The translations under genes were made by a program, and so were the position numbers. Below, in pieces: positions 1-64,000 of a stretch of DNA of 64,000 nucleotides. Position 1 is the first letter of the stretch. Every line of letters starts with the position of its first letter. Origin of the DNA: Celeribacter sp. PS-C1. Lineage in GTDB: Bacteria; Pseudomonadota; Alphaproteobacteria; Rhodobacterales; Rhodobacteraceae. The DNA lies in assembly GCF_019429625.1 (NCBI RefSeq), contig NZ_JAHXRW010000008.1, positions 62,001 to 126,000 of the forward strand, given 5' to 3'. Below the pieces are notes generated by a model. It was not told where the DNA came from. It searched no databases and saw nothing but the letters and a program-made list of their open reading frames with translations.

Positions 1-1
1 T

Positions 2-244
2 GTCGTCGCGGCCTGTGTGATCGGCGGCATCTCCATCGCCGGTGGAGTCGCCACCGTCGCGGGCGCCGTCTTGGGCGCGCTGTTCTTGGGCATCATCAAG
101 AACGCCCTGCCGGTGATTGACGTCTCCCCCTTCTGGCAACTCGCCATCTCCGGGGCCGCGATCATCATTGCCGTGACCTTCAACTCCCGCGCTGGCCGCT
201 CGAAAGGCCGTGTCATTCTCAAATCCGCGGAGCATGCCCAATGA
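2..244 (+). CDS. rhaP: Rhamnose ABC transporter permease, C-terminal end (RhaP-like)
   Basis: This is the last 80 residues of an inner-membrane permease whose start lies outside the window; the reading frame is open from base 2. What is visible is glycine- and alanine-rich membrane sequence with the motif GGISIAGGVATVAGAVLG, typical of sugar ABC permeases of the RbsC/RhaP (BPD_transp_2) family. Its stop overlaps the start of the next permease by four bases (ATGA), which implies translational coupling. The gene order permease-permease-mutarotase-kinase matches rhaPQUK of the rhizobial L-rhamnose operon, so rhaP is the best name. The substrate is inferred from context, not from the permease itself. 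Confidence 0.8.
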   Translation, partial: VVAACVIGGISIAGGVATVAGAVLGALFLGIIKNALPVIDVSPFWQLAISGAAIIIAVTFNSRAGRSKGRVILKSAEHAQ

Positions 245-1245
245 GCCTTGCAGAAACACAACAGACCACTGCCCGTCACATTCCCGACCGGCTGACGACA
301 CCGCTCGCGCGGACGCTAAAAAGCTGGGAAAGCCTGCTGTTGTTGGTGGCCATCGGAATTTTCATCCTCAACAGCTTTGCCTCGCCTTACTTCCTGAATG
401 CCTGGAACCTGTCGGATGCGACGTTCAACTTTACAGAAAAGGCGATGATCGCCTTTGCGATGGCACTGCTGATCATTTCAGGCGAGATCGACCTTTCAGT
501 CGCCTCCATCATTGCGCTCGCCTCCACCGCGATGGGTCTCGTGATGCAGGCGGGGTTTGGCACCCCCGCGATTGTCGCCACGGGCCTCGTCACCGGGCTT
601 CTCTGCGGCGCGTTCAACGGCGTATTGGTCACGCGTCTAGGCCTCCCGTCCATCGTTGTGACCATCGGCACCATGAGCCTGTTTCGCGGCATCAGCTATA
701 TCGTTCTCGGCGACGGCGCATTTCGTGGCTACCCCTCTGATTTCGCGTGGTTCGGTCAGGGCTATGTGTTCTGGGTGATCACCGTCGAGCTGACGATCTT
801 TGCAATCCTCGCTGTGATCTATGGCATCGTGCTGCACAAAACCAACTTCGGCCGCGCGGTCTATGCCATCGGCAACAACGCCACCGCCGCGACCTTTTCC
901 GGCATCCGTGTGGAGCGCGTGAAATTCATCCTCTTCCTTCTCACGGGTCTGATGTCGGGGCTGGCCTCCGTCTGCCTCACCTCGCGCCTCGGCTCCACAC
1001 GCCCCTCCATCGCCTCCGGCATGGAGTTGGAAGTCGTGACCATGGTGGTGCTTGGCGGTGTCAGCATCCTCGGCGGGTCCGGCTCGATCCCCGGTGTAGT
1101 GATCGCGGCTTTTGTGATGGGCCTCGTGACCTTCGGCCTCGGCCTTTTGAACGTGCCGGGCATCGTGATGTCCATTGTGGTCGGCGCACTTCTGATCGGC
1201 GTGATCGCCCTGCCGCGCATCTACCAGAATCTTCGGAGGAAATGA
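241..1245 (+). CDS. rhaQ: L-rhamnose ABC transporter permease RhaQ
   Basis: A 334-residue polytopic membrane protein of the BPD_transp_2 permease family, the second permease of the rhamnose importer. The segment [15 protein letters not shown] (about residues 81-95) is the family signature seen in RbsC/XylH/RhaQ permeases, and [19 protein letters not shown] (about 278-296) is the second conserved glycine-rich block. Like RhaQ proteins it begins with a cytoplasmic stretch of about 35 residues. It overlaps rhaP by four bases and its TGA shares one base with the next start. It should pair with RhaP, with an ATPase (RhaT) and a binding protein (RhaS) encoded upstream of the window. Confidence 0.88.
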
Positions 1246-1559
1246 TGGAAAAATACGCCTTCCGCATGATCCTGAACGAAGGGTGTCTGGACGAATACCG
1301 CAAACGCCATGACGAGATCTGGCCGGAGCTGGTCACCCTGCTCAAAGACGCAGGTGTCGAGGATTACTCCATCCACTACGACCCGGAGACCCGTCACCTG
1401 TTTGGTGTCCTTTGGCGACGCGACGATCACGGCATGGCGGCCCTGCCTGATCATCCGGCGATGAAGCGCTGGTGGGCGCATATGGCGGATATCATGGAGA
1501 CCCATCCGGACAACCGCCCGAAAGAGCAACCGCTTGAAACCGTGTTTCACCTGCCATGA
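1245..1559 (+). CDS. rhaU: L-rhamnose mutarotase (RhaU/RhaM)
   Basis: A 104-residue protein, the exact family length, that interconverts alpha and beta anomers of L-rhamnose in the cytoplasm. Tyr18 and His22, in the segment [13 protein letters not shown], fall at the same positions as the catalytic pair of E. coli RhaM, and the RWWAHM and HPDN blocks (about 75-95) are also present. The ATG at 1245 is preferred over an in-frame ATG at 1242 because GGAGGA ends four bases upstream of it and only one base upstream of the other. The stop overlaps the kinase start (ATGA). Both the rhizobial name rhaU and the enterobacterial rhaM apply. Confidence 0.93.
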
Positions 1560-2935
1560 CCATGCCGCGCCATATCGCCGTTCTCGATGTCGGGAAAACC
1601 AACGCCAAGCTCGCGTTGGTCGATGCCGACAGCCTGACGGAAATCGCCGTCGTCACCCGTCCGAACACCGTTCTGGCGGGGCCTCCCTGGCCGCATTTCG
1701 ACCTTGAAGGGCATTGGGCGTTCTTTCTCGACCACCTCGCGGCATTCCATGAAAGCCACGGGATCGATGCGATTTCCGTCACCACGCATGGCGCCTCGGC
1801 AGTTTTGCTTGACGCTGAGGGCGAACTGGCTGCGCCGATGCTCGACTATGAGTATGACGGGCCGGACAGCCTCACCTCCGAATATGACGCGATCCGCCCG
1901 CAGTTTTCCGAGACCGGGTCTCCGCGCCTCGGCATGGGCCTGAACGTCGGTGCGCAGCTGTACTGGCAGTTCGAAACCGATCCGGGTCTCCGCGACCGCG
2001 TCGCCAATGTGCTCACCTATCCGCAGTATTGGGGCTATCGCCTCACAGGCCGCATGGCGACTGACGTCACCTCTCTGGGCTGTCACACCGATCTGTGGAA
2101 CCCGTGGGAGGGGCAGTTCTCGTCGCTTGTCGACCGTCTCGGTCTCACCGACAAACTCGCCACCGCGCATCCCTCCGCAGACGTGCTTGGCACGGTGTCC
2201 GACGACATCGCCGCCCGCACCGGCTTGTCGCCCGACACGCCAGTCGTCTGTGGCATCCACGATTCAAACGCCTCTCTCCTGCCCCATGTGCTCGGGCGCA
2301 AGGGAGCGTTCTCTGTAGTCTCCACGGGCACTTGGGTCATCGTCATGTCGATGGGCGGACGGTCAACCGCACTCGATCCTAACCGCGATACGCTCGTCAA
2401 CGTCAACGCACTCGGTCAGGCCGTGCCCTCCGCGCGGTTCATGGGCGGGCGGGAATACGAAATCATCCGCGCGGGCGGCGACACAGAGGTGAGGGACTCC
2501 GACCGTGCAACTGTGCTCGCGGAACACATCATGCTCCTCCCCGCCGTCGAGCCGGGCTCAGGCCCGTTCCGAGGGCGTGAGGCCAGTTGGACCCTTGAGC
2601 CAGCGGAACAGGAACAGCGCATGGCCGCGCTCGGGTTTTACCTCGCCCTGATGACCAAAACCTGCCTTGATCTCGTTGGCGCAGACGGCCCGGTGATCAT
2701 CGAAGGCCCTTTTGCCCGCAATCGCGAATATCTCGACATGCTCGCCACGCTTCACGACGGCGGCGTCGAAATTGCTGCCTCCGCCACCGGCACATCTGTG
2801 GGCGCAGCGATGCTGTTCGCGGAAAACGCCTCCCCGCCGGAGACCCACAAAATCAAACCTCCAGCGAGTGACTTGCTCTCGAACTATGCCATGATCTGGC
2901 AAGCCAGAGTTGAAGGGGAAACCACATGCGCCTGA
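1556..2935 (+). CDS. rhaK: Rhamnose-operon FGGY-family sugar kinase RhaK
   Basis: A 459-residue FGGY-family carbohydrate kinase. The N-terminal phosphate-binding segment is [18 protein letters not shown], and [15 protein letters not shown] (around residue 240) is the conserved region with the catalytic aspartate. A second ATPase segment, STGTWVIVM, follows. In Rhizobium leguminosarum the kinase RhaK in this position is also needed for ABC-mediated rhamnose uptake; whether that holds here cannot be read from sequence. The gene overlaps rhaU by four bases and the following lldD-like gene by ten, so the whole set is one transcription unit. It is more distant from E. coli RhaB than from the rhizobial-type kinase. 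Confidence 0.85.
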
Positions 2936-4071
2936 CCGATTGTCACAACTTCCACGATTTCCGCCGTTTGGCAGAGCGCCGCCTGCCGGGGCCGATCTTC
3001 AACTACATCGACGGTGGCGCGGATGACGAAGTGACCCTGCGCCGCAACACCGCAGCCTTCGAGCACGTCGATCTCGTCCCCAACGTCCTGCGCGGCGTGA
3101 CCGATGTGGATCTGTCGACGGAGATCATGGGCCAGAAACTCGCCCTGCCCGTCTACCTATCCCCCACCGCCCTTCAGCGCCTCTTCCATCACGAAGGCGA
3201 ACGCGCCACGGCCGCCGCCGCCGCCAAGTTCGGCACGATGTTCGGGGTCTCTTCTCTCGGCACCGTCTCCATGGCCGAGCTTGCCACGAAACACGACACG
3301 CCACAGGTCTACCAATTCTATTTCCACAAGGATCGCGGCCTCAATTCCGCGATGATGCAAAAGGCAAAAGAGAGCGGCATCAACGTCATGATGCTCACAG
3401 TCGACAGCATCACCGGCGGCAACCGCGAACGCGATCTGCGCACCGGCTTTTCGATCCCCTTCCGCCTGACGCTCGCGGGTTTGATCCAATTCGCCATCAA
3501 ACCGATGTGGGGGATCAACTATGTCACCCACGAAAAATTCAGCCTGCCGCAGCTCGACGCCCATATCGACATGAAGGGCGATACACTGACCATCGGGCGA
3601 TATTTCACCGAGATGCTCGACCCGTCGATGAACTGGGACGATGTGGAACGCATGGTCGCGGAATGGGGCGGCCCATTCTGTCTCAAAGGCGTGATGAGCG
3701 TCGAGGATGCGAAGCAAGCCGCCGAGATCGGCTGTCGGGGGATCGTTTTGTCAAACCACGGCGGGCGGCAGTTGGACGGCTCGCGGTCAGGGTTTGATCA
3801 GCTCGATGAGATTGTGCAGGCGGTGGGCGACAAGATGGACGTTATGGTCGATGGCGGTTTCCAGCGCGGCACCCATGTGCTTAAGGCACTTGCCCTTGGC
3901 GCAAAAGCTGTGGGTCTGGGCCGCGCCTATCTCTACGCACTCGCGGCGGCGGGCCAGCCGGGGATCGAGCGGATGCTCACCCAACTGACCGCCGAGATCA
4001 CCCGCGACATGCGCCTGATGGGCGTGACGCGGGTGTCAGACCTCAAACCGGATATGCTGCGGTTCCGCTGA
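2926..4071 (+). CDS. lldD: FMN-dependent alpha-hydroxy-acid dehydrogenase (L-lactate dehydrogenase type)
   Basis: A 381-residue FMN-dependent alpha-hydroxy-acid dehydrogenase. FNYIDGGADDE (about residues 25-35) is the family N-terminal motif, SNHGGRQLDG holds the catalytic histidine and arginine, and DGGFQRGTHVLKALALGA is the FMN phosphate site. It starts inside the last codons of rhaK, so it is translated from the rhamnose operon. Established rhamnose catabolism through aldol cleavage gives L-lactaldehyde, which can be oxidised to L-lactate, so an L-lactate to pyruvate enzyme would fit here; this assignment is inference. A paralogue lies at 30675. Glycolate or mandelate oxidation cannot be excluded. 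Confidence 0.82.
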   Translation: MRLTDCHNFHDFRRLAERRLPGPIFNYIDGGADDEVTLRRNTAAFEHVDLVPNVLRGVTDVDLSTEIMGQKLALPVYLSPTALQRLFHHEGERATAAAAAKFGTMFGVSSLGTVSMAELATKHDTPQVYQFYFHKDRGLNSAMMQKAKESGINVMMLTVDSITGGNRERDLRTGFSIPFRLTLAGLIQFAIKPMWGINYVTHEKFSLPQLDAHIDMKGDTLTIGRYFTEMLDPSMNWDDVERMVAEWGGPFCLKGVMSVEDAKQAAEIGCRGIVLSNHGGRQLDGSRSGFDQLDEIVQAVGDKMDVMVDGGFQRGTHVLKALALGAKAVGLGRAYLYALAAAGQPGIERMLTQLTAEITRDMRLMGVTRVSDLKPDMLRFR

Positions 4072-4151
4072 CGGACAGGTTCCCGTCGAAACAGATATAC
4101 ACACCTCTTGCCCGTCTGGCCTGCCAGTCGGCGCCAGAAGGACTGTGATCC

Positions 4152-4595
4152 TCAATCCAGCGGTGGCCCGGTGAATGTCATGTGATGGCGCGTCGCGGAT
4201 TCATTGATGGCAGGCATATCGTCCGGAATACCAAATTGTCCTGCGGCCATGTCGGCAAAAAACCCTTCGAAACCGCCCGGCGTCAAAATGACGAAGTGTC
4301 GGCAATCCTCTTCACCTATAACCTTGAACGTGTGTTCTTTGCCGCGTGGGATAAAGACGCTCTCTCCGGCTTTGGCGATCCTCTCGATGCCTTCGAGCCA
4401 GAACCGACAAGCTCCGGTCACGATGACGAAAACCTCATCTTCTTTGTGGTGGATATGCCGAGGCGGGCCACTGTTCGGGGGCGAGATGCTGTCGACGACA
4501 GCTATAGCGCCACCGCTGTCGGCAGAGCTGAGGATGGTTTTATATTTGACGCCAAGCCAGTCAACGAAATCGTCTGTGCGGTTTAAATCTTCCAT
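4152..4595 (-). CDS. Cupin-domain protein
   Basis: A 147-residue single-domain cupin. The metal-binding motif is PPRHIHHKEDEVFVIVTG (two histidines and a glutamate), and the second cupin motif is PRGKEHTFKV with a further histidine. The start at 4595 is chosen because GGTGAGG precedes it; a longer frame reaches to 4670 but would run over the promoter dyads. It is transcribed divergently from the LysR gene at 4706, the usual arrangement for a LysR target. Substrate is unknown; small cupins of this type include quercetinase-like and sugar-binding proteins. Confidence 0.75.
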   Translation of the reverse strand: MEDLNRTDDFVDWLGVKYKTILSSADSGGAIAVVDSISPPNSGPPRHIHHKEDEVFVIVTGACRFWLEGIERIAKAGESVFIPRGKEHTFKVIGEEDCRHFVILTPGGFEGFFADMAAGQFGIPDDMPAINESATRHHMTFTGPPLD

Positions 4596-4622
4596 CGTTT
4601 CCTCACCTTTTTGGGATTGAAA

Positions 4623-4636
4623 CGAAAGCGCTTTCG
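4623..4636. promoter_or_regulatory. 14-bp perfect palindrome, LacI-type operator candidate
   Basis: CGAAAGCGCTTTCG is a perfect 14-bp palindrome about 28 bases upstream of the cupin start. Its core GAAAGCGCTTTC closely resembles operators of LacI/GalR-family repressors, which have a central CG and AAA/TTT flanks. No LacI gene is in the window. The binding factor is inference. Confidence 0.5.
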
Positions 4637-4655
4637 ATAAGTTCATATTATTCGA

Positions 4656-4677
4656 CGTTTGGTCTATCATTCAAACG
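4656..4677. promoter_or_regulatory. Interrupted dyad in the cupin-lysR promoter region
   Basis: CGTTTG and CAAACG form a perfect inverted repeat separated by ten bases, 28 bases upstream of the LysR start. Its position between two divergent genes, and the presence of a LysR gene on one side, make it a candidate autoregulatory site, though the arms do not match the simple T-N11-A consensus. Confidence 0.4.
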
Positions 4678-4705
4678 AAACCTCCAAATAAAGGGTATCA
4701 CTCAG

Positions 4706-5677
4706 ATGAATTTGGCGACATTCGATCTGAACCTTCTTCGTGTCTTTGACGCGATCCTTCGGGAGGGATCAACGGTGAAGGCCGGGATACGCTTGGGCCT
4801 GTCCCAATCAGCTGTTTCGAACGCATTGGCCCGGTTGCGGAAGGCGCTTGATGACGATTTGTTCGTTCGCCAAGGCAACCGATTGGTTGCAACCGACTTC
4901 ACCGCGTCTATTCAGGACGATCTCAGAGAAGAACTCAATCGGATCGAAAGCCTCCTTACGCCACCTCATACATTTGACCCGACATTTGCGAACGGGACTT
5001 TTAAGGTTGCTGCCAGCGATTTTTTCGCGGAGCTCCTGATGCCGCAGTTGGGTGATCTCTTAAACAAAAAGGCCCCGAATATCCGGGCGCAACTTGTCGA
5101 TTTGGTGCCGTATGACTCCGTTTCCAGCCTCGAACGGTATGACGCAGATATCGCTCTTCTTCCCGAAGTGGATACGCCCGACTGGATCAGCCGGGAACCG
5201 CTCTTCCGGTCGCCCTTCGTCGTCATCGCAAGCGCTTCGAACCCAAGTATTTCCGACGTACCTGAAGGAGGGACGATACCGTTCGAAACCTTTTGCTGTT
5301 TGTCGCACGTCTTGTTTTCACCGGAAGGAAAGTTGAGTGCATTTGGGGATGATGCACTGGCCCGTGTTGGGCGGTCTCGTCGGGTAACGATGTCTTTGCC
5401 GTTCTTCTCTGGTGTCTGCCGCGTCGTCAGCGAAAGCAACCTGATCGCGATGGTGCCAAAGCAGTTGGCATGCAAAGTGGCAAAGGATTTCCAATTAAAA
5501 ATCTTCCAGCCCCCCATGGATGTCCCACACGCTCAGATTATTGCGATCTGGCATAAACGGTCGGACAGAAACCTTTTGGCGGGATGGATGCGAAGGCAGA
5601 TTTTTGAACTGATGAAAGAACTGGATCTTGAGGATATGGGCGGCCCGCCCGTTTATAGTTCGCGCTCAGACGAGTAG
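4706..5677 (+). CDS. LysR-family transcriptional regulator
   Basis: A 323-residue LysR-type regulator. The N-terminal winged helix-turn-helix covers about residues 6-65 (FDLNLLRVFDAILREGSTV, then LGLSQSAVSNALARLR). A periplasmic-binding-like effector domain follows from about residue 90. The opening FDLNLLRVFDAIL resembles the NodD/PcaQ-like branch. It is divergent from the cupin gene at 4152-4595, with 110 bases between them containing two dyads, so control of the cupin and of itself is likely. The inducer is unknown. Confidence 0.88.
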   Translation: MNLATFDLNLLRVFDAILREGSTVKAGIRLGLSQSAVSNALARLRKALDDDLFVRQGNRLVATDFTASIQDDLREELNRIESLLTPPHTFDPTFANGTFKVAASDFFAELLMPQLGDLLNKKAPNIRAQLVDLVPYDSVSSLERYDADIALLPEVDTPDWISREPLFRSPFVVIASASNPSISDVPEGGTIPFETFCCLSHVLFSPEGKLSAFGDDALARVGRSRRVTMSLPFFSGVCRVVSESNLIAMVPKQLACKVAKDFQLKIFQPPMDVPHAQIIAIWHKRSDRNLLAGWMRRQIFELMKELDLEDMGGPPVYSSRSDE

Positions 5678-5801
5678 GCCGAAGCGCAAAGACTGACCGG
5701 AACGCGCTCGAATTGCCGCTCGAATTGTCGCAAAGAGGCCAATCTGTTACTCTATCCCCGACAAAATAAGGCTAAGCCATTGCTGTCGAAGGAGGGACGC
5801 T

Positions 5802-6134
5802 GTGTCATACCCTGAATTCATTGAGGCCTTTCCAAGCCTTGACGTTCCGTTTTCAGACGATGTGCTTCAAACCTCGGCGGTGCGCTCTGAACATGGCCTC
5901 GTTGCCTTCCTGACTTTCTTGAAAGATATGGAGATTCCGCCTCATTCGCACGGTGCACAGTGGGGAACTGTTGTTGAGGGTGAAATCGAATTGACCCTTG
6001 GGGGCGAGACGCGGACCTATCGGGTTGGTGACAGCTACTCCATCCCCGCAGGCGTTGAACATGGTGCACGGATCAAGGCCGGATCCCGCCTCATTGATGT
6101 TTTTGAAGAGGCCGACCGCTACTTGCTTAAGTAG
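5802..6134 (+). CDS. Small cupin-domain protein, GTG start
   Basis: A 110-residue single-domain cupin. PPHSHGAQWGTVVEGEIEL carries two metal-ligand histidines, and DSYSIPAGVEHGARI holds the second cupin histidine. Translation starts at GTG 5802, nine bases after a strong AAGGAGGGA; no ATG fits. It lies 124 bases downstream of the LysR gene on the same strand and may be a second target. AraC-type sensory cupins are similar in this part, but no DNA-binding domain is present here. Confidence 0.78.
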   Translation: MSYPEFIEAFPSLDVPFSDDVLQTSAVRSEHGLVAFLTFLKDMEIPPHSHGAQWGTVVEGEIELTLGGETRTYRVGDSYSIPAGVEHGARIKAGSRLIDVFEEADRYLLK

Positions 6135-6242
6135 GCACGCGCTGCAGATCACATTTAGCAATCTTGGCATTTCTGCGATGCTCCGCGAAATCTGGTCCTC
6201 ATCGGCGCATCCTGACGCCAGACAGGTGAAAAATGCGGCCTC

Positions 6243-6638
6243 TCAGCTCAGCCCGACAAGGACGCGCAACAGGTCGGATCGTCGGAGCATTCCGACGAAC
6301 TGCTCCCCGTCAAGAACGGGGAAAACACGATGCGGATGGTTGAGAAAGGCTTCTGCAGCGGTGGCGATATCTGCAGTTGCGGAAAGCGTCATCACGTCGA
6401 CCGTCATGAAATCCGCAACCGTGCCTTTCCATTCCTGATAATAACTTGCGTTCAGGGCGGGCCGAAAACAGTCTTTCTGGCTCAGAATGCCTTGCAGCAC
6501 ACCGCCTTCATCCAGGACGGCCCCCGCCGCACCGCGCTCCTCGATCAGCAAAGCTACAGCGCGCCGAATGGGCATCTCGGGCGTCAGCACAGGAAGATCA
6601 TCGCGCACAATATCTCTAAGGGTCTGCACAGGGCTCAT
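6243..6638 (-). CDS. CBS-domain-pair protein in the nqr operon
   Basis: A 131-residue protein consisting almost entirely of two CBS domains (about residues 8-62 and 72-131). The second domain shows the usual end HRVFPVLDGEQFVGMLRRSDLL. CBS pairs commonly bind adenine nucleotides and regulate an attached or neighbouring enzyme or channel. The start at 6638 follows GGAGGA and overlaps the nqrM stop by four bases (ATGA), so it is the last gene of the nqr operon. An energy-status sensor for the Nqr complex is a plausible inference, not established. Confidence 0.82.
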   Translation of the reverse strand: MSPVQTLRDIVRDDLPVLTPEMPIRRAVALLIEERGAAGAVLDEGGVLQGILSQKDCFRPALNASYYQEWKGTVADFMTVDVMTLSATADIATAAEAFLNHPHRVFPVLDGEQFVGMLRRSDLLRVLVGLS

Positions 6639-6802
6639 GTTTGCTCCTCCGCGTGTTTGTGCGGGCAACCTTCACAGGCGACATCTTTGAGACAGGCCAT
6701 GCCGCCACAAGAGCCCTTGACCGGACCGCGCCCGAACAGAGAGCCGAGAGCGAGCCCTCCGACCGCAAAGAGAATGATGAGAAGGCCGAGGACAAGTTCC
6801 AT
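6635..6802 (-). CDS. nqrM: NqrM-type Nqr maturation protein (four-cysteine membrane protein)
   Basis: A 55-residue protein with one N-terminal membrane helix (about residues 3-23) and a cytoplasmic tail containing four cysteines at 32, 37, 43 and 46 (CGGMACLKDVACEGC). That is the pattern of NqrM (DUF539), which in Vibrio is needed to assemble the iron centre held by NqrD and NqrE. It is slightly shorter than Vibrio NqrM. The start at 6802 is preceded by GGGAGAAG. It lies ten bases after apbE and overlaps the CBS gene by four. Confidence 0.87.
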   Translation of the reverse strand: MELVLGLLIILFAVGGLALGSLFGRGPVKGSCGGMACLKDVACEGCPHKHAEEQT

Positions 6803-6812
6803 ATCTTCTCCC

Positions 6813-7781
6813 TTATAGCATATGGCGATCAAAATCGCCTGTGGTGGTCGCGGAAAGACCGGTGTCCATTGCGAACAGGAACAGGGCCGAAAGCCCATTT
6901 TGACGCGCCACGTCAGGCCCCTGATCCGCGGCGGCCATCAAAGCGGTGGCCCAACCGTCTGCGATCATCGCGTCTGGCGCCAACACTGAGACCGACACAG
7001 CCCCGCCCGCCACAGGTCTGGCCCGGTGCGGATCTATGATGTGGCTGTAAACATGATCGCCCAAGCTATAGCTTTGCGCCCGCAGACCCGATGTTGCGAC
7101 GGAGAAGCCGGACGGCAGACGCAGTCCTGCGGCGGGGCTTAGCGCTCCGATCCGTGGATCCTCGACAGCAACGTGCCACGCTCTCCCCGACGGGTGCTGC
7201 CCGCGACTTTTCAACTCGCCGCCCAAATCGATTAGGACGTCTCGAAGACCGGCCTCCATGAAATAGCTGTCCACGAGATCGAGCGCGCGTCCCTTCGCAA
7301 TCCCGCACAGGTCAATCGTCAATCCCGAAATGTCCTTGCGCAACTGATCGCCATCTGTCGCGAGGGCTGTCCATGCCCCGGATACGCCAGTAATCCGGCC
7401 AAATCCCCATTGCGACACCAAGGGGCCAACCGTGGGGTCGAACCGGCCACCGCTCTCGCGCGCGATTTTCAATGCGGCACGCGTCACAAAGGCCGTTTCC
7501 CCGGACACACGGCAGGCATCGGCAGTTCGGTTGAACCGAGACACATCACTGTCCTGACGCCACGGCGACATCTGGGCATCCACTTTGGCCAAAATTCGGT
7601 CGATGGCCGCACGATGCGGCTCAAGCGGTACATCAGAGGGCGCGGTCACGCGCCAATGGCTCGCGAAGGCGCGGCCCTCCATGCTGTGCGTCGGAGCAAG
7701 ACTGTTTGCCTCCGCCACGCCCGCATAAAGCGTGGCGCCGCTGAGGGCGATCATCTGACGGCGGGTAAAATCACGGCGCAT
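6813..7781 (-). CDS. apbE: FAD:protein FMN transferase ApbE
   Basis: A 322-residue ApbE-family flavin transferase that attaches FMN to a threonine in S/T-GAT sites of partner proteins outside the cytoplasmic membrane face. The N-terminal RRDFTRRQMIALSGATLYAG, with an Arg-Arg pair followed by a hydrophobic stretch, looks like a Tat or Sec export signal. Family motifs include SGGRFDPTVGPLV (about 113-125), LIDLGGE, SHIIDP and DAMIADGWATALM. It follows nqrF by three bases. The clear target here is the site in NqrC; NqrB lacks one. Confidence 0.93.
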   Translation of the reverse strand: MRRDFTRRQMIALSGATLYAGVAEANSLAPTHSMEGRAFASHWRVTAPSDVPLEPHRAAIDRILAKVDAQMSPWRQDSDVSRFNRTADACRVSGETAFVTRAALKIARESGGRFDPTVGPLVSQWGFGRITGVSGAWTALATDGDQLRKDISGLTIDLCGIAKGRALDLVDSYFMEAGLRDVLIDLGGELKSRGQHPSGRAWHVAVEDPRIGALSPAAGLRLPSGFSVATSGLRAQSYSLGDHVYSHIIDPHRARPVAGGAVSVSVLAPDAMIADGWATALMAAADQGPDVARQNGLSALFLFAMDTGLSATTTGDFDRHML

Positions 7782-7784
7782 GGT

Positions 7785-9005
7785 TCAACCTCCGAAGTCA
7801 TCATTATAGATGGACTCTGGTTCGACGCCCAGTTTGGCGAGCGTGTTCAGGACCGCCGACATCATGACCGGCGGACCGCAGAGATAATATTCGCAATTCT
7901 CTGGCGCGGGATGCTTGGACAGGGCCGCCCGCACGGTATCGTGGATAAATCCGGTTTCCCCGCGCCACCGGTCCCCCGGCGCCGGGTCCGACAGTGCCGG
8001 GGTCCATGCAAAATTGGGGTGTTCCCTAGCAATCGCCTCGAATTCCTCGACATAGAACAGGTCCGCCGCTGAGCGCGCACCATAGAAATATCGCATCTTG
8101 CGGGTCGTTCCTTTGCCGATCTGTTCGTGGATCATGGCCCGCAGAGGCGCCATGCCAACGCCGCCTCCGATAAAGACCATATCACGCTCTGTCGGTTGAA
8201 CGTGGAACTCACCGAAGGGACCGGATGCGGCCACTTCGGCCCCCGGCTTCAGGGAGAAAAGCCACGACGAGACCACTCCCGGCGCGATGTCATGTTCTTT
8301 GCCAGCAGGTGGAACGGCGAGGCGGATATTGAACACAGCCTGCCCGACATTAGCTGGCGTGTTGGCGATGGAATAGGCGCGCGTGACGGGCTGGTCTGAC
8401 GAGGCTTGCATCGTTGGCCAATCGGCCAAGTCCCATGTCTGCGAAAAGGCCGGCTCTACGTCGATGTCCGCGAAGTCGAGCCGGTAGGCCGGCGCGGTCA
8501 ACTGCATAAAGCCGCCTGCCCTGAACGCAAACGGCTGCTCTGGCGGAAGTTCGAGAACCAATTCCCGGATCAGCGGCGCCAGCTGTCTGTTCGACACAAC
8601 GCGGCAGGTAAACCCAGTCGCTCCGAGGAACTCTTGCGGCACCGTGACACGGCACGGCCCACGCAGAGTTGTTTGACAAGCCAGTCTCACATGGGCCTTG
8701 CGCTCTGCCGCAGACAATATGCCTTTTTCCGTAGCGATCGCGGTGCCAGCCCCCTCCCCGTCTACAACGACGCGGCACAACCCACAGGTGCCAGAGCCGC
8801 CGCAGGCCGCAGGGATACCAATGCCCGAGCGGTGCAGAACGCCCAAAAGCTTTTCCCCACGCGCAACATCGAGTTTTTCAGTGTCGTTGACCGTGATCTG
8901 AAGCGCTTCGGCTGGAACAAGCTTTTGCCGCGTCAGAAGCAAGACGACGGTCAGGGCGATGATCAGCCCAACGATGATGAAGACACCAAGAACAATCTCC
9001 GTCAT
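7785..9005 (-). CDS. nqrF: Na+-translocating NADH:quinone reductase subunit F
   Basis: A 406-residue subunit, close to the usual 407, that takes electrons from NADH. A membrane helix (about residues 4-24) leads into a 2Fe-2S ferredoxin domain with Cys68, Cys74, Cys77 and Cys110 (ACGGSGTCGLC). An FAD domain with RAYSIANTP and an NADH-binding domain with FIGGGVGMAPLRAMI follow. The C-terminus YNDDFGG is characteristic. It overlaps nqrE by four bases. All cofactor residues that can be checked by eye are present. Confidence 0.97.
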   Translation of the reverse strand: MTEIVLGVFIIVGLIIALTVVLLLTRQKLVPAEALQITVNDTEKLDVARGEKLLGVLHRSGIGIPAACGGSGTCGLCRVVVDGEGAGTAIATEKGILSAAERKAHVRLACQTTLRGPCRVTVPQEFLGATGFTCRVVSNRQLAPLIRELVLELPPEQPFAFRAGGFMQLTAPAYRLDFADIDVEPAFSQTWDLADWPTMQASSDQPVTRAYSIANTPANVGQAVFNIRLAVPPAGKEHDIAPGVVSSWLFSLKPGAEVAASGPFGEFHVQPTERDMVFIGGGVGMAPLRAMIHEQIGKGTTRKMRYFYGARSAADLFYVEEFEAIAREHPNFAWTPALSDPAPGDRWRGETGFIHDTVRAALSKHPAPENCEYYLCGPPVMMSAVLNTLAKLGVEPESIYNDDFGG

Positions 9006-9613
9006 GACGCCACCATCTGGGCAAAGGCAGAAAAGCCGAGAGACATCATACCGGCGAGGAGGAACGTGATGCCCAAACCGCGCAGCGCTTCAGGGACATG
9101 CGCATAGGCCAACCGCGCGCGGATCGCTCCGAGCATGACGACAGAGGTGGCAAAACCCGTTCCCGACCCAAGGCCGAACACAGCAGACTCGACGAGCGTA
9201 AAGCTTCGCTCCACCATGAACAGGCTTCCGGCAAGGATGGCACATTGGACCGTCAGCAGAGGCAGAAAGACCCCAAAAGAGGCGTAGATCGCAGGGAAAA
9301 ACCGGTCCAGCACCATTTCCAGCAACTGAACCGTGGCCGCAATGACGCCGATAAAGGCGATCAGTTTGAGGTAAGACAAATCCGTCTCCGGCAACCCTGC
9401 CCAAGCCCATGCCCCCGGCGCCAGAAGTGCCGAGTAGATCAGTTGATTGAGCGGCACTGTCACACCCATGACAGCGACGACCGCAATCCCGAGCCCCACA
9501 GCCGAGCCGGTTTTTCTGGACAGGGCGATAAAGGTGCAGAGGCCAAGGAACAGCGTGAGGGGCATATTCTCCACAAAGGCTGCACTCAGGAAGAGAGACA
9601 CCAGATCACTCAT
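9002..9613 (-). CDS. nqrE: Na+-translocating NADH:quinone reductase subunit E
   Basis: A 203-residue six-helix membrane subunit of the NqrDE/RnfAE family. Cys26 (LFLGLCTFIAL) and Cys124 (LTVQCAILAG) correspond to the cysteines that, with two in NqrD, hold an iron-sulphur centre inside the membrane. Length and motifs match the family. It overlaps both nqrD and nqrF by four bases, so it lies centrally in the operon. Nothing unusual was seen. Confidence 0.97.
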   Translation of the reverse strand: MSDLVSLFLSAAFVENMPLTLFLGLCTFIALSRKTGSAVGLGIAVVAVMGVTVPLNQLIYSALLAPGAWAWAGLPETDLSYLKLIAFIGVIAATVQLLEMVLDRFFPAIYASFGVFLPLLTVQCAILAGSLFMVERSFTLVESAVFGLGSGTGFATSVVMLGAIRARLAYAHVPEALRGLGITFLLAGMMSLGFSAFAQMVAS

Positions 9614-10275
9614 GACAGGTCCTCCGGCTTGTCCGGTGACAACAACTCAAGGGTCTCGGTCTGATCCGGCAAGAGCGTGCGAAGGATCCAAACCAATCCG
9701 CCCAAAAGAAAGAACGCCGATGGCGCCAAGAGCATTAGGCTCAGAGGAGTAAACCACCCGCCCTGGTCGACGGTCTGAAATACCTGCAACCCGAGAAGAG
9801 ATCCGGCGCCAAAGAGTTCGCGCACGGAGCCAATCACAACCAGAACGAGGGAGTAACCGAGCCCATTGCCCAACGCATCCACCATGGACCGTCCCGGTGG
9901 ATTATGACGGGAAAACGACTCGGTGCGCCCGAGCACAAGACAGTTCGTGGTGATCAGGCTGACAAAGACCGAAAGCTTTTGACTGATTTCAAAAAGATAG
10001 GCCTGAAGAATTTGATCGATCACGATCACAAGCGAGGCCACGATCACGATCTGGACGATCAGGCGAATTGAGCCCGGGATATGGTGGCGGATCAGGCTAA
10101 TTAGACCGGCAGACATGACCAAGACCGCAGTCAGTGCTGCCGACATGGTCAAGGCCGTCGCAACAGAGGTCGTCACCGCCAAAGCTGAGCAAATCCCGAG
10201 AATCTGAAGTGTCACCGGGTTTTGGTGAACCAGAGGATCAGTGAGAGTGCTCCAAAGGCTTGCGCGGGCGGGCAT
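9610..10275 (-). CDS. nqrD: Na+-translocating NADH:quinone reductase subunit D
   Basis: A 221-residue polytopic membrane subunit. Cys29 (LQILGICSALAVT) and Cys112 (ITTNCLVLGR) lie at exactly the positions known from Vibrio NqrD as ligands of the intramembrane iron centre. NPVTLQILGICSALAVTTS is the family opening. The C-terminal arm after about residue 200 is longer than in Vibrio by roughly ten residues. It starts three bases after nqrC ends and overlaps nqrE by four. Confidence 0.97.
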   Translation of the reverse strand: MPARASLWSTLTDPLVHQNPVTLQILGICSALAVTTSVATALTMSAALTAVLVMSAGLISLIRHHIPGSIRLIVQIVIVASLVIVIDQILQAYLFEISQKLSVFVSLITTNCLVLGRTESFSRHNPPGRSMVDALGNGLGYSLVLVVIGSVRELFGAGSLLGLQVFQTVDQGGWFTPLSLMLLAPSAFFLLGGLVWILRTLLPDQTETLELLSPDKPEDLS

Positions 10276-10278
10276 GGT

Positions 10279-11079
10279 TCAAAACTCCCCGCGCTGGATG
10301 GCGTCGATCAGAGGGCCATAGCCATCGGGACCAAGCCAAAAGCGCATAATGCGCGTGACGGCGCTTGAGGTGCGCGTCGCCCCCGTGATGCCGTCCACCT
10401 CGAACTCACTGCTCGCACGGCCTTTGGCGACCGCAAAGCGGACTGCACCGCTTGCGTCCGCGATCTCTTTTCCGCGCCATTGGGACAACCACGCAGGTTC
10501 TTCGATACGCCCCCCCAGACCGGGCGTTTCGGATTGGCCCAAAACGGCCAGTCCCGCGATGGTGTTCATATCCGCCCTGAGCGCGAGAATTGCATCAATC
10601 GGCCCGACGTAGCCGGCACCGCTGATTGGCAGCAGCGCGAGAGAAATTTCACCATCGGCGCCACGCAGGAAATAGACCTGCGCATAGTCCGGACGTTGTC
10701 CGAGGCCAGCAATGTCCTGCCCCTCGGACAATCCCGTCCAATTCGCATTGTCCTCCAGCGCGACAGAGAGTGTCGCGGGCGTGACCTCGGTCGCCGCCTT
10801 CGCTTCGGTGAGATCGACAACGACTGTGGACAGGGAACCGCCCTCAGCCGCCAAAAGCTCGGACATGCCGGGGATGCCTGCGATCAGCCCCTCCAGACGT
10901 GCCTGTTGCTCGGCGGCGCGGTTGGCGGCCTGGATCGGGCGCAAGATGACGGTCGCCCCACTGACCCCGAGGGCGCAGATGGCCGAGACCAGAAACGCCA
11001 TAACCAAAGTTTTAGTCCGACTTTCATTCGGCAGGGCAAGGAGTTTCCGCCACACGGTGATCGGGTTCATGTCAGCCAT
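10279..11079 (-). CDS. nqrC: Na+-translocating NADH:quinone reductase subunit C
   Basis: A 266-residue subunit with one N-terminal membrane helix (about residues 25-45) and a periplasmic FMN-binding domain. The flavinylation site DGITGATRTSS is intact, with the FMN-bearing threonine at about residue 235, and ETPGLGGRI precedes it as in the family. It is therefore a normal ApbE target. It overlaps the end of nqrB by eight bases and is followed by nqrD after three. Sequence between residues 60 and 130 is divergent. Confidence 0.95.
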   Translation of the reverse strand: MADMNPITVWRKLLALPNESRTKTLVMAFLVSAICALGVSGATVILRPIQAANRAAEQQARLEGLIAGIPGMSELLAAEGGSLSTVVVDLTEAKAATEVTPATLSVALEDNANWTGLSEGQDIAGLGQRPDYAQVYFLRGADGEISLALLPISGAGYVGPIDAILALRADMNTIAGLAVLGQSETPGLGGRIEEPAWLSQWRGKEIADASGAVRFAVAKGRASSEFEVDGITGATRTSSAVTRIMRFWLGPDGYGPLIDAIQRGEF

Positions 11080-11851
11080 GACGTTTTCTCCTTCGTCTTA
11101 CCCAGAGCGCAAGCGCAGCCTCGTCAAAGATTGGCGCAAACAAAGACGCCAAAAAGGCGGCAGAGACGGCCATTTGCACGGGCGCAGCCCCTTCCCATTC
11201 ATACGCGAAGAGGACGACAAATCCTCCGTAAGCCCCTCCGTAAAGCCAGCGACCGAGCGAGGTAGAAGCGCCCGCGACAGGATCGGTGACCAGAAGCGCC
11301 AGCACCAAAACAGCCGTGGGCAAAATCACAGAGATCGCCGGATCACCGCCGTAATATGCGATCCCCAGTGCCACAAAAGCCGCAAAGATCACGCGCATGG
11401 ACAGAATTCCGAACATCGCGCCGATCCCCAATGCGGGAAGCGCCGCCCAGATCACAGGCGCGACGAACTCGGGCCACGGCTCAGCGGGAAAGCCAAAGCC
11501 AAGGAAGGCGATCGTGACTGTTGCCGGATTGAGCACATTACGCCCCCAACCTCCAAAAACCAGCTCCGCCGCCACCGTGCCGAAACTGATGCCAAGAGCC
11601 AATCGGATCAAACCCAAATCTTCGGGTGCAAGCATGGCGACTGCGATTGCAGACAGTGCACCTGCAAGGGAGGGCGGCTGGGCCCGTGCCAGCATGAAGA
11701 CCATATGCCAAAGGCCGGAGATGATCAGGGTGAGGGCGAGCCGTCCGATCGCCTCGACGCCGCCGAACCAAAGCCACGTCAGCACCATCGGCATACTTGC
11801 CATGAGCAAGAGCGCCGCGACCATCTCGCGATCCCACATCCCGCGCCTCAT
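11072..11851 (-). CDS. nqrB: Short NqrB-like subunit lacking the FMN-attachment motif
   Basis: A 259-residue polytopic membrane protein in the nqrB position, overlapping nqrA by four bases and nqrC by eight. Family blocks are visible: GISFGTVAAELVFGGWGRN with LNPATVTIAFLGFGFP (about 88-124), LLVTDPVAGASTSLGRWLYG (about 190-210) and LFAPIFDE near the end. Usual NqrB proteins are about 410 residues. Missing here are the N-terminal extension, the loop after the first helix, and the segment after the NPA block that normally carries the VDGYSGAT flavinylation site and GSxGETS. The frame is uninterrupted, so this looks like a compact variant and not a broken gene. Confidence 0.85.
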   Translation of the reverse strand: MRRGMWDREMVAALLLMASMPMVLTWLWFGGVEAIGRLALTLIISGLWHMVFMLARAQPPSLAGALSAIAVAMLAPEDLGLIRLALGISFGTVAAELVFGGWGRNVLNPATVTIAFLGFGFPAEPWPEFVAPVIWAALPALGIGAMFGILSMRVIFAAFVALGIAYYGGDPAISVILPTAVLVLALLVTDPVAGASTSLGRWLYGGAYGGFVVLFAYEWEGAAPVQMAVSAAFLASLFAPIFDEAALALWVRRRRKRHG

Positions 11852-13131
11852 GCGACACCTTCCTCTTCTTCGATGCGGTCCAAAATCGCGCGCACCTGAG
11901 TCATGAGACGCGGCCGCGCGCCCGTTGCATAATCTGCGAGTGCCAAATCTTCTTCCAAGAGGGACAAACCGCCGAGACGCGTGAACCCCTCCACATCTCC
12001 GGACGCCAGAACGCGGACCAATGCAGCAGCGGGAAGCACACCGCCGAACGCGAGATCGAGCGCAGCAGTCGGAATGATCGGCGCACGCCGCGAGGCATGG
12101 TCGAGCGCTTCGTTAAACCAGTGACGGTTCTTTGAGGTTGTGTCGCGTTTAAGAACAGTGACCTGCCGGTCCCGAAGCGACAACCAATGCGCAGGCCGCC
12201 CGTCAAGCGACGAGCCCGACAAGACCGCATGAGGTCCCGGGCGCAGAATTGGCTGGCACAACCCGCGCAAATCTGCGCCCGGCTGGCACTCGACGCGTTT
12301 CGCCTCCCTGAGCGCATCGCCCGAGATAGAGACCACGCGCGTCGCAGGAACATACCCATTCTCCAGAAAAGCCCCGATATCCGCGACATCCTCGGCATGA
12401 ATATCCCAAACGGATGCGTCGACCCGTGCCGGCATATGGCGATGGATCATCAACCCTGAAAGCCCGTTCGGATGCGTCCGGCCCGTTAAAATGCGGCTGA
12501 CACCTGCCGGGGGCGCACCCGTATAAGATGTCGCCTCCGCCTGACACAGGAAAATCTTCGCATCCGTCAGGCGCGAAAGAGCATCAAGACCGCGCGAGAA
12601 CTCCTCTTCACGACTCCACAGCCGCAGGAGCGGATCTGGCGCGTCAGGCCGACTGTCGGTCGCCATCACGAAAATCGCGGCGGGGATCGCGCCAGGTTTT
12701 GGCACGCGACCGAAAGGGCGGCTCCGCAACATCCGCCACAAGCCAGACATCTGCAGGACCCTGCGCAACTCGTCCACATCTTGGCCCGCGAGAGACACAT
12801 CAAAGGAATAGCGATCGCCACCGGCGTCATGAAACAGCACCAATTGCGACAACCGATGGCCCGGTCGAAGATCAATTTTCGCGACACGTCCCGCCATTGG
12901 GGCCGTCAGATACATATCCGGCATGGCCCGCACTCTCAGAAGAGGCTGCCCTTGCGCGACGCTCTCGCCGTCCCCGACCAAAGGCTCGACCCGCAACTCC
13001 TCCCCATGAGCTGGCGTGATCGCGGCTTCGTCTGTGATGTGGCGCGCCGGGGCGTCGGGCTTTAGCGGCGGACCGACGCGGGGCACTATAAGTCCCGCAG
13101 TAAAAATTGAGCCAAACATCTCAACGTCCAT
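11848..13131 (-). CDS. nqrA: Na+-translocating NADH:quinone reductase subunit A
   Basis: A 427-residue peripheral cytoplasmic subunit, the first gene of the operon. Recognisable family blocks are TAPMAGRVAKIDLRPGHR (about 75-92), SGLWRMLRSRPFGRVP (about 129-144), THPNGLSGLMIH, RVVSISGDAL and LLEEDLALADY near the end. The last of these normally reads with two cysteines (LALCTFVCPG in Vibrio), which are replaced here. The segment between about residues 335 and 370 is also poorly conserved. It faces the pentaheme cytochrome gene across 122 bases and overlaps nqrB by four bases. Confidence 0.93.
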   Translation of the reverse strand: MDVEMFGSIFTAGLIVPRVGPPLKPDAPARHITDEAAITPAHGEELRVEPLVGDGESVAQGQPLLRVRAMPDMYLTAPMAGRVAKIDLRPGHRLSQLVLFHDAGGDRYSFDVSLAGQDVDELRRVLQMSGLWRMLRSRPFGRVPKPGAIPAAIFVMATDSRPDAPDPLLRLWSREEEFSRGLDALSRLTDAKIFLCQAEATSYTGAPPAGVSRILTGRTHPNGLSGLMIHRHMPARVDASVWDIHAEDVADIGAFLENGYVPATRVVSISGDALREAKRVECQPGADLRGLCQPILRPGPHAVLSGSSLDGRPAHWLSLRDRQVTVLKRDTTSKNRHWFNEALDHASRRAPIIPTAALDLAFGGVLPAAALVRVLASGDVEGFTRLGGLSLLEEDLALADYATGARPRLMTQVRAILDRIEEEEGVA

Positions 13132-13253
13132 TTTCGCGCCGAAATACCAATCTGTTTGAATATCGAGGCGTCAGGTGAATTGCGTGAATCTGTAAATTCA
13201 GATAACATGTTTGTGCGCGAAAGTGGAGTATCTTTAGCGAGGGTCTATCGGCC
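13132..13253. promoter_or_regulatory. Divergent promoter region between nqrA and the pentaheme cytochrome
   Basis: The 122 bases between the two divergent starts are AT-richer than the surroundings. They contain two overlapping inverted repeats: TGAAT/ATTCA at 13185-13200 and ATCTG/CAGAT at 13188-13203, plus a direct repeat of GTGAAT just upstream. A shared operator for both units is plausible. No match to an FNR, Fur or Irr box was recognised. Confidence 0.5.
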
Positions 13254-14438
13254 ATGCCTTTCAAACATAAATTCTTTTTTTCACTCCTTGTTGGTTTTGC
13301 TGTCGCCGTCGGCCCCAGTATGGTGGCTGCACAAGATCAGGCCGAGGAGCCGGTCCGTGACATCGAGGAAATCGTCGAAGATCTCGAACTCTATGTAATG
13401 CCGGACGCCGGTCCATTCCGTCCTGACCAGATCGAGATCAAGAACAAATTGGCGATTGGCGAGTGGGCGCGATCCGGTCACGCCCTGTCGACGGCTGAGG
13501 CGTTCACCCATTGGGATGAAGAAGGCGAAGTGCCTGTCGCCTGTGCAACCTGTCACAGCGGGGCCGGATTTAGAGCCTTTTACGGCCTCGATGGAAGCGA
13601 TGCGGGAACAGTCGAGGCGCCTGTGCCAACCGGCGGGGTGGTCGATTGTGATACATGCCACAATCCGGGGCTGGCTGCCGTCGAAGAGGTCAAGTTCCCA
13701 AGCGGCCTGATGCATCCCATCGCACCCGGAGAGGCCTCCTGCCTCACATGCCACCAAGGTCGCGCCTCCGGACTGAACATCTCTGCGTCCGTCGCGGACA
13801 TGGCGCTGGACGACACGAATGTGGATTTGCGCTTTATCAATCCGCATTACGCTGTCGCGGCGTCGACATGGCTCGGCGGTTATGGCGGTTCTGGGTATCA
13901 CTACGATGGCAAAGATTATTCGGGCCGGTTCTTCCACGCGCGCCCCGTCGCCACCTGTGTGTCCTGTCACGATCCGCATAGCCTCGAGGTGTCGCAAAAC
14001 ACATGCATGAGCTGCCATGAAAACGGCGCACCGGATAGCATCCGCCTCTCACGCGTCAGCTATGATGGCAGCGGCAACCTCGACCAAGGGCTCCGCACCG
14101 ACGTGTCACATAACGCCGAACGGCTGATGGGGTTCATTCAAGACTATGCCGAGACGGTTGCGGGAACTGCGATCCTCTATGACGGGCATCAGTATCCCTA
14201 TTTCTTCGCTGACGCGAACAACGACGGTCAGATCGATATCAATGACGGGCGTTCGGTCGCCTACAACACATGGACACCGCGCCTGCTGAAAGCCGCTTAC
14301 AACTGGAAGTTCGTGACGACCGACAAAGGGGCCTTTGCCCACAATCCGCACTACGTGTTGGAACTGCTCTACGACTCGAGTGAAGACCTCGCGAACGCGC
14401 TTGGCCTCGATATCTTAGACACCGGAATGATGCGCTGA
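13254..14438 (+). CDS. Secreted pentaheme cytochrome c
   Basis: A 394-residue periplasmic multiheme cytochrome. A Sec signal peptide covers about residues 1-26 (cleavage after MVAA). Five CXXCH haem c sites lie at residues 97-101 (CATCH), 132-136 (CDTCH), 163-167 (CLTCH), 235-239 (CVSCH) and 251-255 (CMSCH), with further histidines available as distal ligands (H76, H154, H198, H228). A calcium-binding EF-hand-like loop, DANNDGQIDIND, lies at 320-331. The region after residue 260 has no haem site. I do not recognise a named family. It is divergent from nqrA, which suggests a role in periplasmic electron transfer linked to Nqr; this is inference. Confidence 0.9.
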   Translation: MPFKHKFFFSLLVGFAVAVGPSMVAAQDQAEEPVRDIEEIVEDLELYVMPDAGPFRPDQIEIKNKLAIGEWARSGHALSTAEAFTHWDEEGEVPVACATCHSGAGFRAFYGLDGSDAGTVEAPVPTGGVVDCDTCHNPGLAAVEEVKFPSGLMHPIAPGEASCLTCHQGRASGLNISASVADMALDDTNVDLRFINPHYAVAASTWLGGYGGSGYHYDGKDYSGRFFHARPVATCVSCHDPHSLEVSQNTCMSCHENGAPDSIRLSRVSYDGSGNLDQGLRTDVSHNAERLMGFIQDYAETVAGTAILYDGHQYPYFFADANNDGQIDINDGRSVAYNTWTPRLLKAAYNWKFVTTDKGAFAHNPHYVLELLYDSSEDLANALGLDILDTGMMR

Positions 14439-14746
14439 CAGGCTTCTGACCAACTCGGTGCAGACAGTTCAAAATCGAGCCATTCGTCCCGACAAGGGCC
14501 GGGTGGCTTTTTACCTAGCCGAGCAAAGCAGCCTCGACGCAGCAAGAAAAGTGTCACAGGTATTCAATCTTTAACCTGCCACTGCATCATTTCTGAGGGT
14601 TTGGATTGGGGACCGGCCCACGTCGACCAAACGACCGCTTGCCGCCCATTGGCCTTCGTGGCTTTCGGCGACCGGAGAGAGAAATCGCACATCGTCGTTC
14701 CTGCCTCGATCTGTTGAATGGATACGGTCGCTAACATGAAAAACGA
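14439..14746. other. Intergenic region, no gene recognised
   Basis: These 308 bases lie between two convergent genes. I see no convincing reading frame, tRNA or strong terminator. The segment 14510-14560 is moderately AT-rich. Confidence 0.5.
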
Positions 14747-15169
14747 TCACGAGAGAGAATTGAGCGTCCGCAGTGCGCTGCGATACCGATCCATTCTCGC
14801 GAGATCAGCCGCAGACGGTTCGGCGATCCGCGACAAATCCATATTGTCTCGCAGGTCCGCCATTTTCACGTCACGTCCAATGGGGTTTTGTGCCGCTCTT
14901 TCAATGAATTCGGAATAGCTTTCGCCCTTCCGCTTCGTCACCGCATCCAAAGCCGCGAGAATATCGGCGCTGGCGCCTTCTTTGCGCAAGGCATCCGAAG
15001 TCCAGTCGGTGTCTTCGATGACATCGTGTAGAACAGCAACGATGCGCGCGGCCTGACCTTCGCAGGCAAGCATCACTCGCAAAGGGTGCAAGATGTAGAG
15101 CTGGCCCGCCTTATCAATCTGCCCTCGGTGGGCTGAGGCTGCTATTTCAATGGCGCGTTCAAGGTCCAT
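14747..15169 (-). CDS. Small HD-domain phosphohydrolase, SpoT/MESH1 hydrolase-like
   Basis: A 140-residue stand-alone HD-domain protein. The metal ligands follow the RelA/SpoT hydrolase pattern: an early histidine (SAHRGQIDKAGQLYILHPLRV), the HD pair in VAVLHDVIEDTDW at about residues 47-53, and a late aspartate in VKMADLRDNMDLSR. Stand-alone proteins of this type hydrolyse ppGpp or NADPH in some bacteria and in animals (MESH1). No synthetase domain is attached. It is a single gene downstream of nothing obvious. The substrate is inferred from the family. Confidence 0.8.
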   Translation of the reverse strand: MDLERAIEIAASAHRGQIDKAGQLYILHPLRVMLACEGQAARIVAVLHDVIEDTDWTSDALRKEGASADILAALDAVTKRKGESYSEFIERAAQNPIGRDVKMADLRDNMDLSRIAEPSAADLARMDRYRSALRTLNSLS

Positions 15170-15349
15170 ATTCCACTCCTTTCGAAAATATATGCGACCG
15201 CGCTTGCTGGGCGCGGCAACGTAATATGCGATTTTTAGGGAAAGTCAGCGTGTTGGCTGCGGGAACAACTTAACACTGCCAAACGGTTTGGTCACGCAGC
15301 TATTTGCCACATATTCCGCGACAGTCTTCGTCGGCACGGGGGATGTGAT

Positions 15350-15360
15350 GGGGGGGGGGG
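15350..15360. repeat. Run of eleven G
   Basis: A homopolymer of eleven guanines sits in non-coding sequence between the HD gene and tRNA-Ser. It could be a slippage hotspot or an assembly artefact. Confidence 0.8.
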
Positions 15361-15416
15361 CATACAGCCCCAATGAAAGATTTAACTCTTCAAATCAATT
15401 CATGAGATTGCCTTTA

Positions 15417-15506
15417 TGGCGGAGACGAAGGGATTCGAACCCTCGAGACGGTTTCCCGCCTACTCCCTTAGCAGGGGAGCGCCTTCGACCACTCGGCCAC
15501 GTCTCC
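15417..15506 (-). tRNA. tRNA-Ser (anticodon GCU)
   Basis: Read on the minus strand the sequence begins GGAGACGTGGCCGAGTGG and ends with CGTCTCC, discriminator G and an encoded CCA. The acceptor stem is a perfect seven-pair helix. The anticodon stem CTCCC/GGGAG encloses the loop CTGCTAA, giving anticodon GCT for AGC/AGU serine codons. The long variable arm typical of class II tRNAs follows, then the T loop GTTCGAATC. A plus-strand reading frame across it is spurious. Confidence 0.97.
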
Positions 15507-15583
15507 GTCGACCCGTGTAATGGAGCTGTCACAGAGACACAAGGCAAAATCTCACGTCAAATCGCACTGAAAAGCGTCGGAGA

Positions 15584-16594
15584 TCAGGCGTTGTAATATT
15601 GCCGATACCACCGCACGAAATTGGCCACGCCTTCGGGCACGGAGGTTTTCGGCGCGTAGCCTGTCAGACGCTTGAGCAAGGAGGCATCGGCCCAAGTGGC
15701 CGGCACATCGCCCGGCTGCATCTCCATCAGGTTGCGTTCGGCAGTTTGGCCGGTGGCAGCCTCGATGGCAGCAATGAAATCAGTGAGCTGCACGGCGTCC
15801 GAGTTGCCGATGTTCACCACACGGAAAGGCGCCACAGGGGAGAGGCTGTCGCCCTCTTCGACCACGCCATCTTCAGGCCGGACGGGCACGGCGTCGATCA
15901 ACAGGCGGATGGCGTGCACGAGGTCTTCGACATAGGTGAAATCGCGCTTCATATCGCCGTAATTGTAGACGTCGATGGGCTTGCCCTCGAGGATCGCCTT
16001 GGTGAATTTAAAGAGCGCCATATCGGGCCGTCCCCACGGACCATAGACCGTGAAAAAGCGGAACATAGTGATCGGCAGGCCGAAGAGATGCGCGTAGCTA
16101 TGCGCCATGCTTTCGGTCGACTTTTTCGTGGCCGCATAGAAGGACATCTGATGATCGGCCTTCACCGTCTCCTGATAGGGCATCACCGTGTTGGCGCCGT
16201 AGGCCGAAGAGGTAGACGCCAAAAGCATGTGTTTCGGCGGATGGGCCCGCGCGGCCTCCAGCAACTCGAACGTGCCGATGATGTTGCTCTCAAGGTAAGA
16301 CCGCGGATTCTCGATGGAATAGCGCACACCAGCTTGAGCGGCGAGGTGGATCACCACCTCCGGCTTTTCCTCCTCGAACAAAGACATCAACAGGCCGGGG
16401 GTTTCGACCTTGTCATGCACGGAGCGATAGCCCTCGTAGGCCGAAAGCGTCTCTTCGCGCCGTTCTTTGAGGGCGACATCGTAGTAGTCCGACAGGCAAT
16501 CGAGGCCAATGACGCGCCAGCCTTCTTCGAGCAGGGTGCGACAAACGAAAGAGCCAATGAACCCGGCAGCGCCGGTGACGAGAGCGGTGGGCAT
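15584..16594 (-). CDS. NAD-dependent epimerase, UDP-glucuronate 4-epimerase type
   Basis: A 336-residue extended short-chain dehydrogenase/reductase. The NAD-binding motif is GAAGFIG (residues 8-14), and the catalytic residues are in STSSAYG with Tyr153 and Lys157 (SFYAATKKS). The block FRFFTVYGPWGRPDMALFKF is typical of UDP-glucuronate 4-epimerases, which make UDP-galacturonate. It lies 39 bases downstream of a UDP-glucose dehydrogenase on the same strand, which would supply its substrate. UDP-GlcNAc or UDP-glucose epimerisation is less likely. Confidence 0.88.
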   Translation of the reverse strand: MPTALVTGAAGFIGSFVCRTLLEEGWRVIGLDCLSDYYDVALKERREETLSAYEGYRSVHDKVETPGLLMSLFEEEKPEVVIHLAAQAGVRYSIENPRSYLESNIIGTFELLEAARAHPPKHMLLASTSSAYGANTVMPYQETVKADHQMSFYAATKKSTESMAHSYAHLFGLPITMFRFFTVYGPWGRPDMALFKFTKAILEGKPIDVYNYGDMKRDFTYVEDLVHAIRLLIDAVPVRPEDGVVEEGDSLSPVAPFRVVNIGNSDAVQLTDFIAAIEAATGQTAERNLMEMQPGDVPATWADASLLKRLTGYAPKTSVPEGVANFVRWYRQYYNA

Positions 16595-16633
16595 TGTGTG
16601 TATCCTTAGTCGGCGCGGGTTAGTCGGCCAAAA

Positions 16634-17800
16634 TCAATCGGCGTGAAACAGATCACGGGTAAAGATCTTTTCCGCGACATCCGCAACATCGTCGGTCATG
16701 CGGTTGGCGATGATGACATCGGCCTCCGCTTTGAACGCCCCGAGATCGCGCACCACGCGCGAGCCAAAAAAGTCATCATCCTCGAGCACCGGTTCATAGA
16801 CGATCACCTCGATGCCCTTGGCCTTGATCCGCTTCATGATGCCTTGGATCGACGACTGGCGGAAGTTGTCCGAACCCGCTTTCATCACCAGACGGTAGAC
16901 GCCCACAACGTTCGGGCGCTTGGCGATGATCTGATCGGCGAGGAAATCCTTGCGCGTGCGGTTGGTTTCGACGATGGCCGCGATCAGGTTTTGTGGCACT
17001 TCGGAGTAGTTGGCGAGCAGCTGTTTGGTGTCTTTCGGAAGGCAATAGCCGCCATAGCCAAAGGAAGGGTTGTTGTAATGGCTGCCGATGCGCGGATCCA
17101 ACCCGATGCCATCGATGATCTGGCGCGTGTCCATTCCACGCGCCATGGCATAGCTGTCCAATTCGTTGAAGAACGCAACCCGCATCGCGAGATAGGTGTT
17201 GGCAAAAAGCTTGATCGCCTCGGCCTCGTCGGCGTCGGTAAAAAGCACCGACACGTCCTTGTCCACGGCGCCCTCAAGCAAGAGATCGGCAAAGACGCGC
17301 GCGCGCTCGGATTGCTCACCCACGATGATCCGCGACGGGTGCAGGTTGTCGTAAAGTGCGCGGCCTTCGCGCAGGAATTCCGGCGAAAAGATCACTTGAT
17401 CTGTGTTCATCTCCGCCCGCACGCGAGTGACAAAGCCCACGGGGATGGTCGATTTGACCACGATGGTCGCCTTCGGATTGACCGCAATCACCTGTGCGAT
17501 CACTGCTTCCACGGAAGAGGTGTCAAAATAATTGGATTTTTCATCGTAATTGGTCGGCGTTGCCACGATGACGAAATCCGCACCGGTGTAGGCCGAGGCG
17601 CCGTCCGTCGTCGCCGTCAGGTTGAGCTCTTTGTGCGCCAGAAAATCTTCGAGCTCGGCATCGACGATCGGAGATTTGCGGTCATTGACCATCTGGACCC
17701 GCGCCTCGGAAATGTCCACCGCAACAACCTCATGATGCTGCGCGAGCAAAACCGCGTTCGACATCCCCACATAGCCGATCCCGGCAACCGCAATTTTCAT
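16634..17800 (-). CDS. ugd: UDP-glucose 6-dehydrogenase
   Basis: A 388-residue cytoplasmic enzyme that oxidises UDP-glucose to UDP-glucuronate with two NAD+. The Rossmann motif is VAGIGYVG at the N-terminus, and the catalytic Cys253 is in [14 protein letters not shown]; Lys197 ([14 protein letters not shown]) is also conserved. The length matches the short bacterial form. The ATG at 17800 is preferred to a start six codons further upstream because the family begins MKIAVAG. It is followed by the epimerase and supplies both it and the UDP-xylose synthase at 22489. Confidence 0.95.
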
Positions 17801-18046
17801 CTCTGAACCCTTGCACAAATATTATCGGGTTTCATGCTAAAGGATGCCTTTCCGGCAATCCAGAGAACATTTGAGATGCGCTTCAATTTGCAGAGTTTTT
17901 AGGCAATTTGCCGCAGAAACTCCTACATACCTCTCCCGCGGATCGTCACAACGGTTTCGCAAGGCTGTCACCGGACTGAGACATTTATTCCTTACCAGCA
18001 GCTTAACATCATCTGCCGAGCGTCTTCTTTGGAGGGGACCTGAGAT
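17801..18046. other. Intergenic region upstream of ugd
   Basis: These 246 bases separate the ugd start from a small plus-strand reading frame. They are relatively AT-rich and should hold the ugd promoter. No gene or RNA was recognised. Confidence 0.5.
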
Positions 18047-18154
18047 ATGACCGAGATTAGACCTTTCGCCTTCGTGCTGGGCTGCCTGTGGGAACCATCC
18101 CGCAACGGGTTTCGCGCAACGTTACGTCGCGTTCTGAGCCGCTACAGCTTCTGA
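18047..18154 (+). CDS. Candidate 35-residue small protein
   Basis: An ATG reading frame of 35 codons follows a very good ribosome-binding site (GGAGGGG, nine bases upstream). The product is basic with one hydrophobic stretch, beginning MTEIRPFAFVLGCLW and ending RRVLSRYSF. It ends about 70 bases before the aldehyde dehydrogenase start and could be a leader or a free small protein. Family unknown. Support is only the ribosome site and an open frame. Confidence 0.4.
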   Translation: MTEIRPFAFVLGCLWEPSRNGFRATLRRVLSRYSF

Positions 18155-18223
18155 AGCATCCGGCCGGCCTTTTTCTTGCCCATCTTTTCTGGCTGAATGC
18201 CGGAAACGATGCGAGAGGCCGAC

Positions 18224-19645
18224 ATGACCGCCGAAATCCAAACCGCAATCAAAGCCGAGATAACCGTCCTGTTCCGCCGCCAGAAAGCGGCCCAGCGCGG
18301 CCAACCCGTTGTCGATCTGGCGCTGCGGCTGGACCGGCTCACGCGGCTACAAGAGGCTTTGCTCGCCGCCGAACCCGCGTTGATCGCGGCGATGTCCGAT
18401 GACTTTTCCTATCGTCCCGCCATTGAGAGCCGCCTTTACGACATCGATCTGGTTCTGGGTGAAATCCGTCAAGCCAAGCGCCACCTGAAACGCTGGATGC
18501 GGGTGCGAAGCGCGCCTGTGCCGCTGGTTTACAAACCCGCCCGTGCCGAAATTCGGCCACAGCCACTGGGCATTGTCGGCATCATATCTCCATGGAATTT
18601 CCCAGTGCAACTTGCGCTGGCACCGATGGTGGCCGCCTTGGCCGCTGGGAACCGTGTGATGCTCAAGCCTTCTGAACTAACGCCACGCACATCAAAGGCG
18701 CTGGCCGAGATGCTTGGCAGCGCTTTCTCCCCCGAAGAGGTCACGACCATCACCGGCGGGCCTGAGGTGGCACAAGCGTTTTCCGCCCTGCCCTTTGATC
18801 ATCTGTTCTTCACCGGCTCCACATCGGTCGGGCGCAAAGTGGCCGCGGCAGCGGCGCGCAATCTCACACCTGTCACTTTGGAGCTGGGTGGCAAAAGCCC
18901 CGCCGTGATCATGCCAAGCGCCGATCTCGACCGCGCGGGGCGGCGGATTGCCTGGGGCAAGGCGATGAATTCCGGTCAGGTTTGTGTCGCGCCCGATTAC
19001 GTCTTGGTCCCGCGCAAAAAGATGTTGCCCATAGCTGATGCGATCATGGGCGGCTTCATGCATTTCTTCCCTGAAGGACCCGGGAGCGAGGATTACGCCG
19101 CAATCATTTCAGAACGCCATCACGCGCGTCTGTCCGCAATGCTGGCCGAGGCCGAGACACGCGGCGCTCAAATGTTCCACCTCGAAGGCCCGACAGGAGA
19201 CGCCCGCAAATTCGCCCCCACCCTGGTGCTCGATCCGCCACAGGATATTGCCTTGATGCAGGAGGAAATCTTCGGGCCGATCTTGCCGATCATCCCCTAT
19301 GACGACCCGCAAGAGGCATTGGCTTTCGTGGCCGCGCGTCACCATCCACTGGCGCTTTACATTTTCTCCGAGGACAAGGACGAGCAAGAGCTTTGGCTCG
19401 ACCACTCCATCTCCGGCGGCGTGACGATCAATGATGTTGCGATTCATGTGGGCTTTGGCACACTCCCTTTCGGCGGCGTCGGCGCGTCTGGTCAGGGCGC
19501 CTATCATGGCCGCGCAGGCTTTGAGACGTTTAGCCATCTGAAACCCGTTGTGCGGCAGGCCAAGCGAAACGGCATGGCGTTGGCCGAGCCTCCGTTCAAA
19601 GGCTGGCGCAAACGCTCGCTGGGGATGATGCGCAAGTTGATGTAA
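18224..19645 (+). CDS. Aldehyde dehydrogenase, coniferyl-aldehyde dehydrogenase type
   Basis: A 473-residue NAD(P)-dependent aldehyde dehydrogenase. Motifs in order are IISPWNFPVQL (about 120-130), FTGSTSVGRKVA, the general base Glu220 in LELGGKSP, and catalytic Cys254 in NSGQVCVAPDYV. The APDYV continuation and the late FGGVGASGQGAYHGRAGFETFSH segments are typical of coniferyl-aldehyde or fatty-aldehyde dehydrogenases (CalB-like). The ATG at 18224 has GAGAGG five bases upstream; an in-frame ATG at 18197 adds nine residues. It stands alone; the natural aldehyde is not known. Confidence 0.88.
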   Translation: MTAEIQTAIKAEITVLFRRQKAAQRGQPVVDLALRLDRLTRLQEALLAAEPALIAAMSDDFSYRPAIESRLYDIDLVLGEIRQAKRHLKRWMRVRSAPVPLVYKPARAEIRPQPLGIVGIISPWNFPVQLALAPMVAALAAGNRVMLKPSELTPRTSKALAEMLGSAFSPEEVTTITGGPEVAQAFSALPFDHLFFTGSTSVGRKVAAAAARNLTPVTLELGGKSPAVIMPSADLDRAGRRIAWGKAMNSGQVCVAPDYVLVPRKKMLPIADAIMGGFMHFFPEGPGSEDYAAIISERHHARLSAMLAEAETRGAQMFHLEGPTGDARKFAPTLVLDPPQDIALMQEEIFGPILPIIPYDDPQEALAFVAARHHPLALYIFSEDKDEQELWLDHSISGGVTINDVAIHVGFGTLPFGGVGASGQGAYHGRAGFETFSHLKPVVRQAKRNGMALAEPPFKGWRKRSLGMMRKLM

Positions 19646-19783
19646 AGCTGTCACGCAAGTTTTGTGGGATTTTGACCAAACGGTCGCAAATCCGTTGCGT
19701 TTCTTCGGTTCCTTGCGCGCATCGCTTTGGGTGCCGCACAGCGCCCGTGCGCAAAAGAAACGCATCACACACAGGACAGTGAC

Positions 19784-21094
19784 ATGACCAAGACCGTTTA
19801 CGGTGCAGCCCTTGCGGCCCTCATGCTTGCCGGCGCAGCCCAAGCCCAAGAGGCCTTCCCCGCCACACTCAAGGCGCAGGCCGAGCTTTCCGGCCACACT
19901 TTTGTTCCCGCCCCCGAAGGCGCCTCGACCTATTACAACACCTCGGGCCGCTTCACCAATGGCGCGCGCAATGAGGCGCTCTACAGCAATTTCCAAGAGG
20001 CCACCGGCCTGTCGCTGCCGTTCCCCGGCCAGCCACTTCAGGGGTTTTCCGGCATCCGCTCCATGGGTGACGATCGTTTCCTCGTGCTGACCGACAACGG
20101 CTTTGGCACGAAAGCCAATTCGTCGGACATCGTCCTGATGTTCAACATCGTCAAAGTCGATTGGGAGACCGGTCGCGTTGGCATCGAAAAAACGATCCAA
20201 CTGTCCGACCCGGACCACGTCGTCCCCTTCCCGATCATGAACGAAGCCACCGAAGCCCGCACGCTCACCGGTGCGGATTTCGATCTGGAATCCATTCAGC
20301 CGGTCGGTGAGAACTTCTGGATCGGCGACGAATTCGGTCCGTGGATCATCGAAGTAAACGGCGAAGGCGAAGTGCAACAAATTCTGGCGACCGAGCCGGG
20401 CGGCCAGTTGATCCAATCCCCCGACAACTTCTTTGTCGCCACGCCGAACCCCGGCAGCGCCCTGCCTGAGACAGTCGTCTCCTACCGCTCCGGCGGCTAT
20501 GAGGGCATGGCCCTGTCCGAGGATATGAAAACCCTCTATCCGCTTTTGGAAAAGCCGGTCTATGACCCGGAAACCGGCGGCAAGAAACATGTCGGCGGCA
20601 AGCCGGTTCTGTCGATGTTCGAGCTGTCCACCGAGACCGGCGCGTGGGGTGACACGGTGCGCTACTTCCCGCTTGAGGACGAAAACCACGCCATCGGCGA
20701 TTTCAACCTGATCGAAGGCACCCGTGGCCTGATCATCGAGCGCGACAACTTCCAAGGCGACCCGCGCGAAGGTTGGTCCGAAAATCCGGCGATGTTCAAA
20801 CGCATCTACCTGATTGATCTGGAGCGGATGGACGAGAACAATGTCTTGGAAAAAATCGCCTATATCGACCTGATGAACATTCAAGACCCTGACGGCATCG
20901 CGCCGCGTGGCACTATGGATGGGGTATACACTTTCCCCTATTTCACCATCGAGGATGTGGATCGTGTGGATGAGACCACCATCGTCGTCGCCAATGACAA
21001 CAACTACCCCTTCTCGACCGGTCGCCAGCAAGGCCGGGTTGACGACAATGAGATGATCCTCTTGGACGTCGCCGAGTTTTTGAAGGCGGAATAA
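19784..21094 (+). CDS. Secreted esterase-like phytase-family protein
   Basis: A 436-residue exported protein of the esterase-like/phytase-like family (PF13449). A signal peptide is clear (TKTVYGAALAALMLAGAAQA, cleavage near residue 21). The body shows the repeated propeller-type segments of the family: SGIRSMGDDRFLVLTDNGFG, IQPVGENFWIGDEFGPWIIE, YEGMALSEDMKTLYPLLEKP and a late DGVYTFPYFTIEDV. The start at 19784 follows AGGACAG. It is a single gene between an aldehyde dehydrogenase and dgt. Enzymatic activity is uncertain; members are often annotated only by domain. Confidence 0.85.
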   Translation: MTKTVYGAALAALMLAGAAQAQEAFPATLKAQAELSGHTFVPAPEGASTYYNTSGRFTNGARNEALYSNFQEATGLSLPFPGQPLQGFSGIRSMGDDRFLVLTDNGFGTKANSSDIVLMFNIVKVDWETGRVGIEKTIQLSDPDHVVPFPIMNEATEARTLTGADFDLESIQPVGENFWIGDEFGPWIIEVNGEGEVQQILATEPGGQLIQSPDNFFVATPNPGSALPETVVSYRSGGYEGMALSEDMKTLYPLLEKPVYDPETGGKKHVGGKPVLSMFELSTETGAWGDTVRYFPLEDENHAIGDFNLIEGTRGLIIERDNFQGDPREGWSENPAMFKRIYLIDLERMDENNVLEKIAYIDLMNIQDPDGIAPRGTMDGVYTFPYFTIEDVDRVDETTIVVANDNNYPFSTGRQQGRVDDNEMILLDVAEFLKAE

Positions 21095-21206
21095 TCTCTG
21101 CCCCGGAGCGGTGCGCCTTTTCTTCATCGTGCCGCTCCGGGGTTTCCCTATCTGGCCTTCCCGCGTCGCGCCCCATATGGTGCGCCCGAACCACGAGGAG
21201 GCGCAG

Positions 21207-22547
21207 ATGTGGCTTGAACGCAGAGAGACATGGAGCGGGCATTCCGAAGACGCGCGCGGTGCGGGCGATGTCGATTATGCGCGCGTGATCCATTCCGCCT
21301 CCTTTCGGCGGCTTCAGGGCAAGACGCAGATTCTCAATCTGGGCGACAGCGATTTCTATCGCACCCGTCTGACGCATTCGCTGGAAGTGGCGCAGATCGC
21401 CGGAGGCCTTGCGCGGCAACTGGAACAGAGCTTTCCCACACATCCCGCAACCGCCCATCTGCCGGATCGCTCGATGATCCATGCCGTGGGCTGTTCGCAC
21501 GATCTGGGCCATCCGCCGTTCGGTCATGGTGGTGAGGTGGCGCTGAATTACTGCATGCGCGAAGCGGGCGGCTTTGAGGGCAATGGTCAAAGCCTGCGCA
21601 TCCTGTCCCGGCTGGAGAGCTTTTCGGCCAAAAGCGGCGCCAACCTTACCCGGCGCAGCCTTTTGGGCCTCTTGAAATACCCGGTCTCCTACACGCAGGC
21701 CCGCAATTCCGCGCTGCGTCCAAAACTGAGCGACCGTCCTGACACACTCAAGCTGATCGACACAGAGACCTCGACACCGCCAAAATGTTACCTCGACAGC
21801 GAGCAGGACGTGGTCGAATGGGTGCTTTCACCACTCTCCCCCGAAGACCGCACGGCGTTTTGTGCCATGGGGCCGGTGGAGGCCGGGAAACACCGCAAGG
21901 CGCTGCATAAATCCTTTGATTGCAGCATCATGGATCTGGCCGATGACATCGCCTACGGGGTGCATGATCTGGAGGATGCGATTGCCCTGTCGCTTTTGAC
22001 CCGCGAGGATTTCGTAGCGCATGTATCGGCGGATCAGATCGGCGATTTTCTCAACATGCTCAAACACAAATACCCGGACCAGTTCGGCAATGACGTCTAT
22101 GGCCAGATGCTCGACGGGCTCTTCGGCGGACGCGACACCCGCAAGCGCTTCATCTCCCGGTTTGTGAATTATCTGATCACCGCCGTCGAATATTCCGAAG
22201 CATCTGAGTTCTCTGAACCGCTGTTGCGCTACCGCGCCAGCCTGCCCGCCGCGCGACGTCCGGTGTTGAAGGCGCTGAAAGACCTGGTTTTCAAAGTGGT
22301 GATCAAAAGCCCCAACGTGCAGCAGCTCGAATTCAAGGGGCAGCAGATGGTGGTCTCAGTTTTCGAGGCGCTCTGTTCCGATCCCCAGCGGCTTTTGCCG
22401 CGCGACCATCAGGAACGCTACGCGGAGACGGCGGGCGATCTGCGAGTGATCTGCGACTATGTGGCGAGCATGACGGACGCGGCGCTTCTCAAGACCTACG
22501 AGCGGATGTTTGCGCCACGGATGGGCTCGGTGTTCGACCGGCTTTGA
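21207..22547 (+). CDS. dgt: dGTP triphosphohydrolase-like protein
   Basis: A 446-residue HD-domain nucleotide hydrolase. The metal-binding histidines and aspartates are seen in [14 protein letters not shown] and in [13 protein letters not shown], and the later aspartate in [19 protein letters not shown]. The opening [18 protein letters not shown]-type segment with FRRLQGKTQ is standard for Dgt. It hydrolyses dGTP to deoxyguanosine and triphosphate. GAGGAGG just upstream selects the ATG at 21207 over earlier ones at 21111 and 21177. Its 3' end overlaps the convergent UDP-xylose synthase gene by 59 bases. Confidence 0.9.
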
Positions 22548-23526
22548 GAAGACGATCCGTTCCCGCAAGCTCCGGCAAAAGCGCGCCAAAATAGGCCACC
22601 GTGCGCTCCAGACCCGCCTGAAGTTCGATCGTCGGCGCCCAGTCCAGCCGCTCGCGGGCTAGGGAAATATTTGGCTGGCGCTGTTTGGGATCGTCCTGCG
22701 GCAGATCGCGGAACACCAACTCAGATTGAGATCCGGTCATCTCCACGACCCTCTCCGCCAGCTCGCGGATGGTGAATTCGTTGGGGTTCCCGAGATTGAT
22801 CGGGCCGCTGATCTCGGGCCCCGTGTCCATCAGCCGGATGAAGCCCTCGACCAGATCATCAACATAACAGAAAGACCGTGTCTGGCGACCATCGCCATAA
22901 AGCGTGATCGGCTCGCCCAGCAGGGCCTGCATGATGAAATTCGACACCACACGGCCGTCCGCGTGATGCATGCGTGGCCCATAGGTGTTGAAAATCCGCG
23001 CCACTTTGATCTCCAGACCGTGTTGCCGGTGATAGTCGAAAAACAACGTCTCCGCGCAACGCTTGCCCTCGTCATAACAGGAGCGCAGGCCGATCGGGTT
23101 CACGTTGCCCCAGTACCCTTCCGGTTGCGGATGCACCTCCGGGTCGCCGTATACCTCACTGGTTGAGGCCTGGAAAATCTTGCACTTCAAACGCTTTGCA
23201 AGACCCAGCATGTTGATGGCGCCCAGCACGGAGGTCTTCGTCGTCTGCACCGGGTCATGTTGGTAATGCACCGGAGAGGCCGGACAGGCGAGATTGTAGA
23301 TTTCGTCGACCTCGACGTAGAGAGGAAAAGTGACATCATGGCGCATGAATTCGAACCGCGGATGCCCATGCAAATGGTCGATGTTGCGCTTGGTTCCGGT
23401 GAACAGGTTGTCAACGCAGAGCACCTCATGCCCCTGTTCAAGCAGGCGATCCACCAGATGAGACCCGATAAACCCCGCCCCGCCGGTCACGAGGATACGT
23501 TTGCGACTGTCGTAAATGCGCGCCAT
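22489..23526 (-). CDS. UDP-glucuronate decarboxylase (UDP-xylose synthase)
   Basis: A 345-residue extended SDR enzyme that converts UDP-glucuronate to UDP-xylose. NAD-binding [10 protein letters not shown] lies at residues 15-24, catalytic Tyr151 and Lys155 are in [12 protein letters not shown], and [17 protein letters not shown] and [18 protein letters not shown] are signatures of UXS enzymes. The last 25 residues are a non-conserved tail that runs across the end of dgt on the other strand. It is followed after 32 bases by an upstream-strand GT90 gene. It needs UDP-glucuronate from ugd at 16634. Confidence 0.92.
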
Positions 23527-23558
23527 GTCAACTCTTTCCTAAAAATGTCGAGGCCAGT

Positions 23559-24596
23559 TCAGGCCCAATTCTGCTCGATAATCTGTGTGGCCTGTGCGGT
23601 GACATGTTCAAATGTGAGGGTGCGAGCGAAGGCTTGGCCATGGGCCGCGATCTCGCGCGCCTCGCGATCGTGGCTTCGCACCCACTCGACCTTTTCCGCC
23701 AAATCCGACAGGTCGGCTTTCACCGGAACGTAATGTTCGAAAGGAACGATTTGGTCATAATACCATTGTTGAAAGCCGAATTGGCTGTCCACTTTGAGCA
23801 CGCAACACCCAAGTTTCAGGCGTTGCATAAAATTGCACCAGGCATTGGAGAAACCGTCCACATCAAGGGCGTATTTGTCACCGGCCCAGTTCTGCCATGG
23901 CCGTCGTGGCCCCATCAATCCGGCGACGGCACATTGCGCCTCTTGTTTATGCGAGCCGCCGGACACGAAGCGGGCATCGACCCCCTCGATCTCACGCGCG
24001 GCCATGGCGAACCGAAGCCGCTGCATCACCCAGGGCTTATCCATATGCTCCGGGTCCAAGGAGAAGAGCCCGACGCTGTTGTTCTGGCCGCGCCAATAAA
24101 TCGTGTCGCCGCGCGCCGCCCAATCGGGCGCGTTTTCAGCAAGCCGGTCGGTTTCGATATATCCGCGATCGCGGAAAAAATGCTGGTCCGGCACAAGAAC
24201 CTTGTCGCGAAAACAGCTTGAATAGGTAAAGCGCGCCTGCCCGACAAATTCGCCATCGGACAAATCGCAGGAGATGCGCTCCACCGACGGGGCAGATTGC
24301 ATCAGCCAATAGATGTAGGCGGAGGAAACATGTTGGTGCTGATAGGTGTATCGGCGAAAATGGTCGAGATTGTAGAGATATCGAAAGCCATCGCCATTGC
24401 GAACCAGATGAATCTCGAAGTCACTCTTCACTTCTTGCGAAGGCGAAAAACTCAGGTTGGGGCCGGATACCCCAACCTTCTTAAAATACTGCTGCACCTT
24501 CGCATGGACTACGCTTTCAAGCCGCTCCGACTTACGAACATGCCTCGCGGCATTTCGCCGTTTCCGATAGGCCCGATACCATTCGGTATCTTTCAT
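23559..24596 (-). CDS. GT90 (CAP10-like) glycosyltransferase
   Basis: A 345-residue protein whose second half fits glycosyltransferase family 90 (CAP10/LpsA-like): WRGQNNS (about 170), then KYALDVDGFSNAWCNFMQRL, SCVLKV-like GCCVLKVDSQFGFQQWYYD and VPVKADLSDLAEKVEW. Characterised GT90 enzymes often transfer xylose. The gene lies directly upstream of the UDP-xylose synthase on the same strand, so a xylosyltransferase acting on surface polysaccharide is a reasonable inference. The start is uncertain: ATG 24596 is used, and a TTG four codons earlier (24608) is possible. It begins 28 bases after ychF. Confidence 0.82.
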   Translation of the reverse strand: MKDTEWYRAYRKRRNAARHVRKSERLESVVHAKVQQYFKKVGVSGPNLSFSPSQEVKSDFEIHLVRNGDGFRYLYNLDHFRRYTYQHQHVSSAYIYWLMQSAPSVERISCDLSDGEFVGQARFTYSSCFRDKVLVPDQHFFRDRGYIETDRLAENAPDWAARGDTIYWRGQNNSVGLFSLDPEHMDKPWVMQRLRFAMAAREIEGVDARFVSGGSHKQEAQCAVAGLMGPRRPWQNWAGDKYALDVDGFSNAWCNFMQRLKLGCCVLKVDSQFGFQQWYYDQIVPFEHYVPVKADLSDLAEKVEWVRSHDREAREIAAHGQAFARTLTFEHVTAQATQIIEQNWA

Positions 24597-24624
24597 CGAA
24601 CGTAACAACAGTTTGTTGGTCCCG

Positions 24625-25722
24625 TCAGGTGTTGAACAAGAAGTGCATCACGTCGCCGTCCTGCACGATGTAGCCTTTGCCTTCCGCACGCATCTTGCCC
24701 GCTTCTTTCGCGCCCGCTTCGCCCTTGCAGGCAATGAAATCGTCATAGGCGATGGTTTCGGCACGGATGAAGCCCCGTTCGAAATCACCGTGGATGACGC
24801 CAGCGGCCTGCGGTGCGGCGGTACCTTTGGTGATGGTCCAAGCGCGGGCCTCTTTCGGGCCAACCGTGAAATAAGTCTCAAGATGCAAAAGCTCGTAGCC
24901 CGCGCGAATAAGGCGGTCGAGACCGGCTTCGTGCAGACCCAGCTCTTCGAGGAACATCTCGGCCTCGTCGCCGTCGAGTTGGGAAATCTCTTCCTCGATC
25001 TTGGCGGAAATCACCACGGTGCCTGCGCCCTGTTCTTCGGCCATTTTCGCGACCGCATCGGAGAAGGCGTTGCCCTTGGCGGCGTTCTCTTCCTCTACGT
25101 TGCAGACGTAAAGGATCGGCTTTTGCGTCAAAAGTTGCAGCATGTTCCATTGCTTGCGCTCTTCGTCGGTGATCTCGACGGTGCGGGCCGGTTTGTCGGC
25201 CTCGAGAGCCGCCTGCGCACGGGCCAAGAGATCGTCTTGGAGTTTCGCTTCCTTGTCGTTGCCCTTGAGCTTGCGAACAAGGTTGGCGCGACGTTTGGCG
25301 ATGCTTTCCAGATCGGCCAGCATCAGCTCCATCTCGATGACCTGCGCATCGTCCACCGGATCGACGCGACCCTCGACGTGGGTCACATCCCCGTCCTCGA
25401 AACAGCGCACCACATGGGCGATCGCGTCACACTCGCGGATGTTCGCGAGGAACTGGTTACCAAGGCCCTCACCTTTGGAGGCGCCTTTCACCAGACCCGC
25501 GATGTCCACGAAAGACATGCGTGTCGGGATGATCTGTTTCGAGCCGGCGATCTCCGCCAGCTTGTCCAAACGCGGGTCCGGCACCGCCACATCGCCCACG
25601 TTGGGCTCGATGGTGCAGAACGGAAAGTTCGCCGCCTGCGCCGCGGCGGTTTTGGTCAGCGCATTGAAAAGCGTCGATTTGCCCACGTTCGGCAGACCGA
25701 CGATGCCCATCTTGAAGCCCAT
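24625..25722 (-). CDS. ychF: Redox-regulated ATPase YchF (OLA1 family)
   Basis: A 365-residue P-loop protein of the universally conserved YchF/OLA1 family, which binds ATP more than GTP and associates with ribosomes. The P-loop is [16 protein letters not shown] (residues 9-24), the switch region includes [20 protein letters not shown], and a coiled segment is followed by the C-terminal TGS-type domain with [21 protein letters not shown]. Length matches the family. A long plus-strand frame across it is antisense and not real. Confidence 0.97.
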
Positions 25723-25860
25723 TGCGGCCTCCTTTGTCCGAAATTCATGGGCTGTCTAAGGCCCAACGCAGCCTCGCGCAAGCCGCGCTTTGCGGGAATC
25801 GTGCGACAGGCGTATCCTGAAGGTAGGAAACGTCAGGTCAATGAGAGAGGGGAGGCTGTC

Positions 25861-26274
25861 ATGATCACACCTTACTTGCATTTCGAGGGCCATTGCGAAG
25901 AGGCCATGACCGCCTATCGGCAAATCCTCGGCGGCGATCTCGACCTCATGCGATATAAGGAAATGCCCGAGGCGCCCGAAGGCTATGCCCATTCCGAGGC
26001 CATCATGCATTCCGCACTGATGTCGCCTTATGGCGACCTCATGGCTTCCGATTACCCGCCGCATGTCGCGTCTAAACCGCAATCCTCGGTCTCCGTCACC
26101 GTTCCCGTAGACACGGTTGCAGACGGGCGGCGCATCTTTGGCGCTCTAGTCGAGGGCGGCACGCCCACAATGGAATATGGCAGCACCTTCTTTTCGCCGG
26201 GCTTTGGCACCTGCGTGGATCGTTTCGGCACAAGCTGGATCGTGATGTCGACGCCCGTAAAACCAGCGTCCTGA
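25861..26274 (+). CDS. VOC-family protein, PhnB-like
   Basis: A 137-residue vicinal-oxygen-chelate fold protein of the PhnB-like branch. It opens with ITPYLHFEGHCEEAMTAYRQILGG and ends with FGTCVDRFGTSWIVMS, both standard for the family. The start at 25861 is preceded by GGGGAGG; a longer upstream frame is antisense to ychF. Proteins of this branch have no agreed function. It stands alone between ychF and trpA. Confidence 0.85.
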   Translation: MITPYLHFEGHCEEAMTAYRQILGGDLDLMRYKEMPEAPEGYAHSEAIMHSALMSPYGDLMASDYPPHVASKPQSSVSVTVPVDTVADGRRIFGALVEGGTPTMEYGSTFFSPGFGTCVDRFGTSWIVMSTPVKPAS

Positions 26275-26385
26275 GGCACTCGTGAGGCTCTGAAGCGTCA
26301 GAAAGACCGATAAACGCTCTGCCCCCTTGCTCTTGCCCCGCATTTGTTGCACTCCCTTTTGCGCAAGCTAATGGAGTGCCGCCAC

Positions 26386-27177
26386 ATGACCCGTATCGAC
26401 GCCAAATTCGCCGAATTGAAAGCCGCCGGAAAGAAAGCTTTCGTCGCTTATGTCATGGCGGGCGATCCGGATGAGGAAAAGTCGCTTCAGATCGTCAAGG
26501 CGCTGCCCGAAGCTGGTGTGGACATCATCGAGCTGGGCCTGCCCTTCACCGATCCGATGGCCGACGGCCCGACCATTCAGCTCGCCGGTCAACGCGCTCT
26601 GGATCAGGGCATGACGCTGAACAAGACGCTCGGCTTGGCGAAAGAATTCCGCAAGACCGACACCACCACGCCGATCGTTCTGATGGGCTATTACAACCCG
26701 ATTTATTCGCATGGCGTGGATCAGTTTCTGGTCGACGCGGTGGAGGCCGGGATCGACGGGCTGATCGTGGTGGACCTGCCGCCCGAAGAAGACGACGAGC
26801 TTTGTATTCCGGCGCAGAAAGCGGGCCTGAACTTCATCCGTCTGGCGACGCCCACGACCGATGACAAACGCCTGCCGACCGTGCTGCAAAACACCTCCGG
26901 TTTCGTCTATTATGTCTCCGTGACCGGCACCACGGGCGCCGCCGCCGCGTCGGGCGCCGATGTCGCCCCTGAAGTGGCGCGGATCAAGGCCAAGACCGAC
27001 CTGCCGGTGATTGTGGGCTTTGGCGTGCGCACACCGGAAAAGGCCGAAGAGATCGCAGCGGTCGCCGACGGCACCGTCGTCGGCTCTGCCATCGTCAGCG
27101 AGATCGCAGAAGGCAAATCGGTCGAAGAGGTCGCAGCCTATGTGAAATCTCTGGCGGATGGTGCGCACCGGGCGTGA
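26386..27177 (+). CDS. trpA: Tryptophan synthase alpha chain
   Basis: A 263-residue TIM-barrel enzyme that cleaves indole-3-glycerol phosphate. Catalytic Glu49 and Asp60 lie in [16 protein letters not shown] at the same numbers as in E. coli, and the [11 protein letters not shown] and [10 protein letters not shown] phosphate-binding segments are present. The ATG at 26386 follows GGAG by nine bases. The beta chain trpB is about 10 kb away on the other strand (37664-38914) and trpF lies beyond it, so the trp genes are split in this genome. Confidence 0.97.
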
Positions 27178-27195
27178 TATTTGGCGTCAGCGCCG

Positions 27196-27666
27196 TCAGC
27201 CTGTCTCCAACCGAAACTTAAGAAAGCGATTGCCCTCATAGAGGGTCTCTCCCACCTGCTCCGCCCCCATGCGTTTCAAAGCGCCGAGATGGCGGCGCGA
27301 GGGCGGCAGGAGGAAGGTGACGTAGGGAATGCGTGCGTCATTGTGGGCAAACTCCAGCGCCTTTTTCGCAATCTTTACGCCCAGTCCAAAGCGACCCGGG
27401 CGCAGAACCAGACCGAAATCCCACTCCTCGCCCTCTTTCTGGAACCCGCCCCAGCCGACATACTCCCCATCCGCCAGAAACGCCCAATGACCCAACCCGT
27501 CCCGTGTCCAGCAGGCTTCCTTGGCGGCCACAAATGCGGCGACGGTGTCCTCCGTCCACGGCATGGTCAAAAGCGGCATATGCTCCGCCACGCGCGGGTC
27601 GCGCATGTGGTCGAGGATCTCGGCGGCGGGCACCTCCGTCAAACGGGCGAAATGAAGATCGGTCAT
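27196..27666 (-). CDS. GNAT-family acetyltransferase (RimJ/RimL-like)
   Basis: A 156-residue GNAT acetyltransferase. The fold is indicated by a small N-terminal TRMP-type segment (MTDLHFARLTEVPAAEILDH), a central strand WGGFQKEGEEWDFGLVLRPG, and the acetyl-CoA region RFGLGVKIAKKALEFAH. The ATG at 27666 is used because upstream residues are not conserved in character. The gene is convergent with trpA and divergent from nspC. Substrate unknown; RimJ-like and small-molecule acetyltransferases share these features. Confidence 0.78.
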   Translation of the reverse strand: MTDLHFARLTEVPAAEILDHMRDPRVAEHMPLLTMPWTEDTVAAFVAAKEACWTRDGLGHWAFLADGEYVGWGGFQKEGEEWDFGLVLRPGRFGLGVKIAKKALEFAHNDARIPYVTFLLPPSRRHLGALKRMGAEQVGETLYEGNRFLKFRLETG

Positions 27667-27912
27667 GCGGGCCTGCCTTACAAAGTGAAACAACAACGTC
27701 GGAGCGCTTATGGGGCATATCTCATACGCGCCGGTCAAGCGCGCCCCGCTCACCAAGGCATCACGTTTTCGTCGCCCCGTTCTCAGCCCATTCGCAGAAA
27801 AGTGTCACATTTTATTCCCTATGTTTTTCTTGCCTCATCGGTTGAATCGCCCTAAGTGCAGCCCCCTAATGCCGTTCCTTTTTGACCTTTGGGGGCCCGT
27901 TGGGGGAATGAG

Positions 27913-29007
27913 ATGATCCAGACGCCGTATTACCTGATCGACAAGGCGCGTTTGCTTCCGAACATGGAAAAAATCGCCTGGCTGCGGGAAAACTCCGGGG
28001 CGAAGGCTTTGCTTGCGCTCAAGTGTTTCTCCACTTGGCCGGTGTTCAATTTCATGCGCGACTATATGGACGGGACGACCTCGTCCTCACTCTACGAATT
28101 GCGTCTCGGTGCCGAGAAATTCGGCAAGGAAACCCATGCCTATTCCGTGGGTTGGGCCGACAATGAGATCGACGAGGCGGTGAGCTACGCCGACAAGATC
28201 ATCTTCAACTCTCTCGGCCAGTTGGGTCGGTTTGGCGACAAGGCCAAGGGCATCGCCACCGGCCTGCGCCTCAATCCGCGGTTCTCGACCTCGGGCTTTG
28301 ATCTTGCCGACCCGGCGCGGCCCTATTCGCGTCTGGGCGAATGGGACATGGCGCGCCTTGAGATGGCTGAGGATCGCATTAATGGCGTGATGATCCACTA
28401 CAACTGTGAAAACAATGACTTCGCCCTGTTCTCCGAGCAGCTTTCGCGCATCGAGCGCGACTTTGGCGCCTTCCTGAAGCGACTCGATTGGGTCTCGCTC
28501 GGTGGCGGCATTCATTTCACGGGCGAGGGCTATCCGCTCGACAAGCTGGCTGATCGGCTTAAATCTTTCTCTGACGCGATGGGCGTGCAGGTCTATCTGG
28601 AGCCCGGCGAGGCCTCGATCACCCGCTCCACCACGTTGGAGGTTTCCGTTCTGGACATCATCGACAACGGCAAGAAAGTCGCCATCGTCGACAGCTCCAT
28701 CGAAGCCCATATGCTCGATCTGCTGATTTATCGCGAGACCGCAAAACTGCCGAAAAACGGCACGCATGAGTATCAGATCGCGGGCAAGACCTGTCTGGCG
28801 GGCGACATCTTTGGCGATGCCAAATTCGACAAACCGCTCGAAATCGGGGATAAAATCTCCATCGACGATGCTGCCGGTTACACAATGGTTAAAAAGAACT
28901 GGTTTAACGGGGTCAAAATGCCGGGGATCGCAGTGCGCGACCTCGACGGCACCGTCAAACTGGTACGTGACTTCGGTTACGAGGATTTCGTCGCAGCCCT
29001 TGGATAA
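27913..29007 (+). CDS. nspC: Carboxynorspermidine/carboxyspermidine decarboxylase
   Basis: A 364-residue PLP-dependent decarboxylase of the alanine-racemase fold. The PLP lysine is Lys37 in KALLALKCFSTWPVF; the family segments SLYELRLGAEKFGKE, NCENNDF, LGGGIHFTGEGYPLDKLA and MLDLLIYRETA are present. It removes CO2 from carboxyspermidine or carboxynorspermidine to give spermidine or norspermidine. The ATG at 27913 follows GAATGAG closely and matches the family opening. The next gene encodes the dehydrogenase of the same two-step route, so the pair forms a polyamine operon. Confidence 0.93.
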   Translation: MIQTPYYLIDKARLLPNMEKIAWLRENSGAKALLALKCFSTWPVFNFMRDYMDGTTSSSLYELRLGAEKFGKETHAYSVGWADNEIDEAVSYADKIIFNSLGQLGRFGDKAKGIATGLRLNPRFSTSGFDLADPARPYSRLGEWDMARLEMAEDRINGVMIHYNCENNDFALFSEQLSRIERDFGAFLKRLDWVSLGGGIHFTGEGYPLDKLADRLKSFSDAMGVQVYLEPGEASITRSTTLEVSVLDIIDNGKKVAIVDSSIEAHMLDLLIYRETAKLPKNGTHEYQIAGKTCLAGDIFGDAKFDKPLEIGDKISIDDAAGYTMVKKNWFNGVKMPGIAVRDLDGTVKLVRDFGYEDFVAALG

Positions 29008-29052
29008 GCGCTGCTCCATTCACCACCCGAAACGATAAGGGGGTCTCTACAG

Positions 29053-30297
29053 TTGAAACAGAACGTACTCATCATCGGCGCCGGCGGCGTCGCTCAGGTC
29101 GTCGCGCATAAATGCGCCCAAAACAACGATGTGCTTGGCGAAATTCATATCGCAAGCCGGACGCTTTCGAAATGCGAAGCGATCCTTGAGTCGGTCCGTG
29201 AAAAGGCCGCGATGAAACAGGAGGGCGTTCTTGAGGCCCATCAGGTCGACGCGATGGACAGCAAAGCCGTCGCCGCCCTGATCGAAAAAATCGGCGCTGA
29301 GATCGTGATCAACGTCGGCTCGGCGTTCGTGAACATGACTGTACTCGACGCCTGTATCGAGACGGGCGCCGCCTATATCGACACGGCGATCCACGAAGAC
29401 CCAACCAAGATCTGCGAGACCCCTCCGTGGTACGGCAACTACGAGTGGAAGAAACGCGATCTCTGCGCGGAGAAAGGCGTCACCGCCATCCTCGGCGCGG
29501 GGTTCGATCCAGGTGTCGTGAACGCCTATGCGCGCTTTGCGATCGACATGATGGATGAGGTCAAATCGATCGACATCGTGGACATCAACGCGGGCTCGCA
29601 TGGCAAATATTTCGCCACGAACTTCGACCCGGAGATCAACTTCCGCGAATTCACCGGCGTCGTCTACTATTGGGAAGACGGCCAGTGGAAAGAGAAAAAG
29701 ATGTTCGAGAGCGGGCACGATTGGGACCTGCCGGTCGTGGGCACCTGCCGCGCCTATCAGTCGGGCCACGATGAGGTGCACAGCCTTGCGACCAACTATC
29801 CGCAGGCCGATGTGCGCTTCTGGATGGGCTTTGGCGAGCATTACATCAATGTCTTCACCGTGTTGCAAAACCTCGGCCTTCTGTCCGAACAGCCGGTGAA
29901 AACCGCCGAAGGGCTTGAGGTTGTGCCGCTCAAAGTGGTCAAGGCCGTGCTGCCCGATCCCTCCTCTCTGGCGCCCAATTACGAGGGCAAGACCTGCATC
30001 GGCGATCTGGTGAAAGGCGTGAAGGACGGCGAGGATTTCGAGGTCTTCGTCTACAACGTGGCGGACCACAAAGAGGCCTATAACGAGGTCGGCTCGCAGG
30101 GTATTTCCTACACCGCAGGTGTGCCACCGGTGGCCGCCGCCATGCTCATCGCCTCTGGCGACTGGGACGCGGGCACGATGAAAAACGTCGAGGAACTGGA
30201 CCCGAAACCGTTCTTCACCCTGCTCGACAAGATGGGTCTTCCGACCCGCGTGCAGATCGGCGGGCTTGGCGGCGAAGACAAAGCCTGGGACGCCTGA
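29053..30297 (+). CDS. Carboxynorspermidine/carboxyspermidine dehydrogenase
   Basis: A 414-residue enzyme of the saccharopine-dehydrogenase fold that condenses aspartate semialdehyde with putrescine or diaminopropane to form carboxyspermidine or carboxynorspermidine. The NADPH-binding motif is VLIIGAGGVAQVVAHKC at the N-terminus, and LGAGFDPGVVNAYARFA (about 155-171) is the family catalytic region. Translation starts at TTG 29053 behind AAGGGGG; no ATG fits the conserved start. It follows nspC by 45 bases and is closed by a strong terminator at 30325. Confidence 0.92.
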   Translation: MKQNVLIIGAGGVAQVVAHKCAQNNDVLGEIHIASRTLSKCEAILESVREKAAMKQEGVLEAHQVDAMDSKAVAALIEKIGAEIVINVGSAFVNMTVLDACIETGAAYIDTAIHEDPTKICETPPWYGNYEWKKRDLCAEKGVTAILGAGFDPGVVNAYARFAIDMMDEVKSIDIVDINAGSHGKYFATNFDPEINFREFTGVVYYWEDGQWKEKKMFESGHDWDLPVVGTCRAYQSGHDEVHSLATNYPQADVRFWMGFGEHYINVFTVLQNLGLLSEQPVKTAEGLEVVPLKVVKAVLPDPSSLAPNYEGKTCIGDLVKGVKDGEDFEVFVYNVADHKEAYNEVGSQGISYTAGVPPVAAAMLIASGDWDAGTMKNVEELDPKPFFTLLDKMGLPTRVQIGGLGGEDKAWDA

Positions 30298-30324
30298 TCG
30301 CGTTTTGACATCACGAGACTGACG

Positions 30325-30349
30325 AAAGCCCGCTTTTAGCGGGCTTTTT
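30325..30349 (+). terminator. Rho-independent terminator after the polyamine operon
   Basis: AAAGCCCGC and GCGGGCTTT form a nine-pair stem with a five-base loop, followed by a T run. It lies 28 bases after the dehydrogenase stop. Confidence 0.9.
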
Positions 30350-30674
30350 CATGCACTCGCCGCGGCTTAACCCCCTTGGAAAGGAGAAGCACGCAGCCTC
30401 AGGCAACCTAGCAGCCTCAGGCAACCTAAAAGCAGAGAGGCTCAGTGCGCATTGCGTAAGCTCCTCTTCTAATTCTTGATCTCCTTCCAGAGTTGTCATT
30501 CAGCATCGCACATATGGCCCCGCAACTTGTGGAGACGCTCGACATTTTCATGGCACATTGACGTAAGAAGATGTGATGCCGCACCGCGGCACTAACGCGC
30601 ATTGCGGCTTGGAGTGCATCGAAATATGTGCGAATTGGTTATGCAATCAAACCAATTTGGCAAAGAAGAGTGAT
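30350..30674. other. Intergenic region before the second lldD-like gene
   Basis: These 325 bases hold the 18-bp tandem repeat at 30393-30428. A frame open from 30573 joins the downstream gene, but its first 34 residues do not look like the family. The promoter of the downstream gene should lie here. Confidence 0.5.
30393..30428. repeat. Perfect 18-bp tandem duplication
   Basis: The unit GCAGCCTCAGGCAACCTA occurs twice in direct succession (30393-30410 and 30411-30428) in non-coding sequence. It looks like a simple local duplication; no third copy was noticed. Confidence 0.85.
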
Positions 30675-31838
30675 ATGACGGTCATCACCAATATCAACGA
30701 CCTCAAGCGGCTGCACAAACGACGCACGCCGAAGATGTTCTACGACTATTGCGAAAGCGGCTCCTGGACCGAGCAGACCTTTCGCGAGAACGTATCGGAT
30801 TTCGACCAAATCCGCCTGCGCCAGCGCGTCGCCGTCGATATGGAAGGCCGCTCCACCGCCACGAAAATGATCGGTCAGGACGTTGCCATGCCTGTAGCAC
30901 TCGCGCCTGTCGGCCTCACCGGCATGCAGCGCGCCGATGGCGAGATCAAAGCGGCGAAAGCGGCGGAGAAATTTGGTGTCCCCTTCACGCTCTCGACCAT
31001 GTCGATCTGTTCGATCGAAGACGTCGCCGCCCACACCACGAAACCCTTCTGGTTCCAGCTCTATGTGATGCGCGATCAGGACTATCTGAAAAACGTCATC
31101 CAGCGTGCCAAGGATGCCGGCTGCTCGGCGCTTGTCCTGACTCTCGATCTGCAAATCCTCGGCCAACGCCACAAGGATCTGAAAAACGGCCTCTCCGCCC
31201 CGCCGAAACTGACCCCCGCCGTGATCGCCGATCTGGCGACGAAATGGGGCTGGGGTCTGGAGATGCTTCAGACAAAACGCCGTGGCTTCGGCAATATCAT
31301 CGGCCATGCGAAAGATGTCGATGACCCGTCCTCGCTGTTCAAATGGACCGCCGAACAATTCGACCCGCGCCTCGACTGGGGCAAGATCGAAGCCATCAAA
31401 GAAATGTGGGGCGGGCCGCTGATCCTCAAGGGTGTGATGGAGCCTGAAGACGCGATCATGGCCGCCAAAACCGGCTGCGATGCCATTGTCGTGTCGAACC
31501 ACGGCGGGCGTCAACTGGACGGAGCACTGTCGTCGATCCGCGCGCTGCCGCCCATTATCGATGCGGTGGGCGATCAAGTCGAGGTCCATATCGACAGCGG
31601 CATTCGCTCCGGCCAGGACGTGCTAAAGGCGATGGCGATGGGCGCGAAAGGCACCTATATCGGCCGCGCCTTTGTGCATGGCCTTGGCGCCATGGGCGAG
31701 GCTGGCGTGACCAAGGCGCTTGAGGTGATCCACAAAGAGCTGGACGTGTCCATGGCGCTTTGCGGCCGCAAACATATCGAGAATGTCGACCGCGACATCC
31801 TGCGCGTGCCGGAAGATTTTGCTGGACGATGGGCCTAA
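30675..31838 (+). CDS. lldD: FMN-dependent L-lactate dehydrogenase-like protein (second copy)
   Basis: A 387-residue alpha-hydroxy-acid dehydrogenase, paralogous to the gene at 2926. It opens with NINDLKRLHKRRTPKMFYDY, the usual start of LldD proteins, and has VVSNHGGRQLDGA with the catalytic histidine and arginine and IDSGIRSGQDVLKAMAMGAK as the FMN phosphate site. LTLDLQILGQRHKD is also typical of the LldD branch. The ATG at 30675 follows AGAAGAG. It is monocistronic. Of the two copies this one looks more like ordinary L-lactate:quinone dehydrogenase. Confidence 0.87.
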   Translation: MTVITNINDLKRLHKRRTPKMFYDYCESGSWTEQTFRENVSDFDQIRLRQRVAVDMEGRSTATKMIGQDVAMPVALAPVGLTGMQRADGEIKAAKAAEKFGVPFTLSTMSICSIEDVAAHTTKPFWFQLYVMRDQDYLKNVIQRAKDAGCSALVLTLDLQILGQRHKDLKNGLSAPPKLTPAVIADLATKWGWGLEMLQTKRRGFGNIIGHAKDVDDPSSLFKWTAEQFDPRLDWGKIEAIKEMWGGPLILKGVMEPEDAIMAAKTGCDAIVVSNHGGRQLDGALSSIRALPPIIDAVGDQVEVHIDSGIRSGQDVLKAMAMGAKGTYIGRAFVHGLGAMGEAGVTKALEVIHKELDVSMALCGRKHIENVDRDILRVPEDFAGRWA

Positions 31839-31869
31839 CGCCAAATGACGAGGCGGCCTCTGTGCCGCC

Positions 31870-33021
31870 TCAGTCTTTGCGCGTAGGCAGGCTCAAAATC
31901 GCCGGGATGATCAGCCCAATGAGCACCGCCACCACCAGAAACGCCACGCGCAATCCGAAATGTTCAGACAGATAGCCAATGCTGGTCGGCCCAACAAAGA
32001 AGCCGACAAAGCCAATCATCCAAGCGCGTGAAATGGCGGTGTCACGCTGCCTGCGATGACTGAGTTTGCCCAAAAGCGACGTCGCCGTCGGCACGATCAC
32101 CGCGAGCCCTGTGGCCATGAGCGCGATCCCCAGCAAAGCCATGCCCTGTGTCGGCGCCTGAGACAGGGCCACAGCTCCGCACATACCGATGAGACCCGAC
32201 CAAAAGATCACACGGCGCTCGCCCAAACGCTCCGTCGTCAATTGCCCGGCCATTCGAAACCCGGCCATGGTAAACCCCAGCATCGCAGGCCCGAAACCGC
32301 CCTGCCCCGGCGCGCCGCCCAGTTCGCGCTCCAAAAAGAGCGCCGACCAGGTTTCCACCGTATTTTCGCTGACGAAAGCCACAAACATCATCAGGGCGAT
32401 CAACAAAATGGCCCGCCAAGGCAATCGATCGGGCGTCGGGCTCTGATCCTCATCTTCCGCGACAAAGCCCCGACGTTCGATCGTCAAAATCCCCGCCGCC
32501 AAAATCACGACGCCCATCAAAGGCAACACATGCTCCAGCAGCATTCCACGCGCGCGCATCGCCCCGACCGCCAGAGAGGCCATCCCGAAGCAGAGGGAAA
32601 ACATCGCGTGATTGAGGTTCATAAGATGAAGGCCGTGCTGGTCCTCAAGGCTGGAAATCCGCAAATTGGCGTTCACGTCGAAACTCGCGACAACCATGCC
32701 CAAGGCCATCATGACAGGAAACAGGGTCAGAGGGCTCGTCACCAGAACCGGCAGTTGCAACGCGATGAGCGAGCACAGCCCAAGCACCGGCAAAGCCAGC
32801 CGCCCAAGCCACCTGTTGAGGCCGGGCGCGAGATACATGGCCAACATACCCCCTGCCGCAGAGCCCAAAAGCGCCAATCCAAAGACGGAATCCGATGCCT
32901 CGGCGCGCATCTTGACCACGGGCACCATGGCCGCGAATGTGCCCCAAAGAAAACCCGTCGCGCCCAGAGCCGCCAAAGGCGCGCGGGACACGGTGACCGC
33001 TTTGACGAGAGACTGTGACAT
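31870..33021 (-). CDS. Major facilitator superfamily transporter
   Basis: A 383-residue membrane protein with about twelve hydrophobic segments, typical of the major facilitator superfamily. The pattern LGSAAGGMLAMYLAPGLNRWLGR (about 52-74, split by a short loop) corresponds to the first MFS loop, and the second half begins near residue 205. It resembles small MFS carriers of the YbjJ/fucose-permease-like group. It is convergent with the lldD-like gene, 31 bases away, and has no neighbour that points to a substrate. Confidence 0.8.
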   Translation of the reverse strand: MSQSLVKAVTVSRAPLAALGATGFLWGTFAAMVPVVKMRAEASDSVFGLALLGSAAGGMLAMYLAPGLNRWLGRLALPVLGLCSLIALQLPVLVTSPLTLFPVMMALGMVVASFDVNANLRISSLEDQHGLHLMNLNHAMFSLCFGMASLAVGAMRARGMLLEHVLPLMGVVILAAGILTIERRGFVAEDEDQSPTPDRLPWRAILLIALMMFVAFVSENTVETWSALFLERELGGAPGQGGFGPAMLGFTMAGFRMAGQLTTERLGERRVIFWSGLIGMCGAVALSQAPTQGMALLGIALMATGLAVIVPTATSLLGKLSHRRQRDTAISRAWMIGFVGFFVGPTSIGYLSEHFGLRVAFLVVAVLIGLIIPAILSLPTRKD

Positions 33022-33239
33022 GGTTCGACCTTCTGATTTGGGCGCTACAGGATTCTCAAAGCGCTTTGGCCCATTTTTTCATAGCTAAGACGCATCGCGC
33101 TCTGGACACAACAGATTTATCAGATCACCTGCTTCAAGCGCCTGACACGCCCTGAGAGCCCCCAGTTCAGGGAAACATGCGGCCCGGACAACAAAAGCCT
33201 TCCCATTTCACCGATTCCCGTGTAAGGCCACGGCTTCAC

Positions 33240-33268
33240 GCGGGACTACAGCCTTGGAGGAGTCCCGC
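33240..33268 (+). promoter_or_regulatory. Hairpin in the rplY leader
   Basis: GCGGGACT and AGTCCCGC form a perfect eight-pair stem with a 13-base loop that itself contains GGAGG. It ends 21 bases before the rplY start, which has its own ribosome site (GGAGA at 33278). A translational control element is possible; no known leader family was recognised. Confidence 0.5.
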
Positions 33269-33289
33269 CCTATTTATGGAGAATTCAAA

Positions 33290-33916
33290 ATGGCTGGTGA
33301 GATTCCTGATCTTATTGCCTTGGAACGTACGGGGACAGGCAAGGGCGCCGCTCGTCAGGCTCGTCGCGAGGGTCTGGTTCCGGGGATCGTTTACGGTGAT
33401 GACAAAGAACCGCTTCCGATCAACATCAAATTCAACGAGCTGCTGAAGCGCCTGAAACAGGGCCGTTTCCTCTCGACGCTCTTCAACCTCAAAGTTGAAG
33501 GCCAGGACGACGTGCGCGTGATCTGCCGCGGCGTTCAGCGTGACGTTGTGAAAGACCTTCCGACCCACGTCGACTTCATGCGTCTGCACCGCAACTCCCG
33601 CATCAACCTCTTCATCCCCGTCGAAATCGTCGGCGAAGAGGCTGCTCCGGGCATCAAAAAGGGCGGCGTTGTGACCCACGTCCGTACCGATGTCGAACTG
33701 ATCGTGACCGCTTCCGACATTCCGGAAAAAATCACCCTCGACATCACCGGCGGCAACATTGGCGATGTGTACCACATCTCCAACGTGACCCTGCCGGCTG
33801 GCGTGAAACCGGTCATCGAGCGTGACTTCGTGATCGCCAACATCGCAGCCCCGGCCGGTCTCGGTGGTGGTGCTTCCGATGAAGACGAAGCTGAAGAGGC
33901 CGCTGCAGAGGAATAA
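33290..33916 (+). CDS. rplY: 50S ribosomal protein L25, long (CTC/TL5) form
   Basis: A 208-residue two-domain L25 protein. The N-terminal 5S-rRNA-binding domain (about 1-95) includes [21 protein letters not shown], and the C-terminal CTC/TL5-type domain runs from about 100 to 190. The last 20 residues are rich in Glu, Asp and Ala. This is the general-stress CTC form and not the short E. coli L25. The ATG at 33290 follows GGAGA. A terminator with a UUCG loop follows. Confidence 0.96.
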
Positions 33917-33942
33917 TCCTCCGCAGCCTCTGGCTAGAATAG

Positions 33943-33972
33943 AAACGCGGGCCTTCGGGTCCGCGTTTTTCT
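33943..33972 (+). terminator. Rho-independent terminator after rplY
   Basis: An eleven-pair stem beginning AAACGCGGGCC closes a TTCG tetraloop and is followed by a T run. It lies 26 bases after the rplY stop. Confidence 0.93.
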
Positions 33973-34026
33973 TTTGGTGCGACCTCTGTCACGCCCCCGT
34001 CATGGCACATCGCTAAGCTTCGCGTC

Positions 34027-34776
34027 ATGACATATCTCACGCCCCAAATCGCCTGCCACCGCGGCGCACGTTTCACCGCTCCTGAAAACACCGATGCCAG
34101 CTTTGATGCAGCACTCGCGCAGGGCGGCGACGTCCTCGAATTCGATGTACGGCAGTCGCGCGACGGCGTGCTTTATGTGGTGCATGACGCCACGGTCGAT
34201 CGCACGACGAATGGTAGCGGCGAGGTCGCGCACATGACATCGCGAGAGCTTGATGCGCTTGACGCCGGCGCGTGGTTTCACCCACGCTTTGAGGGTCTGC
34301 GCCTGCCCCGGCTTGATGCCTTTTTCGCGCGCTACAAAGCCCGCGCTCAATTCTACATTGAGGTCAAATGGGCCGATTGCGCCGAAATCGCCAAGCTGAT
34401 CCGCGCCCATGACATCACCGCGCAAAGCTACACCTGCTCCTTCTCTGAACAGATGCACCTCGACATGTTGCGTCATGCGCCCAAGCTGCGCCAGATGGTG
34501 CATTGGCGTCGCGAAGCCGACGCGGACCTTCTGATCGAGAAATACAACGCCGCCATCGTCGAATTCGTTGATGGAGACAACGCGGGGCATGACTTCACAT
34601 TGGAAAATGTGCGCGCTGCTCAGGCTGCAGGCCTCAGGACACAGGTCTATTCGGAGCGCAACGATCCCGAACTCTTCGCCCGTGTCCGCGATTGGGGCGT
34701 CGATTGCATCAACACTGATCACGTCGCGGCCTTCAACGCCTTTCGCATGTCACAGGACTCGCAAATCCTGCTCTGA
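34027..34776 (+). CDS. ugpQ: Glycerophosphodiester phosphodiesterase
   Basis: A 249-residue GDPD-family TIM-barrel hydrolase that releases glycerol 3-phosphate from glycerophosphodiesters. The catalytic histidine and arginine are in ACHRGARFTAPENTDASF (about 10-27), and VVHDATVDRTTNGSGEVA contains the second catalytic histidine. No signal peptide is visible, so it should be cytoplasmic like UgpQ. It precedes pth by 31 bases on the same strand and may be co-transcribed. Confidence 0.92.
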   Translation: MTYLTPQIACHRGARFTAPENTDASFDAALAQGGDVLEFDVRQSRDGVLYVVHDATVDRTTNGSGEVAHMTSRELDALDAGAWFHPRFEGLRLPRLDAFFARYKARAQFYIEVKWADCAEIAKLIRAHDITAQSYTCSFSEQMHLDMLRHAPKLRQMVHWRREADADLLIEKYNAAIVEFVDGDNAGHDFTLENVRAAQAAGLRTQVYSERNDPELFARVRDWGVDCINTDHVAAFNAFRMSQDSQILL

Positions 34777-34807
34777 GGCTTTAGGTGTCTTCGCAAAGGA
34801 GACGCGC

Positions 34808-35509
34808 ATGAAACTCTTCGTTGGCCTCGGCAATCCTGGCGCAAAATACGCGCACAACCGTCACAATATCGGCTTCATGGTGCTGGACCGGATTGCCGAC
34901 GATCACGGCTTTGGCCCGTGGCGGGCAAAGTTTCAGGGTCAGGTGACAGAGGGCCGTCTGGGCCGCGACAAAGTCATTTTGCTCAAACCGGAAACCTTCA
35001 TGAACCTCTCCGGCCAATCCGTCGGCGAAGCGATGCGGTTCTACAAGCTTACCTCCGCCGACGTGGTGGTGTTCCACGACGAGTTGGATCTGGCGCCCGG
35101 AAAGGTGCGGGTGAAATCCGGCGGCGGGCATGCCGGACACAACGGGTTGCGCTCGATCCATCAGCATATCGGCGCGGAGTATGACCGCGTGCGCCTCGGC
35201 ATCGGGCATCCGGGGCATAAGGACCGCGTGGCGCCCTATGTGTTGTCGGATTTCGCAAAGGCTGAACAGGAGTGGCTCGACGATGTGCTCCGCGGGTGTT
35301 CCGATGGCGCTGCGGCACTGGCCGACGATGAGCCCGCGAAGTTTTCCAACGCTGTCGCGCTCAGAACCGCGCCGCCGCGCAGCTCGACCGGGACAAAGCC
35401 GCAAAAACAAGACCAGACCAAGCCGGGAAAGCCACAAGCAAAAGCGCCAGTAGCGCCAGCCGAAGACACCCGTTCTCCGCTACAGAAACTCAAAGATAAG
35501 TTTCAATGA
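34808..35509 (+). CDS. pth: Peptidyl-tRNA hydrolase
   Basis: A 233-residue Pth enzyme that recycles tRNA from stalled peptidyl-tRNAs. The opening KLFVGLGNPGAKYAHNRHN contains Asn9 and the catalytic His19, and FHDELDLAPGKVRVKSGGG has the conserved aspartate. The C-terminal 45 residues are a Lys-, Gln- and Pro-rich tail common in alphaproteobacteria. AAAGGAGA upstream fixes the ATG at 34808; a longer upstream frame overlaps ugpQ and is not real. rplY-pth proximity is a common bacterial arrangement. Confidence 0.97.
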   Translation: MKLFVGLGNPGAKYAHNRHNIGFMVLDRIADDHGFGPWRAKFQGQVTEGRLGRDKVILLKPETFMNLSGQSVGEAMRFYKLTSADVVVFHDELDLAPGKVRVKSGGGHAGHNGLRSIHQHIGAEYDRVRLGIGHPGHKDRVAPYVLSDFAKAEQEWLDDVLRGCSDGAAALADDEPAKFSNAVALRTAPPRSSTGTKPQKQDQTKPGKPQAKAPVAPAEDTRSPLQKLKDKFQ

Positions 35510-35559
35510 TCTGAGGCGCGCGGATCCGCGACCGCGCCACAACTGAAATGGAGACAAGG

Positions 35560-35934
35560 ATGGAAAAGGCCCCTTCCCTCAATGTTCTGGGCGGCACGCT
35601 CGCCCCCTGCTCCACCGATCCTCTGACCGGTTTCTTTCGCGATGGGGCTTGCAACACCTGTGCTGAGGATCACGGCAGCCACACGGTTTGCGCGGTGATG
35701 ACCGCGGAATTTCTGGCCTATTCGAAATATGTCGGCAACGACCTGTCGACGCCGCGCCCGGAGTTTGGCTTTGCAGGCCTGAAACCGGGAGATCAGTGGT
35801 GCCTCTGCGCCGGGCGGTTCCTACAAGCCCATGACGAAGGCTGCGCGCCAAAGGTCACACTGGCGGCGACCCACCTGCGCGCGCTCGAGATTGTGCCTTT
35901 GGACATTCTGAAACGCCACGCCATCGATCTATAA
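35560..35934 (+). CDS. DUF2237-family protein
   Basis: A 124-residue protein of the DUF2237 family. The opening LNVLGGTLAPCSTDPLTGFF and the following DGACNTCAEDHGSHTVCAVM are the family signature; the later GDQWCLCAGRFLQA is also conserved. Seven cysteines suggest metal or disulphide chemistry, but no function is established. The ATG at 35560 has GGAG six bases upstream; an in-frame ATG at 35548 is also possible. It is convergent with the LuxR-type gene. Confidence 0.88.
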   Translation: MEKAPSLNVLGGTLAPCSTDPLTGFFRDGACNTCAEDHGSHTVCAVMTAEFLAYSKYVGNDLSTPRPEFGFAGLKPGDQWCLCAGRFLQAHDEGCAPKVTLAATHLRALEIVPLDILKRHAIDL

Positions 35935-35938
35935 GAGG

Positions 35939-36454
35939 TCAGGCCACGCGGTCCTCGGCCTCAGTGGGCATGATCTGATCGTCCATCAGATCGTCGATAA
36001 ACAGGCTCAAAAGCTGCGATGAGCCGCCCACGCCCGCTTTGCGGTAAACCGCATTGGTCTGCGCTTTGACGGTGCCTTCGGAGGTTTGACGGAGGCGGGC
36101 GATCTCCGCGATGGGACAGCCCTTGATCAGAAAGAGCGCCACCTCGCGCTCTGCGGGCGTCAGACCCCAGGTCGTGAACCGGTCTTCGAGAACATCGGCA
36201 AAGGCCGAAGCCGCACGGCGCAGCTTGCTCTCGGCCATTGTGCGCCGGATCATCGAACGCCTGAGGGCCAACCCGCCCATGATCACGCCGAGGATCAAAC
36301 CGAGTGCGGCCCCCAATTCGATGACCTCACGAATTTGCCATGAAATCGGTCGTGCGCGCAGGCCCAGAACCGAGGCAACGATATCGAAAACAAAGAAAAT
36401 GGCGCAGAGAGACTGCACCGCGAGAATAATGGCGAGGACGACACTGTCTTTCAC
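35939..36454 (-). CDS. Membrane-anchored LuxR-type HTH regulator
   Basis: A 171-residue protein with two N-terminal membrane helices (about residues 5-28 and 45-65) and a C-terminal LuxR/GerE helix-turn-helix (about 95-150: GLTPAEREVALFLIKG, then IAEIARLRQTSEGTVKAQTNAVYRKAG is the HTH core). There is no receiver or autoinducer domain. It lies 12 bases downstream of a gene for a secreted PepSY-like acidic protein on the same strand, so the regulator may sense or control that pair at the membrane. The signal is unknown. Confidence 0.85.
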   Translation of the reverse strand: MKDSVVLAIILAVQSLCAIFFVFDIVASVLGLRARPISWQIREVIELGAALGLILGVIMGGLALRRSMIRRTMAESKLRRAASAFADVLEDRFTTWGLTPAEREVALFLIKGCPIAEIARLRQTSEGTVKAQTNAVYRKAGVGGSSQLLSLFIDDLMDDQIMPTEAEDRVA

Positions 36455-36466
36455 GGGCTTGGCACC

Positions 36467-36874
<408 letters not shown>

Positions 36875-36965
36875 AATGTCCTTTCCTGTCCTGCCTCCCG
36901 CTGTGTTAGCACATTTGCGACCCGCCCCACTATGGGGCAGGCGCTGATCTCATAGGCGTGACGGA

Positions 36966-37418
36966 TCAATCGTCGTCGTCGTCGTCATCATGATCATCAT
37001 CATGATCGTCATCATCGTCGTCGTCATCATCATCGTCATCGTCGTGATCATCATCATGATCGTCATCGTCGTGATCATCATCATGATCGTCGTCATCGTG
37101 ATCATCATCGTAATCATCGTCATCTTCATAGCGATCGTCATCGTCATCCTCATCAAGAGCCTCGTCCTTCCATTCGCTCTCGCTCAGGACACGCTCGCTC
37201 TGGCTCACAACCTCGCCCGTGGAATTGTCGATGCGCAGCTCAATTTCCTTGCCGTCGATATAGACCTCGACCTCGGTATAGCGGAACCCGCGCTCAATCT
37301 CGATCCGGGTCGCGCCGGGATATTGCGCCACGATCTCTTCGGTCGTCGGCTGCTGGGCCGACGCGGCCGATGCACCCAGTCCGCAAACGAGTGCAGACAC
37401 CATAAGAACCTTTTGCAT
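36966..37418 (-). CDS. Secreted PepSY-domain protein with Asp/His-repeat tail
   Basis: A 150-residue exported protein. The signal peptide is about residues 1-21 (VLMVSALVCGLGASAASA). A PepSY domain follows (about 25-85), seen in RYTEVEVYIDGKEIELRID and NSTGEVVSQ. The last 60 residues are Asp with regularly spaced His (units such as DDDHDDDHDD). It pairs with the adjacent paralogue at 36467 and the LuxR-type gene. The regular D-H spacing suggests a metal-binding or polyanionic role; no function is known. Confidence 0.8.
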   Translation of the reverse strand: MQKVLMVSALVCGLGASAASAQQPTTEEIVAQYPGATRIEIERGFRYTEVEVYIDGKEIELRIDNSTGEVVSQSERVLSESEWKDEALDEDDDDDRYEDDDDYDDDHDDDDHDDDHDDDDHDDDHDDDDDDDDDDDDDHDDDHDDDDDDD

Positions 37419-37615
37419 TGGAGTATCCTTTCATAGGTTTTCAAACAAAACTTTAAGGCTGGGTCATCGTGAAATGGATCATGCTGACCACGCCCTCAGA
37501 CTCGCTCGAAATCTGGCATATGCCCATTGGCATGAAGTTTATCCCGGTTGATTTGCCAGCCCCTAAACCTTTGGCATTCGGACATAAACTTTTGTTTAAG
37601 GCACCTCAGAAAAGC

Positions 37616-37641
37616 AAAAGCCGTCCCAAGGGACGGCTTTT
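37616..37641 (-). terminator. Rho-independent terminator after trpB
   Basis: A perfect twelve-pair stem AAAAGCCGTCCC/GGGACGGCTTTT with a two-base loop lies 22 bases downstream of the trpB stop. The symmetry of the A and T ends allows function in both directions. Confidence 0.88.
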
Positions 37642-37663
37642 AAAGAGAAATTCATGAGTGAGA

Positions 37664-38914
37664 TCACTCCATGTCACGGCCTTCTTCTCCGGCAAGATCC
37701 GCGCCCAGGTGACGCGCCACGGTGAAGATATCTTTGTCGCCTCGCCCCGAAAGGTTGATGACGATGATATGATCCTTCGGCAGATCGCCCGCGATTTTCA
37801 TCACATGGGCCACCGCATGGCTCGACTCGAGCGCCGGAATGATGCCTTCGGTGCGGCAACAGAATTGGAAGGCCTCAAGCGCTTCTTTGTCCGTGATCGA
37901 CACATAAGTCGCGCGTTTGGTGTCATGCAGCCAGCTGTGCTCCGGCCCGATCCCCGGGTAATCGAGACCCGCAGAGATCGAATGACCTTCGAGAATCTGC
38001 CCGTCCTCATCCTGCAACAGATAGGTGCGGTTGCCGTGCAAAACGCCCGGACGACCACCCGTCAGAGAGGCACAATGCTCCATCCGGTCGTCAACGCCAT
38101 GGCCACCAGCCTCGACACCAATGATGTTCACGCTCTCGTCGTCAAGGAACGGGTGGAACAGGCCCATGGCGTTGGAGCCCCCGCCCACAGCCGCCACAAG
38201 CGTATCGGGAAGGCGGCCTTCGCCCTCTTGCTCGGCCAGCTGCCAACGGGTTTCCTGGCCGATGATGGCCTGATAATCGCGCACCATTGCCGGATAGGGG
38301 TGCGGCCCCGCCACCGTGCCGATGCAATAGAACGTGTCGCGCACATTGGTCACCCAATCGCGCAACGCATCGTTCATCGCGTCCTTGAGCGTGCCGCGAC
38401 CGGATTCCACCGGCACAACCTTGGCGCCCAAAAGCTGCATGCGGAACACGTTCGGCTTTTGACGCTCCACATCGGTGGCGCCCATATAGACGATGCACTC
38501 CAGACCGAACTTGGCACAGACCGTTGCCGTCGCCACACCATGCTGACCCGCGCCGGTTTCGGCGATGATCCGCGTCTTGCCCATGCGGCGCGCCAACAGG
38601 ATTTGCCCCAGCACATTGTTGATCTTATGCGCACCAGTGTGGTTGAGTTCTTCGCGCTTGAGATAGATCTTCGCGCCGCCCAGCTCATTGGTCATCTTCT
38701 CCGCAAAATACAGCGGCGAAGGACGGCCCACGTAATGCTTCCAGAGATCGCGCATTTCTTCCCAGAACGACGGATCGTCCTTGGCCTTGTTGTATTCCTC
38801 TTCCAAAGAGAGGATCAGCGGCATCAATGTCTCCGACACAAACCGCCCGCCGTAAATACCAAAGCGCCCCTTCTCGTCCGGGCCACTCATAAAGCTGTTG
38901 AAAAGATCGTTCAT
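37664..38914 (-). CDS. trpB: Tryptophan synthase beta chain
   Basis: A 416-residue PLP enzyme that joins indole and serine. The PLP lysine is Lys97 in [15 protein letters not shown], the phosphate-binding loop is VGGGSNAMG, and [12 protein letters not shown] is the carboxylate-binding segment. It is the last gene of the minus-strand series rpsA-ihfB-lapA-like-trpF-trpB and is closed by the terminator at 37616. A sulfotransferase-like gene separates it from trpF, and trpA is elsewhere. Confidence 0.98.
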
Positions 38915-39013
38915 CGCGATGCTCCTTTGCGGATCTCACAGGATGTAGCGCAAGGGCGGAGGTCGGTAAAGCGCCCAGCATCTTTTCGCACACATAATGC
39001 CGCGGTAAAGTGC

Positions 39014-40114
39014 TCAGACCTTCGGGCGCTTGGCCTTGTTCAGCAGCCTCTTCATACGCTTCTCCGGAAACTGTCCGGGGCGCAACGCATGCCCAATACG
39101 ATTGAGCATGTAGATTTGCTCGGCCTGAAGCTGTGTCTCTTCGGGATTACTTTTGAGCCACATCACAAATTTACGCACAAGTTCTGGCCCAGGTGTCCGC
39201 GTTGCGAGTGCTTTGGTAATGATGTCCAGCTGCTCGCCGGTAAAGCTATAGACCTCTTCTTTCGGATGTTCTTCGCATAACGCATCGAAGGCTGTGATCT
39301 CATACTGCAATGACGCAGGCAGACGCGCGTTGAGACGCGCAACGACCGGAGTGATACGGGCCACAAATTCATCATAGCTTTCGCGCGACAACACAGCTTT
39401 CTCGCGTGGCATGACCGGTAATCCGTTCACCAGTGACGCCCCGATATGATCCGAGCCTGACACGCCGAGATGCCCACTGAGGCGTCGCAAAAAAGCTTGT
39501 TCTGCGCGGCTCAACGAGCGATTGACCGGCGCATCTCCCAGTCGCTGAAGCGTGTTCTTCGGCAGACCCAACCAGAGTTCCACCTCATCTATAAGAACCA
39601 TTTTTGTGCGATCAAAACTCTTTATCGTCACGCCAATACCGAGCGCCTCAAGACGTGTCAGAACGCGTTCGACCTGATGGAATTTATCGAAGACAGGGAG
39701 AAACTCCTCAAGAGTGCCCTCATATCCTGCGCCCTGAACTGTCTGCTGATAGGTCGAGATCGCAAACTCGATAGGATGTCTCAGAAATAACAGGACAGAG
39801 ATTTCGGCACCTCGGCCGACCAGATTGGCGATTTGACAGTCTTCGGCATCCAGATCGTCGAACAATCCTTCGGAGGAAAAAAGCACCTTCTCATCAGGCC
39901 GAGCCTCATCAAGAGCCGTTTCAAGGTTTTCAATCAGTCGGTGAGGCAAAACATTGCCCGCTGTAAATTTTCCAGAAAGCGCCAACTCCGTCGAGCGATG
40001 ATCCGGATAGATGTATCCGTGCTCGCGCAAAGCGTCTTTGCTACGTGCAAAGGCCACTTGAAGTGCGCTGGAACCCGTCTTCAAGTGACCGATATGCAGA
40101 TATATCTGTCTCAT
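39014..40114 (-). CDS. Sulfotransferase-like P-loop protein
   Basis: A 366-residue protein with the two PAPS-binding motifs of sulfotransferase-fold enzymes: an N-terminal IYLHIGHLKTGSSALQVAF (5' phosphosulfate loop, residues 4-22) and LLFLRHPIEFAISTYQQ (3' phosphate site, about 108-124). The region between and after has no clear relative. The C-terminal 40 residues are basic. It sits between trpF and trpB, 11 bases from the trpF stop, an unusual insertion in an otherwise conserved cluster. The acceptor is probably a saccharide, by analogy only. Confidence 0.75.
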   Translation of the reverse strand: MRQIYLHIGHLKTGSSALQVAFARSKDALREHGYIYPDHRSTELALSGKFTAGNVLPHRLIENLETALDEARPDEKVLFSSEGLFDDLDAEDCQIANLVGRGAEISVLLFLRHPIEFAISTYQQTVQGAGYEGTLEEFLPVFDKFHQVERVLTRLEALGIGVTIKSFDRTKMVLIDEVELWLGLPKNTLQRLGDAPVNRSLSRAEQAFLRRLSGHLGVSGSDHIGASLVNGLPVMPREKAVLSRESYDEFVARITPVVARLNARLPASLQYEITAFDALCEEHPKEEVYSFTGEQLDIITKALATRTPGPELVRKFVMWLKSNPEETQLQAEQIYMLNRIGHALRPGQFPEKRMKRLLNKAKRPKV

Positions 40115-40125
40115 GTCGCCCTAGT

Positions 40126-40767
40126 TTAACCAGCGCGAACCGCTTCAATGAAAGCTCGGATTTTGGCCGGGTCTTTCACACCCGGCGCGCTTTCAACACC
40201 CGAGGACACATCCACCTGTTTCGCGCCCGTCATCTGGATCGCCAAGACGACATTTTCAGGCGTCAGCCCGCCTGCCAGCATCCAGGGCCGGTTCCAGGCG
40301 CGTTTGGAAATCAGCTGCCAGTCAAAGGCTAGACCATTGCCGCCCGGCAAGTCCGCGCCTTTCGGGGCTTTGGCATCGACCAAAAGCTGGTCGCAGACCA
40401 TGCCATAGGCATCGAGCGCGGGCACATCGTCGGCCGTTGCCACGCCCACCGCCTTCATCACCGGCAAACCATAGCGTGCGCGCACTTCCGCCACCCGCTC
40501 CGGGCTTTCCTTGCCATGAAGCTGCAACATATCGAGCGGCACCTCAGAGGTGATCCGGTCGAGCTCGGCATCCGTCGGGTTCACCACAAGCGCCACTTTC
40601 GCGACGCCCACCGGCACCTCCATCGCCAGATCGCGTGCGGTGGCGATCTCGACGTGACGCGGAGATTTCGGGAAGAAGACAAAACCGAGGTATTGCGCCC
40701 CGGCCTCGACGGCAGCATCCACTGCCTCGGGCGTTTTCAGCCCGCAGATTTTTACACGTGTGTCCAT
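40126..40767 (-). CDS. trpF: Phosphoribosylanthranilate isomerase
   Basis: A 213-residue TIM-barrel enzyme of tryptophan synthesis. The opening [20 protein letters not shown] holds the catalytic cysteine, and the catalytic aspartate lies in the central strand region with [21 protein letters not shown]. The closing [19 protein letters not shown] is the phosphate-binding signature. It starts 14 bases after the LapA-like gene. The trp genes around it are separated by an unrelated gene. Confidence 0.97.
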
Positions 40768-40781
40768 CAGTCTGTCGCTAA

Positions 40782-41129
40782 TCAGCGTTCCAGCAAAGCG
40801 AGGACTTCGTCGCCCTCTTTTTTGGCCTTGTCGGTCTTCAGCTTGCTCACTTCGCGGGCCAGCTGTTCTTTCTCGCGCTTATGCGTCGAGGCGGCGGAGC
40901 GGTGTTTGTATTCCCGCATCCACTCCCAGACGAAACCGATCAAAAGACCAGCCACAATGGCGCCAAAGATCACCACGAAGAGCGGCAGGCTGATCGACAA
41001 GGACACGCCGCTCAGCACCGCAAGATCGGCAGGCAAAAGATTGAGGGTCACCATATCCCGGTTTGCGATGGCAACGGTCACCAACACCACGGCAAGCGCC
41101 GCGAGAAAAGCGTAACGGATGTATCGCAT
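40782..41129 (-). CDS. LapA-domain inner-membrane protein (DUF1049)
   Basis: A 115-residue protein with two membrane helices (about residues 5-22 and 45-68) and a C-terminal basic coiled coil (about 70-112, rich in Lys, Arg and Glu). The segment [13 protein letters not shown] between the helices is typical of LapA (DUF1049) proteins involved in lipopolysaccharide assembly control in enterobacteria. It follows ihfB by 18 bases; rpsA-ihfB-lapA order is common in proteobacteria. Confidence 0.85.
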
Positions 41130-41147
41130 GGGGAGGCCTCTATCGTC

Positions 41148-41429
41148 TTATTCGTCGTTCAAGCGGTCGCGCAGCAGCTTACCGGTTTTGAAGAACGGCA
41201 CATGTTTTTCCTCAACAGGCACGCTCTCGCCAGTGCGCGGGTTGCGTCCCATTCTGGCATCGCGCTTCTTGACGGAAAACGCGCCAAAACCGCGCAGCTC
41301 CACCCGGTCGCCACGCGCCATCGCTTCGATGATTTCCTCGAAAATCGTATTTACGATACGCTCCACATCTCGTTGATAAAGATGCGGGTTCTCATCGGCG
41401 ATCTTCTGGATCAGCTCGGACCGGATCAT
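41148..41429 (-). CDS. ihfB: Integration host factor subunit beta
   Basis: A 93-residue HU/IHF-family DNA-bending protein. [23 protein letters not shown] is split here as the conserved arm: [16 protein letters not shown] then [11 protein letters not shown]. The opening [20 protein letters not shown] is typical of the beta subunit. It lies downstream of rpsA on the same strand, as in E. coli, but separated from it by a strong terminator and a 385-base gap, so it has its own promoter. Confidence 0.97.
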
Positions 41430-41765
41430 GAAAGTCCCCCCTTACATATCAGGCGCATTTTGCGTTCTCATCTCATGCGGCGAGATCATCCCCCGCATGT
41501 GTTTTTCGTATTCCGACTATAGGATGGGAACACGATCCGGGAAAGCGTCTCGTAGGGGAGGGAACGGTGTTTTTTAGGGCTAATCCCCTGAGTTTTAGCC
41601 CAAAAATCCAACTTGCCCGTCCAAAATCGGACTTTTCTCAGGATCACTGGCCTTGCCGCATCGCGGCATTGCATCATGCGATTCGGCTTCGTCGCGAAGT
41701 GCAAACCCTCTTTCCACTCTCGAGATCGTCTGAAAACGATTTTTGACAAGCTAGGCGCAACGCAC
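41430..41765. other. Intergenic region between rpsA terminator and ihfB
   Basis: These 336 bases should contain the ihfB promoter. I see no supported gene; the frames that cross it have no ribosome site or family resemblance. Confidence 0.5.
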
Positions 41766-41794
41766 AAAAAAGGCCCCGCAAATGCGGGGCCTTT
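41766..41794 (-). terminator. Rho-independent terminator after rpsA
   Basis: A perfect twelve-pair stem AAAGGCCCCGCA/TGCGGGGCCTTT with a two-base loop, followed on the minus strand by a run of T, lies 21 bases beyond the rpsA stop. Confidence 0.95.
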
Positions 41795-41814
41795 CTCAAT
41801 TCTATCGTACGAGA

Positions 41815-43494
41815 TTACTCGTCGCCGGACTTCAGAGCCGCGCCGAGGATATCGCCGAGGGACGCGCCGGAGTCAGAGGAACCGTACTGTTCGACGGCTT
41901 CTTTCTCTTCTGCGATCTCACGTGCTTTGATGGACAGACCCAGACGACGGGTTTTCTGATCCACGTTGGTCACGCGCACATCGATGTGGTCACCGATCTG
42001 GAAGCGCTCGGGGCGCTGTTCCGCACGGTCACGGGACAGGTCGGAGCGGCGGATGAAGGATTTCGCACCTTCATATTCCACTTCGATGCCGCCGTCTTCG
42101 ATGGCGGTCACGGTCACGGTCACGATGGAGCCGCGTTTCACGCCCTCAACCGCACCGGAGAAGCTGTCGTCGAGAGCTTTGATGGAGAGAGAGATACGCT
42201 CTTTTTCCACGTCCACTTCGGTGACGACGGCTTTGACCATGTCGTTCTTGTGGTAGTTCTGAATGGCATCCTCGCCACGCTCTTCCCAAGACAGGTCGGA
42301 GAGGTGAACCATGCCGTCGATGTCGCCCGGCAGACCAACGAACAGACCGAATTCGGTGATGTTCTTGACTTCGCCTTCGACCACGGTGCCTTCCGGGTGA
42401 GTCTCGGCAAAGAGCTCCCACGGGTTGCGCATGGTTTGTTTGAGGCCGAGGGACACGCGACGCTTGGACGGGTCGATCTCGAGCACCATGACTTCCACTT
42501 CTTGCGAGGTGGAGACGATTTTGCCCGGGTGGACGTTTTTCTTGGTCCAGGACATCTCGGAGACGTGAACCAGACCTTCAACGCCAGCTTCCAGCTCAAC
42601 GAATGCGCCGTAGTCGGTGATGTTGGTCACGCGGCCAGTGTGCACGGATTCGAGCGGGTATTTGGACTCAACGGAATCCCACGGATCGTCCTGCAGCTGT
42701 TTCATGCCGAGGGAGATACGGTGGGTGTCTTTGTTGATCTTGATCACCTGAACCTTGATCGTCTCGCCGATGGAGAGGATCTCGGACGGGTGGTTCACAC
42801 GGCGCCATGCCATGTCGGTGACGTGCAGCAGGCCGTCGACACCGCCGAGGTCCACGAAGGCACCATATTCGGTGATGTTTTTGACGACACCGTCAACGGT
42901 CTGACCTTCGGAGAGGTTGCCGATGACTTCAGCGCGCTGTTCTGCACGGGACTCTTCGAGGATCGCACGACGGGAGACAACGATGTTGCCACGACGACGG
43001 TCCATTTTGAGGATTTGGAACGGCTGCTTGAGACCCATGAGCGGGCCAGCGTCGCGCACCGGACGGACGTCGACTTGCGAACCCGGAAGGAAAGCAACTG
43101 CGCCGCCCAGATCGACAGTGAAACCGCCTTTGACGCGGCCAAAGATGGCGCCTTCGACGCGCTCTTCGGAAGCGTAGGCTTTTTCGAGACGATCCCATGC
43201 TTCTTCGCGACGGGCTTTGTCGCGGGAGATGACGGCTTCGCCACGTGCGTTTTCAACGCGGTCGAGGAACACTTCGACTTCGTCGCCAACGGCAACGGTC
43301 GGTGCTTCGCCCGGGTTGGAGAATTCTTTCAGGTCAACGCGGCCTTCCATTTTGTAGCCGACGTCGATGATGGCTTGACCGGCCTCGATGGCGATCACTT
43401 TGCCTTTGACAACCGAGCCTTCAGCCGGGGTGTCGATTTCGAAGCTTTCATTCAGGAGGGCTTCGAAATCCTCCATAGATACGTTCTGAGCCAT
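41815..43494 (-). CDS. rpsA: 30S ribosomal protein S1
   Basis: A 559-residue protein with six S1 RNA-binding repeats, the usual size for proteobacteria. Repeats are visible from about residues 25, 110, 195, 280, 365 and 455, for example DYGAFVELEAGVEGLVHVSE and EFGLFVGLPGDIDGMVHLSD. It recruits mRNA to the 30S subunit. A 636-residue plus-strand frame across the gene is antisense and reflects codon bias. Upstream, cmk is the normal neighbour, but here a BLUF gene and a capsule-type gene lie between. Confidence 0.98.
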   Translation of the reverse strand: MAQNVSMEDFEALLNESFEIDTPAEGSVVKGKVIAIEAGQAIIDVGYKMEGRVDLKEFSNPGEAPTVAVGDEVEVFLDRVENARGEAVISRDKARREEAWDRLEKAYASEERVEGAIFGRVKGGFTVDLGGAVAFLPGSQVDVRPVRDAGPLMGLKQPFQILKMDRRRGNIVVSRRAILEESRAEQRAEVIGNLSEGQTVDGVVKNITEYGAFVDLGGVDGLLHVTDMAWRRVNHPSEILSIGETIKVQVIKINKDTHRISLGMKQLQDDPWDSVESKYPLESVHTGRVTNITDYGAFVELEAGVEGLVHVSEMSWTKKNVHPGKIVSTSQEVEVMVLEIDPSKRRVSLGLKQTMRNPWELFAETHPEGTVVEGEVKNITEFGLFVGLPGDIDGMVHLSDLSWEERGEDAIQNYHKNDMVKAVVTEVDVEKERISLSIKALDDSFSGAVEGVKRGSIVTVTVTAIEDGGIEVEYEGAKSFIRRSDLSRDRAEQRPERFQIGDHIDVRVTNVDQKTRRLGLSIKAREIAEEKEAVEQYGSSDSGASLGDILGAALKSGDE

Positions 43495-43626
43495 GTGGTC
43501 TCAATTTCCTTTTCATACGTTTATGCGGGCCAAGCGGTTGTCTCCGCCGGTCTTGATTTCAGATTGCCCATGACCCACCCTTCAAAAGACGACGTTCAGA
43601 AGACACTGCGGGAAAAACACAAATCA

Positions 43627-43649
43627 GGGCCGAAGCTATTCTCCGACCC
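43627..43649 (-). promoter_or_regulatory. Hairpin in the rpsA leader region
   Basis: On the minus strand GGGTCGGAG and CTTCGGCCC form a nine-pair stem (two G-U pairs) with a five-base loop, followed after seven bases by a short T-rich stretch. It lies about 130 bases upstream of rpsA. It could be an attenuator, or the terminator of the upstream BLUF gene. Confidence 0.35.
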
Positions 43650-43755
43650 TGCCCGTAATGTCTTGATGACGTCTGATGGCCTCATAGACTGACGCGCGTC
43701 TACCGCCGAATCCCGTTAAAAGCAAGGAAAATCGCGACAAACACCTGCCCCGACC

Positions 43756-44265
43756 TCACGCCAAACCGTCGAGTCGCTCCAGATAAGCCGCGTCGTTTTC
43801 GCCCGACAAGCGTGCGAAAGGGAAGGCGGAGCCGTAGGTGGCGACGCTGGTCGCGGTTTTGGCGAAGAGCGCAATCAACGCGCGGGCGCGATCAGTGGAA
43901 ATCAAGGGATAAGTGCCATCCTCCTGAAGCCCCAGCTCCTGTTCAAAACCGAGGATCGAATCATATGACATCGACCAATCGGTAAAAGGCGAGATATCCA
44001 ACGCTTCTTCACGCAGTAGGATTTCCATATTCTGATGGCGCTCATCGTCTGCAATACGGGCCATGAGTGCCTCAATATCACGGACCGGCCCATGCAGGGC
44101 CTGAAAGAACTGCTCGTCAATGCGTAGCAGAATCCCCGTCACACCATGAGCGGCATTGAATTTGATCGCCGTGCGCAGGATGTCGAGGTCCGAGGGGTGA
44201 AAGTCCTCGTGACGCGCGACAGAGCGATACAGGATTTGAACAAACGGGGTCACCTGGCTCTCCAT
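43756..44265 (-). CDS. BLUF-domain blue-light photoreceptor
   Basis: A 169-residue protein, almost all BLUF domain (about residues 7-100) with a C-terminal helical extension. The flavin-binding residues are in place: Tyr13 in VQILYRSVA, Asn37 in FNAAHGVTGILL and Gln55 in EQFFQALHGP; DWSM near residue 100 has the conserved tryptophan. BLUF proteins bind FAD and signal blue light, often through protein partners. The ATG at 44265 follows GAGGAGGG. No effector domain is attached. It sits upstream of rpsA. Confidence 0.87.
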   Translation of the reverse strand: MESQVTPFVQILYRSVARHEDFHPSDLDILRTAIKFNAAHGVTGILLRIDEQFFQALHGPVRDIEALMARIADDERHQNMEILLREEALDISPFTDWSMSYDSILGFEQELGLQEDGTYPLISTDRARALIALFAKTATSVATYGSAFPFARLSGENDAAYLERLDGLA

Positions 44266-44537
44266 GCTGCCCTCCTCGCGCAGATCGTCAGTCGCGCGAA
44301 ATTGCCCCGGCGCAAAGAAACAGGCAAGATAAATTCGCACAAGGCTGTTCTAAAATGAAAGAATGGTGGCTGAAATTCGCCAAGCCCTGTCAGAGCCTCA
44401 CAAATTTCTGTCCAAGAGGCCCGGAACGTTCCCCAAGGCGACGGAGATGAGCTCTTTGCCAGTCAGGCCAGACCATCATCGAAACGCCCCTCTCGGGCAC
44501 ATTTCTGACGCGGGAAACCGGAACCGCTCAGCATGGC

Positions 44538-45485
44538 TCACGGCACAAGAGACAGCCCAAGCCGCTCGGCATCAAATCCGATCTCGGAAAAGCGACGCAA
44601 TACCTGTGTCTCGAAGTCCGGATCGTCCAGCCAAAGGCACTGCGAGAAATACCAATAGAGGAATTTGGTGTAATCGCGCTTGCCCACCAGAGCCTCCTCG
44701 AGCGCAGGTGCGAAATCCTCCGGCCTCCGGACACGCCCCGCCACCTGATCGAAATCAGCACGCGCGAACAAAAGCGTTGGCGTGCCATGCAGGAATCCTT
44801 CCAGAGAGGCGGCCGAATTGGCCGAAACCGTCACAGCCGCCTGGCGCAACAGATCGTGCACATTGGCGTTGGTCTTGATCGGTTTGTAGCCCAGTGCCTT
44901 CAGGTCCTTGATCACCTGCACACCTTCGTCTTTGCGGATTGGATGTGGCTTGATGTAAACGGGCCTCCTGCCCGCACCCTCCAGGACAGTGCGCAGCATC
45001 TCGTCGAGGCTCATATAGGCATGCCCCCGGCGATAGGGCGGCGGGCCTTGCAGAAAGACCACGATGCCCTGGGGGTCGATCTCTTCGACGGCTTTCTTTT
45101 GATGATAGCGAGAACTGCGCTGGTCGGAAAACCGGGCCCTGAGAGTGGCCACATAGGCCTCCGCCTCCGCCGGATCGACCGTCTCAGGATCGAAAGGGCG
45201 TCCGGCGATAGAACTGTCGGCCAGCACACCCTTCGGGTCGAGATGCCAGCAGCCGTCAAGATAGGCCAGCGCAGAAATCAGCACATCCGGGTGGGGTTTG
45301 CGAGCATTGTCCACGACATGCAGGTTGCCGTCCGGCGCTGTGGGCGGAAAGCGCGGGGCGATCTCCACCCTGCCGCCGCGCCGTTCAATCATGCGTTTGA
45401 GGCGCGGATAAAGCGACGCCATCTTGCCCGCCTCCAAGGCCGCCCGCTCATGATCGGGCAGATGGAGGACGAGCTTTGCCGTCAT
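44538..45485 (-). CDS. Capsule polysaccharide biosynthesis-like protein
   Basis: A 315-residue protein without signal peptide. The middle part (about 140-260) resembles capsule polysaccharide biosynthesis/export proteins of the KpsS/KpsC-like group (GT-B fold): [36 protein letters not shown] and [20 protein letters not shown]. The last motif is the usual nucleotide-sugar region. It overlaps the stop of cmk by four bases, so it is translated with cmk. Assignment is by motif resemblance only. Confidence 0.65.
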
Positions 45486-46090
45486 GCGCGGCGGGCTTCG
45501 ATCAGAGCGATCACCTTCGCCACTGCCTCTTCGATACCCATCTCGGTCGTGTCGATCACGGTGGCATCCTCGGCAGGTTTCAGAGGCGCCGTTGCCCGCG
45601 CCGCATCGCGTTCGTCGCGCTCGCGCAGGTCTTCCAACACGTCTTCAAGCGTGATGTCTTCGCCCTTCTCGACCAGCTCTTTGTGGCGACGCTGTGCACG
45701 CACCTCGTCAGAGGCGATGACATAGAGCTTCACCTCGGCATCCGGGCAAATCACCGTGCCGATGTCGCGCCCGTCCAGAACGGCGCCGCCTTCACGGCGG
45801 GCGAAAGCCTGTTGAAAATCCACGAGAGCGGCGCGGACTTCGGGCACGGCGGCCACACGGGACGCAGCTTGCCCGGCATCACCTGAACGCAGATCGTCAC
45901 GATCCAAATCCGCAGCAACCAGCGATTCTGCCGCCTCAATCGGAGTCAGCCCCTCAAAGGTCTTTGCCCCGGTCGCACGGTACAAAAGCCCGGTATCGAG
46001 ATGGGCAAATCCGAAATGTTTGGCGACGGCTTTGGAAATCGTGCCTTTGCCGGCGGCGGCGGGGCCATCAATGGCGATGCAGAAACTCAT
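45482..46090 (-). CDS. cmk: Cytidylate kinase
   Basis: A 202-residue (d)CMP kinase. The P-loop is [19 protein letters not shown] (residues 5-23), followed by [10 protein letters not shown] and [20 protein letters not shown] with the substrate-binding arginine and aspartate, and a lid region around [11 protein letters not shown]. The ATG at 46090 is preceded by GGAGG. It lies 64 bases downstream of aroA on the same strand, the conserved aroA-cmk order. Its stop overlaps the capsule-type gene. Confidence 0.97.
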
Positions 46091-46153
46091 GTGAACCTCC
46101 AGTTCGGGAGACAAGTTCTGACAAAGCCGCGCGGCACTGTCAATTTCCGCGCT

Positions 46154-47503
46154 TCAGTTGTCCCGCGTCACATGCGCGCCAAGATCCGTCATCAGTTTTT
46201 CAAAGACCGGGAAAGAGGTCGCAATCGGGCTACCATCGTCCACCGTCACCGGCTCTTTCGAGGCCATGCCCAGCACGAGGAAGGACATCGCAATCCGGTG
46301 GTCGATATGGGTCGCACAGGTGGCGCCGCCCTTGACGCCGTTCGGCCCAAGACCATGGACGATCAGCGTGTCCTCGTCCTCTTCGATGGTCACACCGCAA
46401 GCCTCGAGCCCGCGCGCCATGGCGTCGATGCGATCCGATTCCTTCACGCGCAATTCCTTGACGCCGCGCATCACCGTGGTGCCCTCGGCATAGGCCGCAA
46501 CCACCGACAGGATCGGGTATTCGTCGATCATGGAAGCGGCGCGTTCGGGCGGCACTTCGATGCCTTTGAGTTTCGAGTATTTCACGCGCAGATCGGCCAC
46601 CGGTTCGCCTCCCTCTTCGCGCTCATTCTCGAATGCGATCTCGGCGCCCATCTCAACGAGAGTCGTGTAAAGCCCGTTGCGCGTCAGGTTCTGGCTCACG
46701 CCCGGCACGAAGATATCCGACCCCTCGACGATCAACGCCGCACAGACCGGGAAAGCCGCGGACGACGGATCGCGCGGCACGGCGACCTCTTGCGGGGTCA
46801 ACTCGGGACGCCCTGTGAGCGTGATCTTGTTGTAGCCTTCGGGCGTCTTCTCGGTGACGACCTCGGCGCCGAACCCTCTGAGCATGCGCTCCGTGTGATC
46901 GCGGGTGGCCTCTTTCTCAATTACCACGGTCTTGCCCGGCGCGTTGAGACCCGCGAGCAAAACTGCGGATTTCACCTGCGCGGAGGGCACCGGCGTCTCA
47001 TATTCCACCGGCACCGGATCGGCAGCGCCCACAAGCGTCAGCGGCAAACGCCCGCCAGAACGCCCGACAGACCGCGTCCCGAACAGCGCCAAAGGATCGG
47101 TCACCCGCGCCATCGGGCGTTTGCGCAACGAGCCGTCGCCCGTGAAGGTCGTGCAGAAATCATAAGTTGCGACGCAGCCCATGATCAGCCGCACACCGGT
47201 GCCGGAGTTGCCACAATCGATGATGTCTTCGGGCTCCGTGAACCCGCCAACGCCAACGCCATGCACGGTCCATTCGCCCGCGCCCTCGCGCACCACATCA
47301 GCGCCCAAGGCCTGCATCGCCTTGGCGGTGTCGAGCACATCCTCGCCCTCCAAAAGCCCCGTGATCTTGGTCTCGCCCACCGCCATCGCGCCAAAAATCA
47401 GCGCCCGGTGCGAGATGGATTTGTCTCCCGGTACCGCCGCGGTGCCTTTCAAAGGTCCGTTCTTGCGCGATGACATCGGGATCGGGGTGCCGTGGCTCGA
47501 CAT
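46154..47503 (-). CDS. aroA: 3-phosphoshikimate 1-carboxyvinyltransferase, class II type
   Basis: A 449-residue EPSP synthase that adds enolpyruvate to shikimate 3-phosphate. All four class II signatures are seen: PGDKSISHR with Lys28, [14 protein letters not shown] and NLTRNG. Class II enzymes include the glyphosate-tolerant CP4 protein. At the position of the CP4 Ala100 this protein has Gly101 ([11 protein letters not shown]), the residue common in glyphosate-sensitive enzymes, so tolerance cannot be claimed. It starts ahead of cmk in the conserved order. Confidence 0.97.
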
Positions 47504-47566
47504 GGGTAGCTCTCCTCACATTCCTCGCCGTTCTGATAACGCAAGCCCGGCAGGCGGTCTATCGGC

Positions 47567-47596
47567 TGTCTTCATCGCAGCCAAAATACTCAGATG
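47567..47596 (-). repeat. Intergenic GAGTATTTT-type element after trmB
   Basis: On the minus strand this reads CTGAGTATTTTGGCTGCGAT and then GAAGACAGCC, starting a few bases after the trmB stop. It resembles the element after the FKBP gene at 59209, and I know similar sequences as frequent post-gene motifs in Rhodobacteraceae. Confidence 0.45.
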
Positions 47597-47602
47597 TTTC
47601 CG

Positions 47603-48322
47603 TCAGTTTTTGCGAAAGGTCATGTAGTGCGGCGTGCGGCCTTCGCGGATCGCCTTTTTCTCGTAGCGGGTTGAAAACCAGTCCGACCACGGCTTGCGCC
47701 AATCCTCGGCACTCTCGCCCAGCCATTCGAACCCTGCACGCGGGACCTCTTCCATGGTCTGGCGTACATAATCCGGAATGTCGGTCGCCACACGGAATTC
47801 CGCACCGGGTTTCAGCGCGCGATAAAGCGGCTCAAGGTGCTCTGCGGTCACGAAACGGCGGCGGTGATGACGCGCTTTCGGCCAGGGATCGGGGTAGTTC
47901 AAAAAGGCTTTGTCGAGGCTCTCGTCCGGCAGCACATCGAACAGATCGCGCGCATCGCCCGCATGGATCGCCACATTGTCGAGTCCACCCACACGACGGA
48001 TATGACCGAGACAAGACGCCACGCCGTTGACATAGGGTTCACAGCCGATGATCGCTACACCGGGATAGCTCTGCGCCATATGGATCAGATGCTCGCCAGC
48101 GCCGAAGCCCACTTCGAGCCAAACGGGTTTGCCACCAAACCGCGCGGTCAGGTCGAGCTTTTCTCGATCCGGATTTTCTTCCCAAGTCACCGGCCCCGGC
48201 GCAAGCTTCGGCAGGTCCTCTTCGAGGTAGTCCTTTTGCGCCTGATTGAGCGTCTTACCGTGGATACGGCCATAGAAGTTGCGCCACGGCGCGCCCGATT
48301 GGTGCTGTTGATCGTCAGACAT
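47603..48322 (-). CDS. trmB: tRNA (guanine-N7-)-methyltransferase
   Basis: A 239-residue SAM-dependent enzyme that makes m7G46 in tRNA. The SAM site is VWLEVGFGAGEHLIHMAQS (about 73-91), the substrate loop is FLNYPDPWPKARHHRRRFV (about 150-168), and the closing TRYEKKAIREGRTPHYM is the family signature. It belongs to the metK-trmB pair, here separated by queF and a DMT-type gene. Its start is only three bases after the T run of an upstream terminator-like hairpin. Confidence 0.97.
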   Translation of the reverse strand: MSDDQQHQSGAPWRNFYGRIHGKTLNQAQKDYLEEDLPKLAPGPVTWEENPDREKLDLTARFGGKPVWLEVGFGAGEHLIHMAQSYPGVAIIGCEPYVNGVASCLGHIRRVGGLDNVAIHAGDARDLFDVLPDESLDKAFLNYPDPWPKARHHRRRFVTAEHLEPLYRALKPGAEFRVATDIPDYVRQTMEEVPRAGFEWLGESAEDWRKPWSDWFSTRYEKKAIREGRTPHYMTFRKN

Positions 48323-48324
48323 GG

Positions 48325-48353
48325 AAAACCCCGCGTGTTACGGCGGGGCTTTT
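48325..48353 (-). terminator. Terminator-like hairpin abutting the trmB start
   Basis: On the minus strand CCCCGC and GCGGGG form a stem flanked by AAAA and TTTT. The T run ends two bases before the trmB ATG, and the only ribosome-site-like bases (GGGG) are inside the stem. It may end transcription of the upstream DMT-type gene or control trmB translation. Confidence 0.65.
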
Positions 48354-48420
48354 GCCAAGAAACGACAGGGAAAGCAATCGAAAGCAATGGAGACTGACGC
48401 GATCCGCGCTCTCGCCCCAT

Positions 48421-48867
48421 TCAGGCCCGCTGAATCATGTAAAGCCCCGCCGCCATGGTCAGCATGCCAGCGGCACGCATTGCCGATATGGGCGCACGTG
48501 CCGCGCCGAACAGGCCAAAGTGGTCAATGATCCCCGCAGACAAGATTTGCCCCAACAGCACGAAGAACACCGCATTCCCTACCCCGAACCGGGGCGCGAT
48601 CGTGGTGATTGAGAGGATGTAGAAGGCAAAGAGCACGCCTGCGAAAAACAGATGCGCCGGTTGGTGCAACAACTGCGAGACTGGCACGGCCGGGCCCAGA
48701 ATGGCGCGATAAACAAAGATCGAACTGAAGGCGACGACAGCGAAAACCAAGGCCGCCAAAGCGGGCGAGCCCAAGCGTGCGCCCAGTTGCGCATTCAACG
48801 CCGCAAAGATCGGGATGCCGATCCCGGCCAAAAGCATCACCAACGGATCACGCAAGGTCTCGGACAT
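48421..48867 (-). CDS. DMT-family membrane protein (DUF606/YdcZ)
   Basis: A 148-residue membrane protein with about five hydrophobic helices, of the DUF606 (YdcZ) branch of the drug/metabolite transporter superfamily. FFVLLGQILSAGIIDHFGLFG (around residues 100-120; two runs of helix) is the family signature. Proteins of this branch probably work as dimers. It begins 23 bases after queF. Substrate unknown. Confidence 0.78.
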   Translation of the reverse strand: MSETLRDPLVMLLAGIGIPIFAALNAQLGARLGSPALAALVFAVVAFSSIFVYRAILGPAVPVSQLLHQPAHLFFAGVLFAFYILSITTIAPRFGVGNAVFFVLLGQILSAGIIDHFGLFGAARAPISAMRAAGMLTMAAGLYMIQRA

Positions 48868-48890
48868 ATCAGCCTCCTCCCGGCTGGCGA

Positions 48891-49355
48891 TTACCCGCGC
48901 CCGCGATAGGGTGGCACGCCCTGATCGGGAATCCAGACGTCTTTCGGCTCCGGGCCCGAGGCCCAGAACACGTCAATCGGAATGCCGCCGCGCGGATACC
49001 AATAGGCGCCGATGCGCAGCCATTCGGGGTCGAGAAACTCGGTCAGGCGCTTGCCGATATAGACCGAACAATCCTCATGAAAGGCGCCGTGATTGCGGAA
49101 AGAGCCGAGGAACAGCTTGAGAGACTTGCTCTCAACCAACCATTTGCGCGGGATGTAGTCGATCATCAGATGACCGAAATCCGGCTGGCCGGTCATCGGG
49201 CAGAGAGAAGTGAACTCTGGTGCCGTAAAGCGCGCAACATAGCGCTCGCCCTCATGGGTGTGCGGCACACGTTCGAGAACGGCTTCCTCAGGCGAGGCCG
49301 GCAGAGCAGTGGCGCCGCCGAGTTGTGTCAGGCTGGATGTGTCTGTCTTGACCAT
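48891..49355 (-). CDS. queF: NADPH-dependent 7-cyano-7-deazaguanine reductase
   Basis: A 154-residue QueF enzyme (short, type I), which reduces preQ0 to preQ1 in queuosine synthesis. Catalytic Cys52 and Asp59 are in [13 protein letters not shown], the NADPH-binding [15 protein letters not shown] motif follows, and HEDC is present. The ATG at 49355 follows GGGAGAG. Only 26 bases separate the metK terminator hairpin from this start, so its transcript probably depends on read-through from metK or on a promoter within metK. No preQ1 riboswitch was seen in that short space. Confidence 0.96.
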
Positions 49356-49381
49356 GGCTCTCTCCCAAGGCTCCAAAAGCG

Positions 49382-49407
49382 AAAAGGGCGGGAAGTCCCG
49401 CCCTTTT
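49382..49407 (-). terminator. Rho-independent terminator between metK and queF
   Basis: A perfect eleven-pair stem AAAAGGGCGGG/CCCGCCCTTTT with a four-base loop lies 12 bases downstream of the metK stop and 26 bases upstream of queF. Confidence 0.85.
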
Positions 49408-49419
49408 GTCTATGGCCGA

Positions 49420-50601
49420 TCAGACCGCGTTGTTCAACGCCTCTGCCAAATCGGTGCGCTCCCAACTGAACCCACCATCGGCATCCGGCGCGCGGCCAAA
49501 GTGGCCGTAGGCGGCGGTGCGTTGGTAGATCGGTTTGTTCAGCGCCAGATGGGTGCGGATGCCGCGCGGGGTCAGGTCCATCACCTTCGGGATTGCGGCC
49601 TCGATCAATGCTTCATCGACTTTGCCCGTGCCGTGCAGGTCGGCATAGATCGACAAGGGCGCAGCCACACCGATGGCGTAGCTGAGCTGGATCGTCGCCT
49701 TGTCCGCAAGCCCCGCCGCCACGACGTTTTTCGCCAGATAGCGCGCAGCATAGGCGGCCGAACGGTCCACCTTGGTCGGATCCTTGCCGGAAAACGCCCC
49801 GCCACCATGCGGCGCCGCGCCACCATATGTGTCCACGATGATCTTGCGGCCTGTAAGACCCGCGTCCCCATCAGGACCGCCAATGACGAATTTTCCGGTC
49901 GGATTGACGTGCCAGACCGTGTTCGCGGTCAGCCAGCCGTCCGGCAGCACTTCCTCGATATAGGGGGCCACAATGGCGCGCACGTCTTCCGACGACAGGC
50001 TTTCGTCAAGGTGCTGGGTCGACAGCACAAGCGAAGAGACCTCGACCGGCTTGCCGCCCTTGTAACGCACGGAGAGCTGCGCCTTGGCGTCCGGGCCAAG
50101 AGCCGGCTCGGTGCCGTTTTTGCGCACCTCGGCCAGACGGCGCAGAATAGCGTGAGAGAACTGGATCGGGGCCGGCATCATCGCCTCGGTCTCATTCGTG
50201 GCAAACCCGAACATGATGCCCTGATCGCCCGCGCCCTCGTCCTTGTTGCCGGCGGCATCGACGCCTTGGGCGATATGGGCGGATTGTTCGTGCAGGAGGT
50301 TCGTCACCTCCAGCGTCTTCCAATGGAACTTGTCCTGTTCATAACCGATGTCGCGCACACAGTCGCGCACGATGCCGTCGACCTTGTCCATGTAGCCACG
50401 CAGCTTGTCCTGATCGGACAGGCCGATCTCGCCGCCGATGACGACGCGGTTCGTGGTGGCGAATGTCTCGCACGCAACGCGCGCTTCGGGCTCTTCGGAG
50501 ATCAAAGCGTCAAGGACAGCATCGGAAATGCGGTCGCACACCTTGTCGGGGTGACCTTCGGAAACGGATTCCGAGGTGAATACGTAGTCTTGGCGGGACA
50601 T
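49420..50601 (-). CDS. metK: S-adenosylmethionine synthetase
   Basis: A 393-residue enzyme that makes SAM from methionine and ATP. The opening [20 protein letters not shown], the [12 protein letters not shown] loop and [20 protein letters not shown] are the standard signatures. It is preceded by a SAM/SAH-type riboswitch at 50610-50659, so its translation should fall as SAM or SAH rises. It is part of the lnt-metK-trmB neighbourhood common to alphaproteobacteria. Confidence 0.98.
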
Positions 50602-50609
50602 GGGGGTCG

Positions 50610-50659
50610 TGCTCCATTAGATTATGTCGCCCACACGTCAGGAAGCCGTTGTGTGGGCC
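50610..50659 (-). promoter_or_regulatory. SAM/SAH riboswitch upstream of metK
   Basis: On the minus strand the leader contains an eight-pair stem GCCCACAC/GTGTGGGC whose loop reads AACGGCTTCCTGAC, then CTAATGGAGCA ten bases before the ATG. AACGGCTTCCTGAC and TGGAGCA are the conserved parts of the SAM/SAH riboswitch (RF01727) known upstream of metK in Rhodobacterales. GGAGC can pair with GCTTCC to form the pseudoknot that hides the ribosome-binding site. Identified from memory of the consensus, not by a covariance search. Confidence 0.9.
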
Positions 50660-50697
50660 GTTGATTAGAATGCGATATAGTCGCTCGCGTCAGAGGG

Positions 50698-52212
50698 TCA
50701 ATCGGTTTTTCTGGCGGACCCCATCCGCGTTCTTGCCCATCCAGCTATCACCAGGAGGGTTAACAAAGCCCAAACAGGACCTTCTTTGAGGCGCAGATAC
50801 GGGGTCTCAGAGAGCTTGCCGGGCAGAGGTGCCGTGAAGGCGCCAGAGGTGCCCAGAGGGATCTGCGCCAAGACCTCGCCACGCGCATTGATCAGCGCGG
50901 AGACGCCGGTGTTGGCCCCGCGCACCATCGGCAATCCCGTCTCGATCGCCCGGAACCGCGCCTGTGCAAGCGCTTGTTGCGGACCGGAAAAAGTGCCGAA
51001 CCATGCGTCATTTGTCATCTGTAAAAGCCAATCGGGACGGGTTTCGGTGCGCAGATCGCGCGGGAAAATGGCCTCGTAGCAAATCAGCGGCAAGGCCTGT
51101 CCCAAGGCGCCCGCATCGAACAGCTGCGGCCCCGGACCAGCGGAATAGCCGTAGCCATTCTTCGCCGTGAACGCCCGCAGCCCGATACGCTCCAACAGCC
51201 ACGGCAACGGCATGTATTCCCCGAAGGGCACGAGGTGATGTTTGTCGTAGCTTTCGATCACCTGCCCCGCCTCATCGAGGTGGATGGCGCTGTTATAGCC
51301 CTGCATCCCATCGACTCGGTTGAGGCCAACGATGGCGCGCGCGGGCGCGGCGACTTCGGCAATCTCGCGCAGGTAGGGACCGGCGGCGTAGAGCGGGGCT
51401 GCGACGGAGGTCTCGGGCCAAATCACCAGATCGGCGGGGGCTTCGGAGGCATCGGGCGCGGTCAGATCGAGCGCGCGATTGTAGAAGACAGGGATGTAAT
51501 CCGGGTCCCATTTGAGATGCTGCGGCGCGTTGGGCTGAACCACACGGATGTTATGCGCTGCATTCGGGGGCATCGGTTGCGACAGGCGGTAGGCGCCGCC
51601 GATCCAAGTGGCTATGAAACAGACGACTGCCAACACCGCCATTTTGCGGGAGCGCGCCAGCACCGCATGGGCCAAAAGCGCGGCATAGGCGAAACTCAAC
51701 GCGGTGAGCGCATAGGGACCGATGAAGGCGGACAGCTGCGCGATGGGGGTGTCGAGCCAGATGTAGCCGGGCATGGCCCACGGAAACCCAGTAAAGACGT
51801 GCCCGCGCGCCAACTCCATAAGCCCCCAGAACGCGGCCAATCCCGGCAGACCGGTTTTGAGTCTTTTTGCCAAGTAGAAGGCCAAGGCCCAAAACAGCGC
51901 CAGACCGCCCGCCATCAAAAACAGCGCGAAGGGGATCATCCAGCCGTGCCGCCATGGCTCGACGAGAAACGGGTTCACGATCCAGCTGAGCGAGATCAGA
52001 AATGTCGACAGGCCCACAAGCCAGCCGCGCAGGGCGGCTTGGCCGGGGGTCAACGCCATGCGCCAACTGATCGCCGCCATGGTGAGGCCGATCAAGGCCA
52101 CCGGCCAAAAGCCCAACGGCGCCTGTCCAGCGGCGATCAACACACCGCCGCTGAGCGCAAAGGCCCGCGGCGGCGTGATCAGGCGCCGCAAGCGGGGCCG
52201 GCGTTGCGTCAT
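50698..52212 (-). CDS. lnt: Apolipoprotein N-acyltransferase
   Basis: A 504-residue inner-membrane enzyme that adds the third acyl chain to lipoproteins. About six to seven membrane helices occupy residues 15-215 and a nitrilase-fold domain occupies 220-470. The catalytic triad is Glu267 (VIWPETSVAAP), Lys324 (YDKHHLVPFGEYMP) and Cys378 (LICYEAIFP). It begins three bases after corC, the conserved ybeY-corC-lnt order. Confidence 0.97.
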   Translation of the reverse strand: MTQRRPRLRRLITPPRAFALSGGVLIAAGQAPLGFWPVALIGLTMAAISWRMALTPGQAALRGWLVGLSTFLISLSWIVNPFLVEPWRHGWMIPFALFLMAGGLALFWALAFYLAKRLKTGLPGLAAFWGLMELARGHVFTGFPWAMPGYIWLDTPIAQLSAFIGPYALTALSFAYAALLAHAVLARSRKMAVLAVVCFIATWIGGAYRLSQPMPPNAAHNIRVVQPNAPQHLKWDPDYIPVFYNRALDLTAPDASEAPADLVIWPETSVAAPLYAAGPYLREIAEVAAPARAIVGLNRVDGMQGYNSAIHLDEAGQVIESYDKHHLVPFGEYMPLPWLLERIGLRAFTAKNGYGYSAGPGPQLFDAGALGQALPLICYEAIFPRDLRTETRPDWLLQMTNDAWFGTFSGPQQALAQARFRAIETGLPMVRGANTGVSALINARGEVLAQIPLGTSGAFTAPLPGKLSETPYLRLKEGPVWALLTLLVIAGWARTRMGSARKTD

Positions 52213-52215
52213 GTG

Positions 52216-53151
52216 TTAGGCCTCGGTCTTGGGTTTGACGGCGGAGGGCAGACGCACGCGGATGCGCTTGATCCGACGCGGGTCGGCGTCGATGATCTCG
52301 AACTCCGCGCCAGAATCATGCGGGATCACCTCGCCACGCGCGGGCACGCGGCCCGAGAGCAGAAAGACCAAGCCGCCGAGCGTGTCGATTTCCTCGTCTT
52401 CTTCCTCATCGGCAAGACGCAAGCCAATGGCGGCCTCGAACTCGTCGAGCGGCGCTTTGGCCTGAGCGATAAAGACGCCGGGCGCGCTCTGGGTCCAGAA
52501 CACATCTTCGTCGATGTCGTGTTCATCCTCGATCTCGCCGATCACCTGTTCGACCAGATCCTCGAGCGTCACCAAGCCATCCACGCCGCCGTATTCGTCG
52601 ATCACCAAGGCCATATGCATCCGATCCGACTGCATCTTTTGCAGCAGGATGCCGATGGGCATTGAGGGCGGCGCGTAGATCAGCGGGCGCAGCATTTTCT
52701 TGAGGTTGAAGCGATCCGCGCCCTTGCCGTTGAACCCGTGCTGAAGCGCAAAGTCTTTCAGGTGCACGAGGCCCACGGGCGTGTCGAGCGTGCCCTTGTA
52801 GACCGGCAGGCGGGTCATGCCGCTTTCGCGGAAGACCTGAACCAGATCGTCTTTTCGGATGTCGGAAGGAACGGCGACGATTTCGGCTTTCGGCACGGCC
52901 ACGTCATCCACGCGCATACGGCGTAGATTGACCATACCCGGCCGCTGCGCAGGCGGAACCTGTGCGGCGGGGGCCGGTGTGTCGGCAATCGTCGGGGTTT
53001 TAACGGGTTTGGAGGAAAACGCCGCCTTGATGCGCTCGAACCAACCTTCGGATTTGACACCTGTGTTGGTCGAATGGCTCTGCGTTTTACTTATGGGGTC
53101 CGTTGGCGCGCTCTGCGCTGCCATAGAAGACCCAGGCTCGGTATCGCCCAT
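52216..53151 (-). CDS. CorC/HlyC-type CBS-domain protein
   Basis: A 311-residue cytoplasmic protein with two CBS domains (about residues 80-210) and a C-terminal CorC_HlyC (transporter-associated) domain (about 220-300, GLRLADEEEDEEIDTLGGLV). The segment GTLDTPVGLVHLKDF and DEYGGVDGLVTLEDLVEQVI are the usual CBS landmarks. The first 75 residues are low complexity. Relatives are linked to magnesium and cobalt efflux. It lies in the ybeY-corC-lnt series, 42 bases from ybeY. Confidence 0.92.
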   Translation of the reverse strand: MGDTEPGSSMAAQSAPTDPISKTQSHSTNTGVKSEGWFERIKAAFSSKPVKTPTIADTPAPAAQVPPAQRPGMVNLRRMRVDDVAVPKAEIVAVPSDIRKDDLVQVFRESGMTRLPVYKGTLDTPVGLVHLKDFALQHGFNGKGADRFNLKKMLRPLIYAPPSMPIGILLQKMQSDRMHMALVIDEYGGVDGLVTLEDLVEQVIGEIEDEHDIDEDVFWTQSAPGVFIAQAKAPLDEFEAAIGLRLADEEEDEEIDTLGGLVFLLSGRVPARGEVIPHDSGAEFEIIDADPRRIKRIRVRLPSAVKPKTEA

Positions 53152-53193
53152 GCGTCCTTTCCAATATGAACCGGCCCAAACACGGCCGTTCGC

Positions 53194-53691
53194 TTAATAT
53201 GGGTCTTCTATCCCCATAGTTGCAAGTATTTCGACCTCTGTGCCTTCCATAATTTCGGCGTCATCGTCGGAAATGTGATCATAACCCAACAGATGCAACA
53301 GGCCATGAACGATCAGATGCGTGACATGATCAGACATAGGCTTGTCGGCCTCTGCGGCCTCGTGCGCGCAGGTGTCATAGGAAATCGCGATGTCGCCCAG
53401 CTCGATGGTGCCGTCGAAATCCTCCTCCGGCAGCGGCGGACGTGCGCCGGGCGTGGCACGTTCCTCGGCGGGCCAGGACAACACGTTGGTCGCTTTGTCC
53501 TTTTCACGAAAATCCGCGTTCAGCACTTTGATCCGGTCATCGTCACAGGCCAGCACGGAACCTTCGCACAGCTCGGCCTCTAAGCCCAAATGCGAACAGA
53601 GCGCCGCAAATGCGCGCTCTGTCAGTTGGTCCAATCCCGCCTCAACCCAGCGCGGGTCTTCGATGATCACGTCCACGGCCACGGGGCCCAC
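53194..53691 (-). CDS. ybeY: Endoribonuclease YbeY (rRNA maturation factor)
   Basis: A 165-residue zinc-dependent endoribonuclease of 16S rRNA processing. The metal-binding motif H-x3-H-x5-H is clear in THLIVHGLLHLLGYDH (about 124-139), with NADFREKDKATNVLSWP (about 58-74) as the other conserved block. It follows phoH by six bases, the normal order, and its product acts with Era-type factors on the ribosome. Confidence 0.96.
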   Translation of the reverse strand: MGPVAVDVIIEDPRWVEAGLDQLTERAFAALCSHLGLEAELCEGSVLACDDDRIKVLNADFREKDKATNVLSWPAEERATPGARPPLPEEDFDGTIELGDIAISYDTCAHEAAEADKPMSDHVTHLIVHGLLHLLGYDHISDDDAEIMEGTEVEILATMGIEDPY

Positions 53692-53697
53692 CTGCGG

Positions 53698-54708
53698 TTA
53701 TTGTGCTTCGTCCGCTTCATAGGCCTCGATGATCGCCGCGACAAGCGGGTGACGCACGACGTCTTTCGACGAGAAGTAGTTGAACGAGATGTTCGGCACG
53801 CCTGCAAGGATGCGCTCGGCATCGCGCAGACCCGATTGCACGCCGCGCGGCAAATCGACCTGAGAACGGTCGCCGGTGATCACCATGCGCGAGCCTTCGC
53901 CCAGACGGGTCAGGAACATTTTCATCTGCATGGTGGTGGCGTTTTGTGCCTCGTCCAAAACCACGAAGGCACGCGACAGCGTCCGGCCCCGCATAAAGGC
54001 CAAGGGCGCGATCTCGATGGTCTTTTCCTCGCGCATTTTCTGCACCTGCTTGGCGGGCAGGAAGTCATTCAGCGCGTCATACAAGGGCTGCATGTAGGGA
54101 TCGACCTTCTCGTCCTGCGTGCCGGGCAAAAAGCCCAGACGCTCGCCGGCCTCCACAGCAGGACGTGACAGGATCATCTTGTCGACATGGCCGTTGATCA
54201 GCATGTTCACGCCCACCGCCACCGCGAGATAGGTCTTGCCGGTACCCGCGGGCCCGATGCCAAAGGCCAGCTCGTTTTTGAACAGGTTCTGCACATAGGT
54301 CTTTTGCGCCTCTGTGCGGGGCTCCACGAGTTTCTTGCGGGTCTTGATCTCGACCTCGCCACCGCGGAACATTTCCATCTGATCGCCCGGCAGACCTTTG
54401 TCCGCTGCGGTCTCCCCCATGCGGATCATACCGTCGATGTCACCCGGTTCGATTTCACGTCCGGCTTCGAGTTTACCGTAAAGCTCTTGCAAGACAGAGG
54501 CTGCGCGACCACGGGCTGAGCCTGTGCCCATGACGGAGAGCATGTTGCCTCGTCGGACGATCTGGACTTCGAGCTTATGCTCGATCTGAGCGAGGTTTCG
54601 GTCGAATTCACCGCACAGGTCAATCAGCAACCTGTTGTCATGGAATTCAAGAAGCGTTTCGTGGACTGCGTCCTGCGATTTCGGGGGTGTCAACGCGCTC
54701 AGGCCCAA
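53698..54708 (-). CDS. PhoH-family ATPase (YbeZ-like)
   Basis: A 336-residue PhoH-family protein. The Walker A motif is GIGPAGTGKTYLAVAVG (about 150-166, Lys158) and Walker B is AFVVLDEAQNAT; ITGDRSQVDLP follows. A KH-like N-terminal domain precedes them. No ATG is available before residue 50 of the conserved part, so I place the start at TTG 54708, which follows GGAGAG by seven bases and gives the family length. The frame extends to 54888, but that part is not protein-like. It precedes ybeY in the conserved order. Confidence 0.92.
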   Translation of the reverse strand: MGLSALTPPKSQDAVHETLLEFHDNRLLIDLCGEFDRNLAQIEHKLEVQIVRRGNMLSVMGTGSARGRAASVLQELYGKLEAGREIEPGDIDGMIRMGETAADKGLPGDQMEMFRGGEVEIKTRKKLVEPRTEAQKTYVQNLFKNELAFGIGPAGTGKTYLAVAVGVNMLINGHVDKMILSRPAVEAGERLGFLPGTQDEKVDPYMQPLYDALNDFLPAKQVQKMREEKTIEIAPLAFMRGRTLSRAFVVLDEAQNATTMQMKMFLTRLGEGSRMVITGDRSQVDLPRGVQSGLRDAERILAGVPNISFNYFSSKDVVRHPLVAAIIEAYEADEAQ

Positions 54709-54875
54709 ATATGTCTCTCCGGTTATGGTCCGACTCTGGTGATGGTTCCTAGCTTCATGGTGCCAAGGGATTGCGGTTCTGGCAAGCGGGGACACAAAAT
54801 CTTCGCAAATGGCCCTTCGAAGACACGCCCGCACCTTGGTCACTTGCACAAAAAATAAGCACCCGACTGCACGCA

Positions 54876-54906
54876 GACAAACGGCCACTCACAAGGAATG
54901 GCCGTT
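54876..54906 (-). terminator. Terminator-like hairpin after the small lipoprotein
   Basis: AACGGCCA and TGGCCGTT form a perfect eight-pair stem with an eleven-base loop and a short T-rich tail on the minus strand. It lies 25 bases beyond the lipoprotein stop and before phoH. Confidence 0.6.
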
Positions 54907-54931
54907 CAAATTTCGCAAGTCCTAACCGGCT

Positions 54932-55261
54932 TTAGACCGGATCGGGGAAGGTCGAACCGTCTTTATACGGCCCAATCGCCGTGTTGGGTTCCGCAACACC
55001 GGAACAGACCGGCTTGCCGTATTTGTCGACGCGCGGGGAAAGATAACCCTCAACACCGTCATCGATGATCCAGTGATCACAGCCCACCGGATCAATCCAG
55101 ATGCCCGCAACCAGAGTGGACAAGTGCTTGCTGTCGAATCCACGGTCCACGGTCTTGTCGGTTTTATGCGATTCGTAGCCCGACTCGCCCATCATCGCCT
55201 CGGTGCAGGCGGTGGTGGAGCCGAGCACGGCGAGAAGGGCGATGGATTTCAGAACGTTCAT
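54932..55261 (-). CDS. Small putative lipoprotein sharing a module with the neighbouring OmpA protein
   Basis: A 109-residue exported protein. The first 20 residues (NVLKSIALLAVLGSTTAC) form a signal sequence with a cysteine that could be lipidated, though the lipobox is weak. Residues about 55-88 contain GIWIDPVGCDHWIIDDGVEG and then YLSPRVDKYGKPVC, a module repeated with high similarity in the OmpA-family protein encoded just upstream. The ATG at 55261 follows GAGGAGAG. It begins 11 bases after that gene. Function unknown; envelope attachment is likely. Confidence 0.72.
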   Translation of the reverse strand: MNVLKSIALLAVLGSTTACTEAMMGESGYESHKTDKTVDRGFDSKHLSTLVAGIWIDPVGCDHWIIDDGVEGYLSPRVDKYGKPVCSGVAEPNTAIGPYKDGSTFPDPV

Positions 55262-55272
55262 CGTGTCTCTCC

Positions 55273-55854
55273 TCACTTAATGCAGATGATTTCGACGCGG
55301 CGGTTTTGCTGCATGCCGGCGGCGGTCGCGTTTGACGCTTTCGGCATCCGTTCGCCGTAGCCACGCACGTCGGCGATGCGCGCACCAGTGCCTTGCGCAA
55401 TCTTGGCCACCGCATTGGCGCGGTTGTAGCTCAGACGCATGTTGTATTCGTCAGAGGCGCGGCTGTCGGTATGACCGATGATGATATAGGCTGTGGCATT
55501 CGCCTGAGCGAAGAAATCCGTGAGGCGTTTGCGACCTGCGGCGGAAATCGCATATTTGTCGGTGGCAAACAGCTGGTCTGAATTCATCACCGCACAGCTT
55601 TCCACCGGGTGACAGGTCGGCTTGCCCTGACGGTCCACTTTAAGGTCCATATAGCCCTCAACACCGTCGTCCATGACCCAATGTTCACAGCCATCCGGAT
55701 CAATCCAAATGGTCGGAACATAGCGCTCGCCATTCACCGTTCCGGGCACCATTTGCGCCTGAACCGGTGCTGTGGCAAAGGTTGCCATTGCCAAACCAAG
55801 GCTCGCTGCGAAAGCAAACCCGATGCGGCCTTTTCTGAGAAATTCGATGGTCAC
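55273..55854 (-). CDS. OmpA-family peptidoglycan-binding protein
   Basis: A 193-residue envelope protein. The signal peptide ends near residue 34 (FAFAASLGLAMATFATAPVQA). A short module follows (TIWIDPDGCEHWVMDDGVEG, YMDLKVDRQGKPTC), then an OmpA/MotB peptidoglycan-binding domain (about 90-193) with IIIGHTDSRASDEYNMRLSY and VRGYGERMP. I use GTG 55854, which follows GGGGGACAG and gives a proper signal peptide; a longer ATG frame to 55914 is less likely. The linked lipoprotein shares the module. Confidence 0.82.
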   Translation of the reverse strand: MTIEFLRKGRIGFAFAASLGLAMATFATAPVQAQMVPGTVNGERYVPTIWIDPDGCEHWVMDDGVEGYMDLKVDRQGKPTCHPVESCAVMNSDQLFATDKYAISAAGRKRLTDFFAQANATAYIIIGHTDSRASDEYNMRLSYNRANAVAKIAQGTGARIADVRGYGERMPKASNATAAGMQQNRRVEIICIK

Positions 55855-56096
55855 GTTCGCTGTCCCCCAAATGTTCGCGTTTTCGGGCCGCTCATACCAA
55901 ATGCGCTCCGGCAACCACTGCCCGCGCCCTACTCACCACTATTGAGGTAAAGGGATAACAAACTTTGGAGGCAAGTGAAGAAAAATAACGAGACATTGTG
56001 CAGGATTTCCAAACGAAATCATGCATTTCCCAGAATTGTTGACGCCTTGGGCATCAGCCGGAGAAAAAACCAATGCCTCTCAGGAAGCGCCCCGCC

Positions 56097-57434
56097 TCAG
56101 CGCAGCAGAACACCGCCCAAGGAATTCGGGCCGCTTTCAACGATTCTCACGCGTTTGATCTCGCCCACCGCGACATCGTCCGTGACATGAACCGCATGAA
56201 GATAGTCAGATTTCCCGACCATCTGGCCCGGCAGGCGCCCCTTGCGTTCAAAGAGCACAGAAACCTCGCGTCCGACCATCGAGTCCTGAAACGCACGTTG
56301 TTGTTCGGTGATCAGTTCCTGCAACCGATAGAGCCGCTCAGAGGCCACTTCGGGGTCAACCATTTTGGCTTCTTTCTCGGCGGCGGGCGTGCCCGGACGC
56401 GGCGAGTATTTGAACGAGAACGCGGAGCCATAGCCCACTTCGCGCACGAGGCTCATCGTATCCTCGAAATCCTGATCCGTCTCCCCGGGGAAGCCGACAA
56501 TGAAGTCACCGGACATGGCGATGTCAGGTCGCGCGGCGCGGATGCGCTCGATCAGGCGGAGATACTCCTCGGCAGTATGCTTGCGGTTCATCGCCTTGAG
56601 AATTTTATTCGACCCGGACTGCACCGGAAGATGCAGGTAGGGCATGAGCTTGTCGCAATCGCCATGGGCGGCGATCAGGTCGTCTTCCATGTCGTTCGGG
56701 TGGGACGTGGTGAAGCGGATGCGCTCCAGCCCGTCGACCTTTGCCAGTTCGCGGATCAGGCGCGCAAGGCCCCAAGTGCCGCCTTCGCCCGCACCGTGGT
56801 AGGCGTTGACGTTCTGGCCCAGCAGAGTGATTTCGCGCACGCCACGCTCCACCAAATCACGCGCTTCATCGAGCACGCGGGCGACCGGACGCGACACTTC
56901 GGCGCCACGCGTGTAGGGCACAACGCAGAAAGCGCAGAATTTGTCACAACCTTCCTGCACAGTCAAAAACGCCGCCGGGGCGCGTTTTGCTTTGGGCCGG
57001 GATTTCAGCTTTTCGAACTTGTCTTCCTCGGGGAAATCCGTGTCGAGCGCCTTTTCGCCCTGCCCCGCCTTGGCCTCAAGCTCAGGCAGTCGGTGATAGG
57101 ACTGCGGGCCGACCACAAGGTCCACCATCGGCTGACGCTTGATGATCTCTTCGCCCTCGGCTTGGGCCACACAGCCCGCCACGCCGATTTTGAGATCGGG
57201 ATTGGCGATCTTGAGGTCCTTGTAACGGCCCAACTCGGAATAGACCTTTTCGGCCGCCTTTTCACGGATGTGACAGGTGTTCAAAAGGATCATATCCGCC
57301 TCTTCCGGCGAGGAGACCTCGGTATAGCCCGACCCGCCCAGCGCCTCGGCCATGCGTTCACTGTCGTAAACATTCATCTGGCAACCATAGGTCTTGATGA
57401 ACAGCTTTTTGGTGTTGCTCGGTGTCTCGGCCAT
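56097..57434 (-). CDS. miaB: tRNA-2-methylthio-N6-dimethylallyladenosine synthase
   Basis: A 445-residue radical-SAM methylthiotransferase acting on A37 of tRNAs. The N-terminal UPF0004 domain holds [12 protein letters not shown] and two further cluster cysteines, the radical-SAM cluster is CDKFCAFC (about 155-162) followed by VVPYTRGAE, and a TRAM domain lies at the C-terminus from about residue 375. It heads the miaB-phoH-ybeY-corC-lnt-metK series, here with two envelope genes inserted after it. Confidence 0.97.
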
Positions 57435-57665
57435 GAGGAAGGGTCCACGAATGCTGGGAATTAAGGCGCTTCTCTATCGCATGCGCTGCGATGGATCAAA
57501 CGGGTTTTGCCCTGAGAGAACAGATGCGCCAAAGGCATTTCTCTGCGACGCATAAGCGACCGGCGGGAAAACAGGCGACAAGACTGTTTCCACACGCCTT
57601 GCAATCCCCTGCCCTTCATGCATTTTTTACCCGAAACGGGGACATTCCCCCGACAAAGGATTTTC

Positions 57666-58529
57666 ATGCGCTACGACAGCCTCGACACATTTCTCAAAGA
57701 CGGCAAAGAGGCCCTTTTGAAAGGGCCGATTGCGATGATTTTTGCCGAGGATCTGGTCGAGGTCGACACGACGCTTCGCCATCATTTGTCCTTGGGGTTC
57801 AAACACGTGCTGCTCTTCGCCCCTGACGAAGTGCGTCTGCCCGAAGGGTTGGAGGCGAAAATCCATCGCATCCGCTACGCCACTCGCGCGCCAAATATGC
57901 TGTCAGAGGCCGTAAACCGGATGATCGAGGCAGCGCCGGAAATTTGGATGTATTACTGCTACAACGCGGAATACCTGTTCTTTCCGTTCTGCGAGACGCG
58001 CACGATCACCGATATGGTGACCTTTCACACCGAAGAACGCCGCGACGCGATGCTTTGCTATGTCGCCGATCTTTATGCCGAGGACCTGAGCGCACATCCG
58101 AATGCGGTCTCTCTGGAGAACGCGCACCTCGACCGCTCTGGCTATTACGCGCTTGGGCGCCCTGACGCGCAGGGGCATCCAAAAGAGCGGCAACTCGACT
58201 TTTTCGGCGGCCTTCGGTGGCGGTTCGAAGAGCACATGCCTCCGCATCGCCGCCGCATCGACCGTATCGCGATTTTCAAGGCGAAGAAGGGCCTGCGCCT
58301 CAGCGAGGAACATCTGTTCAACGACGAGGAATACAACACCTACGCCTGCCCCTGGCATCACAACCTGACCGCCACCATCGCGTCGTTCCGCACCGCAAAA
58401 GCGCTGAAAAGCAACGCGGGCTCGACCTTCGACATCCAGAATTTCATGTGGCATAACTCGACCGAGTTCGAATGGCATAGCCAGCAGTTGCTGGATCTGG
58501 GGCTGATGGAACCGGGACAGTGGTTCTAG
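57666..58529 (+). CDS. Conserved protein, possibly GT2-like glycosyltransferase
   Basis: A 287-residue cytoplasmic protein with no membrane segment. The first 110 residues have the alternating pattern of a nucleotide-sugar-binding half (IAMIFAEDLVEVDTTLRHHL, then FKHVLLFAPDEV), and FHNxT-like later segments HNSTEFEWHSQQLLDLGLM are conserved-looking. It resembles glycosyltransferase family 2-like proteins common in Rhodobacteraceae, but no DXD motif is obvious. AAAGGA upstream fixes the ATG at 57666. Function is uncertain. Confidence 0.6.
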   Translation: MRYDSLDTFLKDGKEALLKGPIAMIFAEDLVEVDTTLRHHLSLGFKHVLLFAPDEVRLPEGLEAKIHRIRYATRAPNMLSEAVNRMIEAAPEIWMYYCYNAEYLFFPFCETRTITDMVTFHTEERRDAMLCYVADLYAEDLSAHPNAVSLENAHLDRSGYYALGRPDAQGHPKERQLDFFGGLRWRFEEHMPPHRRRIDRIAIFKAKKGLRLSEEHLFNDEEYNTYACPWHHNLTATIASFRTAKALKSNAGSTFDIQNFMWHNSTEFEWHSQQLLDLGLMEPGQWF

Positions 58530-58552
58530 GCGACTTTTCTACGAAAAGTCGC
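58530..58552. repeat. Perfect ten-pair hairpin directly after a stop codon
   Basis: GCGACTTTTC and GAAAAGTCGC form a perfect ten-pair stem with a three-base loop, beginning on the base after the stop codon. No T run follows, so it is not an ordinary terminator. Confidence 0.75.
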
Positions 58553-58588
58553 ACCGCACCATCAAAAAGCGCAGCGTTTCAAAAACTC

Positions 58589-58631
58589 CGCATGTGAGGC
58601 AGCGTTTTCCCCGAAAACGCGTTCACATGCG
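58589..58631. repeat. Nested inverted repeat between two genes
   Basis: Outer arms CGCATGTGA and TCACATGCG (nine pairs) enclose inner arms GCGTTTTC and GAAAACGC (eight pairs), separated by small internal loops and closed by a CCC loop. The result is a long extended hairpin in non-coding DNA ahead of the FKBP gene. Confidence 0.8.
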
Positions 58632-58772
58632 ATTGGTTCTACGTCTTTTACGGCTTTTTCCTGCCATCGGGTTGCATTTCACAGATCACCGCCTATCCTC
58701 TCGCGCAATCGTCATTGGGCACCCGCGAAGGCGCGGCCCCAAAAACTCACCCCGAACAGTTAGGACACCTTC

Positions 58773-59201
58773 ATGACCGAAGTTAAATCGGGCGACAAAG
58801 TACGCATTCACTACACCGGCACGCTGGCGGACGGCACCGTCTTTGACAGCTCCGAAGGCCGTGACCCGCTGGAATTCACCGTTGGCTCCGGCCAGATCAT
58901 TCCGGGCATGGACAAGCACCTGCCGGGCATGACCGTGGGCGAAAAGAAAACCATCGTCGCCGTCGCCGACGAGGCCTATGGCCAGCGTCACCCCGACGCC
59001 CAACAAGCCGTACCGCGCGCGCAAATCCCGGCGGAGATTCCGCTCGAAGTTGGTCTTCAGCTTCAGATGCAGTCGCCGCAGGGCCAAGTGATCCCCGTCA
59101 CCGTCGTCGAAGTGACCGACGAAGAAGTGACGCTGGACGCCAACCACCGTCTGGCAGGCGAAGACCTGACCTTTGCCATCGAGTTGGTCGAAATCGTCTG
59201 A
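58773..59201 (+). CDS. FKBP-type peptidyl-prolyl isomerase, SlyD-like
   Basis: A 142-residue peptidyl-prolyl cis-trans isomerase and chaperone. The FKBP halves are VRIHYTGTLADGTVFDSSEG with PLEFTVGSGQIIPGMDKHLP and GMTVGEKKTIVAVADEAYG, and the inserted flap domain (about 70-125) is typical of SlyD. The His-rich metal-binding tail of E. coli SlyD is absent. It has no signal peptide. It is monocistronic, closed by a terminator at 59247. Confidence 0.93.
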   Translation: MTEVKSGDKVRIHYTGTLADGTVFDSSEGRDPLEFTVGSGQIIPGMDKHLPGMTVGEKKTIVAVADEAYGQRHPDAQQAVPRAQIPAEIPLEVGLQLQMQSPQGQVIPVTVVEVTDEEVTLDANHRLAGEDLTFAIELVEIV

Positions 59202-59208
59202 GGCCAAA

Positions 59209-59243
59209 CGCCTCCGGCGGGAGTATTTTCGCCAAGAAGAAAA
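59209..59243 (+). repeat. Intergenic GCCTCCGGCGGGAGTATTTT element
   Basis: AACGCCTCCGGCGGGAGTAT is followed by TTTCGCCAAGAAGAA, immediately after the FKBP stop. I recognise the core GCCTCCGGCGGGAGTATTTT as a frequent post-gene element in Rhodobacteraceae genomes. A diverged relative lies at 47567. Confidence 0.55.
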
Positions 59244-59246
59244 CAG

Positions 59247-59276
59247 GGCGGCGCGCAGTTGGCGGGCCGCCTTTTT
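59247..59276 (+). terminator. Rho-independent terminator after the FKBP gene
   Basis: GGCGGC and GCCGCC form a stem around a 13-base loop, followed by five T. It lies 46 bases after the FKBP stop. Confidence 0.8.
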
Positions 59277-59312
59277 CATTGATCATAAGCCTGTTTGGCG
59301 TCAAATGGCGAC

Positions 59313-59804
59313 ATGACTTCAGAGTTCGCCTCAGACTGTTCCAACTGCGCCGCGCTATGCTGCATGGCTTTGGCGTTCGATGAAGGCGAGATGTTTGGTC
59401 ATGACAAGCCTGCGGGGCTGCCCTGCCATCGGCTGGACCGGATGTCCTGTTCCATTCATGAAGATCTAGAGGTGAAAGGCTATCGGGGTTGCGTCGCCTT
59501 TGAGTGTCTCGGCGCCGGTCAGCGCGTGACCGCAATGTTTTCCGAGAATTGGCGCCGTGATCCAGCCCTGACGACGCCGATGATGAATGCCTTTCGCGCC
59601 ATGCGGTCAGTGCAGGAGTTACATCAGATGATGCTGGCGGCGCGCGCCTTGCCTTTGCCCGATGAGAAACTTGGCGAACTCACGGCATGGGGGGAAACCC
59701 TTGAGGGCGCGAAAACTGACATCGAGAGCCTGACTTCTTTCGACACAAAACCAGCGCGTGACTGGCTCAAAAGCCTCGCGCCTTTTATTTCACGGGCGGA
59801 GTGA
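59313..59804 (+). CDS. Cysteine-rich YkgJ-like protein
   Basis: A 163-residue cytoplasmic protein. The N-terminal half carries a cysteine cluster CSNCAALCC (about residues 9-17), then PCHRLDRMSCSIHEDL and GCVAFECLG, a pattern like zinc- or iron-cluster-binding YkgJ-type proteins. The C-terminal half is helical and variable. The ATG at 59313 has no strong ribosome site; a TTG at 59295 is an alternative. Its last 20 bases overlap the convergent tag gene. Function unknown. Confidence 0.7.
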   Translation: MTSEFASDCSNCAALCCMALAFDEGEMFGHDKPAGLPCHRLDRMSCSIHEDLEVKGYRGCVAFECLGAGQRVTAMFSENWRRDPALTTPMMNAFRAMRSVQELHQMMLAARALPLPDEKLGELTAWGETLEGAKTDIESLTSFDTKPARDWLKSLAPFISRAE

Positions 59805-60396
59805 AAGCGGCGCGTTCGGCCTCGACCTTTGCATGATGCGCGCAGTCCGGGTGATGGTCATTTACCAGTCCCATCGCCTGCATGAATGCATAGCAGGTGG
59901 TCGGCCCGACAAAGTTCCACCCGCGCTTTTTCAAGTCTTTCGACAGGCGTTTGGAGATTTCGGTGACCGAAGGTACGCCTTCGATGTGACGCGCCTCTTC
60001 GCGGCCCTCATAGGTCCAGAAAAAGGCCGCGAGACTGCCGAACTCTTGCTGCATCTCGATGGCGCGGGCGGCGTTGTTGATCGTGGCCGCGATCTTGCCA
60101 CGGTGACGCACGATGCCTTTGTCTTGCAACAGGCGCTCGATGTCGGCTTGGCCGAAGGCGGCGACCTTGTGGAAAGCAAAGCCCTCGAAAGCGGCGCGGA
60201 AGTTGTCGCGCTTTTGCAGGATCGTCCACCACGACAGACCGGACTGAAATCCTTCGAGACAGATTTTCTCAAACAGGCGTTGATCCTCAGAGACCGGATA
60301 CCCCCATTCCTCGTCGTGGTAACGAATGTAGTCCGGATGGCTGGCGCACCAAGAACAGCGGCTTTGCCCATCAGGGCCTTCGAAGAGGTTCGACAT
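59785..60396 (-). CDS. tag: DNA-3-methyladenine glycosylase I
   Basis: A 203-residue alkylation-repair glycosylase. The zinc ligands and substrate pocket are visible in RCSWCASHPDYIRYHDEEWG, with the catalytic-pocket segment GFQSGLSWWTILQKRDNFR. The C-terminal zinc region TTCYAFMQAMGLVNDHHPDC is also conserved. It overlaps the convergent gene by 20 bases and is followed upstream-strand by a YciI gene three bases away, so tag, YciI and TetR genes form a probable unit. Confidence 0.95.
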   Translation of the reverse strand: MSNLFEGPDGQSRCSWCASHPDYIRYHDEEWGYPVSEDQRLFEKICLEGFQSGLSWWTILQKRDNFRAAFEGFAFHKVAAFGQADIERLLQDKGIVRHRGKIAATINNAARAIEMQQEFGSLAAFFWTYEGREEARHIEGVPSVTEISKRLSKDLKKRGWNFVGPTTCYAFMQAMGLVNDHHPDCAHHAKVEAERAAFTPPVK

Positions 60397-60399
60397 GGC

Positions 60400-60684
60400 T
60401 TATCCTTTCAACGCCTCCAGGCCCGGCGCAAGGCGTCCGGGCGTGACCTCAAGCAGCTCAGGCGTCACGACACCATGGATCACGAAAGGGTCTTCTGCCA
60501 AGACGGCTTCGGCGCGCGCCCGGTCCGGCACGGTCAGGATCACCGCCCCGCCCAATCCCGGCTGCAAACCGCCCGATAGCACGATCTCGCCACGCGCAAA
60601 GCCCGCGTCGAGCCAAGCGTTATGCCTGGCCATCCAGTCGGGCGCTTTGGCTTTGTCTCTGAATGTCAGAAATCCGATGAACAT
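60400..60684 (-). CDS. YciI-family protein
   Basis: A 94-residue YciI-like ferredoxin-fold protein. The central GEIVLSGGLQPGLGGAVIL and the late DPFVIHGVVTPELLEV match the family, and the conserved histidine and aspartate pair expected in YciI is present (HNAWLDAGF, AEDPFVIHG). It lies nine bases after the TetR gene and three before tag, so it is probably co-transcribed. Function is not established for the family. Confidence 0.83.
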   Translation of the reverse strand: MFIGFLTFRDKAKAPDWMARHNAWLDAGFARGEIVLSGGLQPGLGGAVILTVPDRARAEAVLAEDPFVIHGVVTPELLEVTPGRLAPGLEALKG

Positions 60685-60693
60685 GGCGGGTCC

Positions 60694-61275
60694 TTATCCT
60701 TTTGAGCTGAGGGTCTCATCGAGCCATCCGGTGAAGTCGTCGACGTCTTGCCGAAGCTGTGTTTCGTCCTTGAAGGCAGCGGCCAGTGTGGCGATGCCCT
60801 GCGCCAGCATCATGGCGTGATGCGCCAAAGCGCGGGCGCGGTCGGGGACAAACCCGGCGGCCTGAAACTGTGCCTCCAGCCAGTCGAGAAACAGGGTAAA
60901 CACCTCCGCCGCGCGGGGGGCGGCGATGTGATCGAGCTTGGCCAATTCCGTGCTGAGCGTGCCGACCGGACAGCCAAACGCCATGATCTTGGCGCGGTTG
61001 GCGATCAGCATCTGCACGAAAGAGACGATCCGATCCCGTGGCGTGCCGCCGTCCCGCTGCCACTGCGCCAGCATCTCGCGGGTGCGCGTCAGGCGGCGTT
61101 CGATCACCGCCTCCAGGATCGCATCCTTGCTTTGGAAATGGTGATAGAAATTGCCGCGCGACAGGCCGACAGCCCCGGCAATATCGGCAAATGAACTAGC
61201 GCCAACGCCCTGTTCATAGAACAGCGTGTCAGCCGCTTCGACGATCTTTTGCCGTGTGTCTCCGTGTCGTGCCAT
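60694..61275 (-). CDS. TetR-family transcriptional regulator
   Basis: A 193-residue TetR-type repressor. The helix-turn-helix is in residues 8-55: TRQKIVEAADTLFYEQGVGA, SFADIAGAVGLSRGNFYHHF. The C-terminal ligand domain resembles the TetR_C branch with CPVGTLSTELAKLDH. It is first in a unit with YciI and tag. Its ligand is unknown; the cysteine at about residue 97 could take part in sensing. Confidence 0.9.
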   Translation of the reverse strand: MARHGDTRQKIVEAADTLFYEQGVGASSFADIAGAVGLSRGNFYHHFQSKDAILEAVIERRLTRTREMLAQWQRDGGTPRDRIVSFVQMLIANRAKIMAFGCPVGTLSTELAKLDHIAAPRAAEVFTLFLDWLEAQFQAAGFVPDRARALAHHAMMLAQGIATLAAAFKDETQLRQDVDDFTGWLDETLSSKG

Positions 61276-61359
61276 CGCGGGGTCCTTGTTTGATACAAAA
61301 TTAGGACAATCATCCTAGATTCGTCAAGGCCGCGCGATCGACCGGATCGCAGATCAAAA

Positions 61360-61719
61360 CTATCGCGGATAGGCGCTCCAAAAGGCGGGCGGGGCGTCAT
61401 CGGGATTGACGAGGCAGACCTGGCGGTCGGCGGTGTAGCCATAAGACGTGAGATAGACCGTCGTGTCGGCCAGATGTTCAAAGGCAACCACGTTCAAAGA
61501 CGCAGATTCCGGCGCCGTTTGGCACCGCCCTACAACGAACCATGTCTCATCGGCCAGCAATTCACGATCCGTAAAGAACACATGGAATTGGTCGATCTCA
61601 GCGGCCTCATCGAAACGGACAGGCAAGGCGCCCTGCCCCATGCCCTGCGCGACACAAAGACCCGGCACCGCCGCGACCACGGCGCCGATCAACAGTCGGG
61701 TAAAACGTCTAAAAATCAG
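61360..61719 (-). CDS. Secreted hypothetical protein with non-ATG start
   Basis: A reading frame of 119 residues ends at 61360 and overlaps the stop of the upstream irr gene. A basic N-region and a hydrophobic segment (IFRRFTRLLIGAVVAAVPG, cleavage after VA) form a signal peptide if it starts at CTG 61719; a TTG at 61692 would give a shorter signal. No ATG precedes the mature part except one well inside it. Two cysteines lie at about 67 and 101. No family was recognised. Coupled translation with irr is likely. Confidence 0.55.
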   Translation of the reverse strand: MIFRRFTRLLIGAVVAAVPGLCVAQGMGQGALPVRFDEAAEIDQFHVFFTDRELLADETWFVVGRCQTAPESASLNVVAFEHLADTTVYLTSYGYTADRQVCLVNPDDAPPAFWSAYPR

Positions 61720-62150
61720 TGTTTGGCCTTCGGACGCAGGCGGATCACCACATCGACGGAGGCGATCTCCATGCCTTCGGGTGCGGCAGGCAGGCGTTCG
61801 ATCTTGAGCTGTTCGGAAGGCGCATCGGTCAGCTCGCCATTGTCTTCCCAGAAGAAATGCGGGTGCTCGTCCATATTGGTGTCGAAATAGCTGCGGGTGC
61901 CGTCGACTGTGACCTCTTGCATCAGGCCAGCCTGACAAAAGGCGCGCAACGTGTTGTAGACCGTGGCCAGAGACACCTTTTCGCCGGCATCCTGCGCGGC
62001 CTCGAACAGGCTTTCGGCAGTCACATGGCGGTCGTGCCCATCGCCGACCAAAAGCGTGGCAAGGGCTACACGCTGACGGGTCGGGCGCACGCCGCCACCG
62101 GCCAACCAAGCCTCACCTCGGCGAATTTCTGTGTCTGCAATCTGGGTCAT
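61716..62150 (-). CDS. irr: Fur-family regulator, Irr-type
   Basis: A 144-residue Fur-family regulator. The DNA-binding helix is in KVSLATVYNTLRAFCQAGL (about 58-76), and RPTRQRVALATLL is the N-terminal motif. SYFDTNMDEHPHFFWEDNGE is the metal- or haem-linked region of Irr proteins. In alphaproteobacteria Irr senses iron through haem and controls haem and iron genes. It is divergent from fabA; the irr-fabA pairing is common in Rhodobacteraceae. A Fur or Zur assignment is less likely. No iron-control element was recognised in the intergenic space. Confidence 0.85.
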   Translation of the reverse strand: MTQIADTEIRRGEAWLAGGGVRPTRQRVALATLLVGDGHDRHVTAESLFEAAQDAGEKVSLATVYNTLRAFCQAGLMQEVTVDGTRSYFDTNMDEHPHFFWEDNGELTDAPSEQLKIERLPAAPEGMEIASVDVVIRLRPKAKH

Positions 62151-62369
62151 GTGCGTTCATTTCCTGGGTACAGAGGAGAATATAGGGGAAAAGGAATGCG
62201 AAATTCAATCGTAAATCCCTTACACGTTGGATCAAAACCCTTATATCCTGCGGTGTATCATGGCACGAAACCATGAACGCGACCTCTTCCTGTTGCCCTT
62301 GCACGCGCGGGGCGCCGGGTGATAGAGGGGGTGCGACCTAAAGATATGTGGGAGGCAGAGCGCAGAGCG

Positions 62370-62879
62370 ATGGCAGACTATCCGACGAGCTTCACGAAAG
62401 AAGACCTTTTGAAATGCGCCGCAGGCGAGCTGTTCGGGCCGGGCAACGCCCAGCTTCCGGCGCCGCCGATGCTGATGATGGACCGCATCACGGAAATCTC
62501 CGGCGATGGCGGCGCGCATGGCAAAGGCCACGTGATCGCAGAATTCGATATCACGCCCGATCTGTGGTTCTTCGAATGCCACTTCCCCGGCAACCCGATC
62601 ATGCCAGGCTGTCTCGGCCTCGATGGTCTGTGGCAGCTTACCGGATTTAACCTTGGCTGGCGCGGCTGGCAGGGGCGCGGGTACGCGCTTGGCGTTGGCG
62701 AAGTGAAACTCACCGGCATGGTTCGCCCGGATCGCAAAATGCTGACCTACAAGATCGACTTCACCAAAGCGATCCAGACCCGCCGCCTGACCATGGGTGT
62801 CGCGGACGGCATCGTCGAAGCCGACGGCGAAGTGATCTATCAGGTCAAGGATATGAAAGTCGCGCTGTCCGAGAGCTGA
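62370..62879 (+). CDS. fabA: 3-hydroxydecanoyl-ACP dehydratase/isomerase
   Basis: A 169-residue FabA enzyme that dehydrates and isomerises the C10 acyl-ACP, opening unsaturated fatty acid synthesis. Catalytic His71 ([11 protein letters not shown]) and Asp85 (LGLDGLWQL) match E. coli His70 and Asp84. The start at 62370 aligns with the E. coli opening ([17 protein letters not shown]); earlier in-frame ATGs at 62319 and 62346 are not conserved. It is followed by fabB after 40 bases. Confidence 0.96.
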
Positions 62880-62919
62880 TCTCAGGACACAGTCGAACTC
62901 AAACAAAAGGAATACGCCC

Positions 62920-64000
62920 ATGCGTCGCGTCGTCGTCACAGGTCTCGGGATCGTCTCCTCCATCGGCACGAATGCCGAAGAAGTGCTTGCCTCTCTGAAA
63001 ACGGGCAAATCTGGCATCACCGCCAATGAGGACATGAAGGAATACGGGTTCCGCTCGCAAATCGCGGGCGCCGTGGACATTGACATCAAGGAGCATGTCG
63101 ACAAGCGTGCGCTGCGGTTCATGGGGCCGGGTGCGGCCTATGCCTATATCGCGATGAACCAGGCGATTGCGGACTCCGGCCTCGAAGAGAGCGATGTGAT
63201 CAACCCGCGCACGGGTCTGATTGCGGGCTCGGGTGGTCCGTCCACCTCCGCCATGTTCACCGCGCACCAGTCTGTGCTCAAATCGATGTCCACCAAGCGC
63301 GTCGGGCCGTTTGCTGTTCCGAAATGCATGGGGTCGACGATCTCGGCAAACCTCGCGACGGCGTATCAGATCAAGGGCATCAACTACTCGATCACCTCGG
63401 CCTGTTCGACCTCCCTGCACTGCATCGGCAATGCCGCCGAGCAGATCATGATGGGCAAACAGGACGTCATGTTCGCGGGCGGTGGCGAGGAACTCGACTG
63501 GACCCTGTCCTGCCTGTTCGACGCCATGGGCGCGATGTCCTCCAAATATAACGACACGCCCGAGAAAGCCTCGCGCGCGTTTGATGCGAACCGCGATGGG
63601 TTCGTAATCTCCGGCGGCGGGGCCATTCTGGTGCTCGAAGAGCTGGAACACGCGAAAGCCCGTGGTGCGAAAATCTACGCCGAAGTGACCGGCTTTGCCG
63701 CCACTTCCGACGGCGCGGACATGGTGGCGCCCTCCGGCGAAGGCGGCGAGCGCGCGATGCGCCTGGCGCTCTCCACCCTCGAAGAGGGCCGCAAGGTCGG
63801 CTACATCAACGCGCATGGCACCTCGACGCCTGTGGGCGACGTGGGCGAGGTCGAAGCCGTCCGCCGCGTGTTCGGCGAAGGCCAGACCCCGGTGATTTCC
63901 TCGACGAAATCCATGACCGGCCACTCTCAGGGCGCCACCGGCGCGCAAGAGGCCGTCTATTGTTTGCTGGCGCTTCAGAACGATTTCATCATCCCCTCGA
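62920..64000 (+). CDS. fabB: 3-oxoacyl-ACP synthase I, truncated by the window end
   Basis: The first 360 residues of a FabB condensing enzyme; the stop lies beyond the window. The catalytic Cys162 is in [14 protein letters not shown], a catalytic histidine is in [13 protein letters not shown], and the Lys of [15 protein letters not shown] is present. It elongates the cis-3-decenoyl-ACP made by FabA. The opening [20 protein letters not shown] and the position after fabA identify it as FabB and not FabF. Ribosome site AAAAGGAA lies upstream of the ATG. Confidence 0.96.

Follow-up and report, generated by a model that had tools for sequence, protein, structure and literature searches.

In the canonical Nqr, the electron is returned via the FMN and the riboflavin of NqrB to ubiquinone, and the factor NqrM serves the cluster of NqrD and NqrE. 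According to passages of a 2025 review, the cofactors of NqrB, NqrC, NqrD and NqrE and of their Rnf counterparts are strictly conserved, and the RnfD structures tabulated there carry covalent FMN, none of them being archaeal as far as seen in that table (PMC12174285). Where Na+ crosses the membrane is disputed, the site being placed either in NqrB (PMC10643135) or in RnfA/RnfE, the equivalents of NqrE/NqrD (PMC11889175). For two-subunit Nqr/Rnf-like complexes, loss of the flavinylation threonine of NqrB/RnfD is in print in an excerpt of PMC10979944, and a one-way export of electrons from NAD(P)H is proposed in excerpts of PMC8238504, PMC10979944 and PMC11334425. A six-subunit Nqr without the NqrB flavin was not found in the literature searched, as judged from titles, the beginnings of abstracts and passages. 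The initial annotation of the locus reported here stated that no Nqr with this loss was described, which stands for the six-subunit Nqr in that literature and falls for the two-subunit complexes.

Here we analyse a window of 64,000 nucleotides from Celeribacter sp. PS-C1 (Rhodobacteraceae; assembly GCF_019429625.1, contig NZ_JAHXRW010000008.1, positions 62,001 to 126,000), to which all coordinates refer unless a locus label (L) precedes them. We hold, with a probability of about 60%, that its nqr operon represents a separate subtype of Nqr, in which the outward half of the circuit alone is retained and electrons go to a periplasmic cytochrome without returning to quinone.

The nqr operon and its short NqrB

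The run nqrA-nqrB-nqrC-nqrD-nqrE-nqrF-apbE-nqrM-CBS lies on the minus strand, from 13131 down to 6243, with nqrABCDEF as one six-gene run as in Na+-NQR. It comprises NqrA (11848..13131, 427 aa, shortened by about 22 residues), the short NqrB (11072..11851, 259 aa, ATG start, assigned by Pfam and by structure-sequence alignment), NqrC (10279..11079, 266 aa), NqrD (9610..10275, 221 aa), NqrE (9002..9613, 203 aa) and NqrF (7785..9005, 406 aa), NqrA being assigned by HMM and NqrC to NqrF by HMM and residue alignment. These are followed by the flavin transferase ApbE (6813..7781, 322 aa; HMM and Pfam), the maturation factor NqrM (6635..6802, start placed by eye; Pfam PF04400, 26.7 bits) and a CBS-domain protein as the last gene of the conserved run (6243..6638, start placed by eye; Pfam PF00571 and synteny). 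CBS, ApbE and NqrM are found beside canonical operons too, CBS being annotated near two canonical nqr loci. RnfB and the Fe-S protein RnfC, by which Rnf would be recognised, are absent; NqrF and NqrA stand instead.

The residues of the electron relay are kept in the window. NqrF has its 2Fe-2S cysteines and its FAD and NADH motifs, the membrane 2Fe-2S cysteines are present in NqrD (C29, C112) and NqrE (C26, C124), and a putative covalent FMN threonine is found in the TGAT of NqrC (T235) and is missing in NqrB. Among the other loci with a short NqrB (short loci below), counted on 54-58 rows per subunit with the window excluded, the TGAT threonine of NqrC is present in 55 of 58 rows (two have Ser and one a gap), the NqrD cysteines in 55/56 and 56/56, the NqrE cysteines in 54/54 at both positions, and the four NqrF cysteines in 52, 52, 52 and 53 of 54, the remainder being gaps. 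The earlier view that the NqrC site, the NqrD/E cysteines, ApbE and NqrM are retained is borne out at the level of sequence, and the NqrF cysteines can be added to it.

The nqrB gene had been described as encoding 259 residues in an intact frame with intact overlaps, and this is confirmed, with an overlap of 4 bases with nqrA (end 11848) and of 8 bases with nqrC (start 11079). Alignment to NqrB of known structure likewise confirms the claimed absence of the FMN-attachment site and of the GSxGE segment. Residues 36-134 correspond to 132-226 and residues 143-258 to 300-413 of the known NqrB (sequence match to 7xk3_B and 9ud3_B), and the alignment to the NCBIfam NqrB model begins at model position 92; therefore about 90-105 N-terminal and about 60 internal residues are absent. 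The internal gap spans Thr236, the FMN residue, together with the GSIGE segment, while the N-terminal amphipathic helices of the quinone site fall within the absent N-terminal stretch. The spacing from NPA to TDP is 81 residues in the window and 80-85 in 45 aligned short forms, compared with 138 and 142 in two full-length NqrBs. The protein satisfies Pfam PF03116 (63.7 bits, cut-off 27.7), which is its sole Pfam match, the fused NAD-binding domain PF00175 being absent. It stays far under the cut-offs of the NCBIfam nqrB models (equivalog TIGR01937, 74.7 against 349.9 required), and its best HMM is NqrB with 89.4 bits versus 39.3 for rnfD. The RefSeq entries of five annotated plasmids (L097-L101) name the short protein "RnfABCDGE type electron transport complex subunit D", so that the subtype is partly hidden from name searches. 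Single-chain structure models built from five-row alignments reached a pLDDT of 47 for NqrB and 29 for the cytochrome described below, and neither was used.

In V. cholerae, a region of NqrA is intertwined with the N-terminus of NqrB, according to a passage of PMC9325719. Of 59 short rows, 34 have 48 residues in the matching stretch of NqrA and the others mostly 43-53, a few rows being broken; the 8 canonical rows, in which one sequence appears twice, have 64-71. As read from these alignments, the shortening of NqrA is a loss that matches the missing N-terminus of NqrB. An Fe-S cluster in NqrA as a replacement for the flavin was rejected, as only one of its three cysteines is common (49/59 rows) and the other two vary.

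Distribution and selection of the short form

A survey of related genomes, as proposed in the initial annotation, shows the short form to be widespread. Near-identical or close copies occur in C. persicus (98% identity), C. litoreus (89%) and two Paracoccus MAGs (54%), and within Celeribacter the short form is present in 3 of the 20 genomes sampled. At E <= 1e-30, a profile of five short NqrB sequences matches 43 of 394 genomes of the family (393 genera), 29 of them with at least 284 bits and 14 with 108-149 bits, the latter including a contig-edge fragment (G194). G766 (locus L113), a weak profile match with an FMN-bearing NqrB, was moved to the canonical set, likewise G1111 (L115). The short form also occurs on plasmids of Nitratireductor and Shinella. 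Outside the family, G526 is the only short-type match when 385 genomes are sampled from the class and 398 from the phylum. Its cluster (L112) belongs to another alphaproteobacterial family; nqrA is unmatched in it, an ORF with four hemes lies upstream, and its branch is very long. Two plasmids show peculiarities: on Nitratireductor pOM-1 the annotation splits the ApbE gene of the cluster into two CDS lying side by side (L097:16062-17038), and in 14 kb of Vibrio campbellii plasmid unnamed1 an NqrB-like frame (L157:6497-) is the only match, with the other nqr subunits unmatched.

With a dN/dS of 0.069 between the window and C. litoreus, nqrB is under purifying selection; seven genes around it range from 0.03 to 0.12. 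The close copies and the nqrB ratio together show that the short NqrB is not due to chance or decay. A decaying or misassembled nqrB could be suspected from some short loci elsewhere, since L093 and L114 have split frames and a Tn3 element cuts L101 (P. aminophilus pAMI8), all apparently decaying short-Nqr clusters. In the window, however, all frames are open, the length of NqrB is conserved and the form recurs in 43 of 394 genomes; the frameshift or assembly deletion that the initial annotation had considered is not seen, and for the window the genome survey refutes this explanation, whose probability we put at practically nil.

A second, canonical operon of the genome itself (L019:5933-12986) encodes an ApbE of its own and an NqrB of full length with the SGAT site, and C. 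persicus likewise has a whole nqr operon of the canonical kind, whose full-length NqrB bears SGAT (L022). The second full-length nqrB that the initial annotation had thought might replace the short one does exist, then, but in a separate complete operon, and in 41 of 45 short-form genomes no full-length NqrB is found at E <= 1e-20, C. litoreus being one in which none turned up. The short form is therefore independent of a canonical copy, and replacement by the genome's own full-length NqrB is rejected for the subtype. NqrD and NqrE are the subunits nearest to this genome's canonical Nqr (53.5% identity each), followed by NqrF (44.1%), NqrB (34.0%), NqrA (31.7%) and NqrC (29.8%). In a tree of NqrD+E+F with 62 rows, one branch parts 53 short from 9 canonical rows with SH-aLRT 99; the tree is unrooted and from a quick method, has the short row L112 on a long branch and leaves out L157.

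A pentaheme cytochrome beside nqrA

Divergent from nqrA, on the plus strand of the window, is a gene for a pentaheme c-type cytochrome (13254..14438, 394 aa) with five CXXCH and, as judged by eye, an N-terminal signal peptide. Beyond the CXXCH ones, five extra His are invariant in 13 of 13 aligned cytochromes, so that bis-His ligation of all five hemes is feasible. A sequence search against solved structures gave weak matches only (best E 0.023). On the minus strand at 15417-15506 is a tRNA-Ser (gct).

Of 59 short loci, which include some from close relatives, 51 have a five-CXXCH ORF at a distance of up to about 3.5 kb from the start of nqrA, and two more have ORFs with four CXXCH, of which one is cut by the contig end and the other is a different c3-like protein. 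By the same test a multiheme ORF is absent in five of the 59 (L093, L095, L096, L101 and L114), and the remaining locus, L112, is the one in which nqrA is unmatched. Among the five are the two split and the one transposon-cut loci mentioned above, L096 has an EB_dh protein with one CXXCH, and L095 yielded none. In the canonical set, an ORF with at least three CXXCH near the nqrA start is found in none of nine loci (ten loci, nine with nqrA; the count leaves out L157, with its NqrB match only). The usual position of the pentaheme gene is taken by an ethylbenzene-dehydrogenase-like heme protein in L096 (1370-2752) and by a c3-like tetraheme protein in L088 (1172-1510); in L112 the four-heme ORF stands there.

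Across the first 40 short loci, the order cytochrome // nqrA-F-apbE-nqrM-CBS recurs with gaps, some of which fall at contig edges: the cytochrome is unmatched in L088, L095 and L096, ApbE in L081, L086, L089 and L090, NqrM in L063, L074, L086, L089 and L090, and CBS in L058, L086 and L090. In L085 the cytochrome gene and nqrA are on one strand. On the whole, the cytochrome family is present in 66 of 394 genomes of the family, namely 40 of the 43 with short NqrB versus 26 of 351 others. Fisher's test gives 2e-40 for the association, a value that ignores kinship, and 6 of the 49 short genomes entered via the cytochrome or a later profile, a bias of which the counts 40/43 and 26/351 are free. Among the 26 others, six have a short-Nqr cluster under the threshold of the first profile, fifteen have the ferric-reductase pairing described next and five have neither; altogether 20 of the 66 genomes have the cytochrome without an adjacent Nqr. 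Second copies occur in G082, as a sixteenth ferric-reductase pairing, and in G383, where the copy stands alone.

In G042 an ORF with nine CXXCH (L127:7488-9233; Pfam Cytochrome_cB, MtrC/F-like) adjoins the pentaheme gene and may hint at the acceptor. A plasmid of Pseudooceanicola algae has cytochrome c oxidase genes near the cytochrome gene, with an MFS transporter gene between (L099:2472-7957).

An alternative partner of the cytochrome

Sixteen loci that have no Nqr next to the cytochrome gene (L128-L132, L139, L142-L145, L147 and L149-L153) combine a cytochrome of the pentaheme family with a homologue of a protein made up of Ferric_reduct, FAD_binding_8 and NAD_binding_1 domains; Pfam was run on 6 of the 16, the others being assigned by homology, with one cut by a contig end and one split. 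Two unrelated membrane modules, both starting from cytosolic NAD(P)H, serve one cytochrome family, and this is the strongest hint that the flow would be outward. The flow could also be inward; a substrate-fed cytochrome would then reduce NqrC, and a gradient of Na+ or of protons would lift the electrons to NAD+ via NqrD/E and NqrF. Multiheme cytochromes are able to work in both directions, but ferric-reductase-like NAD(P)H modules, such as the other partner of this cytochrome, are a class associated with electron export. Rnf, for its part, is reversible according to a passage of PMC11889175. A recurring substrate oxidase, however, did not appear in the scan of shared neighbours, where the commonest were a transporter-like family (19 loci) and a Na+/H+ exchanger family (18), and we regard inward flow as very unlikely.

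A Na+/H+ exchanger homologue is located 3' of the cytochrome gene, at most 55 bases away and on the same strand, in 14 of the 89 loci searched, for example L064:12729-13886. Nqr genes are present in 13 of these 14, and the Na_H_Exchanger assignment comes from Pfam on 2 loci. In L146 the exchanger adjoins an Nqr-less cytochrome, and in the window no exchanger ORF follows the cytochrome gene.

Residues lost and kept in the short NqrB

We then consider the 45 aligned short NqrB rows, window included, as 32 tier-1 and 13 tier-2 rows. The column of the FMN residue Thr236 is a gap in 45/45, and no flavinylation motif D..[STA]GAT is found in the 57 short rows scanned. A relocated site was sought in DPVAGAS of the window, a sequence similar to an ApbE motif; it was rejected, being present in 4 of 57 other short rows (L020, L021, L085 and L086) and overlapping the riboflavin Asp.

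The ubiquinone contacts of NqrB include N156, F159 and G141, as given in a passage of PMC10643135. In tier 1, N156 is Ser in 32/32 and F159 is Gly or Ala in 28/32, while G141 is still Gly in 20/32; a ubiquinone site with the N-terminal amphipathic helices is not found in the short NqrB. Riboflavin ligands are reported at positions 162, 200, 203 and 346 in a passage of PMC9325719. The window has S/N/N/D there, so riboflavin may still bind, and tier 1 has N200 in 32/32, Asn (25) or His (7) at 203, Thr or Ser at 162 in 30/32 and D346 in 31/32. In tier 2 these positions are eroded, with Asn at 200 in 3/13, the exception being D346 (13/13).

The retained riboflavin positions mean that a shortened return path still has room. 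The complex would then still be an NADH:quinone oxidoreductase, in which the FMN of NqrC sits in the vacated pocket and passes electrons to the riboflavin of NqrB and on to quinone at a remodelled site, the cytochrome being a side branch. Tier 1 agrees with this in the riboflavin positions and in G141; moreover, a contact between NqrC-FMN and a non-covalent flavin is proposed for two-subunit Nqr/Rnf-like complexes in an excerpt of PMC10979944, and RnfD without amphipathic helices still carries electrons according to PMC12174285 as excerpted. The altered quinone contacts, the missing helices, the erosion of the tier-2 ligands other than D346 and the frequent linkage to the cytochrome speak against it, and we find it rather unlikely.

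The Na+ path proposed in NqrB runs over D52, E157, the GSIGE segment, F338 and F342, as described in a passage of PMC10643135. E157 is replaced throughout both tiers and GSIGE is absent; D52 is Asp in 16/32 tier-1 and 2/13 tier-2 rows, in columns that align unreliably; F338 becomes I/L/V/A and F342 becomes L/M in tier 1. With much of this path gone, N-terminal part included, the cytochrome might accept electrons while ions are no longer pumped, so that the complex would be an uncoupled supply of reductant to the periplasm, for example for detoxification or repair. Such a role would also agree with the ferric-reductase-type partner, which is not known to pump ions. However, tier 2 retains F338 in 10/13 and F342 in 12/13 rows, NqrD/E are strongly conserved, 14 loci have the exchanger gene right behind that of the cytochrome, and six subunits would seem costly for this purpose; we therefore consider it unlikely.

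Proposed electron path

Besides the loss in NqrB, the wider analysis adds what the initial annotation had missed, namely the lost N-terminus with the matching NqrA segment, the adjacent pentaheme gene and the wide spread of the form. That annotation offered that the complex either lacks one flavin or moves electrons by a different path; the FMN site is gone from NqrB as far as its sequence tells, and for the path we propose the following. NADH would be oxidised by NqrF with its FAD and 2Fe-2S cluster, and electrons would traverse the membrane via the 2Fe-2S cluster of NqrD/E to the periplasmic side, where the FMN of NqrC would receive them. From there they would pass to the pentaheme cytochrome c of the neighbouring gene and to a further acceptor, bypassing NqrB-FMN, riboflavin and ubiquinone. 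The short NqrB would serve as a docking scaffold, perhaps with riboflavin still bound. The first station (FMN) and much of the last site (quinone) of the NqrB return path are absent, and the neighbouring cytochrome probably takes the electrons that the canonical Nqr hands back to the membrane. In favour of this path we count the selective losses in NqrB and NqrA, the retained relay residues, the linkage of the cytochrome gene and its pairing elsewhere with another NAD(P)H module, the five extra His, the closeness of NqrD and NqrE to the canonical Nqr, the exchanger gene of 14 loci, the single branch in the tree and the purifying selection on nqrB. The riboflavin ligands kept in tier 1 are odd here, because NqrB would carry no electrons in this reading. 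Also against it stand the Gly retained at G141 in 20/32 tier-1 rows, the short loci that lack a multiheme ORF, the cytochromes with no adjacent Nqr, the presence of CBS, ApbE and NqrM beside canonical operons, the lack of an exchanger ORF in the window and the exchanger of L146.

If ions are coupled in NqrD/E, which has been proposed for Rnf, the term Na+-pumping NADH:cytochrome c oxidoreductase would describe the complex. We put this forward tentatively, giving a little under even odds to an enzyme that pumps Na+ while passing electrons from NADH to a periplasmic cytochrome c, in which the quinone pool is bypassed and the coupling of ions lies wholly in NqrD/E. As the subtype is without much of the NqrB path and has NqrD/E, its pumping would weigh directly on the dispute over the Na+ crossing site: if it pumps Na+, the proposed NqrB ion route is hardly the true one. 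It would then be a natural separation-of-function enzyme that tells whether Na+ is translocated by NqrB or by NqrD/E, and it may let biologists test where in Nqr sodium is pumped. On the whole, our results suggest a previously unrecognised respiratory entry, from NADH to a periplasmic cytochrome, in many Rhodobacteraceae.

Comparison with known systems

The subtype resembles Na+-NQR (V. cholerae, 7xk3/8a1t) in the order A-B-C-D-E-F, in ApbE and NqrM, and in the cofactor residues of NqrF, NqrD/E and NqrC. It differs from it by an NqrB from which the loop with the FMN threonine, the helices of the quinone site and much of the ion path proposed there are missing, by a shortened NqrA and by the cytochrome gene alongside; in its proposed working it would be a one-way relative of Nqr. 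With RnfD, the short NqrB has in common the lack of N-terminal amphipathic helices and the RefSeq name on five plasmids; unlike RnfD, its best HMM is NqrB and its neighbours are NqrA and NqrF, not RnfB/RnfC. The Rnf of Methanosarcina acetivorans is also a pump of Rnf/Nqr type with an extra multiheme c cytochrome, as described in passages of PMC12174285, but it is archaeal and has RnfB/RnfC. Finally, the Nqr/Rnf-like complexes, as far as the excerpted sources describe them, share with the subtype a Thr-less NqrB/RnfD homologue, an NqrC-like FMN protein and the proposed export of electrons, while they consist of two subunits with a fusion of NqrB and NAD domain and no NqrD/E pump, whereas the subtype has all six subunits.
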